Below are positions 1 through 64,000 of a DNA stretch of 64,000 nt, piece after piece. Under the pieces are notes generated by a model. It saw nothing but the letters and a program-made list of their open reading frames with translations. It did no database searches and had not been told where the DNA came from. Origin of the DNA: Mesoflavibacter sp. Its GTDB lineage: Bacteria; Pseudomonadota; Alphaproteobacteria; UBA8366; Aestuariispiraceae. Position 1 is the stretch's first letter. Every line of letters begins with the position of its first letter. The DNA is taken from assembly GCA_017792345.1 (NCBI GenBank), contig CP051228.1, positions 4,494,148 to 4,558,147 of the forward strand, in the 5' to 3' direction. Both the position numbers and the translations under genes were made by a program.

Positions 1-159
1 GGCATCCCCGCCATGACCGTCACGACCGGTATGAAGGGCACCGCGCCAATCGGCGTCCAACTGGCCGCACCGCGCTATCGCGAGGACCTGCTGTTCGAGG
101 CGGGTCGGATTCTGGAAGCGGCGGGGGTCCCGCCCAACCCGGTCGATCCCGCCGGCTAA
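1..159 (+). CDS. Amidase family protein, C-terminal fragment (5' end outside window)
   Basis: Only the last 52 codons are present, open from base 1 to a TAA at 157-159. The residues GTAPIGVQLAAPRYRED followed by a leucine-rich helix and a short Pro-rich tail match the usual end of amidase-signature hydrolases (AtzF/GatA-like), where PIGVQL lies in the last beta strand near the active site. The catalytic Ser-Ser-Lys part is outside the window, so the substrate cannot be judged. The gene converges with the LysE-type gene; only 16 bp separate the stop codons. Confidence 0.72.
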   Translation, partial: GIPAMTVTTGMKGTAPIGVQLAAPRYREDLLFEAGRILEAAGVPPNPVDPAG

Positions 160-175
160 ACCGGTAGGACGCCTT

Positions 176-766
176 CTACTGCTGGGACCAAAGTGCCAGA
201 CCCACGACCGCAAGCATCGACAGGGCCATCAGGACGTTGATCGCAAACTGCACACGCTGGGGCAGATCCAGCCGATGCAGCCAGATGCCCGCCCCGACCC
301 ACAGGAAATGGATCGGAATCCAGATCGCGTTCATGATCGCGAACTTGATCAGGGTCTCGGCCAGCGGATCGGCCGTCATGAAGGCGAAGCCGGAAAACAG
401 CGTCGTGTTCACCGCATAGGCCTTCGGATTGATGATCTGCAGGGTAATGCCCCCCAAGACGCCTGGCGGCTTGCTGCGTTCGATGAAGGCAATCTTCGCC
501 CCCGCGAAGGCAATGCGGGCGGCAAGATAAAGCAGATAGGCAACCGAGGCATAGAGCAGGACGGTCCGGATCGCCGGTTCGGCCAGCACGAAGGCGGCAA
601 CACCGGTGACGACCGCCAGCGCGACCAGATTGGTCCCGATGCACAGCCCGGCCACATACCGCGTCCCGGCGCCCAGGCCATAGCCCGCGCCAACCCCGGC
701 AGCGGACAGAACACCGGGGCCAGGGGTGATGATCAGAAAGAAAACGGCGGCAGCAAAAGTAAGCAT
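176..766 (-). CDS. LysE family exporter
   Basis: A 196-residue membrane protein with about six hydrophobic segments and the hallmark FFLIITPGPG near residue 9, followed later by LQIINPKAY, both conserved in LysE/RhtB exporters. Family members pump out amino acids or other small metabolites across the inner membrane. Length is usual for the family (about 200 residues). It lies 30 bp downstream of the PfkB-type kinase on the same strand, so it may be the last gene of the glycerol operon. The substrate cannot be inferred from sequence. Confidence 0.85.
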   Translation of the reverse strand: MLTFAAAVFFLIITPGPGVLSAAGVGAGYGLGAGTRYVAGLCIGTNLVALAVVTGVAAFVLAEPAIRTVLLYASVAYLLYLAARIAFAGAKIAFIERSKPPGVLGGITLQIINPKAYAVNTTLFSGFAFMTADPLAETLIKFAIMNAIWIPIHFLWVGAGIWLHRLDLPQRVQFAINVLMALSMLAVVGLALWSQQ

Positions 767-796
767 GCCCCTGTTCTAGGGTTTACGCTGATACGA

Positions 797-1834
797 TCAA
801 GCGATATCGGCGAGCAGCGCGTCCCAAGTCTTTAGACCGGATTGCGTATCGACATGGGCGACGACGGACGCGGCATTCGCCGCCGCCATGGCGGCCGCCT
901 TTGATACCGGAAGCCCTTTCACAAGCGACGCGGCCAAGGTGGAAGCAAAGGCATCACCCGCCCCGGCCGTGCCGACCACGTTCGCCTTGCAGGCCGGTTC
1001 CAGATGGACCGAATGGCCGTCGGACACGAAAGCCCCCTTGCCGCCATTGGTGATCGCCGCGAAGCGCGGGCCGAAGGCATGGACACGACGGAACCAGGCC
1101 GTGAGCGGCAGGCGGAATCCCTCGATCTCCAGAACCGGCGCGCCGGGCAGCGCGGCTTCGGTTTCCCTGTCCCAGCCGGTGCGCTCCATCATCGAAGGGA
1201 CCAGGGCGCGCGCTTCCTCGAAATTGCAGGTAAAGAGGTCGATATGCGGCAGGCTGTCGAAGAAGGGGGCGGTCTTGCCCGTCAATTGCCGGATGCCGGG
1301 ATTGGCGGCGACGAAGGCACCCGCCGCCTTTGCGCGGGCAACGATATCGGGAAAGCGGTCGGCGGATTGGTTGCTGAGATTGGTGACATAGACCAGATCG
1401 GCGCCGGCGAAGGACTGCGCTGAGACATCGGCATCGGTCACCGAGCAATTCGCGCCGCGATGGGTGAAGATGGCCGCATTCCGGTCATGCGATGCGATCA
1501 TGACGGATACCGCCGTCGCCTCGCTGTCGCAGGTGCGGACCAGATCGGTCGCGATGCCGATTTCGATCAGGCGATCGACGACCTTTTCCGCATTGTGATC
1601 GTCGCCGACTTTCACCAGGGCCGAGACATCGAATCCCAGCCGCTTGAGCGACACGGCCGCATTGACCGCACCGCCCCCGGTTTGCGTGATCACGGAAGTC
1701 GCGTCGACCTTGCGGCCGGGTTCCAGCAAAAGGAAGGACGCCGTGCTGTTATGCAGGGTCATCCGCTCGATATCGTCGCTGTCCACCGTCGCGATCACGT
1801 CGACCGTCGCGGAGCCGACCGTCACTGCCTTCAT
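797..1834 (-). CDS. PfkB/ribokinase-family sugar kinase
   Basis: A 345-residue protein with the PfkB fold: N-terminal GSATVDV, a glycine-rich TGGGAVNAAVSLKRLG substrate motif near residue 52, and the C-terminal anion-hole and catalytic-base motif GTAGAGDAF with Asp294 as expected base. The usual Asp/Asn of the DTxGAGD signature is Gly288 here. Family members phosphorylate sugars or nucleosides with ATP. Its ATG overlaps the TGA of the methylglyoxal synthase gene by 4 bp, so the two are translationally coupled at the end of the glycerol ABC operon. No glycerol kinase occurs in the window. A role of this kinase in glycerol or triose metabolism is speculation. Confidence 0.85.
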   Translation of the reverse strand: MKAVTVGSATVDVIATVDSDDIERMTLHNSTASFLLLEPGRKVDATSVITQTGGGAVNAAVSLKRLGFDVSALVKVGDDHNAEKVVDRLIEIGIATDLVRTCDSEATAVSVMIASHDRNAAIFTHRGANCSVTDADVSAQSFAGADLVYVTNLSNQSADRFPDIVARAKAAGAFVAANPGIRQLTGKTAPFFDSLPHIDLFTCNFEEARALVPSMMERTGWDRETEAALPGAPVLEIEGFRLPLTAWFRRVHAFGPRFAAITNGGKGAFVSDGHSVHLEPACKANVVGTAGAGDAFASTLAASLVKGLPVSKAAAMAAANAASVVAHVDTQSGLKTWDALLADIA

Positions 1835-2247
1835 TCGTACGTCCCCGGAAGCTCACCATGCCGATACTCCCGTAACAGATAGGGACTTTCGATGACATAG
1901 TCAGCCGTCGCCCGGTTGCAGGCCAGAACGGTGTTGTAGAGCGTCGCCAGGCGCGTCAGCGCCTTGACGTCGACATCATGCGGCAGGGCCGACAGCGGAT
2001 CTGTGAAGAAGACCAGAATATCCAGTTTCCCCTCGGCAATCCGCGCGCCGATCTGGGAATCGCCGCCCAGCGGGCCGCTTTTCATGCACTCAATTTCCAG
2101 CCCGGTCGCGTCACGCAGGGCGCCGCCCGTCGTACCGGTCGCGATCAGCGAATGCGGGGCCAACAGGTCGCGCCGTGCCTTGGCCCAATCGACAAGGTCC
2201 GCCTTGCGGGCGTCGTGGGCGACCAGGCCGATGCGTTTGACGACCAC
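1831..2247 (-). CDS. mgsA: Methylglyoxal synthase
   Basis: Converts dihydroxyacetone phosphate to methylglyoxal plus phosphate, in the cytoplasm. The 138-residue protein has the family motifs LVAHDARK, HSLIATGTTGG, SGPLGGDSQIGA with the catalytic Asp, and PHDVDVKAL with the active-site His. The common FFWDPL is FFTDPL here. The start is a GTG 6 bp after the DUF2160 gene. Placement behind the glycerol importer makes sense chemically: glycerol-3-phosphate dehydrogenase yields DHAP, and MgsA can vent excess DHAP while freeing phosphate. It overlaps the kinase gene by 4 bp. Confidence 0.93.
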   Translation of the reverse strand: MVVKRIGLVAHDARKADLVDWAKARRDLLAPHSLIATGTTGGALRDATGLEIECMKSGPLGGDSQIGARIAEGKLDILVFFTDPLSALPHDVDVKALTRLATLYNTVLACNRATADYVIESPYLLREYRHGELPGTYE

Positions 2248-2253
2248 GATCCG

Positions 2254-2532
2254 CTAGACCCACCGAAAGACGCTGAAGCCATAAACCAGGGCGATGGCCA
2301 GAGGCGCCCAAAGCGGCGTCCCGACCAGACCCAGCCAGGCGAGGAAGATGAAGGCGCTGCCCAGTAGCCAGATGAACAACCGGTCGCCGCGCGTCGTGTC
2401 GAGGCCCAGCACACCGCGCCGGGGCGCACCGCCCGGTCGGCGCAATTCCAGCACCGTCATCGTGATCAGGCAGGCCGCGATGAAGGCGAAGAACGCCGCG
2501 GTCGGCCAGGTCCATGCCATCCATGTCAGCAT
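2254..2532 (-). CDS. DUF2160 small membrane protein of the glycerol ABC operon
   Basis: A 92-residue protein with hydrophobic segments around residues 8-28, 48-66 and 70-88. The sequence MAWTWPTAAFFAFIAACLITMTV and the position between the second permease and downstream genes fit the DUF2160 family, found in GlpSTPQV-type glycerol transport operons of alphaproteobacteria (possibly the gene called glpU there). Its function is not established; it could be an accessory subunit of the permease. It starts 18 bp after the GlpQ stop codon. Confidence 0.8.
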   Translation of the reverse strand: MLTWMAWTWPTAAFFAFIAACLITMTVLELRRPGGAPRRGVLGLDTTRGDRLFIWLLGSAFIFLAWLGLVGTPLWAPLAIALVYGFSVFRWV

Positions 2533-2550
2533 TTCGGTACCGCCTTTCCG

Positions 2551-4210
<1,660 letters not shown>

Positions 4211-4214
<4 letters not shown>

Positions 4215-5287
4215 CGGCCTGCCCCCCCTTCGACCAACCAGCCATCGGCATAGATCCGCGTGCTGGCCGGATCGAAATCCAGATGGACGGAATCGCTTGG
4301 GATTTCCTCGCCCTCGCCGACCAGCAACCGGACGATTTGGTCGCCACAGCGGGTTTCCACGATACGGTGACGGCCGGCATCGGCCACCTTCACGACCGTC
4401 GCGGGCAGGCCCTGCGGCGCCAGCCGCACGAATTCCGGCCGCACGCCGATTTCAATCGCACCCGCACGGCCATCCGCCTTGTTCGCCGTATCGACCTTCT
4501 GACCGGCAAAGACGGCACTGCCATTGTCGATGGCACAGGCCAGGACATTCATGCCGGGGGACCCGATGAAATGGCCGACGAAGGTATGCTGCGGCCGCTC
4601 GAACAGGTCGACCGGCGTGCCGATCTGAACGATCTCGCCCAGATTCATCACCACGACCTTGTCGGCGAAGGTCAGGGCCTCCGTCTGATCATGCGTCACA
4701 TAGATCATCGTACGCCGCACCCGCTGATGCAGTTCCTTCAGCTTGGACCGCAACTGCCACTTCAGATGCGGGTCGATGACGGTCAGCGGCTCGTCGAACA
4801 TGATGACGTTCACGTCTTCACGCACCAGACCGCGGCCCAGCGAGATCTTCTGCTTGCCGTCGGCCGTCAGCCCCTTGGCCCGCGTGTTCAACCGCTCGGT
4901 CATGTCGATGAAGTCGGCGACCTCGCGCACCCGTTTGTCGACCGTCGCCGCATCGACGCCGCGATTGCGCAGCGGAAACGCCAGATTGTCGTAAACCGTC
5001 ATCGTGTCGTAGACGACGGGGAACTGGAATACCTGGGCCAAATGCCGCTGGTCCGGCGCCAAGCCTGTGACGTCGTCATCGCCGAACAGGATGCGGCCCT
5101 GTTTCGGGTGCAGCAGACCGGAAATGATGTTCAGCAACGTCGTCTTGCCGCAGCCGGATGGCCCCAGAAGCGCATAGGCGCCGCCATCGTCCCAGGTCAC
5201 ATCGACCTGCTTCAACGCCCAATCCGCATCGTCGCGGGGCGTTTCCATATAGCTGTGACGGATGCCGTCGAGGGTGATTTTCGCCAT
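4211..5287 (-). CDS. glpT: Glycerol ABC transporter ATPase GlpT (degenerate signature motif)
   Basis: A 358-residue ATPase of the MalK/UgpC type with a C-terminal TOBE-like regulatory region. Walker A is GPSGCGKT at residues 42-49, the Q-loop is VFQF, Walker B is VIMFDEP, and the H-loop histidine is His199 in YVTHDQTEA. The ABC signature, normally LSGGQ, is replaced by LTADG at 140-144, although the following GRGLV is conserved. The D-loop is TVID instead of S-x-L-D. The second ATPase, GlpS, keeps LSGGQ but lacks the H-loop His, so the pair probably forms one full and one degenerate ATP site. Confidence 0.92.
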
Positions 5288-5297
5288 GGCTCCCTCC

Positions 5298-6365
5298 CTA
5301 CTCCGCGATCAGGCCGCCATCGGGGCCGAAATAAAAGGCATGGGATACATCCGCAAAGAGCTCTGCGGTGGAACCGACGTCGAAGCTGTGAATACCGTGC
5401 GCCAGCGAAACCCAGGTCTCGTCGCCCACTGTAAAGTGCACGGTGCTTTCGGATCCGCTGAGTTCCGTCACCAGCACCTTGCCCTGTACCCGGACCGTCG
5501 CGCCGCCCTTGGATTGCGGCAGGACATGGTGCGGGCGCAGGCCGATGCGATAGTCGCCGTCGGGACGGTTGGCCAATACGGCGGGGGTAGCCCATTGAGC
5601 GACGCCGCCAAGATCGACCGTGCCACCCGACTTGCGGATCGTCGCCGTGTTGATCGGCGGTTCGGAGAAGACCTTGGCGCTGATTTCGTCTTTCGGCCGG
5701 CGATAGATTTCTCCGGTCGGGCCGAATTGGGTCACGCAGCCCTCATGCATGGTCGCGGTCTTACCACCCAGCAACAGCGCTTCGGTCGGTTCGGTCGTCG
5801 CATAGACCACAACGCAATCCCGGTCGGCGAACAGTTTCGGCAATTCGTCGCGCAATTCTTCGCGCAGCTTGAAATCCAGGTTCGCCAGCGGTTCGTCCAG
5901 CAGGACCAGATCCGACGACTTCACCAGGGCACGCGCCATGGCACAGCGTTGCTGCTGACCGCCGGACAGTTCGGACGGACGCCGGTCCAGCATCGGGGTC
6001 AGCTTCAAAAGCTCGGCCATGCGGCCGACACGTTCCTTGATCTCCCGCTCGTTCCGGCGCGCGACACGCAGGGGCGAAGCGATGTTCTCAAAGACCGTGA
6101 AATTCGGATAGTTGATGAATTGCTGATAGACCATGGACACGTTGCGGTCCTGAACCCGCATCCCGGTCACATCCTTGCCGTTGAAATGCAGCGAGCCGTC
6201 GGTCGGGCGGTCCAGCCCGGCCATCAACTGCATCAGCGTGGTCTTTCCCGCCAGCGTCGTGCCGAGAAGGATGTTGAAGCTTCCCGGCTCGAGGGTCAGG
6301 TCGGTCGGGTGAATATGCACCGATCCGTCGACCGTCTTGGCGATTTGTTTCAGTTCTAAGGTCAT
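5298..6365 (-). CDS. glpS: Glycerol ABC transporter ATPase GlpS (no H-loop histidine)
   Basis: A 355-residue MalK-type ATPase. Walker A is GTTLAGKT at 35-42, the signature is a canonical LSGGQQQR starting at residue 133, and Walker B is LVLLDEP followed by ANLD. Where the H-loop histidine should sit the sequence is YATTEPTEA with Thr191. The C-terminal part is a TOBE-like domain. Ten bases separate it from glpT and 131 bp, containing a strong hairpin, separate it from glpV. Divergence from GlpT supports an obligate heterodimer. Confidence 0.92.
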   Translation of the reverse strand: MTLELKQIAKTVDGSVHIHPTDLTLEPGSFNILLGTTLAGKTTLMQLMAGLDRPTDGSLHFNGKDVTGMRVQDRNVSMVYQQFINYPNFTVFENIASPLRVARRNEREIKERVGRMAELLKLTPMLDRRPSELSGGQQQRCAMARALVKSSDLVLLDEPLANLDFKLREELRDELPKLFADRDCVVVYATTEPTEALLLGGKTATMHEGCVTQFGPTGEIYRRPKDEISAKVFSEPPINTATIRKSGGTVDLGGVAQWATPAVLANRPDGDYRIGLRPHHVLPQSKGGATVRVQGKVLVTELSGSESTVHFTVGDETWVSLAHGIHSFDVGSTAELFADVSHAFYFGPDGGLIAE

Positions 6366-6427
6366 AGGACTCCGGCTCTCAACCGCGTGTGAGAAAGCGA
6401 CTAACGAATTTACAGGATAATCGAAGG

Positions 6428-6475
6428 GCCGGCACGGTCCGGAAGGCGAGGAAGAACAAACCTTCCGGACCGGCC
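6428..6475 (-). promoter_or_regulatory. Intercistronic hairpin between glpV and glpS
   Basis: An inverted repeat pairs GGTCCGGAAGG (6436-6446) with CCTTCCGGACC (6461-6471), extended outward by GGCCGG/CCGGCC. There is no T-run behind it on the minus strand. Hairpins after the binding-protein gene commonly stabilise its mRNA and lower expression of the downstream membrane subunits; that role is inferred. Confidence 0.6.
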
Positions 6476-6496
6476 AGTCGGATCCCTAAAACGGGA

Positions 6497-8233
6497 TCAG
6501 TTCGAGGCCCAACGCTTCACGAGTTCGTCGTAGGAGATGGTTTCCCCCTGCGGCTTCTCGTTATCGAGCTTGGCCTTGGCGCCACCCTTGCCGAGCCACT
6601 CGCTCGCGTCTTTTTCGTCGTTCAGACGCGGGCCGCAGCCGCCATAGGTGTTGTTGGCTTCGTCCGCGCGCTGCATGCGGGACATGACCTGGTCCATCTC
6701 ACCGGCGAGGCGGTCCATGGCTTCCTGCGGCGTGAAGGTACCGGAGTTCACGTCCCCGATATTCTGCCACCACAGCTGCGCCAGCTTCGGATAGTCCGGC
6801 ACGTTGACGCCCGTCGGGGTCCAGTTGACCCGGTCCGGCGAACGATAGAACTCGACCAGACCGCCCAGATTGGGCGCACGGTCGGTGAAGCTCTGGTGAC
6901 GCACCGTGCTGTCACGCACGAAGGTCAGGCCGACATGGCTCTTGCGGACATCGACGGTCTTGGAGACGACGAACTGGGCATACAGCCAGGCCGCTTTCTG
7001 ACGATCCGTCGGGGTCGACTTGAACAGGGTCCAGGAACCGGCGTCCTGATAGCCCAGCTTCTGGCCTTCTTCCCAATACGGGCCATGCGGCGACGGGGCC
7101 ATGCGCCACAGCGGCGCGCCGGCATCGTCGACCGTGTTGTTGCCGTCCGCTTTCGGGGCGACCATGGACGCGGTGAAGGCGGTGTACCAGAAGATCTGCT
7201 GGGCCACGTTGCCTTGGCTCAGGGCCGGCAGCGACTGATAGAAGTCGTAATCCGCCGCACCCGGAGGGGCGTAGTTGCGCAGCCATTCGTCCCATTTGCG
7301 GATCGCGTAGACCGCCGCCGGGCCGTTCGTGCCGCCGCCGCGGACCACCGACGCGCCGGCCGGGTTGCAGCTGTCGGCTTCCATGCGGATGCCCCATTCG
7401 TCGATCGGACGGCCGTTCGGCAGCCCTTTCGACCCGGCGCCCGCCATGGACAGCCAAGCATCCGTCATACGCCAGCCCAGATCGGGCGCGCGCTTGCCGT
7501 AATCCATGTGCCCGTAAACGCGGACACCGTCGATTTCCTTGACGTGCTCGCTGAAGAACTGGGCGATGTCCTCATAGGCAGACCAGTTGACCGGGACGCC
7601 CAGATCGTAGCCGTAGATGTCCTTGAACTGCTTCTGCAGGTCTTCGCGGTCGAACCAGTCCTTGCGGAACCAGTACAGGTTCGCGAACTGCTGGTCGGGA
7701 AGCTGATACAGCTTGCCATCCGGGCCGGTCGTGAAGGACTTGCCCATGAAATCGTCGATGTCGAGCATCGGATTGGTGACATCCGCACCGTCGCCCGCCA
7801 TGAAATCGGTCAGATTGACCGCCAGTTGCAGGCGCGAATGCGTGCCGATCAGGTCGCTGTCGTTGACATAGGCGTCATACAGGTTCCGGTTCGTCTGCAT
7901 CTGCGTCTGAACCGCCTGCACCACCTCGCCTTCGCCGAGCAACTGATGGTTCACCTTGATTCCGGTGATTTCCTCGAACGCCTTGGTCAGGACTTTCGAT
8001 TCGTATTCATGCGTCGGGATGGTTTCCGACAGCACGTTGATTTCCATGCCCTTGAACGGTTCGGCGGCTTTGATGAACCACCGCATTTCTTCCATCTGTT
8101 CGTCGGCCGAAAGCGTCGAGGGTTGGAACTCCTCCCCGATCCACTTCTTGGCCTCTTCTTCGCCGGCAACCGCATTGCCGGCAAAAGCGAGAGCCGCAGC
8201 CACCGCAACAGATGCGATAAGTTGATTTCGCAT
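6497..8233 (-). CDS. glpV: Glycerol ABC transporter substrate-binding protein GlpV
   Basis: A 578-residue periplasmic binding protein, first gene of the minus-strand glycerol operon. Residues 1-23 (MRNQLIASVAVAAALAFAGNAVAG) form a signal peptide with an A-x-A cleavage site and no lipobox. The large size and aromatic-rich body (LYQLPDQQFANLYWFRKDWF) match the glycerol-binding proteins of the GlpSTPQV family, larger than maltose-type proteins. It is divergent from glpR with a 161-bp promoter region. Confidence 0.9.
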   Translation of the reverse strand: MRNQLIASVAVAAALAFAGNAVAGEEEAKKWIGEEFQPSTLSADEQMEEMRWFIKAAEPFKGMEINVLSETIPTHEYESKVLTKAFEEITGIKVNHQLLGEGEVVQAVQTQMQTNRNLYDAYVNDSDLIGTHSRLQLAVNLTDFMAGDGADVTNPMLDIDDFMGKSFTTGPDGKLYQLPDQQFANLYWFRKDWFDREDLQKQFKDIYGYDLGVPVNWSAYEDIAQFFSEHVKEIDGVRVYGHMDYGKRAPDLGWRMTDAWLSMAGAGSKGLPNGRPIDEWGIRMEADSCNPAGASVVRGGGTNGPAAVYAIRKWDEWLRNYAPPGAADYDFYQSLPALSQGNVAQQIFWYTAFTASMVAPKADGNNTVDDAGAPLWRMAPSPHGPYWEEGQKLGYQDAGSWTLFKSTPTDRQKAAWLYAQFVVSKTVDVRKSHVGLTFVRDSTVRHQSFTDRAPNLGGLVEFYRSPDRVNWTPTGVNVPDYPKLAQLWWQNIGDVNSGTFTPQEAMDRLAGEMDQVMSRMQRADEANNTYGGCGPRLNDEKDASEWLGKGGAKAKLDNEKPQGETISYDELVKRWASN

Positions 8234-8272
8234 TCTGGGGTACCTCCCTAGTCGGTTTTATCTGGGCACTAT

Positions 8273-8390
8273 CAAACGAAACCAAAACCACGTCAATACG
8301 AAAACGATATTGCTTATTTTTTGCTAGAAACGATAAAAATATGTGGTATTGAGATCGCATCACCTGAATACGAAACCAAACGAAAGTAAA
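8273..8390. promoter_or_regulatory. Candidate GlpR operator cluster in the glpV/glpR divergent promoter
   Basis: The 161-bp divergent gap is AT-rich and holds several near copies of ACGAAA: AAACGAAACC (8274-8283), AATACGAAAACGAT (8295-8308), GAAACGATAAA (about 8328-8338) and ATACGAAACCAAACGAAAG (8369-8387). Repeated short direct elements are typical operators of DeoR-type repressors such as GlpR. Binding by GlpR at both promoters is inferred from position. Confidence 0.5.
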
Positions 8391-8394
8391 CCGA

Positions 8395-9180
8395 ATGGAG
8401 CCCCTCTCGCCCAGACAGGCCCAGATACTGACCGTGGCGCGGGAGCGTGGGCGGGTGCAGGTCGATTCCCTGTCCGAAGCCTATGAGGTCTCCGTCCAGA
8501 CGATCCGCAAGGATCTCAATGAGTTGTGCGACCGCAAGCTTTTGCAACGTATCCATGGTGGCGCGCTCTACCCGTCCGGCGCAAGCAACTATGCGTATGA
8601 TTCCCGTATGGTGCTGGCAGAAGACGAGAAACGCCGCATTGGTGTCCGGACAGCATCGCTCATACCGGACAATTGCGCGGTCATCCTCAATATCGGCACG
8701 ACGACGGAACAGGTCGCCCAGGCATTGCGCACCCATCAAGGGTTGATGGTCGTGACCAACAATCTGAATGTCGCCAACCTGCTGCGCGGCGCCGAGAATA
8801 TCGAGGTGATCGTCGCCGGCGGGATCGTCCGGTCGACGGATGGCGGCATCGTTGGCGAAAGCGCGGTCGAATTCATCCGGCAGTTCCGGGTCGATTATGC
8901 CGTCATCGGTGCATCCGCGATCGACCCGGACGGATTGATTCTGGACTACGATTACCGCGAAGTGCGTGTCGCACAGGAAATCATGCGCCAGGCGCGGCAG
9001 ACCATCCTGGTCGCGGACAGCATGAAGTTCGACCGGCGCGCGCCTGTGCGCATCGGTCACCTGTCGGAGATCGATGTTTTCGTCACCGACGCCCCCCTCC
9101 CCGATTCCCTGGCCGCGATTTGCAGAGAGCACGACGTCGCCGTCGAAATCTGCGGCGCGCCGGACAGCGTTAGCGATTGA
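8395..9180 (+). CDS. glpR: DeoR family glycerol operon repressor
   Basis: A 261-residue regulator. The N-terminal DeoR helix-turn-helix spans about residues 5-57 (VDSLSEAYEVSVQTIRKDL then LLQRIHGGA). The C-terminal sugar-phosphate sensor domain has NIGTTTEQVAQAL, VTNNLNVANLL and the VADSMKFDRRAPV segment of the family. The expected inducer is glycerol-3-phosphate. It is co-transcribed with glpD 13 bp downstream and divergent from the importer operon, so it can control both directions. Confidence 0.92.
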   Translation: MEPLSPRQAQILTVARERGRVQVDSLSEAYEVSVQTIRKDLNELCDRKLLQRIHGGALYPSGASNYAYDSRMVLAEDEKRRIGVRTASLIPDNCAVILNIGTTTEQVAQALRTHQGLMVVTNNLNVANLLRGAENIEVIVAGGIVRSTDGGIVGESAVEFIRQFRVDYAVIGASAIDPDGLILDYDYREVRVAQEIMRQARQTILVADSMKFDRRAPVRIGHLSEIDVFVTDAPLPDSLAAICREHDVAVEICGAPDSVSD

Positions 9181-9193
9181 GGCAGAACCGCCC

Positions 9194-10699
9194 ATGACGG
9201 ATACCAGTTCTCCTTACGACGTCTTCATCGTCGGCGGTGGCATCAACGGCTGCGGCATTGCGCGCGACGCCGTGGGCCGAGGCTATTCGGTCGGCCTATG
9301 CGAAAAGGAAGACCTGGCCAAGGGAACCTCCTCCGGGTCGACAAAGCTGATCCATGGCGGGTTGCGCTATCTCGAACATTACGAATTCCGCCTGGTCCGC
9401 GAATCCCTGATGGAGCGCGAAACCCTGTGGCGGAATGCACCCCACATCATCTGGCCACTGCGCTTCGTCCTGCCGCATCACAGTGGGCTGCGGCCGGCCT
9501 GGCTGCTGCGGCTCGGCCTGTTTCTCTACGATCATCTGGGCGGCCGGAAACTGTTACCGCCGACCAAGGCGCTCAATCTGCGCAGCCATCCTGCCGGCGC
9601 GCCCCTTAAGGACAGTTTCACCCGCGGCTTCGAATATTCCGATTGCTGGGTTCAGGACGCGCGCCTGACGATCCTCAATGCCCGCGACGCCGCCGACCGC
9701 GGCGCGGACATTATGACCCGGACGGAATGCGTTCGTCTGACGCGCCGGGACGGCCTGTGGGACATCGAATTGCGCGATGCCGATAGTGGCGAGACAAGAA
9801 CCTGCAGCGCGCGTCTGGTGGTCAATGCTGCCGGCCCCTGGGTTGACACTCTGCTGCGCGGCGCGGCCGGCGACAATGGCGCCCGGAATGTCCGGCTGGT
9901 CCAAGGCAGCCATATCGTCACGAAGAAGCTCTACGACCACGATCGCTGCTACATCTTTCAGAACAGCGATCAGCGCATTTTCTTCGCCATCCCCTATGAG
10001 CAGGACTTCACGCTCATCGGAACGACGGACCGGGATTTCGACGGCGATCTCGACGATTTCGGCATTTCCGACAAAGAAACGGATTATCTCCTGGCCGGGG
10101 CCAGCGACTATTTCAAACAGGCCATTGGGCGGGATGACATCGTCTGGACCTATTCAGGCGTCCGGCCGCTCTATGACGACGGCACCGGCGCGGCACAAGA
10201 AGCGACGCGGGATTATGTGCTGCGCGTCGACGGCGAACCGGACGAACCGGCATTGATCAACGTGTTCGGCGGCAAGATCACAACCTTCCGAAGACTGGCC
10301 GAAAGCATGCTGGAAAAGATCGAAACCCGGATCGGTAAAAGAGGGCCGAGCTGGACGGCGGATGCGCCGCTGCCGGGCGGAGATTTTCCGGCGGTTGGTG
10401 CCCAGCGCCTAACCGACGACCTGATCGCCCAGTATCCCGGGCTTTCGAAAACGTTGATCGCGCGCATGGTCCGTCATTACGGGACCCTGACCGGATCTAT
10501 CCTGGGACAGGCAAGAACGCCCGACGATCTCGGCCTGCATTTCGGCGGTGGTCTCTACGAGGCGGAAGTCCGGCACTTGATGCAAAACGAATGGGCGCGG
10601 CGTGCCGACGATGTCCTCTGGCGCCGGACAAAGCTCGGCCTGCGCCTCAGCAGAGTCGAAATCGAGGCTCTGGACGACTGGATGTCCCGGCAAGCCTGA
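9194..10699 (+). CDS. glpD: Aerobic glycerol-3-phosphate dehydrogenase
   Basis: FAD-dependent, membrane-associated enzyme oxidising sn-glycerol-3-phosphate to dihydroxyacetone phosphate and passing electrons to quinone. The start is the ATG at 9194 (MTDTSSPYDVFIVGGG), 13 bp after glpR; the upstream in-frame extension overlaps glpR and was rejected. It has the FAD-binding GGGINGCGIARDA near residue 14, the family signature STKLIHGGLRYLE, and a C-terminal domain ending near residue 501. Length is normal. It needs glycerol-3-phosphate, yet no glpK is in the window. Confidence 0.95.
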   Translation: MTDTSSPYDVFIVGGGINGCGIARDAVGRGYSVGLCEKEDLAKGTSSGSTKLIHGGLRYLEHYEFRLVRESLMERETLWRNAPHIIWPLRFVLPHHSGLRPAWLLRLGLFLYDHLGGRKLLPPTKALNLRSHPAGAPLKDSFTRGFEYSDCWVQDARLTILNARDAADRGADIMTRTECVRLTRRDGLWDIELRDADSGETRTCSARLVVNAAGPWVDTLLRGAAGDNGARNVRLVQGSHIVTKKLYDHDRCYIFQNSDQRIFFAIPYEQDFTLIGTTDRDFDGDLDDFGISDKETDYLLAGASDYFKQAIGRDDIVWTYSGVRPLYDDGTGAAQEATRDYVLRVDGEPDEPALINVFGGKITTFRRLAESMLEKIETRIGKRGPSWTADAPLPGGDFPAVGAQRLTDDLIAQYPGLSKTLIARMVRHYGTLTGSILGQARTPDDLGLHFGGGLYEAEVRHLMQNEWARRADDVLWRRTKLGLRLSRVEIEALDDWMSRQA

Positions 10700-10765
10700 T
10701 CCAATTCAGCCTCCCCTCCCAGCCGTAGTTCAAACGTCTGCCATAGATTATCGATATTTTTCTTT

Positions 10766-10783
10766 TGCGAATAATTCTTAATA
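10766..10783 (+). promoter_or_regulatory. Candidate Fur-type box before the AraC regulator
   Basis: TTGCGAATAATTCTTAAT resembles iron-box half sites of the GCGAATnATTATCA type and lies 67-84 bp upstream of the AraC gene. A regulator for iron uptake being iron-repressed would be usual. The match is approximate. Confidence 0.4.
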
Positions 10784-10849
10784 ACCGTATACCTTGGACT
10801 GCATGGCAACAGATTGGCCAGAAACATTGATTAACCGGGACTTTATGGA

Positions 10850-11866
10850 ATGAGCGGCGTCGGCGGCACGGGCACTTCCAATGCGACGGCCTCTTTCGAG
10901 GGCGAAGTCAGCCTGTCCGCACTGACCCAAACCTCGGACGCGACGCGGGCTCAGGGATTCCGGATCACGGCAGACAACTCGCATCTGGACGACACCGTTC
11001 TGCGCGGACGCATGAACAACATCCTCGCCCCGTCCGGCCTCTCCATCCATGTCACCGACACGACCGGCACGTGCGACACCGACGCCAGCTGGCGCATGCA
11101 GGCGGCTTTCGTGGTCGCGGTCGTTCTGGAGGGCAGCCTGGACACCTGGCTGGGCGACCGCCCGATGACGCTGGGCGCAGGCGCGGAACCGATCGGGCAA
11201 TACTGGAACCTGACCGACGAGACGCCGATCCGCCGGCGGTCCAAGCGGGGCGCCCATATCCGCAAGGTGATCATCGGTGTGCCGCGCGAATGGATTCAGA
11301 CCGTTCTGAAGGATCTGGCGGATGCCGACGCGCCCAGTCCGGACAGCCTGACCCAGCACCGTGCGATCGGCACCTGGCGCCCGTCCCGCCATGTTCAGTC
11401 CCTGGCCGAGCAACTGATCAACCCAACCCAGGACCTGCCGGTAATGCGGATCCTGTCGGCCGAGAGCAAGGCGACGGAAATCGTCTATGAGGCGTTCCGG
11501 CATATCCTGGATGCCAATCAGCGCGGGGAGCAGAATTCCGACCCCAGCCTTACCGAGGCCGGGCGTGCCCAGCAGGTTCGCCAGTACATCCTGGATAATG
11601 TCGCGACCCCACAGTCCCTGCCCTCCATCGCTGCCGCAATGGGAATGAGCGTGGGCTCCATGCAGAGCGCGTTCAAATCGACCTACAAGCTGACGGTCGG
11701 TGCCTTCATTCGCGAACAGCGTCTGATCGCGGCGCGCGACTGGATCGAGTTGGATGGGAAACGGGTCAGCGAAGCGGCCTATCTTGCCGGTTACGACAAT
11801 CCCGCAAGCTTCTCGACCGCATTCAAGCGCATGTTCGGTTTCGCCCCGTCCGGCTGCCGCCGTTAA
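10850..11866 (+). CDS. AraC family regulator, PchR-like
   Basis: A 338-residue protein. The C-terminal 100 residues form a paired AraC helix-turn-helix: LPSIAAAMGMSVGSMQSAFKS and then VSEAAYLAGYDNPASFSTAFKRMFG. The N-terminal half (GLSIHVTDTTG, VVAVVLEG, IRKVIIGVPREW) resembles the ligand-sensing region of PchR-type activators of siderophore uptake. It converges on the TonB operon with only 4 bp between stops, so it probably activates that operon in response to the imported ligand. The ligand is unknown. Confidence 0.82.
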   Translation: MSGVGGTGTSNATASFEGEVSLSALTQTSDATRAQGFRITADNSHLDDTVLRGRMNNILAPSGLSIHVTDTTGTCDTDASWRMQAAFVVAVVLEGSLDTWLGDRPMTLGAGAEPIGQYWNLTDETPIRRRSKRGAHIRKVIIGVPREWIQTVLKDLADADAPSPDSLTQHRAIGTWRPSRHVQSLAEQLINPTQDLPVMRILSAESKATEIVYEAFRHILDANQRGEQNSDPSLTEAGRAQQVRQYILDNVATPQSLPSIAAAMGMSVGSMQSAFKSTYKLTVGAFIREQRLIAARDWIELDGKRVSEAAYLAGYDNPASFSTAFKRMFGFAPSGCRR

Positions 11867-11870
11867 CCGG

Positions 11871-13259
11871 TCACCGGTTTCCGCGCAACGAGAACTCGAC
11901 CGGGATCACCAGATCCAGGTGATCGCCTTTCATCGATGGCGGGAAGGTCGGCAGTGGCGCGGCGCGCTCCAGCATCGCCATAGCTTCCTCGTTCAGCGGA
12001 TCGTGTTCGGAAAGATCACGGATCCGCGCATCCTCAATGCGGCCGTCACGGAAGACCCGGAAGGCGATCACGACAATCCCCTGCATCCGTTTACGCCGGG
12101 CCTGCTTGGGATAGGTCTTGTGACGCTCCAGCCAATACCGCAGCTCGGAGATATAGTCCGGAGACGGTGCGGCAACGGCGCCGCCGCCTTCATTGGTCAT
12201 GACGTCCGGAGATTCGCCTACCGGCGCATTTTCAGCGACACCGGCACTGACCTGACCGGCCGCCGCGGATGACGAAGCCGCGGAAGGCGCGTCGACCTGC
12301 GGCGCGGTCTGGGGCGTCGTCGCGGCGTCCGCTTCTGCTTGCTTCGTCACGTCCACTGCGGGTTGCGGTTGCACGACGGGCTCCGCGGTTTGGACCGGCG
12401 GCGTAACGTTCTCCGGCTGGGGCTTTGGCGGTTCCTGTTCCGGCGGCTGAGGCCGAGGAAGAAATGCCGTCTGTTCCGGCTCCGGTTCGGGGACCGGCTC
12501 GGGCACCGGTTCCGGTTCAGGGATCGGGTCGGGCACAGGCTCCGGTTCGGGGACCGGCTCAGGCACGGGCTCCGGTTCGGGGACCGGCTCAGGCACAGGT
12601 TCCGGTTCGGGGACCGGCTCGGGCACCGGTTCCGGTTCAGGGATCGGCTCGGGCACCGGCTCCGGTTCGGGGATCGGCTCAGGCACCGGTTCCGGTTCAG
12701 GGACCGGCTCAGGCACAGGTTCCGGTTCGGGGACCGGCTCGGGCACCGGTTCCGGTTCAGGGATCGGCTCGGGCACCGGCTCCGGTTCGGGGATCGGCTC
12801 AGGCACCGGTTCCGGTTCAGGGACCGGCTCAGGCACAGGTTCCGGTTCAGGGACCGGCTCAGGCACAGGTTCCGGTTCAGGGATCGGCTCAGGCACAGGT
12901 TCCGGTTCAGGGATCGGCTCAGGCACAGGTTCCGGTTCAGGGATCGGCTCGGGCACCGGCTCCGGTTCGGGGACCGGCTCGGATTCTTCCGGTTGAACGT
13001 CATTCGCCGGTCCGAGTTCCTCCGCCGTTTCTTCTTGAGGATTGTCGGAGGGCGGGTCGACCGGGTTATTTTCCGGCTCGTCTTGTCCGCCGTCTCCTCC
13101 GGCCAAGGCGGCCACCATCGTGATCGAGATGTTCTGGCCGCCGACGCCCAAATCTTCCGCGCCCGTGTCGGGTCGCATCGAATAGCCCAGAAACCCAACC
13201 GCGTGCAGACCAATGGCCACGGCAAATGCGACAATCCAAACGACGGGCCGACTTCTCAT
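11871..13259 (-). CDS. tonB: TonB energy transducer with an extended Pro-Glu repeat spacer
   Basis: A 462-residue protein. Residues about 5-25 ([19 protein letters not shown]) are the inner-membrane anchor. A periplasmic spacer follows, with 16 units of a 10-residue EPVPEP(I/V)PEP repeat (about 160 residues, far more than in E. coli TonB). The C-terminal TonB domain includes [22 protein letters not shown] and [14 protein letters not shown]. It transmits ExbB-ExbD motor energy to the outer-membrane receptor encoded at the head of the same operon. Its start overlaps the preceding exbD stop by 4 bp. Confidence 0.92.
12475..12990. repeat. 30-bp tandem repeat encoding the TonB spacer, with an exact 120-bp duplication
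   Basis: About 17 copies of a 30-bp unit (on the plus strand TCCGGTTCGGGGACCGGCTC plus ten more bases) with few substitutions. Positions 12601-12720 and 12721-12840 are identical over 120 bp, a four-unit higher-order duplication. Because the unit is a multiple of three, all frames stay open, which produces long spurious antisense frames here. Confidence 0.95.
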
Positions 13260-13672
13260 GACGCCGTCCGGACGGTGACCAGTTCAATCTTCTGCCAGCC
13301 TGCCTCGCGGATCGATTGCAACACACGCAGCACCTCGACGGCGGATGCCGACGAGTCGGCATGGACGCGCAGAGGGGCGTCCGGATCGACCAGTTGGACA
13401 CGCAGCGCGTCCAGCCCCTCGGGCGTCAGTAGAGCGCCGTCAATTGTCGCCCGCCCTTCCCGGTCGATCTGAACCGTCGCGGCGTTGTTGCGGTCCTTGG
13501 CCTCACTTTCGGAGACAGGCGGCGTAACATCCACCGGCGCCTTTTTGGTGATTTGGCCAGCGATCAGAAAGAAGGACAGCAGCAGAAAGACGATATTGAT
13601 CAGCGGCAGGATGTGATCTTCCGCGTCCCCACCGCGCCGCCGCCGCCGATAGCCATAGGTCATCCGGCTCAT
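13256..13672 (-). CDS. exbD: ExbD/TolR-type protein with Asn at the proton-carrier position
   Basis: A 138-residue single-span protein: basic N-terminus, one membrane segment around residues 21-38, then a periplasmic domain. In the span the conserved LxPLxD reads [16 protein letters not shown], so the residue equal to E. coli ExbD Asp25 is Asn26 (codon AAT). The first ExbD of the same operon keeps Asp27. Asp25 changes in E. coli ExbD inactivate the motor (established), so this copy may act only in a heterodimer. It overlaps its neighbours by 4 bp on both sides. Confidence 0.85.
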
Positions 13673-14094
13673 TGCGGCGTCTCCGGCGGGGGGACCGAGA
13701 TCGAAACGGCGTCGAGGTCGAGGCGCTCGGTTATGTCGAGGACGGTGACCATGTCCTGAAGCGCGGCTTCGTCCAACGGTCGCAACAAGATCCTGCGGCG
13801 ACCGTCTTCCCGAATGCCGGCGCTCAAGGCGCCCGCTTCTACCGCCTGCCCGTCCAGTTTGTATCGGCCCTGGCCCAACAGTTCCAGAACCAGGACATCG
13901 TCGACCGCGGCCGTCCCGGATGCGCGGGACTGGGCTGGCGGCACGAGACCGAGACTGTTGGTCCGCGTGAAGGACGAGGCCAGCATAAAGAAAATGACCA
14001 GAATGAAGACGACGTCGACCAGCGGTGTCAGGCTGATGGCCGCGCGCCGCCGCCCTTTTTTCCGGTGCCGAAGTCTGCCGGTTTCCGCAGTCAC
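13669..14094 (-). CDS. exbD: ExbD/TolR-type proton-channel protein (canonical Asp)
   Basis: A 141-residue protein with a basic N-terminus (RHRKKGRRR), one membrane span and a periplasmic domain. The span contains SLTPLVDVVFILVIFFML with Asp27 as the expected proton carrier. It couples proton flow to TonB together with ExbB. It overlaps exbB and the second exbD by 4 bp each. The second copy differs widely in sequence, so this is not a recent duplication. Confidence 0.88.
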   Translation of the reverse strand: MTAETGRLRHRKKGRRRAAISLTPLVDVVFILVIFFMLASSFTRTNSLGLVPPAQSRASGTAAVDDVLVLELLGQGRYKLDGQAVEAGALSAGIREDGRRRILLRPLDEAALQDMVTVLDITERLDLDAVSISVPPPETPQ

Positions 14095-14744
14095 GCCGAT
14101 GCGCCGTCCAGGTCCGTCAGATAGACTTTGGCGACCAGATTGTCCAATTCATGGGAAAGGATCTCCAGCCGCCGCTCAAAGAAGTTCAGAACCGCCACCG
14201 TCGGAATGGCGACGGCAAGGCCGACAGCGGTCGTCAGCAGCGCCAACCAGATGCCGCCGGACAGAACCGAAGGATCGACCTGATCTCCCGCCGCTTCCAT
14301 TGCCTGGAATGCGTCGATCATGCCCAGCACGGTCCCCAGAAGCCCCAATAGCGGTGCAAGCGTGCCGATGATTTCCAACATGCGCAGATAGCCGCCGAGA
14401 TCCTCGACGGAGCTTTCGGCGACGCGCAGCACCTCGTCCCGGCTGCGCGCCATGTCGCCGCGTCCGGAAAGCTTGCCTTCCATCGCCTGACGCACGATCC
14501 GACAGCGGATGCTGCCCCGTTCCGCCAATGTCAGCGCCCGGTCATACTGACCGTCACGGAAAAGCACCGCGGCCCGGCTGGCCACGGATGCCCGAAACAC
14601 ACCTGCCCGCAGAAACTGCCAGAACTTGACCAACGCCACGGTCAGAGAGACGACGGACAAGGCGCATAGCACATAGACGACGGGTCCGCCCGCGCTCAGA
14701 AACTCGACGCTGTCTTGCAGCAAAACCACGGGGGTTTCGTTCAT
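14091..14744 (-). CDS. exbB: ExbB/TolQ/MotA family proton channel protein
   Basis: The start at 14744 (MNETPVVLLQDSVEF) gives 217 residues and overlaps the DUF2218 stop as ATGA; a 23-codon upstream extension would lie inside that gene. Three membrane spans are visible, near residues 20-42, 125-150 and 165-188. The family core GTLAPLLGLLGTVLGMI and LLTTAVGLAVAIPTVAVLNFF are present. ExbB pentamers with ExbD power TonB. Confidence 0.92.
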   Translation of the reverse strand: MNETPVVLLQDSVEFLSAGGPVVYVLCALSVVSLTVALVKFWQFLRAGVFRASVASRAAVLFRDGQYDRALTLAERGSIRCRIVRQAMEGKLSGRGDMARSRDEVLRVAESSVEDLGGYLRMLEIIGTLAPLLGLLGTVLGMIDAFQAMEAAGDQVDPSVLSGGIWLALLTTAVGLAVAIPTVAVLNFFERRLEILSHELDNLVAKVYLTDLDGASA

Positions 14745-15082
14745 TGTACGGTAAACTCCTTCAGTGACGGCAGCTTGTCGACGGGCAGCGGATCCGGCAG
14801 GCCCTCCTGCCATTCGATGGCGATTTCCTCACGCCAGGCGAATTTGATCAGGTGGCTGTCGATAACGGATTTCATGCGCGGAACGCCTTCATCCACATAG
14901 GCTTCGCAGAAGAAGGAAAGGCCCTCCTCCTCTGCCAACATGAAGCACAATCCGCCCGGGAAGGTGACCCGGCCGATCGTTGTGTCGAATTCCACGGTGA
15001 CCTTGTGGGCGAAGTGTTTGCAAAGCTGCTGCAGATACTTGCTGGCGAATTGCGTGCTGACCTTGGTGTGGCAGTGTTGCAT
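14741..15082 (-). CDS. DUF2218 domain protein of the iron-uptake operon
   Basis: A 113-residue soluble protein. The pattern of an N-terminal KHFAHKVTVEF, a central GGLCFMLAEEEGLSFFCEA and a C-terminal HLIKFAWREEIAIEWQ matches DUF2218, a small cytoplasmic family often found beside siderophore or heme uptake genes. No function is established. It sits between the ABC ATPase (2 bp gap) and exbB (4 bp overlap), so it is made with the transport system. A role in releasing or handling the imported iron compound in the cytoplasm is an inference. Confidence 0.75.
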   Translation of the reverse strand: MQHCHTKVSTQFASKYLQQLCKHFAHKVTVEFDTTIGRVTFPGGLCFMLAEEEGLSFFCEAYVDEGVPRMKSVIDSHLIKFAWREEIAIEWQEGLPDPLPVDKLPSLKEFTVQ

Positions 15083-15084
15083 CC

Positions 15085-15903
15085 CTATTTCTCTCCGCTG
15101 ACCATTTTGAACATTCCATCTGGTGTCGAGTCGGTGTTTTCAGCCCCGTCCACCAGGACGATCGGCTGCCCTTTAGAGCAGGTTTCCACCCGGCCACTGA
15201 CGTCATAGGCGTCTTTCAGAACGTCCGTCGTCAGCGCCTTGGAAGGAGGACCGAAGGCGATGCGCCTCCCCTTTCCCATAATTGCGACTAAGTCGCAATA
15301 TCGAACTGCAAGATTCAGATCGTGCAAGGCGACCAGGCAGATGCCTCCCCGTGCCTGCAGACGGCGCCTCAAAATCTGGAACACCGTGACCTGCCATTTT
15401 AGATCCAACGCGCTGCTCGGCTCGTCCAGAAGAAGAACTTGCGGGTCGCGAACCAGGATCTGGGCCAATCCGACAAGTTGACGCTGACCGCCGGACATTT
15501 GGCTCAATGGCCGGAAAGCCAGGTCTTCCAGTTCCAATTGTTCGAAAACCTGTTCGGCGGATTGCGCCACCTGCGCACCGGTCAGTTCCGGCCGGGCCGC
15601 GCGGCAGGAACTGACCACCAGTTCATAAGCGACGAAGCCGGACAGGATCGGCGGCGATTGGGGCATGAACCCGATCAACCGAGTGCGATCGCGATGGGGA
15701 AGGCCTGAAACTTCCTTGCCGTCCAGACGAATGGACCCGGCATACCGGGACAGGCCGCTGACCGCGCGAAGAAAGGTCGATTTTCCCGCCCCATTCGGCC
15801 CCAGAACGCCGACGAGGTTGCCGTCGGTCATGGTTGGAAAGGAGACACCTTCCAGGACCCGCGACTTGCCATAGGCCAGCGTGACATCGTTGACGTCCAA
15901 CAT
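15085..15903 (-). CDS. ABC transporter ATPase, FecE/BtuD-like
   Basis: A 272-residue ATPase for import of a siderophore, heme or cobalamin-type substrate. Walker A is GPNGAGKST, the signature is MSGGQRQLVGLAQIL, Walker B is VLLLDEPSSALD, and the H-loop is ALHDLNLA. The subfamily is typical of FecCD-type importers. It shares one base with the permease stop. Confidence 0.92.
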   Translation of the reverse strand: MLDVNDVTLAYGKSRVLEGVSFPTMTDGNLVGVLGPNGAGKSTFLRAVSGLSRYAGSIRLDGKEVSGLPHRDRTRLIGFMPQSPPILSGFVAYELVVSSCRAARPELTGAQVAQSAEQVFEQLELEDLAFRPLSQMSGGQRQLVGLAQILVRDPQVLLLDEPSSALDLKWQVTVFQILRRRLQARGGICLVALHDLNLAVRYCDLVAIMGKGRRIAFGPPSKALTTDVLKDAYDVSGRVETCSKGQPIVLVDGAENTDSTPDGMFKMVSGEK

Positions 15904-17000
15904 CAGCGACGTCCCTTGCGCATCTGGGTCAGCACCAGGATCAGGAACATCGGCACACCGACCAGCGCCGTGACAATGCCGTCCGGAATGATGATCCCCG
16001 GGATGATCGATTTGCTGGCGACCGATGCGCCGGACAGGATGATCGCGCCAGCAAGGATCGACCCCGGAAGGAAATAGCGATGATCCTCGCCACAGACCAA
16101 GCGCGCGATATGCGGCCCGACCAGGCCGACAAAGCCGATAACGCCGGTGAACGCGACCGCTACGGCGGCCAGGACGCTGACCCGGAACAGGGTTACGAGA
16201 CGCAGTCGTTCAACCTGGACGCCGGCACTGCGGGCATATTCCTCTCCCCCGCGCAGGGCGGTCAGACGCCAGATCTGCATGGCCGAAAAGAAGGAACAGA
16301 CCGCCAGAACGACCGCGATAATCAGGATCTTCTGCCAGGTCGCGCGGGCGAGGCTCCCCATGGTCCAGAAGACGATCTGCTGCAGGCTGTTCGAATCCGC
16401 GACGAACTGGATCAATGACACCAGCGCCTGAAGGGCGAACACCATGGCGATGCCGAACAGGATGACGATCTCTAGCGACGCCCCGTAGAGCCGCGACAGA
16501 AGTTGAATCAGGGACATTGCCGCGACGGCCCCAAGGAAGGCGAACAGGGGTGTCACGTAATCCTCCGGCAGACCGAACGGCCCTGCCAGGTCGAAGGCGA
16601 TCGCGATGGACGCCCCCAGCGTCGCCGCATAGGAGATTCCAAGGGTCGCGGGGCTGGCCAACGGGTTGTTCAGCACGGTCTGCATTTCCGCGCCTGCCAA
16701 GCCCAGACAGGCGCCGACCACGACCGCCATCACGGCAAAGGGCAGCCGCACGTCCCAGATGATCACATGCAACGCCGACGTCAGGCTTTCCGGATCGATC
16801 AGACCGTTGACGACCTGCATCACCGGCAGCCCGGCCGGGCCCGACGCCACATTGACGACGAAGGTCACCGCCAAGATCACGACGAACAGGATCAGCCAGG
16901 CCAAACGCCGGAACTGAAACCGTTTGTACCGATCTGAAAGCGAACGGGGCGGCAAAGGTTCTGCCGCCCCCGAACCAACAATATGACCACTGTTACTCAT
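15903..17000 (-). CDS. FecCD-family ABC permease
   Basis: A 365-residue inner-membrane protein with roughly ten hydrophobic spans. The FecCD hallmark GACLGLAGAEMQTVLNNPLASPATLGIS occurs around residue 97, and the conserved GFVGLVGPHIAR is near the cytoplasmic coupling helix. It probably forms a homodimer, as only one permease gene is present. It overlaps the binding-protein gene by 8 bp. The substrate class (ferric siderophore, heme or corrinoid) is set by family only. Confidence 0.93.
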   Translation of the reverse strand: MSNSGHIVGSGAAEPLPPRSLSDRYKRFQFRRLAWLILFVVILAVTFVVNVASGPAGLPVMQVVNGLIDPESLTSALHVIIWDVRLPFAVMAVVVGACLGLAGAEMQTVLNNPLASPATLGISYAATLGASIAIAFDLAGPFGLPEDYVTPLFAFLGAVAAMSLIQLLSRLYGASLEIVILFGIAMVFALQALVSLIQFVADSNSLQQIVFWTMGSLARATWQKILIIAVVLAVCSFFSAMQIWRLTALRGGEEYARSAGVQVERLRLVTLFRVSVLAAVAVAFTGVIGFVGLVGPHIARLVCGEDHRYFLPGSILAGAIILSGASVASKSIIPGIIIPDGIVTALVGVPMFLILVLTQMRKGRR

Positions 17001-18144
17001 CTGAATCGCCGTTCAACGATATCCAATAGACGCCATCCAAGGGGACCGGCTGAAACCTCTCGAAATAGGTTCTCAGCGTGTCGCGTGGTGAAAGGTCCGC
17101 GAACCGGTCCGGATGAAGCTGTTTTGCCATGGCCTGTACGGCCGCGACATTCATCGGCGTGTTGTAGAAATGGTGCCAAATGGCGAAGGCCTTGCCGTCC
17201 TGTACGGCCGACAATTCGTTCAACCCCTTGCGCTCGCGTACATGCGCCAGACTGTCCCGCGCGGTTTCCGCCGCGACCCCGGCGCCCAGAACGACCCGCT
17301 CCGGGAACTTGTCGACGGTATCGGGCGAACCGATGGCGGTGGCGAAGTAATGATCGGGCTGATGGGTCAGCAGATATTCCAGGGCAACCGTGCCATGGGT
17401 CCCCGGGATCTGTTCACCCAGCAAATTGACACCGCCTGCCCAATCGATGAACCGGCCCATCATTTTGTTACCCATCGCCTCGCAGCAATCGGGCCGCAAC
17501 CCGACACGGGATTCGAGGAAAACCGACGGCCGCTCGGTCACGCCGTCCAGGCCGGCACTGACCTTTGCCAGGTTCTCCTCATAGAACGCGATGAACTCCT
17601 CCGCCTCGTCCTCACGATCCATCAATTTGCCCAGCAGGCGCAGGCTGACCGGCGTATTGGCCAAGGGCTCGATCCGGAAGTCGATAAAGACGACCGGAAT
17701 TCCGGCCGCTTCCAACTTTTCGATAATGTCCGTATGGCGTTCGCTGGGGCTGTGACCGCTGCCGATCCCAAGTAGGACCATGTCCGGCTGCTGACTGACC
17801 ACGGTTTCCAGGCTGAATGTGTAGGACCCGCTTTTTCCGACCCGCGCGATGTCGTCCAGGCTGGGGAAGTACCGCGAGAAATAGGCATAACCGGCCGCAT
17901 CGAACTGTTCGAAATCCCCCATCATCCCGACGATACGGGCGGTAGGGTCATCGCGATCCAGAATGCCCAGGGACGGCAGAAAGCGCCCCTCGCCCAGAAC
18001 GATCCGTTCCACCGGCACCGCGACTTCTACCGTGCGGCCGGCCAAGTCGGTGATAGTGACAAGGTCCTTCGCTTGCGCCGAAACGGCGACGATAAAAATC
18101 GCCGCCGCCCCAGCCACGCCAAAAATGCGCGACAGATTCATCAT
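16993..18144 (-). CDS. Periplasmic iron-complex binding protein of an ABC importer
   Basis: The start is the ATG at 18144 (MMNLSRIFGV), overlapping the receptor stop as ATGA; this gives 383 residues, whereas the long upstream open frame is a shadow of the receptor gene. Residues 1-27 are a signal peptide (FGVAGAAAIFIVAVSAQA) without lipobox. The mature part has the type III binding-protein layout: ITDLAGRTVEVAVPVERIV at the start, then PDMVLLG and GIPVVFIDF. It delivers the ligand from the receptor to the FecCD permease. Confidence 0.9.
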   Translation of the reverse strand: MMNLSRIFGVAGAAAIFIVAVSAQAKDLVTITDLAGRTVEVAVPVERIVLGEGRFLPSLGILDRDDPTARIVGMMGDFEQFDAAGYAYFSRYFPSLDDIARVGKSGSYTFSLETVVSQQPDMVLLGIGSGHSPSERHTDIIEKLEAAGIPVVFIDFRIEPLANTPVSLRLLGKLMDREDEAEEFIAFYEENLAKVSAGLDGVTERPSVFLESRVGLRPDCCEAMGNKMMGRFIDWAGGVNLLGEQIPGTHGTVALEYLLTHQPDHYFATAIGSPDTVDKFPERVVLGAGVAAETARDSLAHVRERKGLNELSAVQDGKAFAIWHHFYNTPMNVAAVQAMAKQLHPDRFADLSPRDTLRTYFERFQPVPLDGVYWISLNGDSDE

Positions 18145-20168
18145 CAGAAATCCACCTTCGCGGTCACGACATAGCTGCGACCCGGCGCGTTGAAGGGCGT
18201 TGCGGCCGAGTTGTCCACGGCCGACGTCGCCCGGTCGACATACAATTCGTTGAACAGGTTCCGCACGTCGAAACGTACGGTCAGCGCATCGAAATCGACG
18301 GGCTGATACTGCGCGAAGATGTCCGCGACGAAGTAGGATTTCGTCGGGAACTCTTGATTGGTGTCGTCTTCGAAGGCGTATTCCCCGCTGGCGCCTAGCG
18401 CGACGCCGATTTCCGGCCATTCGCGGACGACATCGACCGTCGCCGTATTGCCCATCTGCAGCCCATGATAGGACGCGTCACCACTTGCCATGGGCGTACC
18501 GTCGGAGCGGAACCGGTTGTGCGAATAGGTCGCCCGGACATAACCGATCTCTTCCTGATACTTGCCGGCAACGTTGAAACCCCAAGCCTTCAGATCACGT
18601 GTGATGTTGCGATAGGCCGACCCGCGGTCATGGCTGCCCTTGATTTCCGTCTGATAGACATGGAAATCGCCTGACAGATTGCCGTCCTCTACCTTCGCGC
18701 CCGCTTTGTAGTTGTATGAGCGCGAGGAACTCAGATCGTCATACTGCCATTGGCCGGCAAAGTTATAGATTTGGGATTCGCCCAGAGGAATAGGGCCGTA
18801 GGTACTGGCCGCACCGGCATAACCCGTCAGCCAAGTCAGAACGTCATATTCCAGGTTTGCACTGGCGCTGGGGCCGCCACCAGACAACGTCGTGCCGTCC
18901 ACACCCTCGAAGTGTTGCTGGTCATAACGAAGACCCAGAGTGCTTCGAAGCCGGGGCGACCAGTTCTGACGCGTCTGAACGAAGACGCCAAAATTGTCGG
19001 AGGTTTCGGTGTTCACGCGCGGCACTGTGGCGGCCGCGAAAATGCCGTTGTTCTCGCCGCGCCCCACATCGCGATAGAAATCCGTCCCGACCGTCACGCT
19101 ACCGCTATCGGCCAGCCCCAGTCCGGTAGAGAAGGTATTCGCGACCTTGCCGCTATAGCTTTTGGTTTGGGACCGAAAATTGAACCGGAAGTTTCCGAAA
19201 GCCAGATCGTGAATGAATAGGTCTGTTTCGGTATAGCTCAGCACGATCTCGGGATTGACGTATTCCGTCGGCGCCTCGTCCCGATAGGACAGCGTGAAGT
19301 GCTTGCGATTGTATTCCTGAAGCGTCGGGTCCGCGCCGTTGTTCAGCGACCCGAAATTGGCGCGGTTCGGCCGGATGCCCTTGTCTTCCAGGTAGCCCGC
19401 GTTGAACTCCAGGCGGCTACCGGTATTGCCGGTCCAGGCGGCCTTGCCCATGCTGTTGCGCATGTTCGGGCGGGTGCCTTCGACCTCATCGCCATTGGCG
19501 TCGTTATAGTTCCGGCCACCATCGATCGAACCATAGACCAGCGCCTCGAAATTCTCGTGCTGCCCGGCAACGGTCAGCGCCTGCGACAGGGTGCGGCCGT
19601 TGCTTCCCGCCTGGGTCCTGGAGAACCCGCCCAGCATTTCATCGATCTCAAGGATGTCGCGCGCATCTTTCGTTTCATAGGCGATCGAGCCGCCCAATGC
19701 GCCCGGCCCGACATCGACCGGCCCGACGCCGGTTTCGACCGAGACGGATTTCAACATGCCCGGATCGATGATTGCAGTGCCCAGATGGTGGAAGGCGGAG
19801 TTCACCTGGCGGGAGTCGTCCATCTTCACACTGAGGTTCGTATCCTCAATGCCGTTGACGTAGATCTTGCGCGACACGTCCGAGCCACCGCCGACGTGAA
19901 TCGACGATTCGCCGCGGAAGACGTCCTGGATGTTTGCCGGGTTCTGGCGATCCAACTGTTCCTGGGTGATGCTCACGCCGCCCGGCGCCACCTCGGTCGC
20001 CGTAACCGAGATCGGCGCCATGATGACGGCCTCTTCGGTTTCCGTCTTTTCCTGCGCCTGCGCGGCGACGCTGAATGCGGTCAGCGCAGCGCAGCTCATC
20101 AATGCCATGCGGAAAAAATTCGACGGAGTATTCTTGCGCAGTTCTTGCGCGACGTCGGCTCTGCCCAT
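18144..20168 (-). CDS. TonB-dependent outer-membrane receptor
   Basis: The start chosen is the ATG at 20168 with a strong GGAGGGTGG site upstream, giving 674 residues; an in-frame start 32 codons upstream would run through the Fur-like box. A signal peptide ends at about AAQAQ. A TonB-box-like PISVTATEVAP is followed by a plug domain (IQDVFRGESSIHVGG, GALGGSIAYET) and a 22-strand-type barrel ending in the usual terminal Phe (VVTAKVDF). The plug resembles heme and siderophore receptors. It is the first gene of a nine-gene operon running to tonB. Confidence 0.93.
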   Translation of the reverse strand: MGRADVAQELRKNTPSNFFRMALMSCAALTAFSVAAQAQEKTETEEAVIMAPISVTATEVAPGGVSITQEQLDRQNPANIQDVFRGESSIHVGGGSDVSRKIYVNGIEDTNLSVKMDDSRQVNSAFHHLGTAIIDPGMLKSVSVETGVGPVDVGPGALGGSIAYETKDARDILEIDEMLGGFSRTQAGSNGRTLSQALTVAGQHENFEALVYGSIDGGRNYNDANGDEVEGTRPNMRNSMGKAAWTGNTGSRLEFNAGYLEDKGIRPNRANFGSLNNGADPTLQEYNRKHFTLSYRDEAPTEYVNPEIVLSYTETDLFIHDLAFGNFRFNFRSQTKSYSGKVANTFSTGLGLADSGSVTVGTDFYRDVGRGENNGIFAAATVPRVNTETSDNFGVFVQTRQNWSPRLRSTLGLRYDQQHFEGVDGTTLSGGGPSASANLEYDVLTWLTGYAGAASTYGPIPLGESQIYNFAGQWQYDDLSSSRSYNYKAGAKVEDGNLSGDFHVYQTEIKGSHDRGSAYRNITRDLKAWGFNVAGKYQEEIGYVRATYSHNRFRSDGTPMASGDASYHGLQMGNTATVDVVREWPEIGVALGASGEYAFEDDTNQEFPTKSYFVADIFAQYQPVDFDALTVRFDVRNLFNELYVDRATSAVDNSAATPFNAPGRSYVVTAKVDF

Positions 20169-20204
20169 CGGCCCACCCTCCTGAAAAACACCAAAACTGA
20201 GAGT

Positions 20205-20226
20205 GAGACTGATTATCAATGCGAAT
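20205..20226 (-). promoter_or_regulatory. Fur-like box upstream of the TonB operon
   Basis: On the minus strand the sequence reads GCATTGATAATCAGTCTCA, closely resembling classical Fur sites built on GATAATCATTATC-type hexamers. It lies about 37-58 bp upstream of the receptor start, where it would cover the promoter. Iron-repressed expression of the whole nine-gene operon is the expected result. Confidence 0.65.
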
Positions 20227-20297
20227 CGATCTCGACCATCGCGGCGAGATTCGCGCATTCGCAAAAAGCTTTATAGAAAACTCACAGGGGCTTGCGA

Positions 20298-20323
20298 TTC
20301 CGGGGCTCGATCCCCGCCCGGAA
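20298..20323 (-). terminator. Possible terminator after the PAS histidine kinase gene
   Basis: A 7-bp stem (CCCGGAA with TTCCGGG) with a 12-nt loop begins directly after the kinase stop codon. No clear T-run follows on the minus strand. It may help separate the kinase transcript from the receptor promoter about 70 bp further on. Confidence 0.35.
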
Positions 20324-21985
20324 CTACGCTTTGGTGCGGCTGGCGGGAAACTCCAGAGACACCGTCGTTCCGCGATCGACCTTGCTGTCGATCCGCATAC
20401 GGCCGCCATGTTCGCGCATCAAACCATCGACGATGGACAGGCCAAGCCCCGTCCCTTCGGTGACATTGCTGGGCCGGCGCACCTGGGTGAAAGGATCGCG
20501 AATACGGTCGATGTCGGCGCCGGAAATGCCGATGCCGGTGTCCCGAACGGCAACGGTGATCCCGCCATCGCTGCGCGCGCAGGCACGAATCTGAACTTGC
20601 CCGCCCTCCGGCGTGAACTTGATCGCGTTCGTCATCAGGTTCAACAGCATCTGTTGAAGCCTGCGGGTGTCCACCTTCAGGGCGGGCAAAGCCTCCTCTA
20701 TTTCCTCCGCGACGGTCAGACCGCGGCGCTGCGCCCTCTCCTCCACGGTCAAACGCGCCTCCAGCACCGCATCGCGAATCCGAACCACGTTCTCTTCCAA
20801 CTCCGCCTTGCCGGATTCCAGCCGCGACATTTCCAGAATGTCGCTGATCAGTTCCAGGAGGTAGCGGCCGGATTTGTTCACCAGTTCCAGGTATTCCGCG
20901 TATTTTTGGTTCCCGATCGGCCCGAACATCTCCATGCGGATCATGTCCGAATAGCCGATGATGGAATTCAGCGGCGTGCGTAGTTCATGGCTCATCTGCG
21001 CAAGGAAGTTGGACTTGGCCTGGCTCGCTCGTTCCGCCTGCTCCTTCGCCAGTCGCAATTCCCGTGTCCGGTCTTCGACCCGGCATTCCAGTTCGGAATT
21101 GGCTTCGCGCAGAAGCTTCTCGGCATTCCTTTGTTCGGTAATGTCGTTGAAGGTCGTCACAAGGCCTTCCGGGATCGGACGGCCGCTGACTTCCAGGATG
21201 GAGCCATTCGGCCGCTCGCGAATGAAGCGATGCGATTCGGATGTGAAGGCCCGCCCCAGGGAGCGGTGCACGAGCTCATCCAGTTCGCCATCCCCGTATT
21301 CGCCGCGCGACGCATTGTACCGGATAACATCGGAAAGCGGCGTCCCCGGCGTGCAAAGCGTCTCCGGCAGATCCAGAAGCTCCGCCGCGCGGGTGTTGAT
21401 CAGCGACAACCGCATCTCGCAATCGAACATCGTGATCCCGGTGGTGACGCTTTCCAGCACGGTTTCCAGCATGTCGGTCTTGCGCTGCAGCTCCGCCTCG
21501 CGCTCCGCCAGGACGGCGGTCCGCGACTGGACGCGTTCCTCCAACCGGTCGTTGGCGGCCTTCAGCGCCTCTTCCGACCGGCGCAGAGTGGTAATGTCGG
21601 TATAGGTCGTGACAAACCCGCCACGCGCGACCGGATTGCCTTCGATGCGCAGGATCGTGCCGTCCAGCCGTTCGCGTTCGAAGGCATGCGCTTCGAACCG
21701 ACGGGCCAGGATCACCCTTTCCTCGACCAGCTTATCGATCGGACCGGGGCCGTACTCGCCGCGCTTTGCATTGTACTCGAAGAAGGTAGACAGCGGCGTC
21801 CCGGGCGCGCCCATCCAGGACGGGAAATCAAGGAGTTCCAGATAGAGGGAACTGCAGCAGACGAGCTTGAGATCGGCATCGAAATAGCTGATGCCCTGAC
21901 ACACATGCTCGAAAATATCCTGCAGGACGTCGCTTGGCGCCAGCCCGACTGTGAGAGCGATACTTTGGGACGCATCAACGTTCAT
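20324..21985 (-). CDS. Sensor histidine kinase with two PAS domains
   Basis: A 553-residue cytoplasmic kinase with no membrane span. Two tandem PAS_7-type domains occur at about residues 15-140 and 175-300; both contain a YNAxRGEYG motif and end in TTYTDIT or TTFNDIT. A short coiled coil follows, then HisKA with the phosphoryl-accepting His333 in SHELRTPLNSIIGYSD and a HATPase domain (MNLMTNAIKFTPEGG, DTGIGIS, GTGLGLSIVDGLM). No response regulator is adjacent, so it is an orphan. The signal is unknown. Confidence 0.9.
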   Translation of the reverse strand: MNVDASQSIALTVGLAPSDVLQDIFEHVCQGISYFDADLKLVCCSSLYLELLDFPSWMGAPGTPLSTFFEYNAKRGEYGPGPIDKLVEERVILARRFEAHAFERERLDGTILRIEGNPVARGGFVTTYTDITTLRRSEEALKAANDRLEERVQSRTAVLAEREAELQRKTDMLETVLESVTTGITMFDCEMRLSLINTRAAELLDLPETLCTPGTPLSDVIRYNASRGEYGDGELDELVHRSLGRAFTSESHRFIRERPNGSILEVSGRPIPEGLVTTFNDITEQRNAEKLLREANSELECRVEDRTRELRLAKEQAERASQAKSNFLAQMSHELRTPLNSIIGYSDMIRMEMFGPIGNQKYAEYLELVNKSGRYLLELISDILEMSRLESGKAELEENVVRIRDAVLEARLTVEERAQRRGLTVAEEIEEALPALKVDTRRLQQMLLNLMTNAIKFTPEGGQVQIRACARSDGGITVAVRDTGIGISGADIDRIRDPFTQVRRPSNVTEGTGLGLSIVDGLMREHGGRMRIDSKVDRGTTVSLEFPASRTKA

Positions 21986-22151
21986 ACCCTACTCCCGTTC
22001 CTCTTCGCGCATAACGGAATGGTCCCCATTCGCCTCCGGCGAAAGGTCCCGCCATACTCCTGGCGAAGCATCCACACGGCCCGGGACAATGCGGCAATCG
22101 CTTTAACAAAAGTATAACAAGGCGAAGAAACCCCAGTCTATTTAGGGAAAA

Positions 22152-23066
22152 TCAAACCCGCGGTATCGCCGCGTCCAGCCGTGCGAACTGGCGGCGCATC
22201 GCCTGCGTCAGGTGATCGGCTACGGCACGGGTCCGGGCCGGCGCGTGGCGGCCCGGCAGGGTCACGATCTGCACCGGAATATCCGCGCTGTCATACTGCG
22301 GCAGAACGCGGATCAGCGCGCCCGACGCCAGATCCGCCGCGGCATGATAGGAATAGACCCGCGCGTAACCCAGCCCCCGGCGGGCAGCGTCCAGTTGAAC
22401 GTCGATATCATTTGAGACCAGTCGCGGCGTCAGCGGCACCGGCACATCCTTGCCGTCGATGGGAAACCGCCATTCCGGACCGCCGCTGGTCCACGGTTCC
22501 ATCACGACCGGCAGAGCACTCAAGTCGGCGGGATGGCCGGGCACGCCCTGATCGCGCGCCAGGTCCGGACTGCAGACCGTGATCCAGCGGATATCGCCCA
22601 AGGCACGCGACCGCAGGCTCGAATCCGCCAGTGATCCGATCCGCAGGGCCGCGTCCAATTTGTGGTCGATCAGGTCGATATAACGGTCATCCAACAGCAG
22701 CTCGACCTGAACCTCCGGCCAGATCATCTGGAACCGCTCCATTTCCGGGGCCAGGAAATGCCGGCCGAAATACGGCGGCGCGGTGACCCGGACCATGCCG
22801 CGCAGCGCCTCCGGCTCCGTCCGGGCGGCCAGGGCGCGGTACCCGTCCAGAACGTCCCGGGCCTGATCGGCGAGGCGCCTGCCCGCCTCGGTCGGTGCAA
22901 TCCGGCGGGTCGTCCGTTCGATTAGCCGCGCACCGAACCGCTCCTCCATCTGGGCCAGAGCCCGCGTCACCGATGCCGGCGACCGCCGCAACCGGATTGC
23001 GGCCTGGCGCAGGCTGCCGGCGGTCACGATGGCGTTCAGGATCTCCAATTCATCCAATCGATCCAT
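22152..23066 (-). CDS. LysR family transcriptional regulator
   Basis: A 304-residue protein with an N-terminal winged helix-turn-helix (LNAIVTAGSLRQAAIRLRRSPASVTRALAQME) and a LysR substrate-binding domain from about residue 90. Its gene is divergent from the RibD-like reductase gene with a 102-bp gap, the classic LysR arrangement, so that gene is the likely target. The inducer is unknown. Confidence 0.9.
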   Translation of the reverse strand: MDRLDELEILNAIVTAGSLRQAAIRLRRSPASVTRALAQMEERFGARLIERTTRRIAPTEAGRRLADQARDVLDGYRALAARTEPEALRGMVRVTAPPYFGRHFLAPEMERFQMIWPEVQVELLLDDRYIDLIDHKLDAALRIGSLADSSLRSRALGDIRWITVCSPDLARDQGVPGHPADLSALPVVMEPWTSGGPEWRFPIDGKDVPVPLTPRLVSNDIDVQLDAARRGLGYARVYSYHAAADLASGALIRVLPQYDSADIPVQIVTLPGRHAPARTRAVADHLTQAMRRQFARLDAAIPRV

Positions 23067-23168
23067 TGTTCCAAAACCTGCAATTATGATTTGAGAAACT
23101 GCCGTCTATCACGACTTTTCTGAAACCATAAACTCCCCGGCATTGAAGGCAAGCCGAAGGAGGAAACC

Positions 23169-23735
23169 ATGCCTGCCAAAATCACAGTGACCCAATACAT
23201 CTCGCTCGACGGCGTAATCGAAGACCCGGTCGGGATGGAAAACAGCGGTTTGGGGGACTGGACGGGCCCCTATTCGCGGGGACCGGAAGGCGACCGGTTC
23301 AAGCATGAGGAATTGATGAACGCCGACGCCATGATCTATGGCCGCCGAACCTATGACGGCTTCGCCGCCGTCTGGCCGACGATCGAAAATGAGTTCGCCG
23401 ACCGCATGAACGCGCTGCCGAAATATCTCGCTTCAACCACGATTGCCACGCCGGGATGGAAGAACACGTCCCTGCTGGCGCCCGACCTGATTCCGGCCGT
23501 CGAGACCCTCAAGGCGCGGTTGGACGGCACGATCCTGATCTACGGCAGCGCCTCGATCTGCCACGCGCTGTTCCGCGCCGGCCTGATCGACGCCGTCACC
23601 CTGATGATCTACCCCGTCACCCTGGGCCGCGGCATCCGCCTGTTCCCGAAGGAAACACCCTGCCGCCTGTCCCTGACCCACAGCCAGACATTCGACGACG
23701 GCATCCAACTGCTGCAATACGAATCCGCCCGCTGA
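23169..23735 (+). CDS. Dihydrofolate reductase family (RibD C-terminal-like) protein
   Basis: A 188-residue protein of the DHFR/RibD-C fold: KITVTQYISLDGVIEDP at the start, ADAMIYGRRTYDGF near residue 52, and a C-terminal ILIYGSASICHAL for NADPH binding. Members include reductases of many pterin- or riboflavin-like substrates; the true substrate of such stand-alone proteins is mostly unknown. A good ribosome site (AAGGAGG) precedes the ATG. It is divergent from the LysR gene. Confidence 0.85.
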   Translation: MPAKITVTQYISLDGVIEDPVGMENSGLGDWTGPYSRGPEGDRFKHEELMNADAMIYGRRTYDGFAAVWPTIENEFADRMNALPKYLASTTIATPGWKNTSLLAPDLIPAVETLKARLDGTILIYGSASICHALFRAGLIDAVTLMIYPVTLGRGIRLFPKETPCRLSLTHSQTFDDGIQLLQYESAR

Positions 23736-23787
23736 ACCCGACCCGGGTCGCCGCTTGCCGAACTGATTTGTTTGGAAGGAAAGTGAG

Positions 23788-23863
23788 TGGCGACCCCTAC
23801 GGGATTCGAACCCGTGTTGCCGCCGTGAAAGGGCGGTGTCCTAGGCCTCTAGACGAAGGGGTC
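23788..23863 (-). tRNA. tRNA-Glu (anticodon UUC)
   Basis: A 76-nt cloverleaf. The acceptor stem is GACCCCT/AGGGGTC, the D-arm contains TCTAGAGGCC, the anticodon stem CCGCC/GGCGG encloses CTTTCAC with TTC as anticodon, and the T-arm has GGGTTCGAATCCC. Discriminator G is followed by an encoded CCA. The body closely resembles bacterial tRNA-Glu. Confidence 0.97.
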
Positions 23864-23984
23864 GCAGTAGAGGCACGGCGATGTGCGCCGTCCGTGGAGC
23901 GGGTGTTTACAGAGCCACGGCGGGTTGGTCAAGCGTCCCGTTTCATCAAACCGACAAGTTTTTTCCGGCGCCCTGTTTTTGAAA

Positions 23985-24000
23985 CGGCACGTGCCTTGCA
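23985..24000 (+). promoter_or_regulatory. Sigma-54 (RpoN) type promoter before the hook gene
   Basis: CGGCACGTGCCTTGCA matches the -24/-12 consensus TGGCACG-N4-TTGCA at all positions but the first. The GG at 23986-23987 and GC at 23998-23999 have the exact 10-bp spacing. It ends 55 bp before the flagellar gene, whose class is often RpoN-dependent in alphaproteobacteria. Confidence 0.75.
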
Positions 24001-24055
24001 TGTGGGTTTGCGGATCAGTCCGTCCGTTTGGGGACGGCCAAAGACGAGGCCTGCC

Positions 24056-25345
24056 ATGGTTGCCTATTCCCTGTTCTCGCCTGCCGTCAGCGCCATGAGG
24101 GCGCAGTCGCAGTCGTTTCAGAATATCAGCGACAATGTCGCCAATTCTCAGACACCGGGTTACAAGGCGGGCCAGGTTCGCTTTCAGGAGATGGTGGCCG
24201 GCAAGAACGGCGGCAGCAGCTATAACAGCCTGATGGGCGCCAGCGCGTATCAGCAGGTCTTCCGCGAGCGCGAAGGTGTGGTCACCAGTTCGGAGCGCGC
24301 GCTGGACGCGGCCTTGTCCGGCGAAGGCTTTTTCGTTACCTCGACCAGCCTGACCCCGCGCAACGATTCCATCGAACTGACCGATGCCGGGCGATTCAAT
24401 CCGACCCTGGTCGGCCAAGGGGCCAACAGCCAAGTCTACCTGACCGACATCAAGGGGAATTATCTGCTGGGCTGGCCGTATAATCCGGACACCGGCACAT
24501 TTGATATCAGCACCAACAGCACCAGTTCGCTGTCCCCCATCCGCATCGACCAGGAAGGCAATGCCTTCGATGCGGTCGCGACGTCCGAGGCGGCGCTGCA
24601 GATCAACCTGCCGGCGACGGCGGCGGCGGGCGACACCTTCGATTTCGACATTCCGATCTTCGATGGAACCGGCGACGCGGACGGGGTCAATGATACCCGC
24701 CAGGTAATCACGTCCTTCACCAAAGCCGCCGGCACCAATGTCTGGGATATGACCATCAGCGGGACAGGCGGGACGGTCACCAGCCCGGCGGTCCAGCCGG
24801 TCCAAGTCGAATTCGACGCAAATGGCCAGATCAGCCTTGTCGGCGGCGCGGCAGAGGCGCCGATCAACGTTTCGATCGATTGGGGGACACCCACCGTCAC
24901 GACGGCCTTCACGCTCGATCTGGAAGGCTCTACCAGCTATGCGGACGGTGCGAACCAACTCGACCTGCGGACCGACGGGAATACCGACGGCGTCCTGAGC
25001 AGTGTCCGGTTCGGCGAGAAGGGCAATGTGATCGGCATCTTCTCAAACGGCATCGACCGGCCTCTGGCGCGGGTCGCGGTCGCCGATGTCGTCGAGCCGA
25101 ACCGCCTGCTGGCCAGCGGACAGACCCATTGGCGGGTCGGCCCCAATTCCGGCGACCTGAACCTGATCGACCTGGACAATACGTCCCGGGTCTTTTTTGC
25201 CGGGTCCGCGATCGAACTGTCGAACACGGATCTGGGCACGGAATTCACCAATATGATCATCACGCAGAGGGCCTATTCCTCGGCAGCGACGACCTTGAAG
25301 ACGGTGGATGAGATGGTCCGCACGGCAACGGAGCTGAAGAGCTAG
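24056..25345 (+). CDS. Flagellar hook-basal body protein, FlgE-like
   Basis: The ATG at 24056 gives 429 residues; the longer open frame upstream crosses the tRNA and was rejected. Residues 1-40 carry the rod/hook N-terminal motif (FQNISDNVANSQTPGYKA), with GEGFFVT near 92. A central low-complexity D2-like region follows. The C-terminus is the conserved heptad helix (SNTDLGTEFTNMIITQRAYSSAATTLKTVDEM). These ends identify FlgE/FlgF/FlgG proteins, and the length points to FlgE. It stands alone, apart from other flagellar genes, behind a sigma-54-type promoter. No signal peptide, as expected for type III export. Confidence 0.88.
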   Translation: MVAYSLFSPAVSAMRAQSQSFQNISDNVANSQTPGYKAGQVRFQEMVAGKNGGSSYNSLMGASAYQQVFREREGVVTSSERALDAALSGEGFFVTSTSLTPRNDSIELTDAGRFNPTLVGQGANSQVYLTDIKGNYLLGWPYNPDTGTFDISTNSTSSLSPIRIDQEGNAFDAVATSEAALQINLPATAAAGDTFDFDIPIFDGTGDADGVNDTRQVITSFTKAAGTNVWDMTISGTGGTVTSPAVQPVQVEFDANGQISLVGGAAEAPINVSIDWGTPTVTTAFTLDLEGSTSYADGANQLDLRTDGNTDGVLSSVRFGEKGNVIGIFSNGIDRPLARVAVADVVEPNRLLASGQTHWRVGPNSGDLNLIDLDNTSRVFFAGSAIELSNTDLGTEFTNMIITQRAYSSAATTLKTVDEMVRTATELKS

Positions 25346-25361
25346 AGCAGCCCCTGCCCGG

Positions 25362-27152
25362 CTACTGAATTTCCGCGGCGTCGTCGACCATCAACTGCAC
25401 CTTGTCCACACCCTGCCACGTATCCAGGCGCAGCCGGCCGGCCAGATGGATGGGCCGGTCGCCCTGGGCGCGCAGCAATGCCTGCCCCATCGGCGTATCG
25501 GCGCAGCGGAAGGCAACCCCCTTCAAGCGGCCGCCCATGGCATCCGCGACCTGAATCTGGACATGATCCTCGCCGACGATGCGGGCCTGCACCACGCGGG
25601 CCTCCGGAATGGCGAAGCGCGGTTCCGCATTGCCCTGACCGAAGGGCTGAAGCCGCTCCAGCGCCCGGATCAGGTCCAGGCTGGCCCCGCCGACGCTGAC
25701 CGTCCCGTCCAGCCGCAGGACCGGGATCAGGCCGCCCGTCCCCGCCTCCGCCGCGACCCGATCGCACAGGAAGCGGGTCAGTTCCGCCAGGCGGTCGGCG
25801 GCCACGGTGAACCCCGCCGCCATCTTGTGGCCGCCGCCATTGATCAGAAGCTCGCTCTGGCGCGCCGCGATGACCGCCGATCCCAGATCGATTCCCGGGA
25901 CAGAGCGCCCAGACCCTTTGCCGATGCCGTCCTCGTCGAGTGCGACGACGCAGGTCGGACGGTTGAACCGGTCTTTCAGGCGGCTGGCGACAATGCCGAT
26001 GACGCCCGGATGCCAGCCCTTGCCCGACGCGACGATCATTGGGGCATCAGCGTCGCCGGACGCCTCGACCTGGGCGATCGCCTCTTCCAGACAGATTCGC
26101 TCGATCTCGCGGCGTTCCTCGTTATAGGCATCCAGCCGCTGGGCGATTACCTGGGCGCGCTGCGCGTCGTCGGTCGACAACAATTCCGCGCCTAGGGCGG
26201 ATTCGCCGACCCGGCCGCCGGCATTGACCCGGGGGCCCAGCAGGAAGCCCGCATGATAGGTTCCCGGTGCCTCCGTCACGCGCGCCACGTCGGACAATGC
26301 CGACAGGCCCGGATTGCCGCGCCGGGCCATGACTTTCAGCCCCTGGGCGACCAGCGCCCGGTTGACGCCGGTCAGGGGCACCACGTCGCAAACGGTCCCC
26401 AGCGCGACCAGATCGAGCAGCGCCATCAGATCCGGCGCCGGACGCGTCTCGAACCAGCCTTCCTGGCGCAGGGTACGGTTCAACGCCACCAGCAGCAGGA
26501 AGGTCACGCCGACTGCCGCCATGTTGCCATGCGGGCTGTCATCGTCCAGCCGGTTGGGATTGACCACCGCCAGTGCCTTGGGCAGGCGCGGTTCGGCCAC
26601 GTGGTGATCGACGACGATGGTCGCCACGCCCTGATTGGCGGCCTCGCTCAAAACGTCAAAGGCGGTGATGCCGCAATCGACGGTGATGACGACCGACGCC
26701 CCGTCCTGCTTCAGCTTGACCAGTGCCGGGACGTTCGGGCCGTAGCCTTCGGAGATACGGTCGGGGATGTAGCTGAGGATCCGGCCACCCGCCGCGCGCA
26801 CATAGCGCAGCAGCAGCGCGGAGGACGTCGCTCCATCGACATCGTAATCGCCGAAAACGGCCACCGTTTGGCCGCCTTTGATCGCGTCGGCAATGTGCCG
26901 GACTGCCTGATCCATGTCCCGCAGATGGGACGGATCGGGCAGATCGCGGGACAGTTTCGGATCAAGGAACGCTTCGGCGGCATCCAGATCGATGCCGCGC
27001 GCCGCCATGGCACGGGCGACGGGCTCCGGCAGGCTGTACCGCTGTGCCAGAGCCGCCGTCAGACGGGTATCGTCGGGCCGGGCCTCCCAGCGCTTGCCAG
27101 AGGCCGACTGCGCGACCCCCAGGAAAGCTTCGGAAGACCCGTCGAACGCCAT
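25362..27152 (-). CDS. recJ: Single-stranded-DNA-specific exonuclease RecJ
   Basis: A 5'-3' ssDNA exonuclease acting in recombination and mismatch repair. The 596-residue protein has the DHH motifs VFGDYDVDGATSSALLLRY (about residue 95), VDCGI and IVVDHHVAE, then the DHHA1 glycine motif INGGGHKMAAGFTV and a C-terminal OB-like domain. Length is normal. It is the last gene of an alaC-hom-glpX-recJ run and lies 9 bp after glpX. Confidence 0.96.
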   Translation of the reverse strand: MAFDGSSEAFLGVAQSASGKRWEARPDDTRLTAALAQRYSLPEPVARAMAARGIDLDAAEAFLDPKLSRDLPDPSHLRDMDQAVRHIADAIKGGQTVAVFGDYDVDGATSSALLLRYVRAAGGRILSYIPDRISEGYGPNVPALVKLKQDGASVVITVDCGITAFDVLSEAANQGVATIVVDHHVAEPRLPKALAVVNPNRLDDDSPHGNMAAVGVTFLLLVALNRTLRQEGWFETRPAPDLMALLDLVALGTVCDVVPLTGVNRALVAQGLKVMARRGNPGLSALSDVARVTEAPGTYHAGFLLGPRVNAGGRVGESALGAELLSTDDAQRAQVIAQRLDAYNEERREIERICLEEAIAQVEASGDADAPMIVASGKGWHPGVIGIVASRLKDRFNRPTCVVALDEDGIGKGSGRSVPGIDLGSAVIAARQSELLINGGGHKMAAGFTVAADRLAELTRFLCDRVAAEAGTGGLIPVLRLDGTVSVGGASLDLIRALERLQPFGQGNAEPRFAIPEARVVQARIVGEDHVQIQVADAMGGRLKGVAFRCADTPMGQALLRAQGDRPIHLAGRLRLDTWQGVDKVQLMVDDAAEIQ

Positions 27153-27161
27153 ATCCGTTCC

Positions 27162-28133
27162 TTAGAGCTTGATCCAATCCTTGCGCGCGAAGTCGTGGAC
27201 GGTTTCGATCTTGCGGACCGTTCCGGTGGACGAGCGCATCACCAACGACTGGGTCCGGGCCCCGCCTTCGGTCATTTCGACGCCGCGCAGCAGATTGCCG
27301 TCGGTGACGCCGGTCGCCGCGAAGATCACATCGCCCGCCGCCAGTTCCTTCATGTCGTATTTGCGGTTCAGATCGACAATGCCGATACGCTCCGCCCGGG
27401 CTTTTTCCTCGTCATTGCGGAACAGCAGGCGGCCCTGGAACTGGCCGCCGATGCAGCGCAGCGCGGCACAGGCCAGCACGCCTTCCGGCGCGCCGCCGGA
27501 CCCCATATAGACATCGATGCCGCTATTGGCCTGGCTGGTCGCCATCACGCCGTAGACGTCGCCGTCACCGATCAGGTTGATCCCGGCGCCCGCCTCGCGC
27601 ACCGCCTTGATCAGGTCGGCATGACGCGGACGGTCCAGGATGCAGACCATCAGGTCGGAAATCTTGCAGCGCTTGGCTTCCGCGACGCGGCGCAGGTTCG
27701 TCGCCGGCGTGTCGTCCAGGTCGATGATATTCGACGGCAGGCCGCCGCCGACCGCGATTTTGTCCATGTAGACGTCGGGTGCGTGCAGCATCTTGCCGTC
27801 TTCGGCGAAGGCGATGACCGCCAGCGCGTTCGGCAGGCCCTTTGCAGTGATCGTCGTCCCTTCCAGCGGGTCCAGGGCGATGTCGACGCGCGGGCCGGTA
27901 CCGGTGCCGACTTCCTCGCCGATATACAGCATCGGTGCTTCGTCGCGCTCGCCCTCGCCGATCACGATGCGGCCGCGAATGTCCAGGCGGTTCAGGGCGG
28001 TGCGCATGGCGTCCACCGCGGCCTGATCCGCCGCGTGATTGTCGCCGCGCCCGCGCCAGGCCCAGGCCGCGATCGCCGCCGCTTCCGATACACGGGCGGC
28101 GTCCAGCACCAAGTTACGATCCATATTCGCCAT
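27162..28133 (-). CDS. glpX: Class II fructose-1,6-bisphosphatase GlpX
   Basis: Hydrolyses fructose-1,6-bisphosphate (often also sedoheptulose-1,7-bisphosphate) in gluconeogenesis. The 323-residue protein has the metal-binding segments IGEGERDEAPMLYIGE and DIALDPLEGTTI, and later MGSGGAPEGVLACAAL, all typical of GlpX. A gluconeogenic phosphatase fits the cell's capacity to grow on glycerol, though the gene is 17 kb from the glp locus. It lies in the operon with hom (67 bp gap) and recJ. Confidence 0.95.
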   Translation of the reverse strand: MANMDRNLVLDAARVSEAAAIAAWAWRGRGDNHAADQAAVDAMRTALNRLDIRGRIVIGEGERDEAPMLYIGEEVGTGTGPRVDIALDPLEGTTITAKGLPNALAVIAFAEDGKMLHAPDVYMDKIAVGGGLPSNIIDLDDTPATNLRRVAEAKRCKISDLMVCILDRPRHADLIKAVREAGAGINLIGDGDVYGVMATSQANSGIDVYMGSGGAPEGVLACAALRCIGGQFQGRLLFRNDEEKARAERIGIVDLNRKYDMKELAAGDVIFAATGVTDGNLLRGVEMTEGGARTQSLVMRSSTGTVRKIETVHDFARKDWIKL

Positions 28134-28200
28134 CGTCTTTCCTCTCAGTATCTCTCTTCGGCCGCGGCTAACGGACGGCCGTTGGGTCTTCGATGCCGGA

Positions 28201-29490
28201 TCAGCGTTCGATCCGGATCATATGCGGCGGTTCGATGACCGCGTCGAGTTGCCCGATCCGGTCGAGCGCGCGGGTCATCCGCGCCTCGTCGGTTTCATGC
28301 AATGTCAGTACGACGTCCACGGGCTCGTTTGGGTCCCGTCCGCGTTGAATAATTGATTCCATGGAGACGTTCTCATCGCGCAGGGCCGCCGTGACGCCCG
28401 CGATGACACCGGGCCGGTCGAAGACGCGCAGCCGGACGTAATAGGCCCCGTGCCGGTGCCCGATCGGCAGGCTGGATGCGGGCTTCAGGCGATCGACCGG
28501 CACGCCGAAGACCGGCGCCATGCGGCCGGCCGCGATATCCATGACGTCGCCGACCACGGCGGAGGCCGTCGGCCCCGCCCCGGCGCCGCGCCCTTCCAGA
28601 ACGGAGGTTCCGACCGCGTCGCCTTCGGTCACCACCGCGTTGAACACGCCTTCGACTCCGGCGATCGGCGCGTCGGCGGGGACCAGAACGGGATGGACCC
28701 GCTGCATTACGCCGTCCTCACCGTCCGACGCCATGCCCAGCAGTTTGACCCGGTAGCCCAGTTCCTCGGCATACTGGATATCGGCAGCGGCGATACGGCC
28801 GATCCCTTCGATATGCACGCCGTCGAAATCGACATCGCGTCCGAAGGCCAGCGCCGCCAGGATGGCCAGCTTATGCGCCGCGTCGATCCCATCGACATCG
28901 AATGTCGGATCGGCCTCCGCATAGCCCAGATGCTGGGCCTCTGCCAGAACGTCGGCATAGGCGCGGCCGGTGTCGCGCATGGTCGACAGGATGTAGTTGC
29001 AGGTGCCGTTCAGGATGCCCTGAACGCTGAGAATGCGGTTTCCGGCCAGCCCCTCACGCAGGGCCTTGATGATCGGAATGCCGCCCGCGACCGCCGCTTC
29101 GTAGTTCAGCGCCAGCCCTTTCGCCTCGGCCCGGCGGGCCAATTCCGCGCCGTGCACAGCGATCAGCGCCTTGTTGGCGGTTACGACATGACGGCCGGCA
29201 TCCAATGCCGCTTCGCACGCTTCTTTCGCAATGCCTTCACTGCCGCCGATCAGTTCGACGACCAGGTCGCAATCGGCCTCCCGGGCCATGTCGACCGCAT
29301 TGTCATACCAGGCCATACCGGAGATATCGCAGTCCCGGTTGCGGGTCCGGTCGCGCGCGGAAACGGCGGTCACCGTGACCGGACGCCCGCAGCGCATCGC
29401 GATCAGGTCGCCCTGACGCGCCAGCAGGGAGACAACCCCCGCCCCCACGGTGCCCAACCCGGCAACGGCAATTTTCAACGCTTCGGCCAT
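28201..29490 (-). CDS. hom: Homoserine dehydrogenase
   Basis: Reduces aspartate semialdehyde to homoserine with NAD(P)H, feeding threonine and methionine synthesis. The 429-residue protein has the nucleotide-binding GLGTVGAGVVSLL at residue 11, VVTANKALIA, the catalytic-domain motif GILNGTCNYILSTM with YAEADPTFDVDGIDAAHK, and a C-terminal ACT domain (YYVRLRVFDRPGVIAGVTAALRD) for feedback control. It is 19 bp downstream of the aminotransferase gene. Confidence 0.96.
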   Translation of the reverse strand: MAEALKIAVAGLGTVGAGVVSLLARQGDLIAMRCGRPVTVTAVSARDRTRNRDCDISGMAWYDNAVDMAREADCDLVVELIGGSEGIAKEACEAALDAGRHVVTANKALIAVHGAELARRAEAKGLALNYEAAVAGGIPIIKALREGLAGNRILSVQGILNGTCNYILSTMRDTGRAYADVLAEAQHLGYAEADPTFDVDGIDAAHKLAILAALAFGRDVDFDGVHIEGIGRIAAADIQYAEELGYRVKLLGMASDGEDGVMQRVHPVLVPADAPIAGVEGVFNAVVTEGDAVGTSVLEGRGAGAGPTASAVVGDVMDIAAGRMAPVFGVPVDRLKPASSLPIGHRHGAYYVRLRVFDRPGVIAGVTAALRDENVSMESIIQRGRDPNEPVDVVLTLHETDEARMTRALDRIGQLDAVIEPPHMIRIER

Positions 29491-29509
29491 CGATATCCCC
29501 TACCCTCTT

Positions 29510-30718
29510 CTATTCGTCCGCGGCCAGGAATCCGCGAATGTTGCGCAGCGCCTGCCGGATGCGCTGGGTATTCTCTACCAGCCCGAAACGCAAGTATCCC
29601 TCGCCGTATTCACCGAAGCCGACGCCCGGCGCGACGGCGACATCCGCCTTTTCCAACAGCAGTTTGGCGAATTCCAGCGAGCCCATATTGCTGAACCGTT
29701 CCGGCAGCGGCGCCCAGACGAACATGGTCGCTTCCGGCGACGGCACCTTCCATCCCGCCTTGTTCAGCCCTTCGACCAGAACATCCCGGCGTTCCTTGTA
29801 GAGCGCACGCACCTGGTCGACACAATCCTGCGGTCCGTTCATCGCGGCGGTTGCTGCGACCTGGATCGGCGTGAACGCGCCGTAATCGACATAGGATTTG
29901 ATCCGCGCCAACGCCGCGATCAGCTTCTTGTTGCCCGCCGCGAACCCGATCCGCCAGCCCGGCATCGAATAGGTCTTGCTGAGAGAAGTGAACTCCACTG
30001 CGATGTCTCGCGCATGCGGGATCTGCAGGATGGAAGGCGGCGGAACATCGCCGAAATAGATCTCGGAATAGGCGATGTCCGACAGGATGTAGATGTCGTG
30101 ATACTTGCAGAAATCCACGACCTCTTCATAGAAGTCGAGGTCGACGCATTGCGCCGTCGGATTCTGCGGAAAGTTCAGGACCACGGCCAGCGGCTTCGGA
30201 ATCGAATGCGCGACGGCGCGGCTCAATGCGTCCATGAAGTTCTGCCGGAAGACCGACAGTGGCTGGTCCATTTCGCCGCCCGCCGGCAGGCTGCGGATCG
30301 CGCCGCCGGCGATGATGAAGCCGAAACTGTGGATCGGATAACAGGGGTTCGGCACCAGCACGACATCGCCCGGGCTGGTAATCGCCTGCGCCAGGTTCGC
30401 CAGGCCTTCCTTGGAGCCCAAGGTGACGATCGCTTCCGATTCCGGGTCGATCGCGACATTGAAGCGGCGCTCGTAATAGGCGCTCAAGGCCTTGCGCAGC
30501 CCCGGAATACCCCGGCTGGTCGAATAGCGATGGGTACGCGGGTCGCGCACGGCCTCCACCATCTTGTCGACGATATGCTGCGGTGTCGGGGAATCCGGGT
30601 TCCCCATGCCGAAGTCGATGACATCCGCACCGTCCTGCCGCAATTGGGCCTTGGCGGCGTTTACTTCGGCGAAGACATACGGGGGGAGACGGCGAATACG
30701 GTGAAATTGATCGTTCAC
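29510..30718 (-). CDS. alaC: PLP-dependent aminotransferase, AlaC-like
   Basis: A 402-residue class I/II aminotransferase. The PLP lysine lies in SLSKTYSMPGWRIGF, and the substrate-binding GMGNPDSPTP and VLNFPQNPTAQ segments are present. The closest family is AlaC (glutamate-pyruvate transaminase); such proteins are often labelled LL-diaminopimelate or aspartate aminotransferase. Adjacency to hom makes an amino-acid role likely. First gene of the operon hom-glpX-recJ. Confidence 0.88.
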   Translation of the reverse strand: MNDQFHRIRRLPPYVFAEVNAAKAQLRQDGADVIDFGMGNPDSPTPQHIVDKMVEAVRDPRTHRYSTSRGIPGLRKALSAYYERRFNVAIDPESEAIVTLGSKEGLANLAQAITSPGDVVLVPNPCYPIHSFGFIIAGGAIRSLPAGGEMDQPLSVFRQNFMDALSRAVAHSIPKPLAVVLNFPQNPTAQCVDLDFYEEVVDFCKYHDIYILSDIAYSEIYFGDVPPPSILQIPHARDIAVEFTSLSKTYSMPGWRIGFAAGNKKLIAALARIKSYVDYGAFTPIQVAATAAMNGPQDCVDQVRALYKERRDVLVEGLNKAGWKVPSPEATMFVWAPLPERFSNMGSLEFAKLLLEKADVAVAPGVGFGEYGEGYLRFGLVENTQRIRQALRNIRGFLAADE

Positions 30719-30879
30719 CTGGCTGATCCTTAATTCGGGCGTAACGGCTGAAGTCCGGCGAAATAACCGGCCCCCGTGTCATACCGGACGCGACCGCCCG
30801 AATAAACGCCTATTCTGTGTTAATTGCGTGGTGACCACTGGAATTTGCAGGGTGAACTGAACTGTCCGGCACCAATCGG

Positions 30880-32139
30880 TCAGGAAGAGACCTGAACCAC
30901 GCCGCGTGCGACCAAATCATCAATATCGTCGCGCGACAGGCCCAGAACACTCTCCAGAATATCGGCGCTGTCCTGCCCCAGAACCGGGGCCGCCCGGTCG
31001 CTGACCGGGGCATCGCCGTCAAACCGGATCGGACTGGACACGGTCGGGACCGAGCCGAGCGTCGCATGGGGCAGATCGCGAACCAGACCGCGCGCCACCG
31101 CATGCGGATCAGCGAACACTTCCTGGATGGTATTGATCGGTCCGCAGGGTACGCCGACGGCCTTCAAGGCCTCCAGCCAATCGTCCCGCATCCGGCCACG
31201 CAGCACCGGTTCCAGCATCGCGCTCAAAGTGACCCGGTTGGCGACGCGGGCGGAGTTCGTCGCGTAGTCGGGGTCATCCGGCAAATCGCTCAAGCCCGCG
31301 ACCTGGCAGAACTTTCGGAACTGCCCGTCATTCCCCACCGCCAGGATCAAATGCCCGTCGGCGGCGGCGTAGGTTTCATAGGGCGCGATATTCGGGTGCT
31401 TATTACCCATCCGGACCGGCGATTGACCGCTGATCAGATAGTTCATCGCCTGATTGGCGAGGCTTGCGGCGCAGACATCGTAGAGGGCCAGATCGACATG
31501 TCTTCCCTTGCCGGTCCGATGACGCTCCGCCAGTGCGGCCAAAATGGCAATGGCGGCGTTCAGACCGGTCAGGATATCCACCACCGCGACCCCGACCTTG
31601 GTCGGCGCGCCGCCCGGCTGGTCGTCGCCGGGGCCGGTAATGCTCATCAGACCGGCCATGCCCTGGATCATCAGATCGTATCCGGCCTGGGACGCGCGAG
31701 GCCCGCTTTGCCCGAACCCGGTGATAGAACAGACAATCAGGCGCGGATTGATCTCGTGCAGGGACGCCGGATCCAAGCCGTAGCGCGCAAGGTCGCCGAC
31801 CTTGAAATTCTCGATCAGAATGTCGCTATCGGCCGCCAGTTTGCGGACCAGCGCGGCCCCGTCCGGCGATTTCAGATCGATGGCGAGGGACTTCTTGCCC
31901 CGGTTCGCCCCCATGAAATAGGCCGCTTCGCCGCGACCGTCTTCGCCCTCGGCCTTGGCATAGGGCGGTCCCCAGCCGCGCGTGTCATCGCCGCTGCCCG
32001 GCCGTTCTATCTTGATCACCTCGGCGCCCAGATCGGCCAGCATCTGGGCGGTCCAGGGTCCTGCCAGGATGCGCGACAGGTCCAGGACACGCACGCCCTT
32101 CAAGGGGGCGGGCGGCGATGCGGGGGTATCGGCGGTCAT
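30880..32139 (-). CDS. CaiB/BaiF family (class III) CoA-transferase
   Basis: A 419-residue protein beginning with LKGVRVLDLSRILAGPWTAQMLADLGAEVIKIE, the family N-terminus. The catalytic Asp is expected in QAGYDLMIQGMAGLM. It moves CoA between carboxylic acids; the substrate is not evident. The ATG is 6 bp after the stop of the OmpA-type lipoprotein gene, so they may be co-transcribed although functionally unrelated. Confidence 0.9.
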   Translation of the reverse strand: MTADTPASPPAPLKGVRVLDLSRILAGPWTAQMLADLGAEVIKIERPGSGDDTRGWGPPYAKAEGEDGRGEAAYFMGANRGKKSLAIDLKSPDGAALVRKLAADSDILIENFKVGDLARYGLDPASLHEINPRLIVCSITGFGQSGPRASQAGYDLMIQGMAGLMSITGPGDDQPGGAPTKVGVAVVDILTGLNAAIAILAALAERHRTGKGRHVDLALYDVCAASLANQAMNYLISGQSPVRMGNKHPNIAPYETYAAADGHLILAVGNDGQFRKFCQVAGLSDLPDDPDYATNSARVANRVTLSAMLEPVLRGRMRDDWLEALKAVGVPCGPINTIQEVFADPHAVARGLVRDLPHATLGSVPTVSSPIRFDGDAPVSDRAAPVLGQDSADILESVLGLSRDDIDDLVARGVVQVSS

Positions 32140-32145
32140 GGGACC

Positions 32146-33264
32146 TCAATACTGCAGGAAGATTTCGGCCCGGCGATTTCCGGCCTCACCGGCCTGGGTT
32201 TCTTCGGAATACTTCAGTTCCTGCGCACCACGCGCATCGACCACGATTTCCTGAAGCGGAACGCCGGACGCGACCAGGGCCTGACCGACCGCAGCCGCGC
32301 GGTCGAGCGAAACCTTGTAATTCACCAGCGCCTGTTCCGATTCCGACCCGGCCGCACCGGACCGGCTGGAATGACCGACGATGACAACGCGTTTCCCATC
32401 ATCGCGATTATAGATCTGCGCCACCTGTTGAAGGATGCCACGATCGCGCTCGGTCAAGGCAGCGCCGCCGCTGGGGAAATAGATCGTCGCAATCATTTGC
32501 GAGCGGGTCGGAATGGCGACCTGCGCCGCAGCGGCCGCACTCTGCCCGGACGGCGGCGCGACGGAAGGTGCAGCGCTGGGTGGCGGGGCCGCCGACGGTG
32601 TCGGCGCCGAAGAGGTGCTGGGCACCAGCGGTTGAGGCGTCGGTGCGGGCGTCGGAACCGGGGCCGGCGTCGGGGCAGGCGATGGCGCCGCGGCCGGAGC
32701 GGCGGCGGATTGCGCCGCGGTGCTGGGCTGCGGCACTGGCACGGCGCGCGGGACAGGTTGCGGGACCGGCGCCGGTTGCGGCGCAGCGGCCACCGACGGC
32801 TGAGGCACCGGAACGGGTTGGGGCGCGGGCGCGGGTTGCGGTGCTTGAACCGTCGAAGGGGCCTCCGGCGGCGGCGTGATGCTGCTGGCCGTCGGCGGCT
32901 CGGCGGGGGGCGCGGCCGGGTTCGGTGGCGTCGTCACCCGCAGCGGCGGCGATTCCTTGCGAATCACCTCGTCGGAATAGAGCGCGTTTTCGCGGTCTGC
33001 CGTGAGCACATCGGCCAGCGCCAGATACTCGCGTTTGATCGCCGGTTCCCCCGGCGCTTGCGGCACGGTTCCGATGGCAGGGTAATCCCCATCCTGACCC
33101 GGAATCGGTTTCGGTTCCGTATCCTCGGTGACCTCGGCATCGCTGTCGAACCAACTCACCGGATTGACTGCGTCGACGATGTCGCGGCTGGTCTCGCATG
33201 CCCCCAAAAACAGCGCGGACGCCGCTGCGATCGAAACCAGTCGTCCTAGATTGGAACCGTTCAT
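32146..33264 (-). CDS. OmpA-family lipoprotein with a Pro/Ala-rich linker
   Basis: The start at 33264 (MNGSNLGRL) gives 372 residues and places a lipobox LFLGAC at about residue 20, so Cys would be acylated. A disordered Pro-Ala-Gln-Val linker occupies about residues 125-235. The C-terminal OmpA-like peptidoglycan-binding domain follows: ATIYFPSGGAALTERD, VVIVGHSSRSG and SLDRAAAVGQALVASGV, with GNRRAEIFLQY at the end. It likely tethers the outer membrane to peptidoglycan. Two further in-frame ATGs lie 4 and 10 codons upstream. Confidence 0.87.
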   Translation of the reverse strand: MNGSNLGRLVSIAAASALFLGACETSRDIVDAVNPVSWFDSDAEVTEDTEPKPIPGQDGDYPAIGTVPQAPGEPAIKREYLALADVLTADRENALYSDEVIRKESPPLRVTTPPNPAAPPAEPPTASSITPPPEAPSTVQAPQPAPAPQPVPVPQPSVAAAPQPAPVPQPVPRAVPVPQPSTAAQSAAAPAAAPSPAPTPAPVPTPAPTPQPLVPSTSSAPTPSAAPPPSAAPSVAPPSGQSAAAAAQVAIPTRSQMIATIYFPSGGAALTERDRGILQQVAQIYNRDDGKRVVIVGHSSRSGAAGSESEQALVNYKVSLDRAAAVGQALVASGVPLQEIVVDARGAQELKYSEETQAGEAGNRRAEIFLQY

Positions 33265-33619
33265 AAACCCCACCATTGTCTCCATGGCCGGCAATTCGCC
33301 ATGTCGTTCGTCACGTCACTCGTTTTGCCGTTCGTCATCCGCTGCCGAAAGCGTCTGATCAGCGGGCGCGCATCATAAGCGGCGTGCCCTGCCCCGGCAA
33401 CCGAACCCTAAGGTTTCACCGGGGTTACCGACGCGTGAAGGTTGCGGCATTTCCGCACCCGCTGCCTTGTGCCATTGGGTTTGATATCGCACTGCAGTAG
33501 GCGGATGCCAGGGTAGTAAACGGGGAGTCGCCCCCTGCCGTCTACCCGAATGCGTTCTGTTCATGCTATGCCTTGATGGCAATAACAATCGCGCCGAGCG
33601 AGGAAGGGAGCCCGAGTTC
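33265..33619. other. Intergenic region, OmpA lipoprotein / phaC
   Basis: A 355-bp gap between divergent genes. It must hold both promoters, but no clear -35/-10 pair, operator or RNA structure was recognised. A purine-rich ribosome site (GAGGAAGGGAG) lies just before phaC. Open frames here have no recognisable protein features. Confidence 0.5.
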
Positions 33620-35440
33620 ATGAGTGATCAGTCCTCCGGTCAGTCCGACCCCAACAACTGGCCCGACCCCGTCGAATGGTCCCGCAACATGTCGGCCATC
33701 GCCGAACGCAGCCAACGCCTGGTTCAGGATTTCCTGGCCCGCCAGCAGAAGGACGGCGAAAGCCCGCTGGGTCACGGCGATCCATTGAATATCGGCCAGA
33801 CCTTCCTGGAGATGACCCAGGCGATGATGCTGAACCCCGGCGCGGTCATGCAGGCGAATTTCAATCTGTGGTCCGATTACATGAACCTCTGGGCGTCGAC
33901 CACGCGCAAGATGCTGGGGCAGGACGGCGAGACGCTGATCGAACCGGCACGCGACGACCGCCGCTTCAAGGACGCGAGCTGGTCCGAGAACGCGCTGTTC
34001 GACTATATCAAACAATCCTATCTGCTGACCGCGCGGTGGATGCAGTCCACGGTCCACGATGTCGAGGGCCTGGACGACAAGACCATGAAGAAGGTCGATT
34101 TCTATACCCGCCAGTTCGCCGATGCGATGGCGCCGACCAACTTCCTGATGACCAATCCCGAAGTGCTGCGCGAGACCCTGGACACCAAGGGCGACAATCT
34201 GGTGCGCGGCCTGGAGAACATGCTGACCGATTTGGAGAAGGGCAAAGGCAAGCTGCGCATCTCCATGACCGACGCGGACGCGTTCGAGGTCGGCGGCAAT
34301 ATCGCGACCTCCCCCGGGCAGGTCGTCTATCAGAACGACTTGATTCAGTTGATTCAGTACGCCCCGACCACGGAAACGGTCCATAAGGTGCCGCTGCTGA
34401 TCGTCCCACCCTGGATCAACAAATTCTACATTCTGGATCTGCGCGAGAAGAACAGCTTCATCAAATGGGCTGTCGGCCAGGGCTTGACGGTCTTCGTCAT
34501 CTCCTGGGTCAATCCGGACCGCGAACTCGCCAACAAATCCTTCAGCGACTACATGCTGGAAGGTCCACTGGCCGCGATCGATCAGATCAAGACGATAACC
34601 GGCGAACCGGCGGTCAACATGATCGGCTATTGCCTGGGCGGGACGCTGACGGCCGCGACCCTCGCCTATCTTCAGGCGAAAGGGCAGCAGAACAAGGTCA
34701 AGTCGGTCACCTATTTCACGACCATGATCGATTTCGCCGAGGCCGGGGAGTTGGAAGTCTTCATCGACGAGGAGCAGCTCGCCGCGCTTGAAGCGAAGAT
34801 GAACGAGCGCGGCTATCTGGAAGGGTCGGAAATGGCCACGACCTTCAACATGCTGCGCGCCAACGACCTGATCTGGTCCTTTGTGGTGAACAACTATCTG
34901 ATGGGTAAGGATCCCTTCCCCTTCGACTTGTTGTACTGGAACAGCGATTCCACGCGCATGCCGGCCGCCATGCATTCCTTCTATCTGCGCAAGATGTATC
35001 TCGAGAACGCCCTGATCGAACCGGGCGGCATCGAACTGGACGGCGTGCCGATCGACCTGACAACCATCAAGACGCCAAGTTTCGTGCTGTCGACGCGCGA
35101 AGATCACATCGCGCCGTGGAAATCGACCTATGCCGCCGTGAATACCTATGGTGGGCCGGTCAAGTTCTGTCTGGCCGGATCGGGCCATATCGCCGGGGTC
35201 ATCAATCCGCCAAATCCCGAAAAGCCGAAATACGGATACTGGCTCTATAACCGTAAGGTGAAAGACCCGGATGCCTGGCTGGAGAAGGCGACCCAGCACG
35301 AAGGGTCCTGGTGGCCGGAATGGAAAAGCTGGTTGGAGAAATCGGCCGGCGCCCAGATCGAAGCCCGCGAGCCCGGCTGCGGTAAGGTGAAACCCATCGA
35401 GCCCGCGCCTGGGTCCTATGTGAAGGCGAGGATCACATAA
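33620..35440 (+). CDS. phaC: Class I poly(3-hydroxyalkanoate) synthase
   Basis: Polymerises (R)-3-hydroxyacyl-CoA into storage polyester on granules. The start at 33620 (MSDQSSGQSD) follows an AGGAAGGGAG site and gives 606 residues, usual for class I. The lipase-like box GYCLGGT holds the nucleophile Cys338; Asp495 (REDHIAPW) and His523 (GSGHIAGV) complete the triad. No phaA, phaB, phasin or phaR gene lies beside it. Confidence 0.96.
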   Translation: MSDQSSGQSDPNNWPDPVEWSRNMSAIAERSQRLVQDFLARQQKDGESPLGHGDPLNIGQTFLEMTQAMMLNPGAVMQANFNLWSDYMNLWASTTRKMLGQDGETLIEPARDDRRFKDASWSENALFDYIKQSYLLTARWMQSTVHDVEGLDDKTMKKVDFYTRQFADAMAPTNFLMTNPEVLRETLDTKGDNLVRGLENMLTDLEKGKGKLRISMTDADAFEVGGNIATSPGQVVYQNDLIQLIQYAPTTETVHKVPLLIVPPWINKFYILDLREKNSFIKWAVGQGLTVFVISWVNPDRELANKSFSDYMLEGPLAAIDQIKTITGEPAVNMIGYCLGGTLTAATLAYLQAKGQQNKVKSVTYFTTMIDFAEAGELEVFIDEEQLAALEAKMNERGYLEGSEMATTFNMLRANDLIWSFVVNNYLMGKDPFPFDLLYWNSDSTRMPAAMHSFYLRKMYLENALIEPGGIELDGVPIDLTTIKTPSFVLSTREDHIAPWKSTYAAVNTYGGPVKFCLAGSGHIAGVINPPNPEKPKYGYWLYNRKVKDPDAWLEKATQHEGSWWPEWKSWLEKSAGAQIEAREPGCGKVKPIEPAPGSYVKARIT

Positions 35441-35539
35441 ACGCTCAAATTTATCTGACATTTTCGATATCCCAAACCGATCATTAACTATCTGCTGCCA
35501 TTCTCGACGAACAAGTTCGGTTCTAAAGGGAGTGGCGCA

Positions 35540-36691
35540 GTGGGCAGGTCGCTAATTCTGGATCGCGTCAGCGGTGAAACGTCGGGTGGGTTTTTGGACC
35601 AAGAGATTGTTCTGTTCGGACCGGGAGAGTCGGATTCCGGGCACAAGCTCCGAAGCGCCCTGTCGGCGGAGTTTGAGGTGTCCACCCCCAGGACATCCCT
35701 GGATTTCATACGCACGGTCGCCGAGTCCGAGGGCCGTTTCGCCTGCATCATTCTGGACATGACCGCTGCGCATGGGCGCAATCCGGAACTTGTCCTGAAG
35801 GACGTCATCCGAAACCTGGAAGGGCGCGCGGACGGGCCGAATGCGAAACTGATCGTTCTTTCCGAGGATATGGATCGGGCGGTCGCCATTCAGGAAAGTT
35901 TCCGGCGCGTCGATCAATCCATCGTCCGGCCGGACAATTGGGGCGACATTTACGCCGCCACGGCGGATGCCCTGACGGTTCGGGACGAGGTTTCTTGGGA
36001 AACCTTGAGCCCGGTTCAGCGGGGATTGTTGAAACAGACCCGCAGGAACATCGCGAAGCTTCAGGAATCCACGGCACAGGGCGCGGCCCTGGAGCAGGAG
36101 ATGCTGACCGACATTTCCGGCCAGTTGATCCGGGCGGCATCCGGCGGCGAACTGATCGGCGCCATGGATGCCTTGCGGTCGCACCATGCCGATACGTTCG
36201 GGCACAGCCTGAAAGTCGCCGGGTGGATGACCACATTCGGGCTGCATCTCGGCTTTCGAAAGTCGGACATGGAAGTCGTCGCGCAGGGCGGCCTTTGCCA
36301 CGATCTGGGCAAATGGGTCGTTCCCAACGAGATATTGTCATCCCCAAACCGTCTCACCCCGGAGGAATTGGAAATCATGCGCCGTCATCCGGATGGGGCG
36401 CGGGTGACCCTGGAAAAGACGGACTGGCTTTCCTTCCCGGTACGGGCCTGCATGGAAATGCACCATGAGAAACTGGACGGAACGGGCTATCCGTATGGAC
36501 TGAAGGGCGCGGAAATTCATGAGCTGGCGCTGATCTGCGCCATTGCCGATGTCTTCTCCGCCTTGACCGAACGCCGTTCCTATAAGGCGGCCATGTCCAA
36601 ACAGAAGGCCTTCAGCATCATGGACGAGATGGTTGCCGGCGGTCATCTCGACGGGGCCCTTATGGAGAAATTCAAGGAAGTGGCCAGTTGA
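35540..36691 (+). CDS. HD-GYP domain protein with a receiver-like N-terminus
   Basis: A 383-residue protein starting at a GTG 7 bp after AAAGGGAG. Residues about 20-145 look like a receiver domain (ACIILDMTAAHGR with Asp73), but the conserved Lys-Pro is Arg-Pro, so it is degenerate. The HD-GYP part has HDLGK (His254, Asp255) and HHEKLDGTGYP from residue 308. HD-GYP enzymes hydrolyse cyclic di-GMP; all signature residues are present, so activity is plausible. It follows phaC by 99 bp; co-regulation is possible but unproven. Confidence 0.9.
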   Translation: MGRSLILDRVSGETSGGFLDQEIVLFGPGESDSGHKLRSALSAEFEVSTPRTSLDFIRTVAESEGRFACIILDMTAAHGRNPELVLKDVIRNLEGRADGPNAKLIVLSEDMDRAVAIQESFRRVDQSIVRPDNWGDIYAATADALTVRDEVSWETLSPVQRGLLKQTRRNIAKLQESTAQGAALEQEMLTDISGQLIRAASGGELIGAMDALRSHHADTFGHSLKVAGWMTTFGLHLGFRKSDMEVVAQGGLCHDLGKWVVPNEILSSPNRLTPEELEIMRRHPDGARVTLEKTDWLSFPVRACMEMHHEKLDGTGYPYGLKGAEIHELALICAIADVFSALTERRSYKAAMSKQKAFSIMDEMVAGGHLDGALMEKFKEVAS

Positions 36692-36850
36692 CGGGCGATC
36701 AGTCGTAAGTCGACAGGCCGCACCACCAAGACGGCGGAAGACGGTTACAAGCGCACGCAAAGTCGTGAACTGACAAACATTCAAAAATGCCATAGTATAC
36801 GTGTGGATTCGCTTCCGGCTCCCTCTGATAACTGAAAGGGAGGTATCGAG

Positions 36851-37714
36851 ATGCAAGCCATACGAAATCCAATCGAAGTGGGTATCGACGCCCTGAAAGC
36901 CGCCGGCGCGGACATGATGTCCGTGGCGGAGGCCATGCATGGCGAGGCGGTACATAACCGGACCGGCGTCCCGGTCGTGAAACGGATCGGCGTCGCGGAT
37001 GTCCGCTCTGCCTTGAAGGCGGGATTGGACGATTTTGCCGCCTGCCGGACCGATGTCGTCTTCATCTGCCTGATCTACCCCATCGTCGGGATCCTGATTG
37101 CCCGAACCGCGCTGCACTATTCCATGCTGCCGTTGCTGTTCCCGGCCGCGTCCGGCTTTGCGCTGTTGGCGCCGTTGGCCGCAATCGGCCTCTATGAACT
37201 GAGCCGACAGCGCGAACGGGGCCAGGAGGTCAAATGGTCCAGCGCCTTCGGCCTGATCGCGTCGCCGCGGTTCGGGGCGATGCTGATTTTCGGCCTGGGC
37301 CTGATTGCGGTCTTCATGACCTGGTTGGCCGTCGCGCATATGCTCTACAGCGCGACATTGGGTCCTGCCCCGCCGGCCTCCATCCTGGGCTTTGCCGAGG
37401 ATGTCCTGACCACCGGCGCCGGTTGGGCGATGGTCGTGCTGGGCATGGGCATCGGGTTCGTCTTCGCCCTGACGGTCTTCGCGGTCAGTGTCGTGTCCTT
37501 CCCGCTGATGCTGGACCGGAATGTAGGTCTGGGCACGGCGGTCACGACATCGATCCGCGTCGTCAGCCGCAACCCGAAGCCGATGGCTGTGTGGGCCGCG
37601 ATCCTGGCGGCAGGCTTGGCGATCGGGACGATCCCCTTCTTTCTGGGATTGATCGTCATCCTGCCGATCCTCGGCCACGCGACCTGGCACATTTACCGCA
37701 AGACGGTCGAGTAA
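36851..37714 (+). CDS. DUF2189 family membrane protein
   Basis: A 287-residue integral membrane protein with about six spans beginning near residue 70. The pattern of GVADVRSALKAGLDDF before the first span, then ELSRQRERGQEV in the first cytoplasmic loop and a C-terminal HATWHIYRKTVE, matches DUF2189. Function is unknown; this family is common in alphaproteobacteria. A clear AAAGGGAGG site precedes the ATG. Confidence 0.83.
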   Translation: MQAIRNPIEVGIDALKAAGADMMSVAEAMHGEAVHNRTGVPVVKRIGVADVRSALKAGLDDFAACRTDVVFICLIYPIVGILIARTALHYSMLPLLFPAASGFALLAPLAAIGLYELSRQRERGQEVKWSSAFGLIASPRFGAMLIFGLGLIAVFMTWLAVAHMLYSATLGPAPPASILGFAEDVLTTGAGWAMVVLGMGIGFVFALTVFAVSVVSFPLMLDRNVGLGTAVTTSIRVVSRNPKPMAVWAAILAAGLAIGTIPFFLGLIVILPILGHATWHIYRKTVE

Positions 37715-37722
37715 CCGGATCG

Positions 37723-37755
37723 TCCGGGGACGGGACCGAAACTCCTGTCCCCGGA
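37723..37755 (+). terminator. Hairpin after the DUF2189 gene
   Basis: TCCGGGGAC (37723-37731) pairs with GTCCCCGGA (37747-37755) around a 15-nt loop, 8 bp after the stop codon. No T-run follows, so termination would be inefficient. Confidence 0.45.
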
Positions 37756-37808
37756 TGACGCAATCGCGGTAGCGTTCGGCACCGTTACTGAACCGGAGTG
37801 CCGTTCCC

Positions 37809-39764
37809 GTGACTGTTGTCGATACCTTTCCGCACCGCGTTGTCGAGAATGCCGATATGGGCATCCCCCTGCCCGACGGAACGCGTTTATCGGCGCGGGT
37901 CTGGATGCCGGAAGACGCGGCGGATCATCCCGTTCCGGCAATTCTGGAATATCTGCCCTATCGCAAGACCGACGGCACCGTGGTGCGCGACCAGGGCATG
38001 CATCCCTATTTCGCCGGGCACGGCTATGCCTGCCTCAGGGTCGACCGGCGCGGCTGCGGCGACAGCGAAGGTCTGTTCGATGACGAATATTCGCCGCAGG
38101 AACTGCAGGACGGAGCCGACATCATCGCCTGGATCGCCGCCCAGCCCTGGTGCAGCGGCGCGGTCGGCATCCAGGGCATCTCCTGGGGCGGCTTCAACGG
38201 ATTGCAGATCGCCGCTCTGCGCCCGCCGGCACTGAAAGCCGTCATCACCATCGGCACAACCGTCGACCGCTATGCCGACGACATCCACTACAAGGGCGGC
38301 ATTCAACTGACAGAGAATATCGGCTGGGCCGCGACGGTCCTGTCCTGGTTCTCGATGCCGCCAGACCCGGCCATCGTCGGCGACAAGTGGCGCGCCATGT
38401 GGCTGCAGCGGCTGGAGAACACTCCCTTTCTGGCCGAAACCTGGACCCGGCACCGCGACCGCGACGCCTATTGGAAACATGGTTCGGTCTGCGAGGATTT
38501 CAGGGCCATTCAAGCACCGGTTCTGGCCATCGGCGGCTATCTGGACGGCTACCGCAATGCCATGGCGGCCTTGGTGGAGGGACTTGAGGCCCCGGTCAAG
38601 GCCATCGCGGGCCCCTGGGGTCATAAATACCCCCATATCTCGCATATCGAACCGGCCATGGGCTATCTGCAGGAGGCCCTGCGCTGGTGGGACCGCTGGC
38701 TGAAAGGGATCGATACAGGCGTTGAAACCGATCCGGCCTACCGCACATATGTCTTGGACAGCGTCGCGCCCTCGGTCAGTCTGACGGAACGGCCGGGCCG
38801 ATGGGTCGCAGAGCCGGAATGGCCGTCCCCATCCGTTCGGCCGCACCCGATCGCCCTCGGCAGCGCCGATATCCCCTTTGACCTCGCCTGCGGCCGGTCC
38901 TGCGGGGAATACTTCACCTTCGGCTTCGGGCCGGGGGAGTTTCCCGGCGATCAGCAGTACGACGACGCCCGCTCCGCCTGTTTCGATTTCGACCCGCCGC
39001 CGGGGGAGACCGTTCTGCTGGGCCGCCCCCGGTTCAGTGCTACAATCCGCTCCGACAGGCCCGCCGCGCAGCTGATCGCGCGCTTATGCGACCTGCGTCC
39101 GGATGGAACTTCCGCCCTGATCGCCCATGGCATGCTCGACCTGCGCCGCCGCGACAGCATGGAGCACCCGCACGATCTGCCTGTCGGCGAGGATGTGGCC
39201 GTGACCTTCGATCTCGACCAATGCGCCTACCGACTGCCGAAAGGTCACCGCCTGCGCCTTTCTCTGTCCAGCAGCTATTGGCCCTTCGTCTGGTCGGAAG
39301 CGGAACCGGTACACTTGGCGGTGACGGATGCGCAGATCACCTTGCCCATCCGCACCGGCGCCGAAATCCCCTGGGATGCACCGCCGCCCGAAAGCGCCCG
39401 CCCCCGCCGCCGCCGCGTCCTGCGGCGAGGTGAGGAAACGAAAGCATGGTCGACCGACGCAAAGGGCCGATCCGTCCTGACCATCGCGTCGGACGAAGGC
39501 GAGGTCGAAGATCTGGAAAACGACCTGATCGCAACCTGCACCCTGAAAGAGGTCTGGACCCTGGACGAGCGTGATCCGTCCAGTGCCCATGTCCGCATAG
39601 ACTGGACCCGCAGCATGGCGCGCGGCGACTGGTCGGTGCGAACCGAGACATCGACGGAGATGCGGGCCACTGCGACGGGCTATGATATTAGCTATCACCT
39701 CGAAGCGTTCGATGGGGAGGAACGGGTGTTCGAGCGGGAGTTCGGCGCGACCGTGCCCCGGTAA
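37809..39764 (+). CDS. CocE/NonD family alpha/beta hydrolase (X-Pro dipeptidyl-peptidase S15 type)
   Basis: A 651-residue hydrolase from a GTG start. The N-terminal alpha/beta domain has LEYLPYRKTDGT, CLRVDRRGCGDSEG, and the nucleophile elbow GISWGGFNG with Ser125. A helical cap follows, then the C-terminal jelly-roll domain typical of CocE and S15 peptidases (from about residue 355). Family members cleave esters, amides or N-terminal X-Pro dipeptides; the substrate is unclear. No signal peptide is seen. Confidence 0.87.
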   Translation: MTVVDTFPHRVVENADMGIPLPDGTRLSARVWMPEDAADHPVPAILEYLPYRKTDGTVVRDQGMHPYFAGHGYACLRVDRRGCGDSEGLFDDEYSPQELQDGADIIAWIAAQPWCSGAVGIQGISWGGFNGLQIAALRPPALKAVITIGTTVDRYADDIHYKGGIQLTENIGWAATVLSWFSMPPDPAIVGDKWRAMWLQRLENTPFLAETWTRHRDRDAYWKHGSVCEDFRAIQAPVLAIGGYLDGYRNAMAALVEGLEAPVKAIAGPWGHKYPHISHIEPAMGYLQEALRWWDRWLKGIDTGVETDPAYRTYVLDSVAPSVSLTERPGRWVAEPEWPSPSVRPHPIALGSADIPFDLACGRSCGEYFTFGFGPGEFPGDQQYDDARSACFDFDPPPGETVLLGRPRFSATIRSDRPAAQLIARLCDLRPDGTSALIAHGMLDLRRRDSMEHPHDLPVGEDVAVTFDLDQCAYRLPKGHRLRLSLSSSYWPFVWSEAEPVHLAVTDAQITLPIRTGAEIPWDAPPPESARPRRRRVLRRGEETKAWSTDAKGRSVLTIASDEGEVEDLENDLIATCTLKEVWTLDERDPSSAHVRIDWTRSMARGDWSVRTETSTEMRATATGYDISYHLEAFDGEERVFEREFGATVPR

Positions 39765-39766
39765 GC

Positions 39767-39805
39767 CCCCCTCACCCCGGCCCTCTCCCTCCAGGGAGAG
39801 GGAGT
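39767..39805. repeat. Extragenic palindrome, CCCTCTCCCT type
   Basis: Directly after the CocE stop lies CCCCTCACCCCGGCCCTCTC, then CCTCCAGGGAGAGGGAG; the core pairs CCCTCTCCCT with AGGGAGAGGG. This GC-rich palindrome type is widely scattered between genes in Proteobacteria. It may also serve as a terminator for the hydrolase gene. Confidence 0.6.
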
Positions 39806-39841
39806 CGAATCTTCGCCTTGGTCCAAGTCGCCAATTGCCGT

Positions 39842-39917
39842 GCTCCTGCGAAAGCAGGAGCCTTCCCGAGACCGGCACGGGTTATAGATCCACCAAGGTT
39901 CCTGCTTACGCAGGAAC
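39842..39917. repeat. Composite palindromic repeat, copy 1
   Basis: A 76-bp element made of two palindromes: GCTCCTGCGAAAGCAGGAGC at the left and GTTCCTGCTTACGCAGGAAC at the right, with a less conserved 30-bp middle. A second copy of exactly the same length is at 40025. The layout resembles BIME/REP elements. Confidence 0.8.
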
Positions 39918-39935
39918 ACATCAGTGCACCCCACT

Positions 39936-39963
39936 CGTCATTCCCGCGAAGGCGGGAATCCAG
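39936..39963. repeat. Extragenic palindrome, ATTCCCGCGAAGGCGGGAAT
   Basis: A near-perfect palindrome of a type seen dispersed in many proteobacterial genomes, lying between the two composite copies. Single copy in this window. Confidence 0.65.
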
Positions 39964-40024
39964 GGCCGTTGGCAGGGTGACTGCCTGCCGCCCCTCAGGG
40001 CCCTCTGCGTTCAATCTCCCCCGC

Positions 40025-40100
40025 GCTCCTGCGAAAGCAGGAGCCTTCTCGATACAGGCAACGGTGGCTGGTCCACCAAGGTTCCTGCTTTCGCAGGAAC
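40025..40100. repeat. Composite palindromic repeat, copy 2
   Basis: The same 76-bp arrangement as the copy at 39842: GCTCCTGCGAAAGCAGGAGC, a variable middle, CCACCAAGGTTCCTGC and a closing palindrome with one different loop base. It ends 17 bp from the gatB stop, so it can form a hairpin at the 3' end of the gatB transcript. Confidence 0.8.
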
Positions 40101-40116
40101 GTAGCGGTGCCCTACC

Positions 40117-41574
40117 CTAACCGTCCAGCTTGGCCTTCAGCAGCTGGTTGACCATGGCAGGGTTGGCCTGGCCCTTGGTTTCCTTCATGACCTGACCGAC
40201 GAACCAGCCGATCAGGCCGGTTTTGCCGCCGCGATAGGCGTCGACCTGACCGGGATTGTCCGCGATCAGCTTGTCGACCACGCCTTCCAGTTCTCCGGTG
40301 TCGGAAATCTGCTTCAGGCCCTTGGCGTCGACGATTTCGGCGGCCGGCTTGCCGGTCTCCAGCATCTCGTCGAAGACGTCCTTGGCGATCTTGCCGGAGA
40401 TGGTGCCGTCCTTGATCAGCTGGACCAGACCGCCCAGCCCATCGGCATCGATCTTGATCTCGTCCAGGCTCTGGCCGGTCTTGTTCAGGCGGCCGAACAG
40501 TTCGACGGTCAGCCAGTTGGCGGCCAGCTTGGCGTCGCCCCCGGCCTTTGCGGCGGTTTCGAAGAATTCCGCTGTCGCGCGTTCCGCCACCAGGACGCCC
40601 GCATCATAGGCGCTCAACCCGTAATCCCGCATGAAGCGGTGCTTCTTGGGATCGGGCAGTTCCGGCAAGCCCTCGCGGCAGGTATCGACATAGGCATCGT
40701 CGAATTCCACCGGCAACAAGTCCGGATCCGGGAAATAGCGGTAGTCGTGAGCGTCTTCCTTGCTGCGCATCGACCGCGTTTCGCCCTTGTTCGGGTCGAA
40801 CAGGCGGGTTTCCTGCACCACCGTGCCGCCGCTTTCGATCAGGCGGATCTGGCGTTTCGCCTCGACCTCCGCGGCCTGGCGGATGAAGCGCAGGGAGTTG
40901 ACGTTCTTCACCTCCGCCCGCGTGCCCAGCGGGTCGCCCGGCTTGCGCACCGACACGTTGATATCCGCGCGCATCGACCCTTCCTGCATGTTGCCGTCGC
41001 AGGAGCCGATATAACGCAGGATCGACCTCAGCTTGCCGACATAGGCCGACGCCTCCTCCGGCGAGCGGATATCCGGCTTGGACACGATCTCCATCAGCGG
41101 CACGCCGGCGCGGTTCAGGTCGATCAGCGTCTTGTCGGGCACCTGATCGTGGATCGACTTTCCGGCATCCTGTTCCAGATGCAGGCGTTCGATCCCGATC
41201 GTGCGCACTTCGCCGTCTTCCAGATCGATTTCAATCTCGCCCTCGCCGATGATCGGTTCCTCATACTGGCTGATCTGATAGCCCTGGGGCAGATCGGGAT
41301 AGAAATAGTTCTTGCGCGCGAAGACCGACCGCTTGTTGACCTTGGCGTTCAGTGCCAGCCCGGTGCGCACCGCCTGACGGATCGCCTCGGCGTTGACGAC
41401 CGGCAGCATGCCCGGCATGGCCGCGTCGACCAGCGAGACCTGGCTGTTCGGATCGGCCCCGAAATCGGTCGGCGCGCCGGAAAACAGCTTCGCATTGGTG
41501 GTCGCCTGAGCATGGACCTCCATGCCGATCACCACTTCCCATTCCCCGGTCTTACCCTTGAGTCTATACGCCAT
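40117..41574 (-). CDS. gatB: Aspartyl/glutamyl-tRNA amidotransferase subunit B
   Basis: Transfers ammonia to misacylated Glu-tRNA(Gln) or Asp-tRNA(Asn) as part of GatCAB. The 485-residue protein has the signature [38 protein letters not shown] and the LQQDAGKS-like segment ([12 protein letters not shown]), followed by the C-terminal YqeY-like tRNA-binding tail. Length is normal. gatA and gatC are not adjacent on the downstream side and none is seen in the window. Confidence 0.97.
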
Positions 41575-41699
41575 CGCCCGGCCCGTTTCTGCGGCTGAAA
41601 ATCACAGAGGATCGAATACCGGGCCGCGCCGGACGTGGCAAGGGGATGGAACGAAGAAGGCGTCCAGGTTAAATCCGAGAGGCCCTCCGCAGCGTAAAG

Positions 41700-41743
41700 A
41701 ACGCTAGAGCATCAACGCGACACCGGATGTGTCGCCTAGCGTT
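41700..41743 (+). promoter_or_regulatory. Long bulged hairpin in the leader of the DUF4399 gene
   Basis: Outer arms AACGCTAG (41700-41707) and CTAGCGTT (41736-41743) and inner arms GCGACAC (41717-41723) and GTGTCGC (41729-41735) pair perfectly; nine bases bulge on the 5' side. The ribosome site (GGAGG) begins 7 bp later and the ATG is at 41764. It may be an RNA control element or a dispersed palindrome. Confidence 0.6.
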
Positions 41744-41763
41744 TCAATCGGAGGAAAATCTGA

Positions 41764-42207
41764 ATGAAACAGGTAACGGCGGCAGTTGTTGCCCTCCTGA
41801 TGAGTTTCATACCCACAGGCATCCTCGCCGAGACCAAATCGGCGGAAGGCGCGCGGGTTTTCTTTGTCGGTCTGACGGATGGCGCCAGGGTTTCGTCGCC
41901 GGTGACCGTGACGTTCGGGCTGGTCGGCATGAGCGTGGCGCCCGCCGGGATGGAGAAGCAGAATTCCGGGCATCATCATCTGCTGATCGATCGCCCGCCC
42001 TTCGGCGAGGGGCCGGACGGGGCGGCGGAGTTGCGCCGGCCGCTGCCTTTCGATGCGCAGCATCTGCATTTCGCCGGCGGCCATACGGAGGCGCAAATCG
42101 ACCTACTGCCCGGACGGCACAGCCTGCAACTGGTCTTGGGCGACACGGATCACTACCCACACGACCCGCCCATCCTGTCCGACGTCATCGAGATCATCGT
42201 CGAGTAG
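41764..42207 (+). CDS. DUF4399 domain periplasmic protein
   Basis: A 147-residue secreted protein. Residues 1-22 are a signal peptide (VVALLMSFIPTGILAE). The mature domain has VFFVGLTDGARVSSPVTVTFGL, a histidine cluster NSGHHHLLID, HLHFAGGHTEAQIDL and LVLGDTDHYPHDPPILSD, matching DUF4399, a small beta-sandwich family of unknown role. The many conserved His residues suggest metal binding; that is inference. Its leader contains a strong hairpin. Confidence 0.83.
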   Translation: MKQVTAAVVALLMSFIPTGILAETKSAEGARVFFVGLTDGARVSSPVTVTFGLVGMSVAPAGMEKQNSGHHHLLIDRPPFGEGPDGAAELRRPLPFDAQHLHFAGGHTEAQIDLLPGRHSLQLVLGDTDHYPHDPPILSDVIEIIVE

Positions 42208-42281
42208 CCCTTTCGGCGACCGGTGCATCGCGTTAGTCTCCGGGAAATGGCACACAACCGGAGCGTGGCGGGCGGCACGGG

Positions 42282-43178
42282 ATGACCGGCGATACCGACT
42301 ACAAATGGCGGCACGGAAATGCGGCGCGGCGGCACTTCGCCAACGGGCCGGCGGATGGCGGGCCCAAGACGGCAACGCGGAACTGGGTCGCCCCGTCTCT
42401 TGCGGTCCTCATCGTCCTCGCGGCGGCGGTCTATTCGGCATCGAACCTGCTGCCGATACTGGCGCCGGTGGAGGTCTATCCGCCCGACCGGCTGGCCAGC
42501 GCCTATTGCACGACGACCTTTCGCGGCGTCGAGGATTGCTGGCGCCGGTCCGGCGACAAGCGCCAGCCGATCCTCTATCGCTGGGAGCGCGCGCCGGTCG
42601 TCGTGGTCCGGAACGTCCAGGATGACGCGGACAGCGCCGTCCGGCATCACCTCTATCTCGCCCTGCGCGATCATCTGAACGTCGCCGGGTTCACCCAGGT
42701 TCAGATTTCGCACGAACCGCCGCTGAGCCGCCGCAACACGATCGACATCCGCTTCCCGCCCTGGCAGATCATGCCCGACGACGTACAGGACAAGACCCGG
42801 TCGCTGCGCTGGGGCCATTCCAAGGGCAGCATGAACTGGGTCGAACTGTCCCTGAACGCAGCGGCGATCCGCGAATGGGCGGAGGACAATACCGGGCCCG
42901 GCCGCTCCTATGAATCCAATCTGAAATTCTATGCCGAGGCGATGGCCGCGACGGTCCTGGGCCGCGTTGTCGGGTCCCGGCCCGCGCGGGCACAATTGGA
43001 ATTCGAGGACGTCACCGTTTCGCTGGAGACCGCGCTGACGGCGCTGCATTACGACCCGTCGCTGAAGGCCGGGGCCGATGTGCGCGAATCCGTTCGAACC
43101 ATCGATACCCTGGCCGACGAACTGAGCCACAGCCGGTCCTTCCGGACCTGGCTGGCCGACCGCCGCGCCAACGACTGA
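42282..43178 (+). CDS. Uncharacterised single-span membrane protein
   Basis: A 298-residue protein I do not recognise. An N-terminal basic and polar tail of about 35 residues is followed by one hydrophobic span (VAPSLAVLIVLAAAVYSASNLLPIL), so the remaining 240 residues should be periplasmic. That part has two Cys (CTTTFRGVEDC) that could form a disulfide, and a mixed alpha/beta composition. It is 74 bp downstream of the DUF4399 gene, also exported, and may be co-transcribed. Base composition is like the neighbours, so it is a genuine coding region. Confidence 0.72.
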   Translation: MTGDTDYKWRHGNAARRHFANGPADGGPKTATRNWVAPSLAVLIVLAAAVYSASNLLPILAPVEVYPPDRLASAYCTTTFRGVEDCWRRSGDKRQPILYRWERAPVVVVRNVQDDADSAVRHHLYLALRDHLNVAGFTQVQISHEPPLSRRNTIDIRFPPWQIMPDDVQDKTRSLRWGHSKGSMNWVELSLNAAAIREWAEDNTGPGRSYESNLKFYAEAMAATVLGRVVGSRPARAQLEFEDVTVSLETALTALHYDPSLKAGADVRESVRTIDTLADELSHSRSFRTWLADRRAND

Positions 43179-43202
43179 CACGCCAACGACTGACAACCCG
43201 CG

Positions 43203-44033
<831 letters not shown>

Positions 44034-44157
44034 GACGTTCGTCCCCATTCGATTTGTCTGTTATCCGCCCAGTCTATCGAATTTCGGCATTCGGATCATC
44101 GGATGTGATCGCCAATCAGTTTGGACTTCCGGGATTGGTCCCGGCGTCCATGACCTT

Positions 44158-44195
44158 CAAAGCAAAACGCCGCCCCGCGAACGGGACGGCGTTTC
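44158..44195 (-). terminator. Rho-independent terminator of the flotillin operon
   Basis: On the minus strand AAACGCCGTCCCG pairs with CGGGGCGGCGTTT around a short loop and is followed by TTTTGCTTTG. It starts 20 bp after the flotillin stop codon. Confidence 0.8.
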
Positions 44196-44214
44196 GGATC
44201 GGCTCGGGGCCGTA

Positions 44215-45963
44215 TCAGTCGTCGGCTTTGGGCGTCGGGGCGATCCCGTTGGTGAAGCCGTTAAGGGACGACGCATCGATCCCGACATCCTTCAACAGGG
44301 CGTCGATCAGCGGGGCCTGGCCGCGATAGCGCAGGGCGCTGGAAACGACCTGATCGGCAAGATTGCCGCCGCCACCTGCGGAAGCTTCGCCGGCAGCAGC
44401 CGCACCGCCGGCGCCGCCATTCAGTCCTTCGACATGAATGATCTTGATGCCGTCGATCTGTTCCATCGGCTTCACGGATTCGCGAACGATACCCTGCAGA
44501 TGTTCGATCACCGCCAGTTTGATCTTCATGGCGACCACTTCCTGGGACAGCAGGTTGTCCGCCTCGTTCAGGGCCTGACGACCGGCGGCCTCGACCTTCA
44601 GGCGCAGCTCGTCCGCTTCGGCGCGCAGCCGGATCGCGGCGGCTTCACCCTCGGCCTGAATGACCTGCTCCTCCTTGCGGGCCGCGGCCAAGGTGCGGAT
44701 CGCCTCCGCCTCGTCCTCGGCGGCAGACCGTTCGGCCTCGGCACGGACGGTCACCTGGATGGCTTCGCGTTCGGCCGCGCGGCGGGCTTCGACCAGGTCG
44801 ACCGCCTTGGCACGTTCGGCCGTTTCGGTCTCCCGGACCGTTTCGACCTGTTCGGAGGCACGCACCGCCTCGGCCCGGGCCTTGTCGGCCACGGCACGGG
44901 CTTCGGATTCCGAACGGGATTTCTCGGAAACCGCGATCTGGCGATCCTGATCGCTCAGTTCCACCAGCTTGCGGCGTTCGATCTCCGCCGCCTCGATGGC
45001 ACGCTCTCGGCCGATCTCACGCTCGCGGATGGCCTGTTCCTTGGAAATTCGCTGTTCGTCGACCGCGCGCTCGGATTCGATCCGGGACAGGTTGACCGCC
45101 TGGTCGGCGCTGATCTGCGCCTGTTCGGCTTCCTGTTTGCGGGCTGCCTGCTCGCGAGCGATCTCGGCCGTCTGCGCGGCGCGGCGGATTTCGACCTCGC
45201 GCTGCTGTTCCAGCTCGGCATATTCCTTGTCCCGCAGGATCTCCAGGCTGCGCTGACGCGCCTCCAGATTCTTGCGTTCGATCTCGACGGCCGTGTCCTG
45301 TTCGATGTCGTTGCGCTTCTTGCGCCGCTCCTCGATTTCCATGGTCAGGCGGGTCAGGCCGGCGGCGTCAAAGGCGTTGTCGGGGTTGAAGAACTCGCGG
45401 TCGGTCTGATCCAGGCCGGTCAACGACACGGATTCCAGTTCCAGACCGTTCTTCAGCAGGTCTTCGGATACCGCCTGCTGCACCTTCTGGACGAATTCGA
45501 CGCGCTGTTCGTGCAGTTCCTCCATCGACATCTCGGCGGCGACGGCGCGCAGCGCATCGACAAACTTACCTTCGACCAGTTCCTTCAGCGCATCCGGATA
45601 CATGGTGCGCTGCCCCAGGGTCTGGGCTGCGTCCGCAATCGCCTCACGGGTCGGCTGAACACGGACATAGAATTCCGCCTGAACGTCGACGCGCATGCGG
45701 TCCTTGGTGATCAGGGCCGCGGTATTCGCGCGCTGCACTTCCAGGCGCAGCGTGTTCATGTTGACCGGGATGGTCTCGTGCAGCACCGGCAGAACCAGCG
45801 CGCCGCCATTCATGACGACCACCTGGCCGCCGAAGCCGGTCCGCACGAAGGAGATTTCCTTGCTGGCGCGCTTATACAGGCGGGCAAGTATCAGTCCTAT
45901 CGTCACCAGCGAGACGAGGATTACCCCCGCCAAAATCAAGATTTCAGTCAAGGTCCAAACCAT
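44215..45963 (-). CDS. Flotillin-like SPFH protein (YqiK/FloT type)
   Basis: A 582-residue membrane scaffold. One N-terminal span (ILILAGVILVSLVTIGLIL) is followed by an SPFH domain (FVRTGFGGQVVVMNGGALVLPV, RVDVQAEFYVRVQPT). A long Glu/Ala/Arg-rich coiled coil spans about residues 200-470 with repeated AEAER and ERA patterns, and the C-terminus is Gly/Ala-rich. It assembles membrane microdomains. It is the last gene of an operon with YqiJ, PspA and a ribbon-helix-helix-like protein, 40 bp after yqiJ. Confidence 0.93.
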   Translation of the reverse strand: MVWTLTEILILAGVILVSLVTIGLILARLYKRASKEISFVRTGFGGQVVVMNGGALVLPVLHETIPVNMNTLRLEVQRANTAALITKDRMRVDVQAEFYVRVQPTREAIADAAQTLGQRTMYPDALKELVEGKFVDALRAVAAEMSMEELHEQRVEFVQKVQQAVSEDLLKNGLELESVSLTGLDQTDREFFNPDNAFDAAGLTRLTMEIEERRKKRNDIEQDTAVEIERKNLEARQRSLEILRDKEYAELEQQREVEIRRAAQTAEIAREQAARKQEAEQAQISADQAVNLSRIESERAVDEQRISKEQAIREREIGRERAIEAAEIERRKLVELSDQDRQIAVSEKSRSESEARAVADKARAEAVRASEQVETVRETETAERAKAVDLVEARRAAEREAIQVTVRAEAERSAAEDEAEAIRTLAAARKEEQVIQAEGEAAAIRLRAEADELRLKVEAAGRQALNEADNLLSQEVVAMKIKLAVIEHLQGIVRESVKPMEQIDGIKIIHVEGLNGGAGGAAAAGEASAGGGGNLADQVVSSALRYRGQAPLIDALLKDVGIDASSLNGFTNGIAPTPKADD

Positions 45964-46003
45964 CGGTTACCCTCCTTACCCCCACAGATGACACTTGTGA
46001 TGC

Positions 46004-46684
46004 TTATTCGAGACCGGAGTCCGTCAGGGACCGGTTCGGATTGCGAATGGCGCGAAACACCGTGCCGGTCCGACGGACCAGCAGAACCTCGTCGCCTTGT
46101 GAAAAGACCTCGTCGTCCAGATCGGGCTCGACCATGACGTAATGGGTCAGGTCATGGCGGTCGCGCAGCTTTGCCTGGGCCGGTCCTCCCCGGACCGCCT
46201 TTCCCAGGGTGATCGTCGCGACCAATCCGACGAATTCCTTGAACGAGACGGCGCTGGTCTCATCAGCCGGTATGATCTTGGCCACGCCGCGACCGACCCA
46301 GCGCGTACCCGGCAGGGCGAGCGCGAAAGCCGCGACCGATGCGACCCATCCCGGCAACAGAAACCCGACCGTACTGTCCGCCGCGCTTTGAATGGCCAGG
46401 CCACAGAGACCGAACGAGGTCAGAAAGGCGACCAGCAGCACCATCGCCGGGACCTTGCCGATCATCAGCCAGCCCAGGAACTGGGACAGCGCCCCCGCCC
46501 CGCCCGCATCGGCGGCCCCGTCAAGGTCCGGTCCATCGATATCGACATCGGGCAGCAGGTTGTCGAGCACACCCGACAATCCGACCCCGATCAGCGTCAG
46601 CGCGCCTTCCAGAAAGGCAATGCCGAACATGACCGCCAGGGAGACGGTGAAGGCGATATTTTCGGACGCGAGCAGAAAGGCCAT
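46004..46684 (-). CDS. YqiJ family membrane protein with OB-fold domain
   Basis: A 226-residue protein with three to four membrane spans in the first 130 residues (LGWLMIGKVPAMVLLVAFLTSFGLCGLAI among them). The C-terminal soluble domain (SFKEFVGLVATITLGKAVRGGPAQAKLRD, DEVLLVRRTGTVFRAI) is OB-fold-like as in NfeD proteins. YqiJ/NfeD proteins act with flotillins; here the flotillin gene is next. It starts 9 bp after pspA. Confidence 0.87.
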   Translation of the reverse strand: MAFLLASENIAFTVSLAVMFGIAFLEGALTLIGVGLSGVLDNLLPDVDIDGPDLDGAADAGGAGALSQFLGWLMIGKVPAMVLLVAFLTSFGLCGLAIQSAADSTVGFLLPGWVASVAAFALALPGTRWVGRGVAKIIPADETSAVSFKEFVGLVATITLGKAVRGGPAQAKLRDRHDLTHYVMVEPDLDDEVFSQGDEVLLVRRTGTVFRAIRNPNRSLTDSGLE

Positions 46685-46693
46685 GGGCGTGAC

Positions 46694-47377
46694 TTAGCTG
46701 TCGTCGCGGCGGAAACGCGCCAGGCGCTCGCGCACCTTATCCCGCTCCGCCATCGCGTCGAGTTCGGCCAGCTTCTTTTCCGTCGCGGCATCGCCGACCT
46801 TTCCAGAGCCCGGCAGGCCCGCGGTTCGTTCCAGGACACGGTCGAAGGCGGAGTTCGCCTTTTCCACCGCCTGGTCGGTGCGGTTGCGCGGCGCGGCGCC
46901 GGTTCCGTCAGCCCCGCCGGTCCCTGGACCGGGGTCACGGCTGTCGCGGAAGCGTTTGACCTCTTCCGCCATCTCGCGCTTCCGGGCTTTCAGGGCATTG
47001 ATATAGGCTTCCAGTTCCTTCGCGCGATCCGACGCCTCGGACAGGGTCGCATCCAGGACCGGGATCTGGGCTTCGACATCCAGAAGCCTTTCCGTTGCCG
47101 TCTCGGCCAGATCCTCACGCCCTTCGTTCAGGGCCAGACGGATCTTCCCGCTCAGATCGTCATGTTTGCGGTTCTCTTCGGCGAGCCTTTGGGTCGCGAG
47201 ATGGATCTGCGCCTCGACCTTGCCCAGTTCGGCACGGACGTCCTGGATCGCCTGATCCACTTCGCGCAATGCCTGTTCCAGAACCGCCTCGGGCGCGGCG
47301 CTTTCGGCCGCGTCGACCAACTGGTTCACCGTTCCGGAAATGATCCGTCCCACCCGCGAAGCAATCGATTCAGTCAT
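46694..47377 (-). CDS. pspA: PspA/IM30 family membrane-stress protein
   Basis: The start at 47377 (MTESIASRVGRIISGTVNQL) follows AAGGAGAAG and gives 227 residues. The N-terminal amphipathic helix is followed by a long coiled coil (VLEQALREVDQAIQDVRAELGKVEAQIHLATQ), as in PspA/IM30 proteins of the ESCRT-III superfamily, which bind and protect the inner membrane. No pspF or pspBC genes are near; the operon partners are YqiJ and flotillin. It overlaps the upstream gene by 8 bp. Confidence 0.88.
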   Translation of the reverse strand: MTESIASRVGRIISGTVNQLVDAAESAAPEAVLEQALREVDQAIQDVRAELGKVEAQIHLATQRLAEENRKHDDLSGKIRLALNEGREDLAETATERLLDVEAQIPVLDATLSEASDRAKELEAYINALKARKREMAEEVKRFRDSRDPGPGTGGADGTGAAPRNRTDQAVEKANSAFDRVLERTAGLPGSGKVGDAATEKKLAELDAMAERDKVRERLARFRRDDS

Positions 47378-47951
47378 TGCTCTTCTCCTTCCCGATTTCA
47401 TTCTGAATGGACAATATTACCCGTATGAGTTCAATCAGAGTCTGCATTCGATTTCGGACCACAGCCGGGTCATAACCCGCGCAAGAGGCCGTCACGCCCA
47501 ACCGCATCACCTGATCGATCAGCGCGAAAACGCGGTCCGCGGCACCGGCCTCCAAGGCGTCCATCTCCGCGCGCAGCGTCTTTCCGTCCTCCTCGCCGCC
47601 CCCTTGTGCCTCCGACGGCGACGCCGACAGCAGGAAGGCATCGCATTCGATCAGCCAGGCCATCAGGATCCGCAGCAGATCCGACCGGATTCCCAAAAGC
47701 TTCTCCGCCTCCAGCCGGCGGGCCTCCGCGGACCGGTGCAGCCCGTTCAGGAAATCCAGCTCGGTCGCATAATCCTGCAACCCTTCGCGCTGCTGCCGCG
47801 CTTGGCGCAACAGGGCGCGCAACTTCTCCGATGGCGTCGTCGCCCCATCGATCTGAAGCTGGCTCAAAAAGGCGGCGTCCCTTTCAGAAACACGGACGCT
47901 GACCTGCACTGTCTTTTCCGGCATGACGTCACTACCCGGCGTTGATGACAT
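47370..47951 (-). CDS. Putative ribbon-helix-helix protein heading the PspA/flotillin operon
   Basis: A 193-residue protein (184 if it starts at the in-frame ATG at 47924). The N-terminus, KTVQVSVRVSERDAAFLSQL then TTPSEKLRALLRQAR, has the beta strand plus two helices expected of a ribbon-helix-helix DNA-binding fold. The rest is helical, with a long amphipathic segment (AARRLEAEKLLGIRSDLLRILMAWL). I do not recognise a named family. It is the first gene of the operon and two palindromes lie just upstream, so autoregulation is plausible but inferred. Confidence 0.68.
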   Translation of the reverse strand: MSSTPGSDVMPEKTVQVSVRVSERDAAFLSQLQIDGATTPSEKLRALLRQARQQREGLQDYATELDFLNGLHRSAEARRLEAEKLLGIRSDLLRILMAWLIECDAFLLSASPSEAQGGGEEDGKTLRAEMDALEAGAADRVFALIDQVMRLGVTASCAGYDPAVVRNRMQTLIELIRVILSIQNEIGKEKSND

Positions 47952-47961
47952 CTCGGTTACC

Positions 47962-47997
47962 CGAAATGATTTCGTTTGGTTTCATTTGAATTCAAAT
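47962..47997 (-). promoter_or_regulatory. Two palindromes upstream of the PspA/flotillin operon
   Basis: ATTTGAATTCAAAT (47984-47997) is a perfect 14-bp palindrome and CGAAATGATTTCG (47962-47974) a perfect 13-bp palindrome with one central base. Their centres are 22-23 bp apart, about two helical turns. Both lie within 46 bp of the first ATG, where a repressor would block transcription. Confidence 0.55.
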
Positions 47998-48033
47998 ATG
48001 GTGAGTGGTGACGGAGATGTCAATACACCCCAA

Positions 48034-48067
48034 AACGAAAACGGCGCCGCCCAAAGGGCGACGCCGT
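48034..48067 (-). terminator. Rho-independent terminator of sodB
   Basis: On the minus strand ACGGCGTCGCCC pairs with GGGCGGCGCCGT around a TTT loop, followed by TTTCGTTTT. It starts 25 bp after the sodB stop codon. Confidence 0.85.
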
Positions 48068-48092
48068 TGCCGAATGCTCAGATTGAGACTGG

Positions 48093-48689
48093 TTACGCCG
48101 CTTTCAGATTGGCGTTGGCGAAGTCCCAGTTGATCAGGTGGGTCAGGAACGCGCCCATGTAGTCGGGGCGGCGGTTCTGGAAGTCCAGGTAATAGGCATG
48201 CTCCCAGACATCCATGGTGATGATCGGGGTCTTGCCGTCGACCAGCGGCGTGCCGGCATTCGGGGTCTTCTCGACCGCCAGCTTGCCGCCGTCCAGGACC
48301 AGCCAGGCCCAGCCGGAGCCGAACTGAGTCGCGCCGGCATTCTTGAACGCGGTGGCGAACTCTTCGTAGGAACCGAAGTCTTCCTTGATCTTGTCCGCGA
48401 TGTCGCCGGTCGGCGCGCCGCCGCCATTCGGGCTCATCGAGTTCCAATAGAAGGTGTGGTTCCAGACCTGCGCCGCCTGATTGAACAGGCCCTGGTCGCC
48501 CTTCGCATGGGCCGCTTTCGTGATTTCCTCGACCGTCGCACTGTCCAGATCGGTACCGGCGATCAGCTCGTTGCACTTGGTGACATAGGCGTTGTGGTGC
48601 TTGCCGTGGTGGAAGCTCAACGTATTCGCCGAGATATGCGGCTCGAGGGCGTCTTGGGCATAGGGAAGCGCGGGCAGTTCGATGGCCAT
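48093..48689 (-). CDS. sodB: Fe-type superoxide dismutase
   Basis: Dismutates superoxide to oxygen and hydrogen peroxide in the cytoplasm. The 198-residue protein has all four metal ligands: His27 (FHHGKHH), His78 (VWNHTFYW), Asp160 and His164 (DVWEHAYYLDF). The AQVWNHTFYW and GSGWAWLV contexts favour the iron form. No signal peptide. It is transcribed alone, with a strong terminator before the flotillin operon promoter. Confidence 0.96.
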   Translation of the reverse strand: MAIELPALPYAQDALEPHISANTLSFHHGKHHNAYVTKCNELIAGTDLDSATVEEITKAAHAKGDQGLFNQAAQVWNHTFYWNSMSPNGGGAPTGDIADKIKEDFGSYEEFATAFKNAGATQFGSGWAWLVLDGGKLAVEKTPNAGTPLVDGKTPIITMDVWEHAYYLDFQNRRPDYMGAFLTHLINWDFANANLKAA

Positions 48690-48998
48690 TTGGCTGTGAT
48701 CCTTTCGGTCTGGCTTGACTGTTGACTGGTGATGCGGCTTCGGATCGAAACCTTTCGCCTCTGTACCTAATGGGAGACTGCGTCAGGTCAACCCGAAGAT
48801 TTTTAAGGGCTTTTATCCTTCAACGCCGGAAAACCGGGCGGAATGCTCAATACCCATAAATTCATTGCGGAGACAACCCGACTTTTGTTACAAAATTCTT
48901 TCGAAAATCTCGCGCCCCGGTCCTGGTACGGGCCGGCAAAGGCGGGGCCGCTCCGGTGAGAGGACCCCCGCAGGTGCGACCTGAATGGGGGATGGAGT
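48690..48998. other. Intergenic region, sodB / PuuD-like gene
   Basis: A 309-bp gap between divergent genes. The sodB ribosome site (AAAGGAT) is visible at its left end. AT-rich stretches near 48800 and 48890 could be promoters, but none matches well enough to call, and no RNA gene was recognised. Confidence 0.5.
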
Positions 48999-49604
48999 AT
49001 GGCTTCAATCCTGAGCAATCTGCGTAACACCGTGATCGCCGGGTTCGTTCTGACGATCCTGATGATCGTCATCGTGTCGGTCTGGCACGCCGGGTCTTTC
49101 GCCCTGGACTATAGCTGGTGGACCTTCTTCTTCCGCTGGCTGCACGTCCTCAGCGGGGTGATGTGGATAGGGCTCTTGTGGTATTTCAATTTCGTGCAGA
49201 TCCCGAACATGCCCAAGATTCCGGATGAGCAGAAACCGGCCATCGGCAAGGTCATCGCCCCGGCGGCGCTGTTCTGGTTCCGTTGGGCGGCGATGTCGAC
49301 CCTGGTGACCGGCCTGATCCTGGCCCATCTGAACGGCTATCTGACCGACGCCATCACGCTGGGCCTCGCGTCCGACGTGTCGCGCCATACGGCGATCGGC
49401 ATCGGCATGTGGCTGGGCGCGATCATGTGGTTCAACGTGTGGTTCGTGATCTGGCCGAACCAGAAGCGCGCGCTTGGCATCGTCGAGGCCGACGCGGACA
49501 GCAAGGCCAAGTCGGCACGGACGGCGATGTTGTTCTCGCGGACCAATACGCTGCTGTCGATCCCGATGCTCTATGCCATGGTTTCGGCGCAGAACATTTA
49601 CTGA
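48999..49604 (+). CDS. Urate hydroxylase PuuD-like membrane protein, no cytochrome domain
   Basis: A 201-residue protein with four to five membrane spans. FRWLHVLSGVMWIGLLWYFNFVQIPNMPKI followed by a span with FRWAAMSTLVTGLILAH matches the N-terminal membrane part of PuuD (Urate_ox_N family). Known PuuD enzymes are about twice as long and end in a cytochrome c domain with CxxCH, absent here. Conserved His in the spans could bind heme. Calling it a urate hydroxylase would go too far; no purine genes are near. Confidence 0.78.
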   Translation: MASILSNLRNTVIAGFVLTILMIVIVSVWHAGSFALDYSWWTFFFRWLHVLSGVMWIGLLWYFNFVQIPNMPKIPDEQKPAIGKVIAPAALFWFRWAAMSTLVTGLILAHLNGYLTDAITLGLASDVSRHTAIGIGMWLGAIMWFNVWFVIWPNQKRALGIVEADADSKAKSARTAMLFSRTNTLLSIPMLYAMVSAQNIY

Positions 49605-49629
49605 TCCGAAGTCAGTTGCGTCAAACGAA

Positions 49630-49663
49630 GAGGCCCCGGAAAACCGGGGCCTCTTTCGCATTT
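49630..49663 (+). terminator. Rho-independent terminator after the PuuD-like gene
   Basis: GAGGCCCCGG pairs perfectly with CCGGGGCCTC around an AAAA loop, followed by TTTCGCATTT. It starts 26 bp after the stop codon. The A-rich sequence on the other side is too weak to serve holC. Confidence 0.9.
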
Positions 49664-49673
49664 GCGGAGCAGA

Positions 49674-50147
49674 TCAGGCGTCTTCGGGCGTCGCTGTCGA
49701 CGCCTTCTTCTCCCACCCCCGGTCCGTCTGCTGCCAATAGGTCAGCGTATGCCCGGCCTCCTTCTCGGCCGCCCAGCGCGTGCGGGCCTCGGCAACCGCC
49801 TCGTCGTCCCGGCCGTCGAACAGACGGCAGACCAGATCATAGGACCCGATCGCCTCCGACATCGCGCCATCCGTCAGGAACAGGACGGTCGCGCCGTTCG
49901 GGTTCTCGTCCTCCGGCGTCAGCCAGACGGGCTGCTGTTCCGCATGGCCGTCCCGCTTATCGCCATGAGGCAGGAAGCCCCTGTCGTCGAAGGTCCATAG
50001 ATGATCCGACAAGGCCGCGACCCGTTCTTCCGAACGGGCCATGACCACCGCCTTCCATTCCCGGGACAGGCACATTTCCAGCATTTTGGGCAGTGCCTGT
50101 TCCAGCGGCGTCCGCTGCAGATGGTAGAAACGGATTTCCGTCATCAC
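49674..50147 (-). CDS. holC: DNA polymerase III subunit chi
   Basis: A 157-residue protein. EIRFYHLQRTPLEQALPKMLEMCLSREWKAVVMA at the start and DRGFLPHGDKRDGHAEQQPVWLT in the middle are typical of HolC, which links the clamp loader to single-strand binding protein. It overlaps the pepA stop by 4 bp; the pepA-holC order, divergent from lptFG, is also that of E. coli. Confidence 0.93.
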   Translation of the reverse strand: MMTEIRFYHLQRTPLEQALPKMLEMCLSREWKAVVMARSEERVAALSDHLWTFDDRGFLPHGDKRDGHAEQQPVWLTPEDENPNGATVLFLTDGAMSEAIGSYDLVCRLFDGRDDEAVAEARTRWAAEKEAGHTLTYWQQTDRGWEKKASTATPEDA

Positions 50148-51622
50148 GCCTCGTGGACATCCGACACATAGCGGTCGAGGAGCCGGACGCCATAGCCGGT
50201 CGCGCCTTTCGGAGACGTCGGCTTGTCCTTCGATCCCCAGGCCATGCCGGCGATATCCAGATGTGCCCAGGGCGTATCCTTGATGAAGCGTTGCAGGAAC
50301 TGCGCGGCGGTAATCGACCCGGCCGCGCGGCCCCCGATATTCTTCATATCGGCGCAGTCCGAGGTCAGCAGCTTGTCATAGGCATCGCCCATCGGCAGGC
50401 GCCAGACCTCCTCCCCGCTCGCCTTGCCCGCGACGGACAATTGTTCCGCCAGGGCGTCGTCATTGGCGAACAGGCCGGCATGCTCATGGCCCAGCGAGAT
50501 GATGATCGCCCCGGTCAGGGTGGCCAGATCGATGATCGCCTTCGGCTTGAACTCCTGCTGGGTGTACCAAAGGGCATCGGCGAGGACGAGGCGCCCTTCC
50601 GCATCGGTATTGTGGATCTCGATGGTCTGACCGGACATGGACGTCACAACGTCGCCCGGCCGCTGGGCATTGCCGTCGGGCATGTTCTCGACCAGACCGA
50701 CCACGCCGACCGCGTTGACCTTCGCCTTGCGCCCGGCCAGCGCCTTCATCAGGCCGATCACGGTCCCGGACCCGCCCATGTCCCATTTCATCTCTTCCAT
50801 GCCCGGTCCCGGCTTCAGGGAAATCCCGCCGGTATCGAAGGTGACGCCCTTACCGACGAAGGCGACCGGCGCCTTGTTTTTGGCGCCGCCATCCCAGCGC
50901 ATGGAAACCAGGAAGCTTTCGCGCACGGAGCCCTGACCGACGCCCAGCAGCGCGCCCATGCCCAGCTTCGCCATCTTCTTTTCGTTCAGGATGTCGACCT
51001 TGACGCCCAGTTCCTCCAACTCCTTGCACACATTGGCCAGGGTTTCGGGATAGATCACATTGGGCGGTTCGGACACGACGTCACGGGTCAGATAGACGCC
51101 GTCGACCACGGCGGCGCGCGGCTTGAACGCCTTGCGGGCGTCCGCAGCGGCCGCGACATGCACCGACAAGGTTTTCACGCTGGGTTTTTCATCGGCCTTC
51201 TGCTTGGTGAAGTATTTGTCGAAGCGATAGGCACCCAGCATGGCCCCTTCCGCCATATCGGACGCGGCGGCGGCGAGATCTTCCGCGCCGCAATCCAGCA
51301 GGATGGCGACTTGCTTGTCTCCGGCGCCGTTGCCCGCCTTGACCAGCTTTCCGCCGAGCGACAACCAGTCCAATTGCTGTAGGCCCTTGCCGACGCCGAA
51401 CAGAACGATCCGCGCGCATTCCATGCCGGCCGGCGCGACCAGGGTCAGGCTGTCCCCCTTCTTGCCATTGAACCGGTTGCCGGCCAGGGCGCGCGACACC
51501 GCGCCGCCAGACGCTTCGTCCACGGTGCGGGCGGCGGGCGGAAGATGGCCGCCCTCTTCGATCCCGATGGCGAGCATCCCGGATTTCGGCAGGTCCATTT
51601 TTTCGGAAAAGCTGATCTTCAT
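50144..51622 (-). CDS. pepA: Leucyl aminopeptidase (cytosol aminopeptidase, M17)
   Basis: A two-metal hexameric exopeptidase. The 492-residue protein has the M17 metal and catalytic segments VGKGVTFDTGGISLKPG, MKWDMGGSGTVIGLM and the signature NTDAEGRLVLADAL near residue 345. N-terminal domain and length are normal. PepA homologues can also bind DNA; nothing here bears on that. Co-transcribed with holC. Confidence 0.96.
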   Translation of the reverse strand: MKISFSEKMDLPKSGMLAIGIEEGGHLPPAARTVDEASGGAVSRALAGNRFNGKKGDSLTLVAPAGMECARIVLFGVGKGLQQLDWLSLGGKLVKAGNGAGDKQVAILLDCGAEDLAAAASDMAEGAMLGAYRFDKYFTKQKADEKPSVKTLSVHVAAAADARKAFKPRAAVVDGVYLTRDVVSEPPNVIYPETLANVCKELEELGVKVDILNEKKMAKLGMGALLGVGQGSVRESFLVSMRWDGGAKNKAPVAFVGKGVTFDTGGISLKPGPGMEEMKWDMGGSGTVIGLMKALAGRKAKVNAVGVVGLVENMPDGNAQRPGDVVTSMSGQTIEIHNTDAEGRLVLADALWYTQQEFKPKAIIDLATLTGAIIISLGHEHAGLFANDDALAEQLSVAGKASGEEVWRLPMGDAYDKLLTSDCADMKNIGGRAAGSITAAQFLQRFIKDTPWAHLDIAGMAWGSKDKPTSPKGATGYGVRLLDRYVSDVHEA

Positions 51623-51928
51623 AGTTGAAGCGTCCTCAGTGTTTGCGGGCAGGAATTCGCCGGTGGAAGGACCCGGCTGAAATGCGGGCCCGGCGGCATC
51701 ACAATTCGCCGAGCGGCCTTGACTTTATCGCCGCCGGTCGGGAAAAGGAACCCGCCTGCGGGGCCCCGAATCGGAAATCCGGTACGACCCGTGGAATTCT
51801 GCGGCCGCCAAGTAACTGAAAGTACTTTTAGGGATTGATGGCGAGAAAAATCGTGCGGAATCAATTGCTTTCTGCTAATTATTCCAAACAAGCTTCAAGC
51901 GAAGCGCATAACGCGATATCTGGTAAGT
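51623..51928. other. Intergenic region, pepA / lptF
   Basis: A 306-bp gap between divergent operons. The last 110 bp before lptF are AT-rich and probably contain its promoter (TTGCTTTCTGCTAATTATTC region), but spacing of possible -35 and -10 boxes is poor. An imperfect inverted repeat AGTAACTGAAAGTACTTT lies near 51811. No RNA gene recognised. Confidence 0.5.
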
Positions 51929-53050
51929 ATGAAACGCATTAACCGCTATATAATGCGACAAGTGATCAGCGTGACGGTGTTCGCGACGGTCGTGCTTTGC
52001 ATTGCGGTGATGCTGGTACAGTCGGTCCGGCTGATCGATCTGATCGTCAACCGGGGCCTGCCGATCACCGAATTCGCCTATATGGCTTCTCTTATGGTGC
52101 CGCGTTTCGTCGCGCTGGTCATGCCGATCGCGATGTTCGGCGCGATGCTCTTCACCTACAACCGCATGATCAATGACAGCGAGCTGGTGGTCATGCGTTC
52201 CGCCGGTATGAGCACCGCCTCCCTGGCGAAGCCCGGCCTGATCGCCGCCGTTCTGGGGAGCGTGGTTTGCCTGGGCATGACGCTCTACACCATGCCCAAG
52301 GCCGCGCAGGAAATGCGCTTCCACGTCGAAAAGAACCGGTCGCAATGGGGTGCGGCGCTGCTGCATGAGGGCCGCTTCACCACCGTGGATTCCTCGATCA
52401 CTTTGTTCGTGAAGGAACGCGAAGGCTCCGAACTGTTCGGCATCCTCTATCATAACCAGGAAGATCCAGAGGCCCCCTATACGATCATGGCGGAACGCGG
52501 CGCGGTCGTTGAGACCGAGTCCGGCCCGCGTATCCTGGTCGTGCGCGGCAGCCGCCAGACCTTCCAGGACGGGCGGCTGCACCTGGTCGAGTTCGACCGA
52601 ACGGTCATCGACATCGGGGGCCCCGCGAAGGGACCGGGACCGGGTTGGCAACAGCCGGAAGAACGGCTGCTGCCGGATCTGTTCAACCCGGACATGGACA
52701 ATACCAACGACAAATACTACGCGGATAAACTGATCGCCGAAGGGCATAACCGGCTCGCGACGGCCTTGCTGCCGATCGCCTATTCGGTTGCCGCACTGGC
52801 CTTCGTCCTGCGCGGCGGCTATTCGCGGCAAGGCAATGTGTTCTCGCTGATCGGCGCGGTCGCCGCCATGGTTTTGATTCTGGTGGGTCATATGTCGGTC
52901 GTGTCGGCGACGGGCAACGACCTTCGCCTTTGGCCCGCGATCTATCTGAACGCGTTGGTCCCGACCGTCGTCGGCCTGTTTTTTGTGCTGCGTCCTCGCA
53001 AGCACCGCAAACGCAACGTTGAGGCCGGCGCCTTGGCGGCGGCGGAATAG
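51929..53050 (+). CDS. lptF: LPS export ABC transporter permease LptF
   Basis: An inner-membrane subunit of the LptB2FG machine, which extracts LPS and pushes it toward the outer membrane. The 373-residue YjgP/YjgQ family protein has three N-terminal spans (VISVTVFATVVLCIAVMLVQSVRLIDLIVNRG), a periplasmic beta-jellyroll region, and three C-terminal spans. First gene of lptF-lptG-lptD-surA-pdxA-rsmA. lptB is not in the window. Confidence 0.94.
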   Translation: MKRINRYIMRQVISVTVFATVVLCIAVMLVQSVRLIDLIVNRGLPITEFAYMASLMVPRFVALVMPIAMFGAMLFTYNRMINDSELVVMRSAGMSTASLAKPGLIAAVLGSVVCLGMTLYTMPKAAQEMRFHVEKNRSQWGAALLHEGRFTTVDSSITLFVKEREGSELFGILYHNQEDPEAPYTIMAERGAVVETESGPRILVVRGSRQTFQDGRLHLVEFDRTVIDIGGPAKGPGPGWQQPEERLLPDLFNPDMDNTNDKYYADKLIAEGHNRLATALLPIAYSVAALAFVLRGGYSRQGNVFSLIGAVAAMVLILVGHMSVVSATGNDLRLWPAIYLNALVPTVVGLFFVLRPRKHRKRNVEAGALAAAE

Positions 53051-53071
53051 TCGGGAACGGGGGCCAGGGGG

Positions 53072-54172
53072 ATGCACTTCTCACGCACGCTTTCGTTCTA
53101 CATGGGACGCCAGTTCACCTTCTGGCTCGGCTGCGTCTTTCTGACCCTTCTGGCGGTCGTGGCGATGTTCGATATCGTCGAACTGTTGCGCCGGGCGTCC
53201 GGCAAACAGGAAGTGACGACCGACGTTCTGGTCCAGATGTCGCTGCTGAAACTGCCGCATCTCGTGCAGGACATGCTGCCCTTCGCCGTATTGCTGGGCG
53301 GCATGATGTGTTTCTGGCGGCTGGCGAAGTCCAACGAACTGGTCATCAGCCGCGCCGCCGGGGTCTCCGCCTGGCAGTTCCTGACCGCCCCGCTGTTCAT
53401 TACCTTCCTGGCCGGCATCGTCCTTGTGACGACCTTCAACCCCTTCGCCGCGGCGATGCGGTCCCATTACGAAACGCTGGAAGGCAAGTATCTGGGCAAG
53501 AACCGGGCGGAGTTCGCGGTGTCGGAAACCGGGGTCTGGCTGCGCCAGGGCAAGCAGGATGCGCGCGCGGTCATCCACGCCGCCGACGTCAACGGTGCCG
53601 GCGACGCCGCCTTCCTGGAAAAGGTCATCGTCTTCCAATTGGAGGACGAGGACCGGTTCGTCGGGCGGATCGATGCGAAAACGGCGGTCCTGCGCAAAGG
53701 GTACTGGGAATTGCGCAACGCCTTCCTGTCAGTACCGGGAGAGGACACCCGTCAGGTTGAGGTCTACCGACTGGCAACGGAACTCACCATGGAAGGCATT
53801 CAGGACAGTTTCGCGTCGGCCGATACGCTCTCCTTCTGGGAATTGCCAAAGTTCATCGGCACGATGGAAGACGCGGGCTTCAATGCAAATGCCCATAGGC
53901 TCTATCTGCATAGCCTCCTGGCCATGCCGGCGCTGCTCTGCGCCATGGTGCTTATCGCCGCCATTTTCTCGATCAAGGTCTCGCGGCGCTCCTCCACGGG
54001 CATGATGATCATCGGCGGCGTGGTTAGCGGGTTCATTCTGTATTTCTTTACCAATGTCGTTCACGCCCTGGGACTTTCGATGAGCATCCCTGCCGTCTTT
54101 GCGGCCTGGATGCCCGCGGGCGTCGCCATGATGCTGGGGATCACGGCACTGTTGCATTTGGAGGACGGTTGA
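53072..54172 (+). CDS. lptG: LPS export ABC transporter permease LptG
   Basis: Partner of LptF, 366 residues. It shares the layout of three spans, a periplasmic domain of about 180 residues, then three spans (NAHRLYLHSLLAMPALLCAMVLIAAIFS begins the second set). MGRQFTFWLGCVFLTLLAVVAMFDIVELLRRAS is typical of the LptG N-terminus. It starts 21 bp after lptF; its TGA overlaps the lptD ATG by 1 bp. Confidence 0.94.
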   Translation: MHFSRTLSFYMGRQFTFWLGCVFLTLLAVVAMFDIVELLRRASGKQEVTTDVLVQMSLLKLPHLVQDMLPFAVLLGGMMCFWRLAKSNELVISRAAGVSAWQFLTAPLFITFLAGIVLVTTFNPFAAAMRSHYETLEGKYLGKNRAEFAVSETGVWLRQGKQDARAVIHAADVNGAGDAAFLEKVIVFQLEDEDRFVGRIDAKTAVLRKGYWELRNAFLSVPGEDTRQVEVYRLATELTMEGIQDSFASADTLSFWELPKFIGTMEDAGFNANAHRLYLHSLLAMPALLCAMVLIAAIFSIKVSRRSSTGMMIIGGVVSGFILYFFTNVVHALGLSMSIPAVFAAWMPAGVAMMLGITALLHLEDG

Positions 54173-56400
54173 TGGCGTCGCGGGCGCTGAACTATGCCTT
54201 AGGGGCGGTCATGTTGACCTGCGCGGTGACGGCGTCCGCGCCGTTTGCGGTGGCGCAATCCGCGGCGGCGCAACCGGTGTCCGGGCGGCCCGAAGTGGCG
54301 CAATCCTTCGATCAGAACGGGCTGCCGATCCTGCTGCGCGCCGAGGAGGTCAGTCACGACCAGGACCTGGGTGTTATCGTGGCACGCGGCGATGTCGAAA
54401 TCGCCCATGGCGACCGCATCCTTCTGGCGGACACGCTGAGTTATAACCAGAACGCCAAGACGGTCACCGCGTCCGGCAATATTCGTATCCTGGAGCCGAC
54501 CGGCGAAGTCATTTTCGCCGATTACGTCGAACTGTCCGAGGATATGCGCGACGGGACGATCGAGAATCTTCGCATCCTGCTGGCGGACAATGCGCGCATC
54601 GCGGCGGCCGGCGGTCGGCGCAGCAATGGCGATGTCACGGAAATGGCCAAGGCCGTCTATTCTCCGTGCGAGGTCTGCCAGGATGACCCGACGCGCGCGC
54701 CTCTCTGGCAGGTGAAGGCAGAACGCGTCGTCCACGACCAGTCGGCGCAGCAGGTGGAATATTACGACGCGGTTCTGGAAATGTACGGGGTTCCCGTCGC
54801 CTATTCCCCATACTTCACGCATCCGGACCCGACGGTTAAGCGGCGCACCGGTTTCCTTGCGCCCAGTTTCGGAAGCAAAACCAATACCGACTGGTTCCTG
54901 CGCACCCCCTTCTTCTGGGATATCTCGCCGGACAAGGATGCCACGCTGGACCCTATCCTGACTGGAGATCAGGGCATCATTTACTCCGGCGAGTATCGCG
55001 AGGCCTTCGATACCGGTTACATGGAAGCGTCGGGCAGTTTCACGATCGCCGACGAGCGGATTGGGTCACCGGATCTGGAACGGATCGAGGAGGACGTCTT
55101 CCGAGGCCATTTCTTCAGTGACGGGCAGTTCAATGTCGACGAGACCTGGCGCTGGGGCTGGGATGTCAATCGGTCGACCGATCAGTCCTACCTTCGCAAA
55201 TTTTCCTTCTGGGATGATCCCGGCAATTCGATGACCTCCCAGGTCTATACCGAAGGCTTCCGGGGTCGAAACTACACCTCTGCACGCGCCTATTCGTTTC
55301 AGAACCTTCGACAAGGCCAGCAGTCGGACACGCCGGTCATCCTGCCCTTGCTGGACTATAACGGTTTGGGCGAGGCGGACAGTTTCGGCGGCCGATGGTC
55401 GCTGGACGCGAATTTCAGAGGCCTGACCGACGGCGACGATGCCGACAGCCAGCGTTTCTCTCTTCAGGCCGGCTATCGGCGTGAGTTCATTGCCAATTTC
55501 GGACTGGTCACGACGGTCAGCGGCAGCCTGCGCGGCGATGTCTACAATGTCGACCAAGCCCAGCAACGCGACGATTCCGGGCGCGAACTGGATGACGGCC
55601 TCACCGGCCGTGTCATTCCGCGCGTCAGCGCCGAGGCGCGCTATCCAATGGCGCGTTACTCCGTCGACGGCCGCCAGGTCATCGAGCCGATCGTCGCGCT
55701 GCACGCGGCGCCCAACGGCGGCAACAACGAAGATATTCCGAACGCCGACAGCATTATCTTCGAAACCGACGACATCAACGTTTTGTCCGCCAACCGCACG
55801 AACGGCCTGGACCGGGTCGAAACCGGTCAGAAAGTCGTCGCCGGTATCAACATGGCCCATTATGACGACGATGGCGGCCGCCTCGCCTTTTTCATCGGAC
55901 AGAGTTACCGGCTGCACGATGACAACGATCTCAGTGTCGATACGGGCCTGGAAAACAGCCGCTCGGACTGGGTGGGTCGTGTCGAAGTGTCTCCCAACAA
56001 ATACTTCTCGGCTTTCTACCGGTTCAATTTCAAGGATGACGAATTCCTGGCGAACCGGAACGAGTTGACGTTGAGTGCCGGGGGCGAAGGATTTCGCGTC
56101 CTGACGAACTACACCTTCGTGCGCGACAGCCTGGACCCCGCGGCAACGGCGGTCGAAGAGCTTTCCTTGTCGATCAGCAACAAGATCAACGACTATTGGA
56201 CGACACAATTGTCGACCCTGCAGGACCTGGAAGAAGGTGGGGGCTCGCTTTCTCACGTTGCCGGTCTTATCTACGAGGATGAGTGTTTCATCTTCTCCGG
56301 CCGGTATGTGCGAACCTTCACCCGCAGCGTCGATGTCGAGGAAGAGGATTCGATCTTGTTTCGCCTGACCTATAAGACGCTGGGCGAAGTGGAGTTCTAA
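54172..56400 (+). CDS. lptD: LPS-assembly protein LptD
   Basis: An outer-membrane barrel that inserts LPS into the outer leaflet. The ATG at 54172 gives 742 residues with a signal peptide ending at PFAVAQS. The N-terminal OstA/jellyroll domain (VSHDQDLGVIVARGDVEIAHGDRILLADTLSYN) precedes the large barrel. Cysteines are CEVC at about residues 165-168 and one near the C-terminus (EDECFIFSGRY); E. coli LptD uses four for its disulfides. It is followed 2 bp later by surA, the chaperone for its assembly. Confidence 0.94.
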   Translation: MASRALNYALGAVMLTCAVTASAPFAVAQSAAAQPVSGRPEVAQSFDQNGLPILLRAEEVSHDQDLGVIVARGDVEIAHGDRILLADTLSYNQNAKTVTASGNIRILEPTGEVIFADYVELSEDMRDGTIENLRILLADNARIAAAGGRRSNGDVTEMAKAVYSPCEVCQDDPTRAPLWQVKAERVVHDQSAQQVEYYDAVLEMYGVPVAYSPYFTHPDPTVKRRTGFLAPSFGSKTNTDWFLRTPFFWDISPDKDATLDPILTGDQGIIYSGEYREAFDTGYMEASGSFTIADERIGSPDLERIEEDVFRGHFFSDGQFNVDETWRWGWDVNRSTDQSYLRKFSFWDDPGNSMTSQVYTEGFRGRNYTSARAYSFQNLRQGQQSDTPVILPLLDYNGLGEADSFGGRWSLDANFRGLTDGDDADSQRFSLQAGYRREFIANFGLVTTVSGSLRGDVYNVDQAQQRDDSGRELDDGLTGRVIPRVSAEARYPMARYSVDGRQVIEPIVALHAAPNGGNNEDIPNADSIIFETDDINVLSANRTNGLDRVETGQKVVAGINMAHYDDDGGRLAFFIGQSYRLHDDNDLSVDTGLENSRSDWVGRVEVSPNKYFSAFYRFNFKDDEFLANRNELTLSAGGEGFRVLTNYTFVRDSLDPAATAVEELSLSISNKINDYWTTQLSTLQDLEEGGGSLSHVAGLIYEDECFIFSGRYVRTFTRSVDVEEEDSILFRLTYKTLGEVEF

Positions 56401-56402
56401 GT

Positions 56403-57701
56403 ATGCGTTTCGGGATTAACCGGTTTGGCCGGGCACTTGCTATCGCGGGAACCCTTCTGACAATCGGGGTGCCGGCGGCGTCGTTCCTGTCCCAGCAAGC
56501 GATCGCGCAACAGAACGTCATGCGCATCGCCGCCGTGGTGAATGACGATATCATTTCCGTATTGGATTTGGAGCAACGCCTGCGGCTGGTCGCCCTGTCG
56601 TCCAACCTGCGGCTGGACCAACAAACCCGGCAACGCCTGATGCCGCAGGTTCTGCGCGGCCTGATCGATGAGCGGCTTCAAGCCCAGGAGGCAGAAAACA
56701 ACGGCATTACGATTTCCGACCGAGAAGTCGATGACGAGGTGCGCATTCTGGCGGAGCGCAACAATATCCCGCCGGTACAGTTTCCCGCCTTCCTGTCTTC
56801 CCGCGGTATCGAACTCGAAACCCTGCGCACGCAGATCCGCTCGCAATTGGCCTGGGCGCGTTATGCCGGACGGCGTCTGGCCCGCCAGGTAGAGGTCGGC
56901 GAGGAAGAGATCGACGAAGAGTTGCTGCGTCTGCGCGAGGTATCCGACCAGCCGCAGAAGCGCACCTATGAAATCTTTCTGGGCGTCGACAATCCGGACG
57001 AGGCCAACCAGATCCGGCAGGACGCGGAACGGCTGCTGAGCCAAATTCAGGGCGGGGCCAACTTCTCCAGCGTTGCCAACGGTTTCTCGGAAAGCGGCAC
57101 GGCCGCACAAGGCGGGGACCTTGGTTGGATCGCGCCGGGCCAGTTGCCGGAAGAACTGGATGAAGCGCTGGCCGACCTGCAGCCAGGCATGATTTCGCCG
57201 CCGATCCGAACCTTCGCCGGCTACTACCTGCTCTATGTCACCGACGTGCAACGCATCGGCCGGGACCCCGCCAATACGGAAATCAGCCTGTTCCAGCTTA
57301 TCCAACGCGTTCCTGGACACGCCTCCGATCAGGATCGGCAGGCCGTGGTGGAGGATTTGCGGGCCGCCATCCCCGGCATTGACAGTTGCGAGGGGCTGAA
57401 ACGCTATGGCGAAAGCCGCCAGGGTGCCAACGTCGCCGCCGCGCAGAATATCAAACTGGGCGAACTGCCCTCCCAGGTTCAGGAAGCGATCGCAAACCTG
57501 CAGCCTGGCCAGACGTCCGAGCCGATCAACAACGGCAACGCCATCCTGATGATTACAATCTGCGAACGCAGCGATCCGGGGCTGACCCTGCCGAGCCGGG
57601 ATCAGCTTAAGGAACGTCTGGGGACGCAACGCCTGGAGCTTCTGGTTCGCCGCAAGATGCGCGATCTGCGCCGGGAAGCCTTTATCGACATTCGTCTTTA
57701 A
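56403..57701 (+). CDS. surA: Periplasmic peptidyl-prolyl isomerase/chaperone SurA
   Basis: Chaperone for outer-membrane proteins such as LptD. The 432-residue protein has a signal peptide (LAIAGTLLTIGVPAASFL to about residue 38), a SurA N-terminal helical domain (AAVVNDDIISVLDLEQRLRLVAL) and a parvulin domain at about residues 180-285 (QGGANFSSVANGFSESGTAAQGGDLGWI). The second, C-terminal PPIase-like region is degenerate. The lptD-surA-pdxA-rsmA order is the same as in E. coli. Confidence 0.93.
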   Translation: MRFGINRFGRALAIAGTLLTIGVPAASFLSQQAIAQQNVMRIAAVVNDDIISVLDLEQRLRLVALSSNLRLDQQTRQRLMPQVLRGLIDERLQAQEAENNGITISDREVDDEVRILAERNNIPPVQFPAFLSSRGIELETLRTQIRSQLAWARYAGRRLARQVEVGEEEIDEELLRLREVSDQPQKRTYEIFLGVDNPDEANQIRQDAERLLSQIQGGANFSSVANGFSESGTAAQGGDLGWIAPGQLPEELDEALADLQPGMISPPIRTFAGYYLLYVTDVQRIGRDPANTEISLFQLIQRVPGHASDQDRQAVVEDLRAAIPGIDSCEGLKRYGESRQGANVAAAQNIKLGELPSQVQEAIANLQPGQTSEPINNGNAILMITICERSDPGLTLPSRDQLKERLGTQRLELLVRRKMRDLRREAFIDIRL

Positions 57702-57712
57702 GGCCTCGCCCC

Positions 57713-58717
57713 GTGCCGACCGGACCGACCGAGCGCCCTCTTCTGATCACAATGGGTGAACCCGCGGGTATTGGCGGCGAGATCGCCCTGACAGCCTGGC
57801 AGAGCAGACAGGCGAAAGACCTTGCGCCCTTCGCCTTGATCGACGATCCGGATCGCCTTTCCGCCATCGCGCCAGAGGTGCCGATCCAGCCCATCGATAC
57901 CCCCGCCCAGGCAATGGAGACATTCCAAACCGCGTTGCCGGTTCTGCCGCTTTCCTTGCCGGTACCGGTTAGGCCGGGCCAACCTGACCCGAGGAATGGG
58001 GTCGCCGTTCTGCAATCCATCGAAACCGCCGTTCGCCTATGCCGGTCCGGGGAAGCGGCCGCGATGGTCACCAATCCGATCCATAAAGGCATTCTGTATC
58101 AGGCAGGATTTCGCCATCCGGGACATACCGAATATCTGGCGGAACTGGGCCAGGTCGACCGCACGGTGATGATGCTGGCAAACGACCGCTTGCGCGCCGT
58201 TCCGGTGACGGTCCATGTGTCGCTGCGCCAGGCAGCGGCGACCCTGGATCGCGATACGATCATTGATACCTGCCGCATTGTGCATCGCGATCTGATCCGT
58301 TGGTTCGGCCTTGCCGCGCCACGCCTTGCCGTGGCGGGACTGAACCCTCACGCCGGCGAAGGCGGTGCCTTGGGGACGGAGGAAGAAAGCGTCATTCGTC
58401 CTGCCCTGGACATTCTGCGGCAGGAAGGAGTGAACGTGGTCGGGCCACTGCCCGGCGACACGATGTTCCATGAAGAGGCGCGGGACCGCTACGACGTCGC
58501 CATCTGCATGTATCACGATCAGGCGCTGATCCCGGTCAAAACCCTGGATTTTCACGGTGGGGTCAACGTCACCCTGGGCCTTCCCTTCATCCGGACATCG
58601 CCGGATCACGGGACGGCCTTCGATCTGGCGGGCACAGGCAAGGCGCGACCGGACAGCCTGATCGCGGCAATCCGCATGGCGGCGCGCATGGCCGCCGCAT
58701 CCGGACAGACGTCATGA
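57713..58717 (+). CDS. pdxA: 4-hydroxythreonine-4-phosphate dehydrogenase PdxA
   Basis: An NAD-dependent enzyme of the DXP-dependent pyridoxal phosphate pathway. The 334-residue protein starts at GTG 57713. [57 protein letters not shown] and [14 protein letters not shown] are the substrate and metal-binding motifs of PdxA. It overlaps rsmA by 4 bp. Confidence 0.95.
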
Positions 58718-59565
58718 CCCCGCGTGAGGCCATCGCCGCCCTGCCCCCTTTGCGGACGGTTATCGCGGAAAACGATCTGGCGGCGCGCAAGTCCCTGGGT
58801 CAGAATTTTCTGTTGGACCTCAACCTGACATCCAAGATCGCCCGGTCTGCCGGTGCGATCGACACCGGGACCATCGTGGAAATCGGCCCGGGACCGGGCG
58901 GATTGACGCGCGGCCTTCTGTTGGAAGGCGCGTCCCGTGTGGTCGCGATCGAGAAAGATACGCGCTGTGTCGCGGCGCTGCAGCCGTTGGTCGACGCGGC
59001 TGATGGCCGGCTGACCTTGCTGCAGGAAGACGCCCTGTCGGTCGATGTGACCGCGCTGGGACCGCCGCCGATCCGTATCGTCGCGAACCTCCCCTACAAT
59101 ATCGCGACGCCGCTTCTGATCGGCTGGTTGCGGCAGGCGGACGCCATTGCCGGACTTACCCTGATGTTTCAAAAGGAAGTGGCCGACCGGATCGTCGCGT
59201 CCCCTTCGGATTCCGCCTATTCCAGGCTTTCGGTTCTGTGCAACTGGCGCTGCGCAACGCGGATCGCGCTGACCCTGCCGCCGCAGGCGTTCACACCACC
59301 ACCGAAAGTGTCTTCGAGTGTGGCGAACCTGACTCCGCGCGTGCCCGCCCCGCAGGATTGTCGGATCGAGGATCTTGAACGCATTACCCAGGCCGCCTTC
59401 GGGCAGCGGCGGAAAATGCTCCGCGGATCTCTCAAATCCCTTGGAACCGATGCGGAAGGTCTTCTGAGCCGCGCCGGTATTGAGCCGACACGGCGGGCGG
59501 AGGAACTGTCCGTCCCACAATTCGTGTCGCTGGCGCGGGAATGGCGAGCGGAACTCGACGCTTAG
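58714..59565 (+). CDS. rsmA: 16S rRNA dimethyladenosine transferase RsmA (KsgA)
   Basis: Methylates two adjacent adenosines at the 3' end of 16S rRNA during small-subunit maturation. The 283-residue protein has [10 protein letters not shown], the SAM motif [15 protein letters not shown], the catalytic [11 protein letters not shown], and a C-terminal helical domain ([16 protein letters not shown]). Last gene of the lpt operon. Confidence 0.96.
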
Positions 59566-59577
59566 TCAAAGGCATGC

Positions 59578-59629
59578 GATCCGGCCTGACCAGGCCCAAG
59601 GATGATCCGGCCTGACCAGGTTCAAGAAC
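59578..59629. repeat. Two tandem copies of a 26-bp repeat after rsmA
   Basis: GATCCGGCCTGACCAGG occurs at 59578-59594 and again at 59604-59620, with similar flanks (CCCAAGGAT and TTCAAGAAC). It lies between the convergent rsmA and recA genes, next to the recA hairpin. Confidence 0.75.
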
Positions 59630-59635
59630 TCTGAA

Positions 59636-59672
59636 AAGCAACGGCCGGCGGATGGAAATCCATCCGCCGGCC
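59636..59672 (-). terminator. Hairpin terminator in the rsmA/recA convergent gap
   Basis: GGCCGGCGGATGG (59643-59655) pairs perfectly with CCATCCGCCGGCC (59660-59672) around a 4-nt loop. On the minus strand GTTGCTTTTC follows, a weak T-run, so it best serves recA; on the plus strand it may also stop rsmA transcripts. Confidence 0.7.
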
Positions 59673-59756
59673 GGGGTGCCTTGCCGGGGCGTTCATATCC
59701 GCCGGCGTCGCCGACGGCTGTAACTCTCAGGCCAAATCAGTGGATCAAGCGGCGGA

Positions 59757-60857
59757 TCAGTCGTCCGGCGCATCCTCCGGGCTCAGTTCCGCTTCTTGAC
59801 GTTCGGCGTCGTCCGGCCGGTCCAGCATGTTGGAGGACAGGATGCCGGCCTTCTCGCGGATGGACCGTTCGATCTCGCCGGCAACATCGCCATTCTCGGT
59901 CAGGAAGCGTTTCGCGTTCTCCCGCCCTTGCCCGATACGGTTGCCGCTGTAGGAGAACCACGAACCGGATTTCTCCACGATCCCGGCATTTACGCCCAGA
60001 TCCAGCAACTCGCCGGTCTTCGAAATCCCTTCGCCATACATGATGTCGAATTCGACCATTCGGAATGGCGGTGCAACCTTGTTCTTCACGACCTTGACGC
60101 GGGTCTGGTTGCCGACGACCTCGTCCTTGTCCTTGATCTGGCCGATCCGGCGAATGTCGAGGCGCACCGAAGCATAGAATTTCAGCGCGTTGCCGCCCGT
60201 CGTCGTCTCCGGGCTGCCGAACATGACGCCGATCTTCATGCGGATCTGGTTGATGAAGATGACGAGACAGTTGGACCGTTTGATCGACCCGGTCAGCTTT
60301 CGCAATGCTTGGCTCATCAACCGGGCCTGCAGGCCGACATGGCTGTCGCCCATCTCGCCTTCCAGTTCGGCGCGCGGCACCAGCGCCGCGACGGAATCAA
60401 TCACCAGGACATCGATCGCGCCGGAGCGTACCAATGTATCGGCGATCTCAAGCGCCTGTTCCCCGGCATCGGGCTGCGAGATCAGCAATTCGTCGACATT
60501 GACGCCCAGCTTGCGGGCATAGACCGGATCCAGTGCGTGTTCTGCGTCAACGAAGGCGCAGGTTCCGCCGGTTTTCTGGGCCTCCGCCACAACGTGCAGC
60601 GCCAGGGTCGTCTTACCGGAGCTCTCCGGTCCGAACACCTCGATGATCCGGCCTTTCGGGACACCGCCGATGCCAAGAGCGATGTCCAGTCCCAGGGACC
60701 CCGTAGAGACCGCCTCGATATCCAGCGACTGTTGCTGGCCGAGCCTCATGATCGAGCCCTTCCCGAAGGATCGTTCGATCTGGCCCAGGGCCGCTTCCAG
60801 TGCTTTCTGTTTGTCCATCTCGTCCTTGCCCACTAGGCGGAGTGCCGCTTGCGTCAT
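59757..60857 (-). CDS. recA: Recombinase RecA
   Basis: The start at 60857 ([20 protein letters not shown]) after GGAAGGACGC gives 366 residues; a longer frame adds 13 non-conserved residues. Walker A is GPESSGKTT, followed by [18 protein letters not shown], Walker [12 protein letters not shown], the L1/L2 DNA-binding loops ([46 protein letters not shown]) and an acidic tail. A LexA-type site lies upstream. Confidence 0.98.
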
Positions 60858-60907
60858 TGGTGCGTCCTTCCTGTCACAGCCGCGTTTCCGATGCAACCGG
60901 GATCAAC

Positions 60908-60922
60908 GTACACGAATTGTTC
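60908..60922 (-). promoter_or_regulatory. Candidate LexA (SOS) box before recA
   Basis: GTACACGAATTGTTC fits the alphaproteobacterial LexA direct repeat GTTC-N7-GTTC with one mismatch (GTAC). It is 51 bp upstream of the recA start, a usual position. The single mismatch leaves it tentative. Confidence 0.5.
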
Positions 60923-61075
60923 TTTTTCACAAAATCTTTTTTTGTTCTCATTGAAGCGTCAGAAAATCGCCAACAACTGGAATAGTTTGGCTGGAATTCC
61001 GCTTTGAACCCGCGCATGTTCCAGATCGTTCCGGATTAGCACCGAATTCGGTATGGACTTACCTTCGCACCCGAA

Positions 61076-63091
61076 TCATGCGGACTTATGTGCCGATTCG
61101 AGGGAGCTGCGCACCCGTGTCGACAATTGCTTCAGCGAGAAGGGTTTCGACAGAAAACTGACCTTCGGCAGCTCCGCGACTTCCTTGGCGACGGATTCCC
61201 GCGTATAGCCGGAAATGCAGATCACCGGCAGATCCGGCATGGCCCGCCGCGCCTCGCGGATCAGGGTCGCGCCGTCGACCTTAGGCATTACCATATCGGT
61301 GATCAGCAGGTCGAAAGACGCATCCGCCAGGATTTCCAGCGCGATCTCGCCGGTTCGCGCCTCCGTCACCTCATAGCCCTTGGAGCGCAGCGCCCTGGCG
61401 CTGAACAGGCGGACCGCATCCTCATCCTCGACCAGCAGAATGCGCTCTCCGCCGGTATCGTCCGTCAGTTCCGCGGCCTCGCCGCTTTCCGCCGCGTCGG
61501 CGGCATCCTTCGCCGTCACGCGCGCGCGCGGCAGGTACAGGCTGAACGATGCGCCTTTCCCCGGCCCATCCGAATGCGCGACGACGAATCCGCCCATCTG
61601 GCTGACGCTGCCATAGACCATCGCAAGGCCCAGTCCGGTCCCCTGCCCGACCTCCTTTGTCGTATAGAAGGGTTCGAAGATGCGGCCCAGAACCTCCGGC
61701 GTCATACCCATGCCGGTATCCGTCACCGTGATCATGACATACTCGCCGGCCGGCATGACCTCCTCGCGCATCTGATACGGTCGGTCGGAGGAGAAATTGT
61801 CGGTCTGCACGATCAGCCGGCCGCCGCGGTCCATCGCGTCGCGGGCATTGACCGCCAGGTTGATGACAACCTGTTCCAACTGCCCCCTGTCGCCGCGGAC
61901 GCCCCAAAGATCGCGCCCGTGGATCATCGTCAGCTCGATGCTTTCCCCCAAAAGCCGGCGCAGCAGGTTTGCCAGTTCCGCCAGGGTATCGGTGACATCG
62001 ACCAGACGGGAGCGAATGGTCTGCTGCCGCGAAAAGGCAAGCAACTGGCGGGTTAATCCGGCGGCCCGGTTTGCATTCTGCTGAATTTGCATGACGTCCG
62101 CGAAAGATGGATCGCCGGGCTGGTGCCGCTGCAGCAACAGATCGCAGAATCCGATGATCGCGGTCAGGACGTTGTTGAAGTCATGTGCAATCCCGCCCGC
62201 CAACTGCCCAACCGCCTGCATCTTCTGCGACTGCGCGAATTGCGTTTCGAGCCGTTTGCGCTCGGTCGCATCGATGGCGTGAATCAGAACGCCATGCCGC
62301 TCGCGGTCCGGCACGACGGTCCGGTTGGCGTAGATCGTGACGATCCGTTCCTCCTCGGCGTTCAGACGAAGATCGATCGGGGCAACGGTCGGGGTATCGC
62401 TCGGCGACTCCGACAGGATGGCCAGTGTTTCGCGCAGCCTCTCCTGATCGTCGGTGACGAACAGGTCGGTAAAGTCCTTGCCGGCGACCGGCCGCCCGCC
62501 GATCAGGCGCCGAAATGCCGTATTGGTGTCGCGCACCTGGCCGTCGGCATCCAGTACGACGAGGCCGAACGGGGCACGGTCCAGCGCGCGGTTCATCAGC
62601 GCCAGACGGCGTTCCATCGCGTCGTTGCGCCGACGATCCTCGGTGACGTCGCGAAAGACGAGGACGGAACGGCTTTCCATCGGGTCGTCCGGCGCTTCGA
62701 CCCGGCGCGCCTCGACCGTCACCCAGCGCACCTCCTCCACCCGTCCCGGGCGTGCGGGAATTGCGACCACCGGCAGATTTCTGTCGCCGGATCCCTCACG
62801 AACCGAATCCGGCCGTTCGGCGCGGGCCCGAACGATGGACACGGTGTCTTGGATGTCCCGTGTGCCGCCCAGCAATTCTATGGCCTGATCTACCGTCTCA
62901 GGCGCCGTTCCGTCAGTCGGGAACAATCCGATCCCGTCGGTGCAATCCGATATCGAACCGTCCAGTTCGACCGTCAGGATCGCGGCTTCCAGCGCGGTAC
63001 TGGCGGCCAGCCGGATGGCGCGGGTCCGTTCCCGCGCCTTTTCCATATTTGCCCGCCGTCTGCGGTCCCCGCCGAACCAGTTTCCGATCAC
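61076..63091 (-). CDS. cckA: Hybrid histidine kinase CckA-like, without membrane anchor
   Basis: A 671-residue kinase starting at GTG, overlapping the flhB stop as GTGA. A PAS-like N-terminus and a second PAS (LDRAPFGLVVLDADGQV) precede the HisKA domain, FAQSQKMQAVGQLAGGIAHDFNNVL with His303, then QLEQVVINLAVNARDAMDRGG and GTGLGLAMVYG of the ATPase, and a C-terminal receiver with Asp599 (DLLITDMVMPKVDG). The core is close to Caulobacter CckA, which controls CtrA through ChpT. The two N-terminal membrane spans of that protein are not visible here. Confidence 0.87.
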   Translation of the reverse strand: MIGNWFGGDRRRRANMEKARERTRAIRLAASTALEAAILTVELDGSISDCTDGIGLFPTDGTAPETVDQAIELLGGTRDIQDTVSIVRARAERPDSVREGSGDRNLPVVAIPARPGRVEEVRWVTVEARRVEAPDDPMESRSVLVFRDVTEDRRRNDAMERRLALMNRALDRAPFGLVVLDADGQVRDTNTAFRRLIGGRPVAGKDFTDLFVTDDQERLRETLAILSESPSDTPTVAPIDLRLNAEEERIVTIYANRTVVPDRERHGVLIHAIDATERKRLETQFAQSQKMQAVGQLAGGIAHDFNNVLTAIIGFCDLLLQRHQPGDPSFADVMQIQQNANRAAGLTRQLLAFSRQQTIRSRLVDVTDTLAELANLLRRLLGESIELTMIHGRDLWGVRGDRGQLEQVVINLAVNARDAMDRGGRLIVQTDNFSSDRPYQMREEVMPAGEYVMITVTDTGMGMTPEVLGRIFEPFYTTKEVGQGTGLGLAMVYGSVSQMGGFVVAHSDGPGKGASFSLYLPRARVTAKDAADAAESGEAAELTDDTGGERILLVEDEDAVRLFSARALRSKGYEVTEARTGEIALEILADASFDLLITDMVMPKVDGATLIREARRAMPDLPVICISGYTRESVAKEVAELPKVSFLSKPFSLKQLSTRVRSSLESAHKSA

Positions 63092-64000
63092 CCTGGCATC
63101 CTTTTGCCGGACAGTCCGAAGACGTAAGAAATCACCTTCGCCACCGCCTCGTAATGCTCCGCCGGCACTTCCTGATCGATCTCTACCGTCGCATAGAGCG
63201 CGCGGGCCAAGGGCGGGTTTTCGACGATCGCGACGTCGTTCTCTTCCGCGATCGTCCGGATGCGCTGGGCGACGAGATCCTGTCCTTTCGCAACCAGGAC
63301 CGGCGCTTCCATAGTCTCAGGCTTATAGGATAGGGCGACAGCAAAATGGGTCGGGTTCGTCACAACGACGTCAGCCGTCGGAACCGCCTGAATCATCCGT
63401 TCACGCGCGCGCTGCATGCGGATCTGGCGCAGCCGCCCCTTCACCTGCGGATCGCCCTCGGTGTTCTTATATTCTTCCTTCACTTCCTGCTTCGTCATGC
63501 GCAACTGCTTGATATGCTGCATGCGCTGGAAGATGACATCCAGAACCGCGATCACGAACAGAACCGCCAGAATGCCGATGAAGATCCGCAGCACCAGTGC
63601 CTGAATTTCGATCAGAAGTTCCGACACAGGCATTGCCGGCAACGTGTCCAGACGATCCAGTTCCGGCATCAGCAGCACGATGCCGACAATCGCGACCAGC
63701 ACGATTTTAAGGATGCCTTTGATGAACTCGACGAATTGTTTCATCGAGAACAGGCGCTGAAGGCCCTTCATCGGGGATATCTTGCTGAGTTCCGGTTCGA
63801 TCGGTTTGGTCGCGAAATTGAACCCGGTCTGTGAGACGCCGGAGATCAACGCCAGAACCACGAAGACCCCCATCGGGATCGCCAGGATGGTCGCGATGGC
63901 AATGACCAACTCCGTCGTCACCGCCCCCAATCCGCCACGGTCGGTCAGCAGATCGTGCGGCCGTTCCAGAAAACTCATGAAAATCCGGCTCATATCGACC
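63088..64000 (-). CDS. flhB: Flagellar export protein FlhB (N-terminus outside window)
   Basis: Membrane switch of the flagellar type III export gate. The 3' 304 codons are present and the frame runs open off the right edge, so about 50 N-terminal residues are missing. Several membrane spans are followed by the cytoplasmic domain with the autocleavage site NPTH (VVVTNPTHFAVALSYKPE), then VAKGQDLVAQRIRTIAEEN and IVENPPLARALYATVEIDQEVP. It is translationally coupled to cckA. Confidence 0.95.
   Translation of the reverse strand, partial: VDMSRIFMSFLERPHDLLTDRGGLGAVTTELVIAIATILAIPMGVFVVLALISGVSQTGFNFATKPIEPELSKISPMKGLQRLFSMKQFVEFIKGILKIVLVAIVGIVLLMPELDRLDTLPAMPVSELLIEIQALVLRIFIGILAVLFVIAVLDVIFQRMQHIKQLRMTKQEVKEEYKNTEGDPQVKGRLRQIRMQRARERMIQAVPTADVVVTNPTHFAVALSYKPETMEAPVLVAKGQDLVAQRIRTIAEENDVAIVENPPLARALYATVEIDQEVPAEHYEAVAKVISYVFGLSGKRMPG

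Follow-up and report, generated by a model that had tools for sequence, protein, structure and literature searches.

Tandem ExbD pairs with Asp and Asn at the proton-carrier site recur in Alpha- and Gammaproteobacteria and may form a half-sited Ton motor

Two unlike ExbD proteins, one with Asp and the other with Asn at the proton-carrier site, are encoded side by side in a 64,000-nucleotide stretch of DNA from Mesoflavibacter sp. (contig CP051228.1; hereafter the window), and this Asp/Asn pair recurs regularly across the family in Alpha- and Gammaproteobacteria rather than being confined to the window operon. We propose, with moderate confidence, that the two proteins, ExbD1 and ExbD2, form an obligate heterodimer in a single ExbB pentamer, so that the Ton motor would have only one site for protons. 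The analysis establishes gene order, residues, conservation, predicted fold, the single ExbB per pair and the scarcity of unpaired Asn copies; the heterodimer and the single site, as well as the stroke scheme and the placement of TonB set out below, are inferred.

The pair lies between exbB and tonB in an iron/heme-type uptake operon. Its order on the minus strand is receptor, binding protein, FecCD permease, ABC ATPase, DUF2218 protein, ExbB, ExbD1, ExbD2 and TonB, and an AraC-type regulator stands on the plus strand, past TonB. The genes, by position in the window, are:

11871..13259, minus strand, TonB (PF03544, 50.6 bits; TIGR01352, 53.6 bits)
13256..13672, minus strand, ExbD2, 138 aa, ATG start (PF02472, 68.8 bits)
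13669..14094, minus strand, ExbD1, 141 aa, GTG start (PF02472, 65.7 bits)
14091..14813, minus strand, ExbB (PF01618, 102 bits)
14741..15082, minus strand, DUF2218 protein (PF09981, 99.6 bits)
15085..15903, minus strand, ABC transporter ATPase of the heme/siderophore type (PF00005; the best NCBIfam model, heme ABC ATPase NF010068, matches below its cut-off)
15903..17000, minus strand, FecCD-type permease (PF01032, 267 bits)
16993..18420, minus strand, periplasmic binding protein (PF01497, 50.5 bits; NF010649 below cut-off); ORF as listed, the true start probably lying further downstream
18144..20264, minus strand, TonB-dependent outer-membrane receptor (PF00593, 91 bits; PF07715, 49 bits; TonB-hemin family TIGR01785 below cut-off); ORF as listed

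In a Pfam scan of ten window proteins, this ExbB was the sole MotA/TolQ/ExbB gene found in the operon, and a second ExbB-like gene, the mark of a TtpC-type TonB2 system, was absent from the ten proteins scanned. The remaining ExbD/TolR matches in the source genome, namely TolR, matched twice, and one ExbD in a second ExbB/ExbD locus, all carry Asp.

The preliminary description of this DNA had pointed to two unlike ExbDs overlapping by 4 bp and differing at one aligned site, and the coordinates and codons confirm it. The overlap is the ATGA at 13672-13669; ExbD1 carries Asp27 (codon GAC, 14016-14014) in the motif SLTPLVDVVF, ExbD2 carries Asn26 (codon AAT, 13597-13595) in the motif ILPLINIVF, and the two residues align, each three positions past the conserved Pro. 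Both copies score above the gathering cut-off of the Pfam ExbD family PF02472 (25.4 bits), and both fall far below the cut-offs of the NCBIfam equivalogs for ExbD and TolR, their best scores being 28.0 (ExbD1) and 37.8 (ExbD2) against a cut-off of 127.3 bits (TIGR02801). Single-chain AF2 models of the two proteins (mean pLDDT 80, pTM 0.54-0.55) show a transmembrane helix, predicted at residues 21-41 of ExbD2, followed by the ExbD periplasmic fold. The best Foldseek matches are 8PEK for ExbD2 (8.2e-06) and the TolR structure 5BY4 for ExbD1 (5.2e-04), the models also match the solved domains 8P9R and 8VGC, and profile searches match 7AJQ and 6TYI. The proton-carrying Asp in the transmembrane helix that characterizes ExbD/TolR proteins is present in ExbD1 and absent from ExbD2, which on its sequence and predicted fold is an ExbD homologue without the proton-binding residue.

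Sequencing error at the AAT codon, a concern of the preliminary description, is excluded because the two closest ExbD2 relatives, 72% and 57% identical and from other genomes of the genus, have Asn too; a chance Asn is likewise ruled out by these relatives, by the Asn-type loci read in the same order and by the 165 Asp/Asn pairs among 182 tandem pairs. Within this order, where 43 genomes were searched with ExbD2, all 16 Asn-type loci read are immediately preceded by an Asp-type ExbD, and L186 brings the number of Asn-type loci to 17. In the alignment of this order, window included, Asn occupies the site in 16/16 second copies and Asp in 16/16 first copies; the order also holds a tandem Asp/Asp pair of another type (L031).

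Recurrence of the pair in orthologous operons, which the preliminary description had proposed as a check, extends well beyond the order. In 243 loci, 198 tandem ExbD pairs were found, reduced to 182 distinct ones by the removal of 16 repeats, and these comprise 165 Asp/Asn, 14 Asp/Asp and one Asp/Ser pair, as well as two with an incomplete first copy (L063, a broken frame on a draft contig, and L149, at a contig end). The Asp copy comes first in all Asp/Asn pairs, and every one of the 180 pairs whose first copy is complete carries Asp in it. A scan of named contigs with a peptide pattern that contains Asn returned at least 591 stretches, at least 541 of them encoding relatives, and the best 80 of these are, by title, mostly from Alpha- and Gammaproteobacteria. 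As the pattern that retrieved these 80 loci (L036-L115) already included the Asn, they are uninformative on Asn frequency, and the invariant columns of the alignment A3 are partly built in by the same pattern. Plasmids carry the pair as well: 19 plasmid records match ExbD2, the annotated ones among the 15 listed being named 'biopolymer transporter ExbD', and plasmids of Leisingera sp. S132 and Ruegeria sp. AD91A hold exbB, two exbD genes and tonB in the order of the window, with Asp and Asn at the site. A DUF2218 gene also adjoins one plasmid Asp/Asn operon. No relative was matched on viral contigs.

Outside the pattern-derived set there are 90 Asp/Asn pairs, one incomplete/Asn, 14 Asp/Asp and one Asp/Ser. 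When six Asp/Asp pairs of other ExbD families are set aside (L031, L170, L175, L179, L180 and L182), the site in the 100 members of the second-copy type reads Asn in 91, Asp in eight and Ser in one, a split drawn from searches that used the Pfam profile, a profile of Asn copies or ExbD2 itself, with some regions hand-picked among the matches listed. The eight Asp/Asp pairs whose second copy clusters on the tree with the other second copies are L157, L230, L191, L198, L201, L203, L211 and L219, of which the last six form one Rhodobacteraceae-type branch. Orthologues with Asp in both copies, named beforehand as evidence against a dedicated Asp/Asn pair, do therefore occur, but as a minority only. 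Asn at the second-copy site is usual and not indispensable, since eight Asp members and one Ser member exist; the Asp/Asp exceptions are real. These same exceptions lend something to a reading in which the heterodimer matters but the identity of the second residue hardly does: a single Asp would suffice, and various polar residues would be tolerated in the other position, leaving the Asn close to neutral. We consider that reading quite unlikely, as 91 of the 100 second copies have Asn, and the other residues one step away from it (Lys, Thr, His, Tyr and Ile) stand at the site in no pair.

The codons and the surrounding residues indicate that the Asp/Asn pattern is under selection. In the 165 pairs the Asn codon is AAC in 97 and AAT in 68, and a single transition would turn either into an Asp codon; because both codons occur though Asp lies only one transition away, Asn has persisted across silent changes. 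The conserved neighbours of the Asn in the 91 copies outside the pattern-derived set (P in 90/91, I in 89, F in 86 and L in 90) vary no more than their counterparts around the Asp. Decay of the second copy is ruled out by this conservation of the helix around the Asn, and the Asn copy looks like a working part rather than a relic. Deamidation of Asn26 to Asp after translation would turn the pair into an ordinary motor, and Asn deamidation is known chemistry. Bulky beta-branched neighbours slow the reaction, though, and the residue after the Asn is Val or Ile in 91/91 copies; the site also lies inside a membrane helix, and a one-base change would give Asp directly, all of which makes deamidation scarcely credible here.

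The Asn copy is seldom met without its partner. The one Asn-type ExbD with no ExbD partner (L085) sits on a draft contig, on a stretch that holds no ExbB either, and two further Asn-type members, L063 and L149, have an incomplete partner. Two extra second-type ExbDs outside a pair carry Asp: the lone copy of L032/L190 (of the second type by tree for L032), with no adjoining ExbB, has Asp together with a first-type helix start, and so does the spare copy of L050 (L050:3103-3618), whose periplasmic domain is, by eye, of the second type. Such a distribution is what a requirement for one Asp or more per motor would predict, albeit in few cases. Exactly one ExbB ORF, on the same strand and within 3 kb, accompanies 164 of the 165 Asp/Asn pairs, the exception being L021, which has no ExbB beside the pair within the same limits. 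If the start codon closest to the stop is assumed, 61 of the 165 pairs show a 4-bp overlap between the two exbD genes, 17 show an overlap of a single base pair, and 80 have a spacing of 0-30 bp. An ORF that fuses two ExbDs (L138) was considered as proof of contact and rejected, as it reads through a scrambled stretch, is probably a draft-assembly frameshift and was left out of the counts.

The ExbBs of these loci keep the pore threonines. Residues equivalent to Thr148 and Thr181 are Thr in all 159 aligned ExbBs of Asp/Asn loci, a further five of the 164 being gapped there. In the window ExbB both pore threonines are present and the equivalent of Glu176 is Leu; loss of this Glu was rejected as a hallmark of Asp/Asn motors, as Glu is kept in 106/159 aligned ExbBs of such loci and is also missing in other ExbBs.

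These observations bear on a rival in which the Asn copy resides in proton-dead complexes of its own, as an Asn/Asn dimer in ExbB or free, and serves as regulator, peptidoglycan anchor or TonB parking site, the work being done by ExbD1 homodimers. A complete, ExbD-like predicted periplasmic domain in ExbD2 would suit such a role, as would the case of Xanthomonas, whose second exbD serves a function other than iron uptake (PMC3551730). Set against these are the presence of one ExbB for both copies in 164 of 165 loci, equal conservation of the transmembrane helix in the two copies and the rarity of Asn copies lacking an Asp copy. We regard separate complexes as unlikely, while giving them slightly more credence than a near-neutral Asn.

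In a tree of 133 rows and 134 columns, in which 77 of 130 inner branches are open, first and second copies form two broad groups, and among the 40 Asp/Asn pairs sampled there the lone exception is the first copy of L161; the remaining pairs were grouped by type. Support is modest, with SH-aLRT values of 82 for the split between first and second copies and 93 for the second-copy group, neither of them starred. Because the copies fall into two such groups, the pairing of the two ExbDs probably arose long ago and has been maintained since. The tree is compatible with the Asp of some second-group members being either ancestral or a reversion. Mean-field coupling over the 165 pairs placed inter-protein pairs at ranks 2, 3 and 7 overall. 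When partners were permuted in eight runs, a null that strips shared ancestry, the top inter-protein score fell below the observed second in 8/8 and below the observed third in 7/8. Against a null simulated on the real, shared tree, however, 9 of 12 top inter-protein scores exceeded the observed 6.7 (range 6.2 to 11.3), and the coupling signal lends no support to the heterodimer because these simulations mostly exceed it. Random assembly, in which Asp/Asp, Asp/Asn and Asn/Asn dimers would form in one ExbB pool and the Asn copy would tune the share of active motors, fits with the same predicted fold in both copies and with genes that are adjacent or overlapping, but two separate tree groups, albeit modestly supported, suit fixed partners better. 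It receives slightly less credence from us than a near-neutral Asn.

TonB was found for 133 of the 165 Asp/Asn pairs, with a membrane helix in 129. The pore-binding His is present in 96% of these 129 TonBs and is followed by a Gly-rich D-box-like strand, which fits a stricter pattern in 54 and a loose one in 100. The window TonB has the transmembrane-helix His, the strand NISITMV, D-box-like by position and pattern alone, a long linker of Glu-Pro repeats and the TonB C-terminal domain. These strands may act as a D-box. Uptake genes like those of the window are not a feature of all Asp/Asn operons, and a homologue of its receptor, binding protein, permease or ATPase was detected in only 14 of the 51 loci longer than 9 kb (phmmer, 1e-5). 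A recurring family of receptor-sized genes is likewise present in 14 of the 51, and one member is a Pfam-confirmed TonB-dependent receptor.

With the canonical Ton motor of E. coli (6TYI; 9DDO-9DDQ), the window operon shares the same three families, the pore threonines and a TonB with membrane His and D-box-like strand. It differs in having two unlike ExbD genes, one with Asn at the Asp25 site. Two exbD genes are likewise found in ton operons of Xanthomonas, Sphingobium and Myxococcus (PMC3551730, PMC8599685 and PMC8546572). Both Sphingobium copies retain Asp25, unlike those of the window (PMC8599685), and the likeness of the Xanthomonas operon, whose exbD2 is dispensable for iron uptake (PMC3551730), and of the Myxococcus ton operon (PMC8546572) is one of gene number. 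The AglRQS motor of Myxococcus combines one TolQ-like with two TolR-like subunits, as hetero- or homodimers; AglQ and AglS are jointly described with a conserved Asp, and the role is in gliding, not uptake (PMC9389320). For TolQ-like motors with vWA domains, paired transpore-helix vWA subunits with Asp in both have been proposed within one 5:2 motor, and the PVC group has heterologous tolR-like gene pairs beside vWA transducers, for which the available text of the same source gives no residue at the site; unlike the window operon, these systems have no TonB (PMC12204202). Three tandem Asp/Asp loci of our own collection (L170, L175 and L182) resemble the window in carrying extra motor genes in a ton operon, and differ from it in having two ExbB-like genes and Asp in both ExbDs. 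We take them to be TonB2/TtpC-like. Tandem exbD genes are thus already known; searches of open-licence literature, most on ExbD and some on MotB or Agl, showed no account of the Asp/Asn pairing, which is weak evidence that it is unreported.

In the rotary models published for ExbBD and MotAB, two equivalent Asp residues take up protons alternately, 36 degrees apart (PMC9022066 and PMC12215075). The two Asp residues are placed in unlike surroundings, one touching a pore Thr and the other facing the cytoplasmic cavity (PMC12215075), and replacement of the MotB Asp by Asn is a standard mimic of the protonated state (PMC9389320 and PMC9022066). TonB, ExbB and ExbD assemble at 1:5:2, and a single D-box pairs with the C-terminal strand of each of the two ExbD protomers (PMC12905483).

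In the heterodimer that we prefer, ExbD1 with Asp27 and ExbD2 with Asn26 would be made together and occupy both ExbD places in one ExbB pentamer. Periplasmic protons would reach the Asp of ExbD1 alone, beside the conserved ExbB pore threonines, and the neutral Asn of ExbD2 would act as a permanent equivalent of a protonated Asp. Protonation and release at this single Asp would drive the step, and the Asn side would pass without a proton or serve as a fixed return. One TonB, with a D-box inserted between the periplasmic domains of ExbD1 and ExbD2, would face chemically distinct halves, so that force on TonB would always come from the same side. The earlier suggestion that such a motor fires once rather than twice per cycle captured the asymmetry too simply: from the published model (PMC9022066), in which the two Asp alternate every 36 degrees, the expectation would be that each turn takes five proton steps rather than ten, or that one stroke is followed by a reset.

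The case for the heterodimer thus draws on the 165 Asp/Asn pairs among 182, with Asp always first, on one ExbB in 164 of 165 loci and on Asn copies that are nearly never unpaired. Against it count the coupling, no better than the tree null, the eight Asp and one Ser second copies, the loci L085 and L021, and the Xanthomonas tandem copy, whose dispensability for iron uptake would fit a separate role (PMC3551730). The fuller picture, to which we assign somewhat less than an even chance, is that of a naturally half-sited and widespread Ton motor, composed of an ExbB pentamer, an Asp-ExbD, an Asn-ExbD and TonB, in which a permanently asymmetric axle either completes a turn in five proton steps or, instead of rotating, rocks to and fro by one step, with TonB always held on a defined side.

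An Asp/Asn motor of this kind would be a natural test of the assumption, made in rotary models, of two equivalent Asp residues. Should its stroke prove to be the same, a second site alternating with the first would be unnecessary; should it rock instead of turning, a Ton motor need not be a rotor. Such a motor, if real, would also offer a handle on how one TonB picks a side of the ExbD dimer.

The start of the single contig of the genome holding the window recurs near the contig end, from about position 4,849,132, with 99.9-100% identity over the whole 6 kb compared (G000:C1:1-6000, L244, against G000:C1:4846500-4855500, L245). One copy carries a stretch of about 233 bases twice; the repeat is probably an untrimmed circular overlap, and the window falls outside it.

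The window TonB (11871-13259, minus strand) has a long, regular linker of Glu-Pro/Val-Pro repeats (12480-12990), encoded by near-identical DNA repeats. Among loci longer than 9 kb with an Asp/Asn pair, that is, tandem ExbDs with Asp at the proton site of the first copy and Asn at the aligned site of the second, 9 of 51 share a recurrent secreted-looking protein of 139-255 aa as called, with the core motif ELNKLE...CR.YL. No Pfam match was found for the L060 copy, the single member scanned.

Positions of the secreted-looking protein
Upstream of exbB: L041, L042, L043, L044, L052, L103, L110
Downstream of tonB: L060:7000-7485; L097:6380-6829

Two ExbDs combine a first-type Asp helix with a second-type periplasmic domain, one being a third ExbD that precedes exbB (L050:3103-3618) and the other standing alone (L032:1489-1911). 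An orphan Asn-type ExbD lies on a draft Abyssibacter contig (L085:637-1035), with neither an ExbD nor an ExbB adjoining it there. For the Asp/Asn pair of L021, from another genome (G001), no ExbB was found within the examined stretch. Directly upstream of the pair lies a reading frame of some 313 aa whose start resembles a signal sequence; the ExbB must therefore be located elsewhere.

A ton operon of Rhodobacteraceae type carries Asp in both ExbDs (L191, L198, L201, L203, L211, L219); the conserved Pro of its second ExbD is replaced by Ala, and its ExbB has Gln at the Glu176 position. The window ExbB (14091-14813, minus strand) has Leu at the equivalent position. Across 159 aligned ExbBs of Asp/Asn operons, this site is occupied by Glu in 106, Val in 22, Gln in 12, Leu in 10, Ala in 8 and Ile in 1, and Glu is therefore not universally kept.
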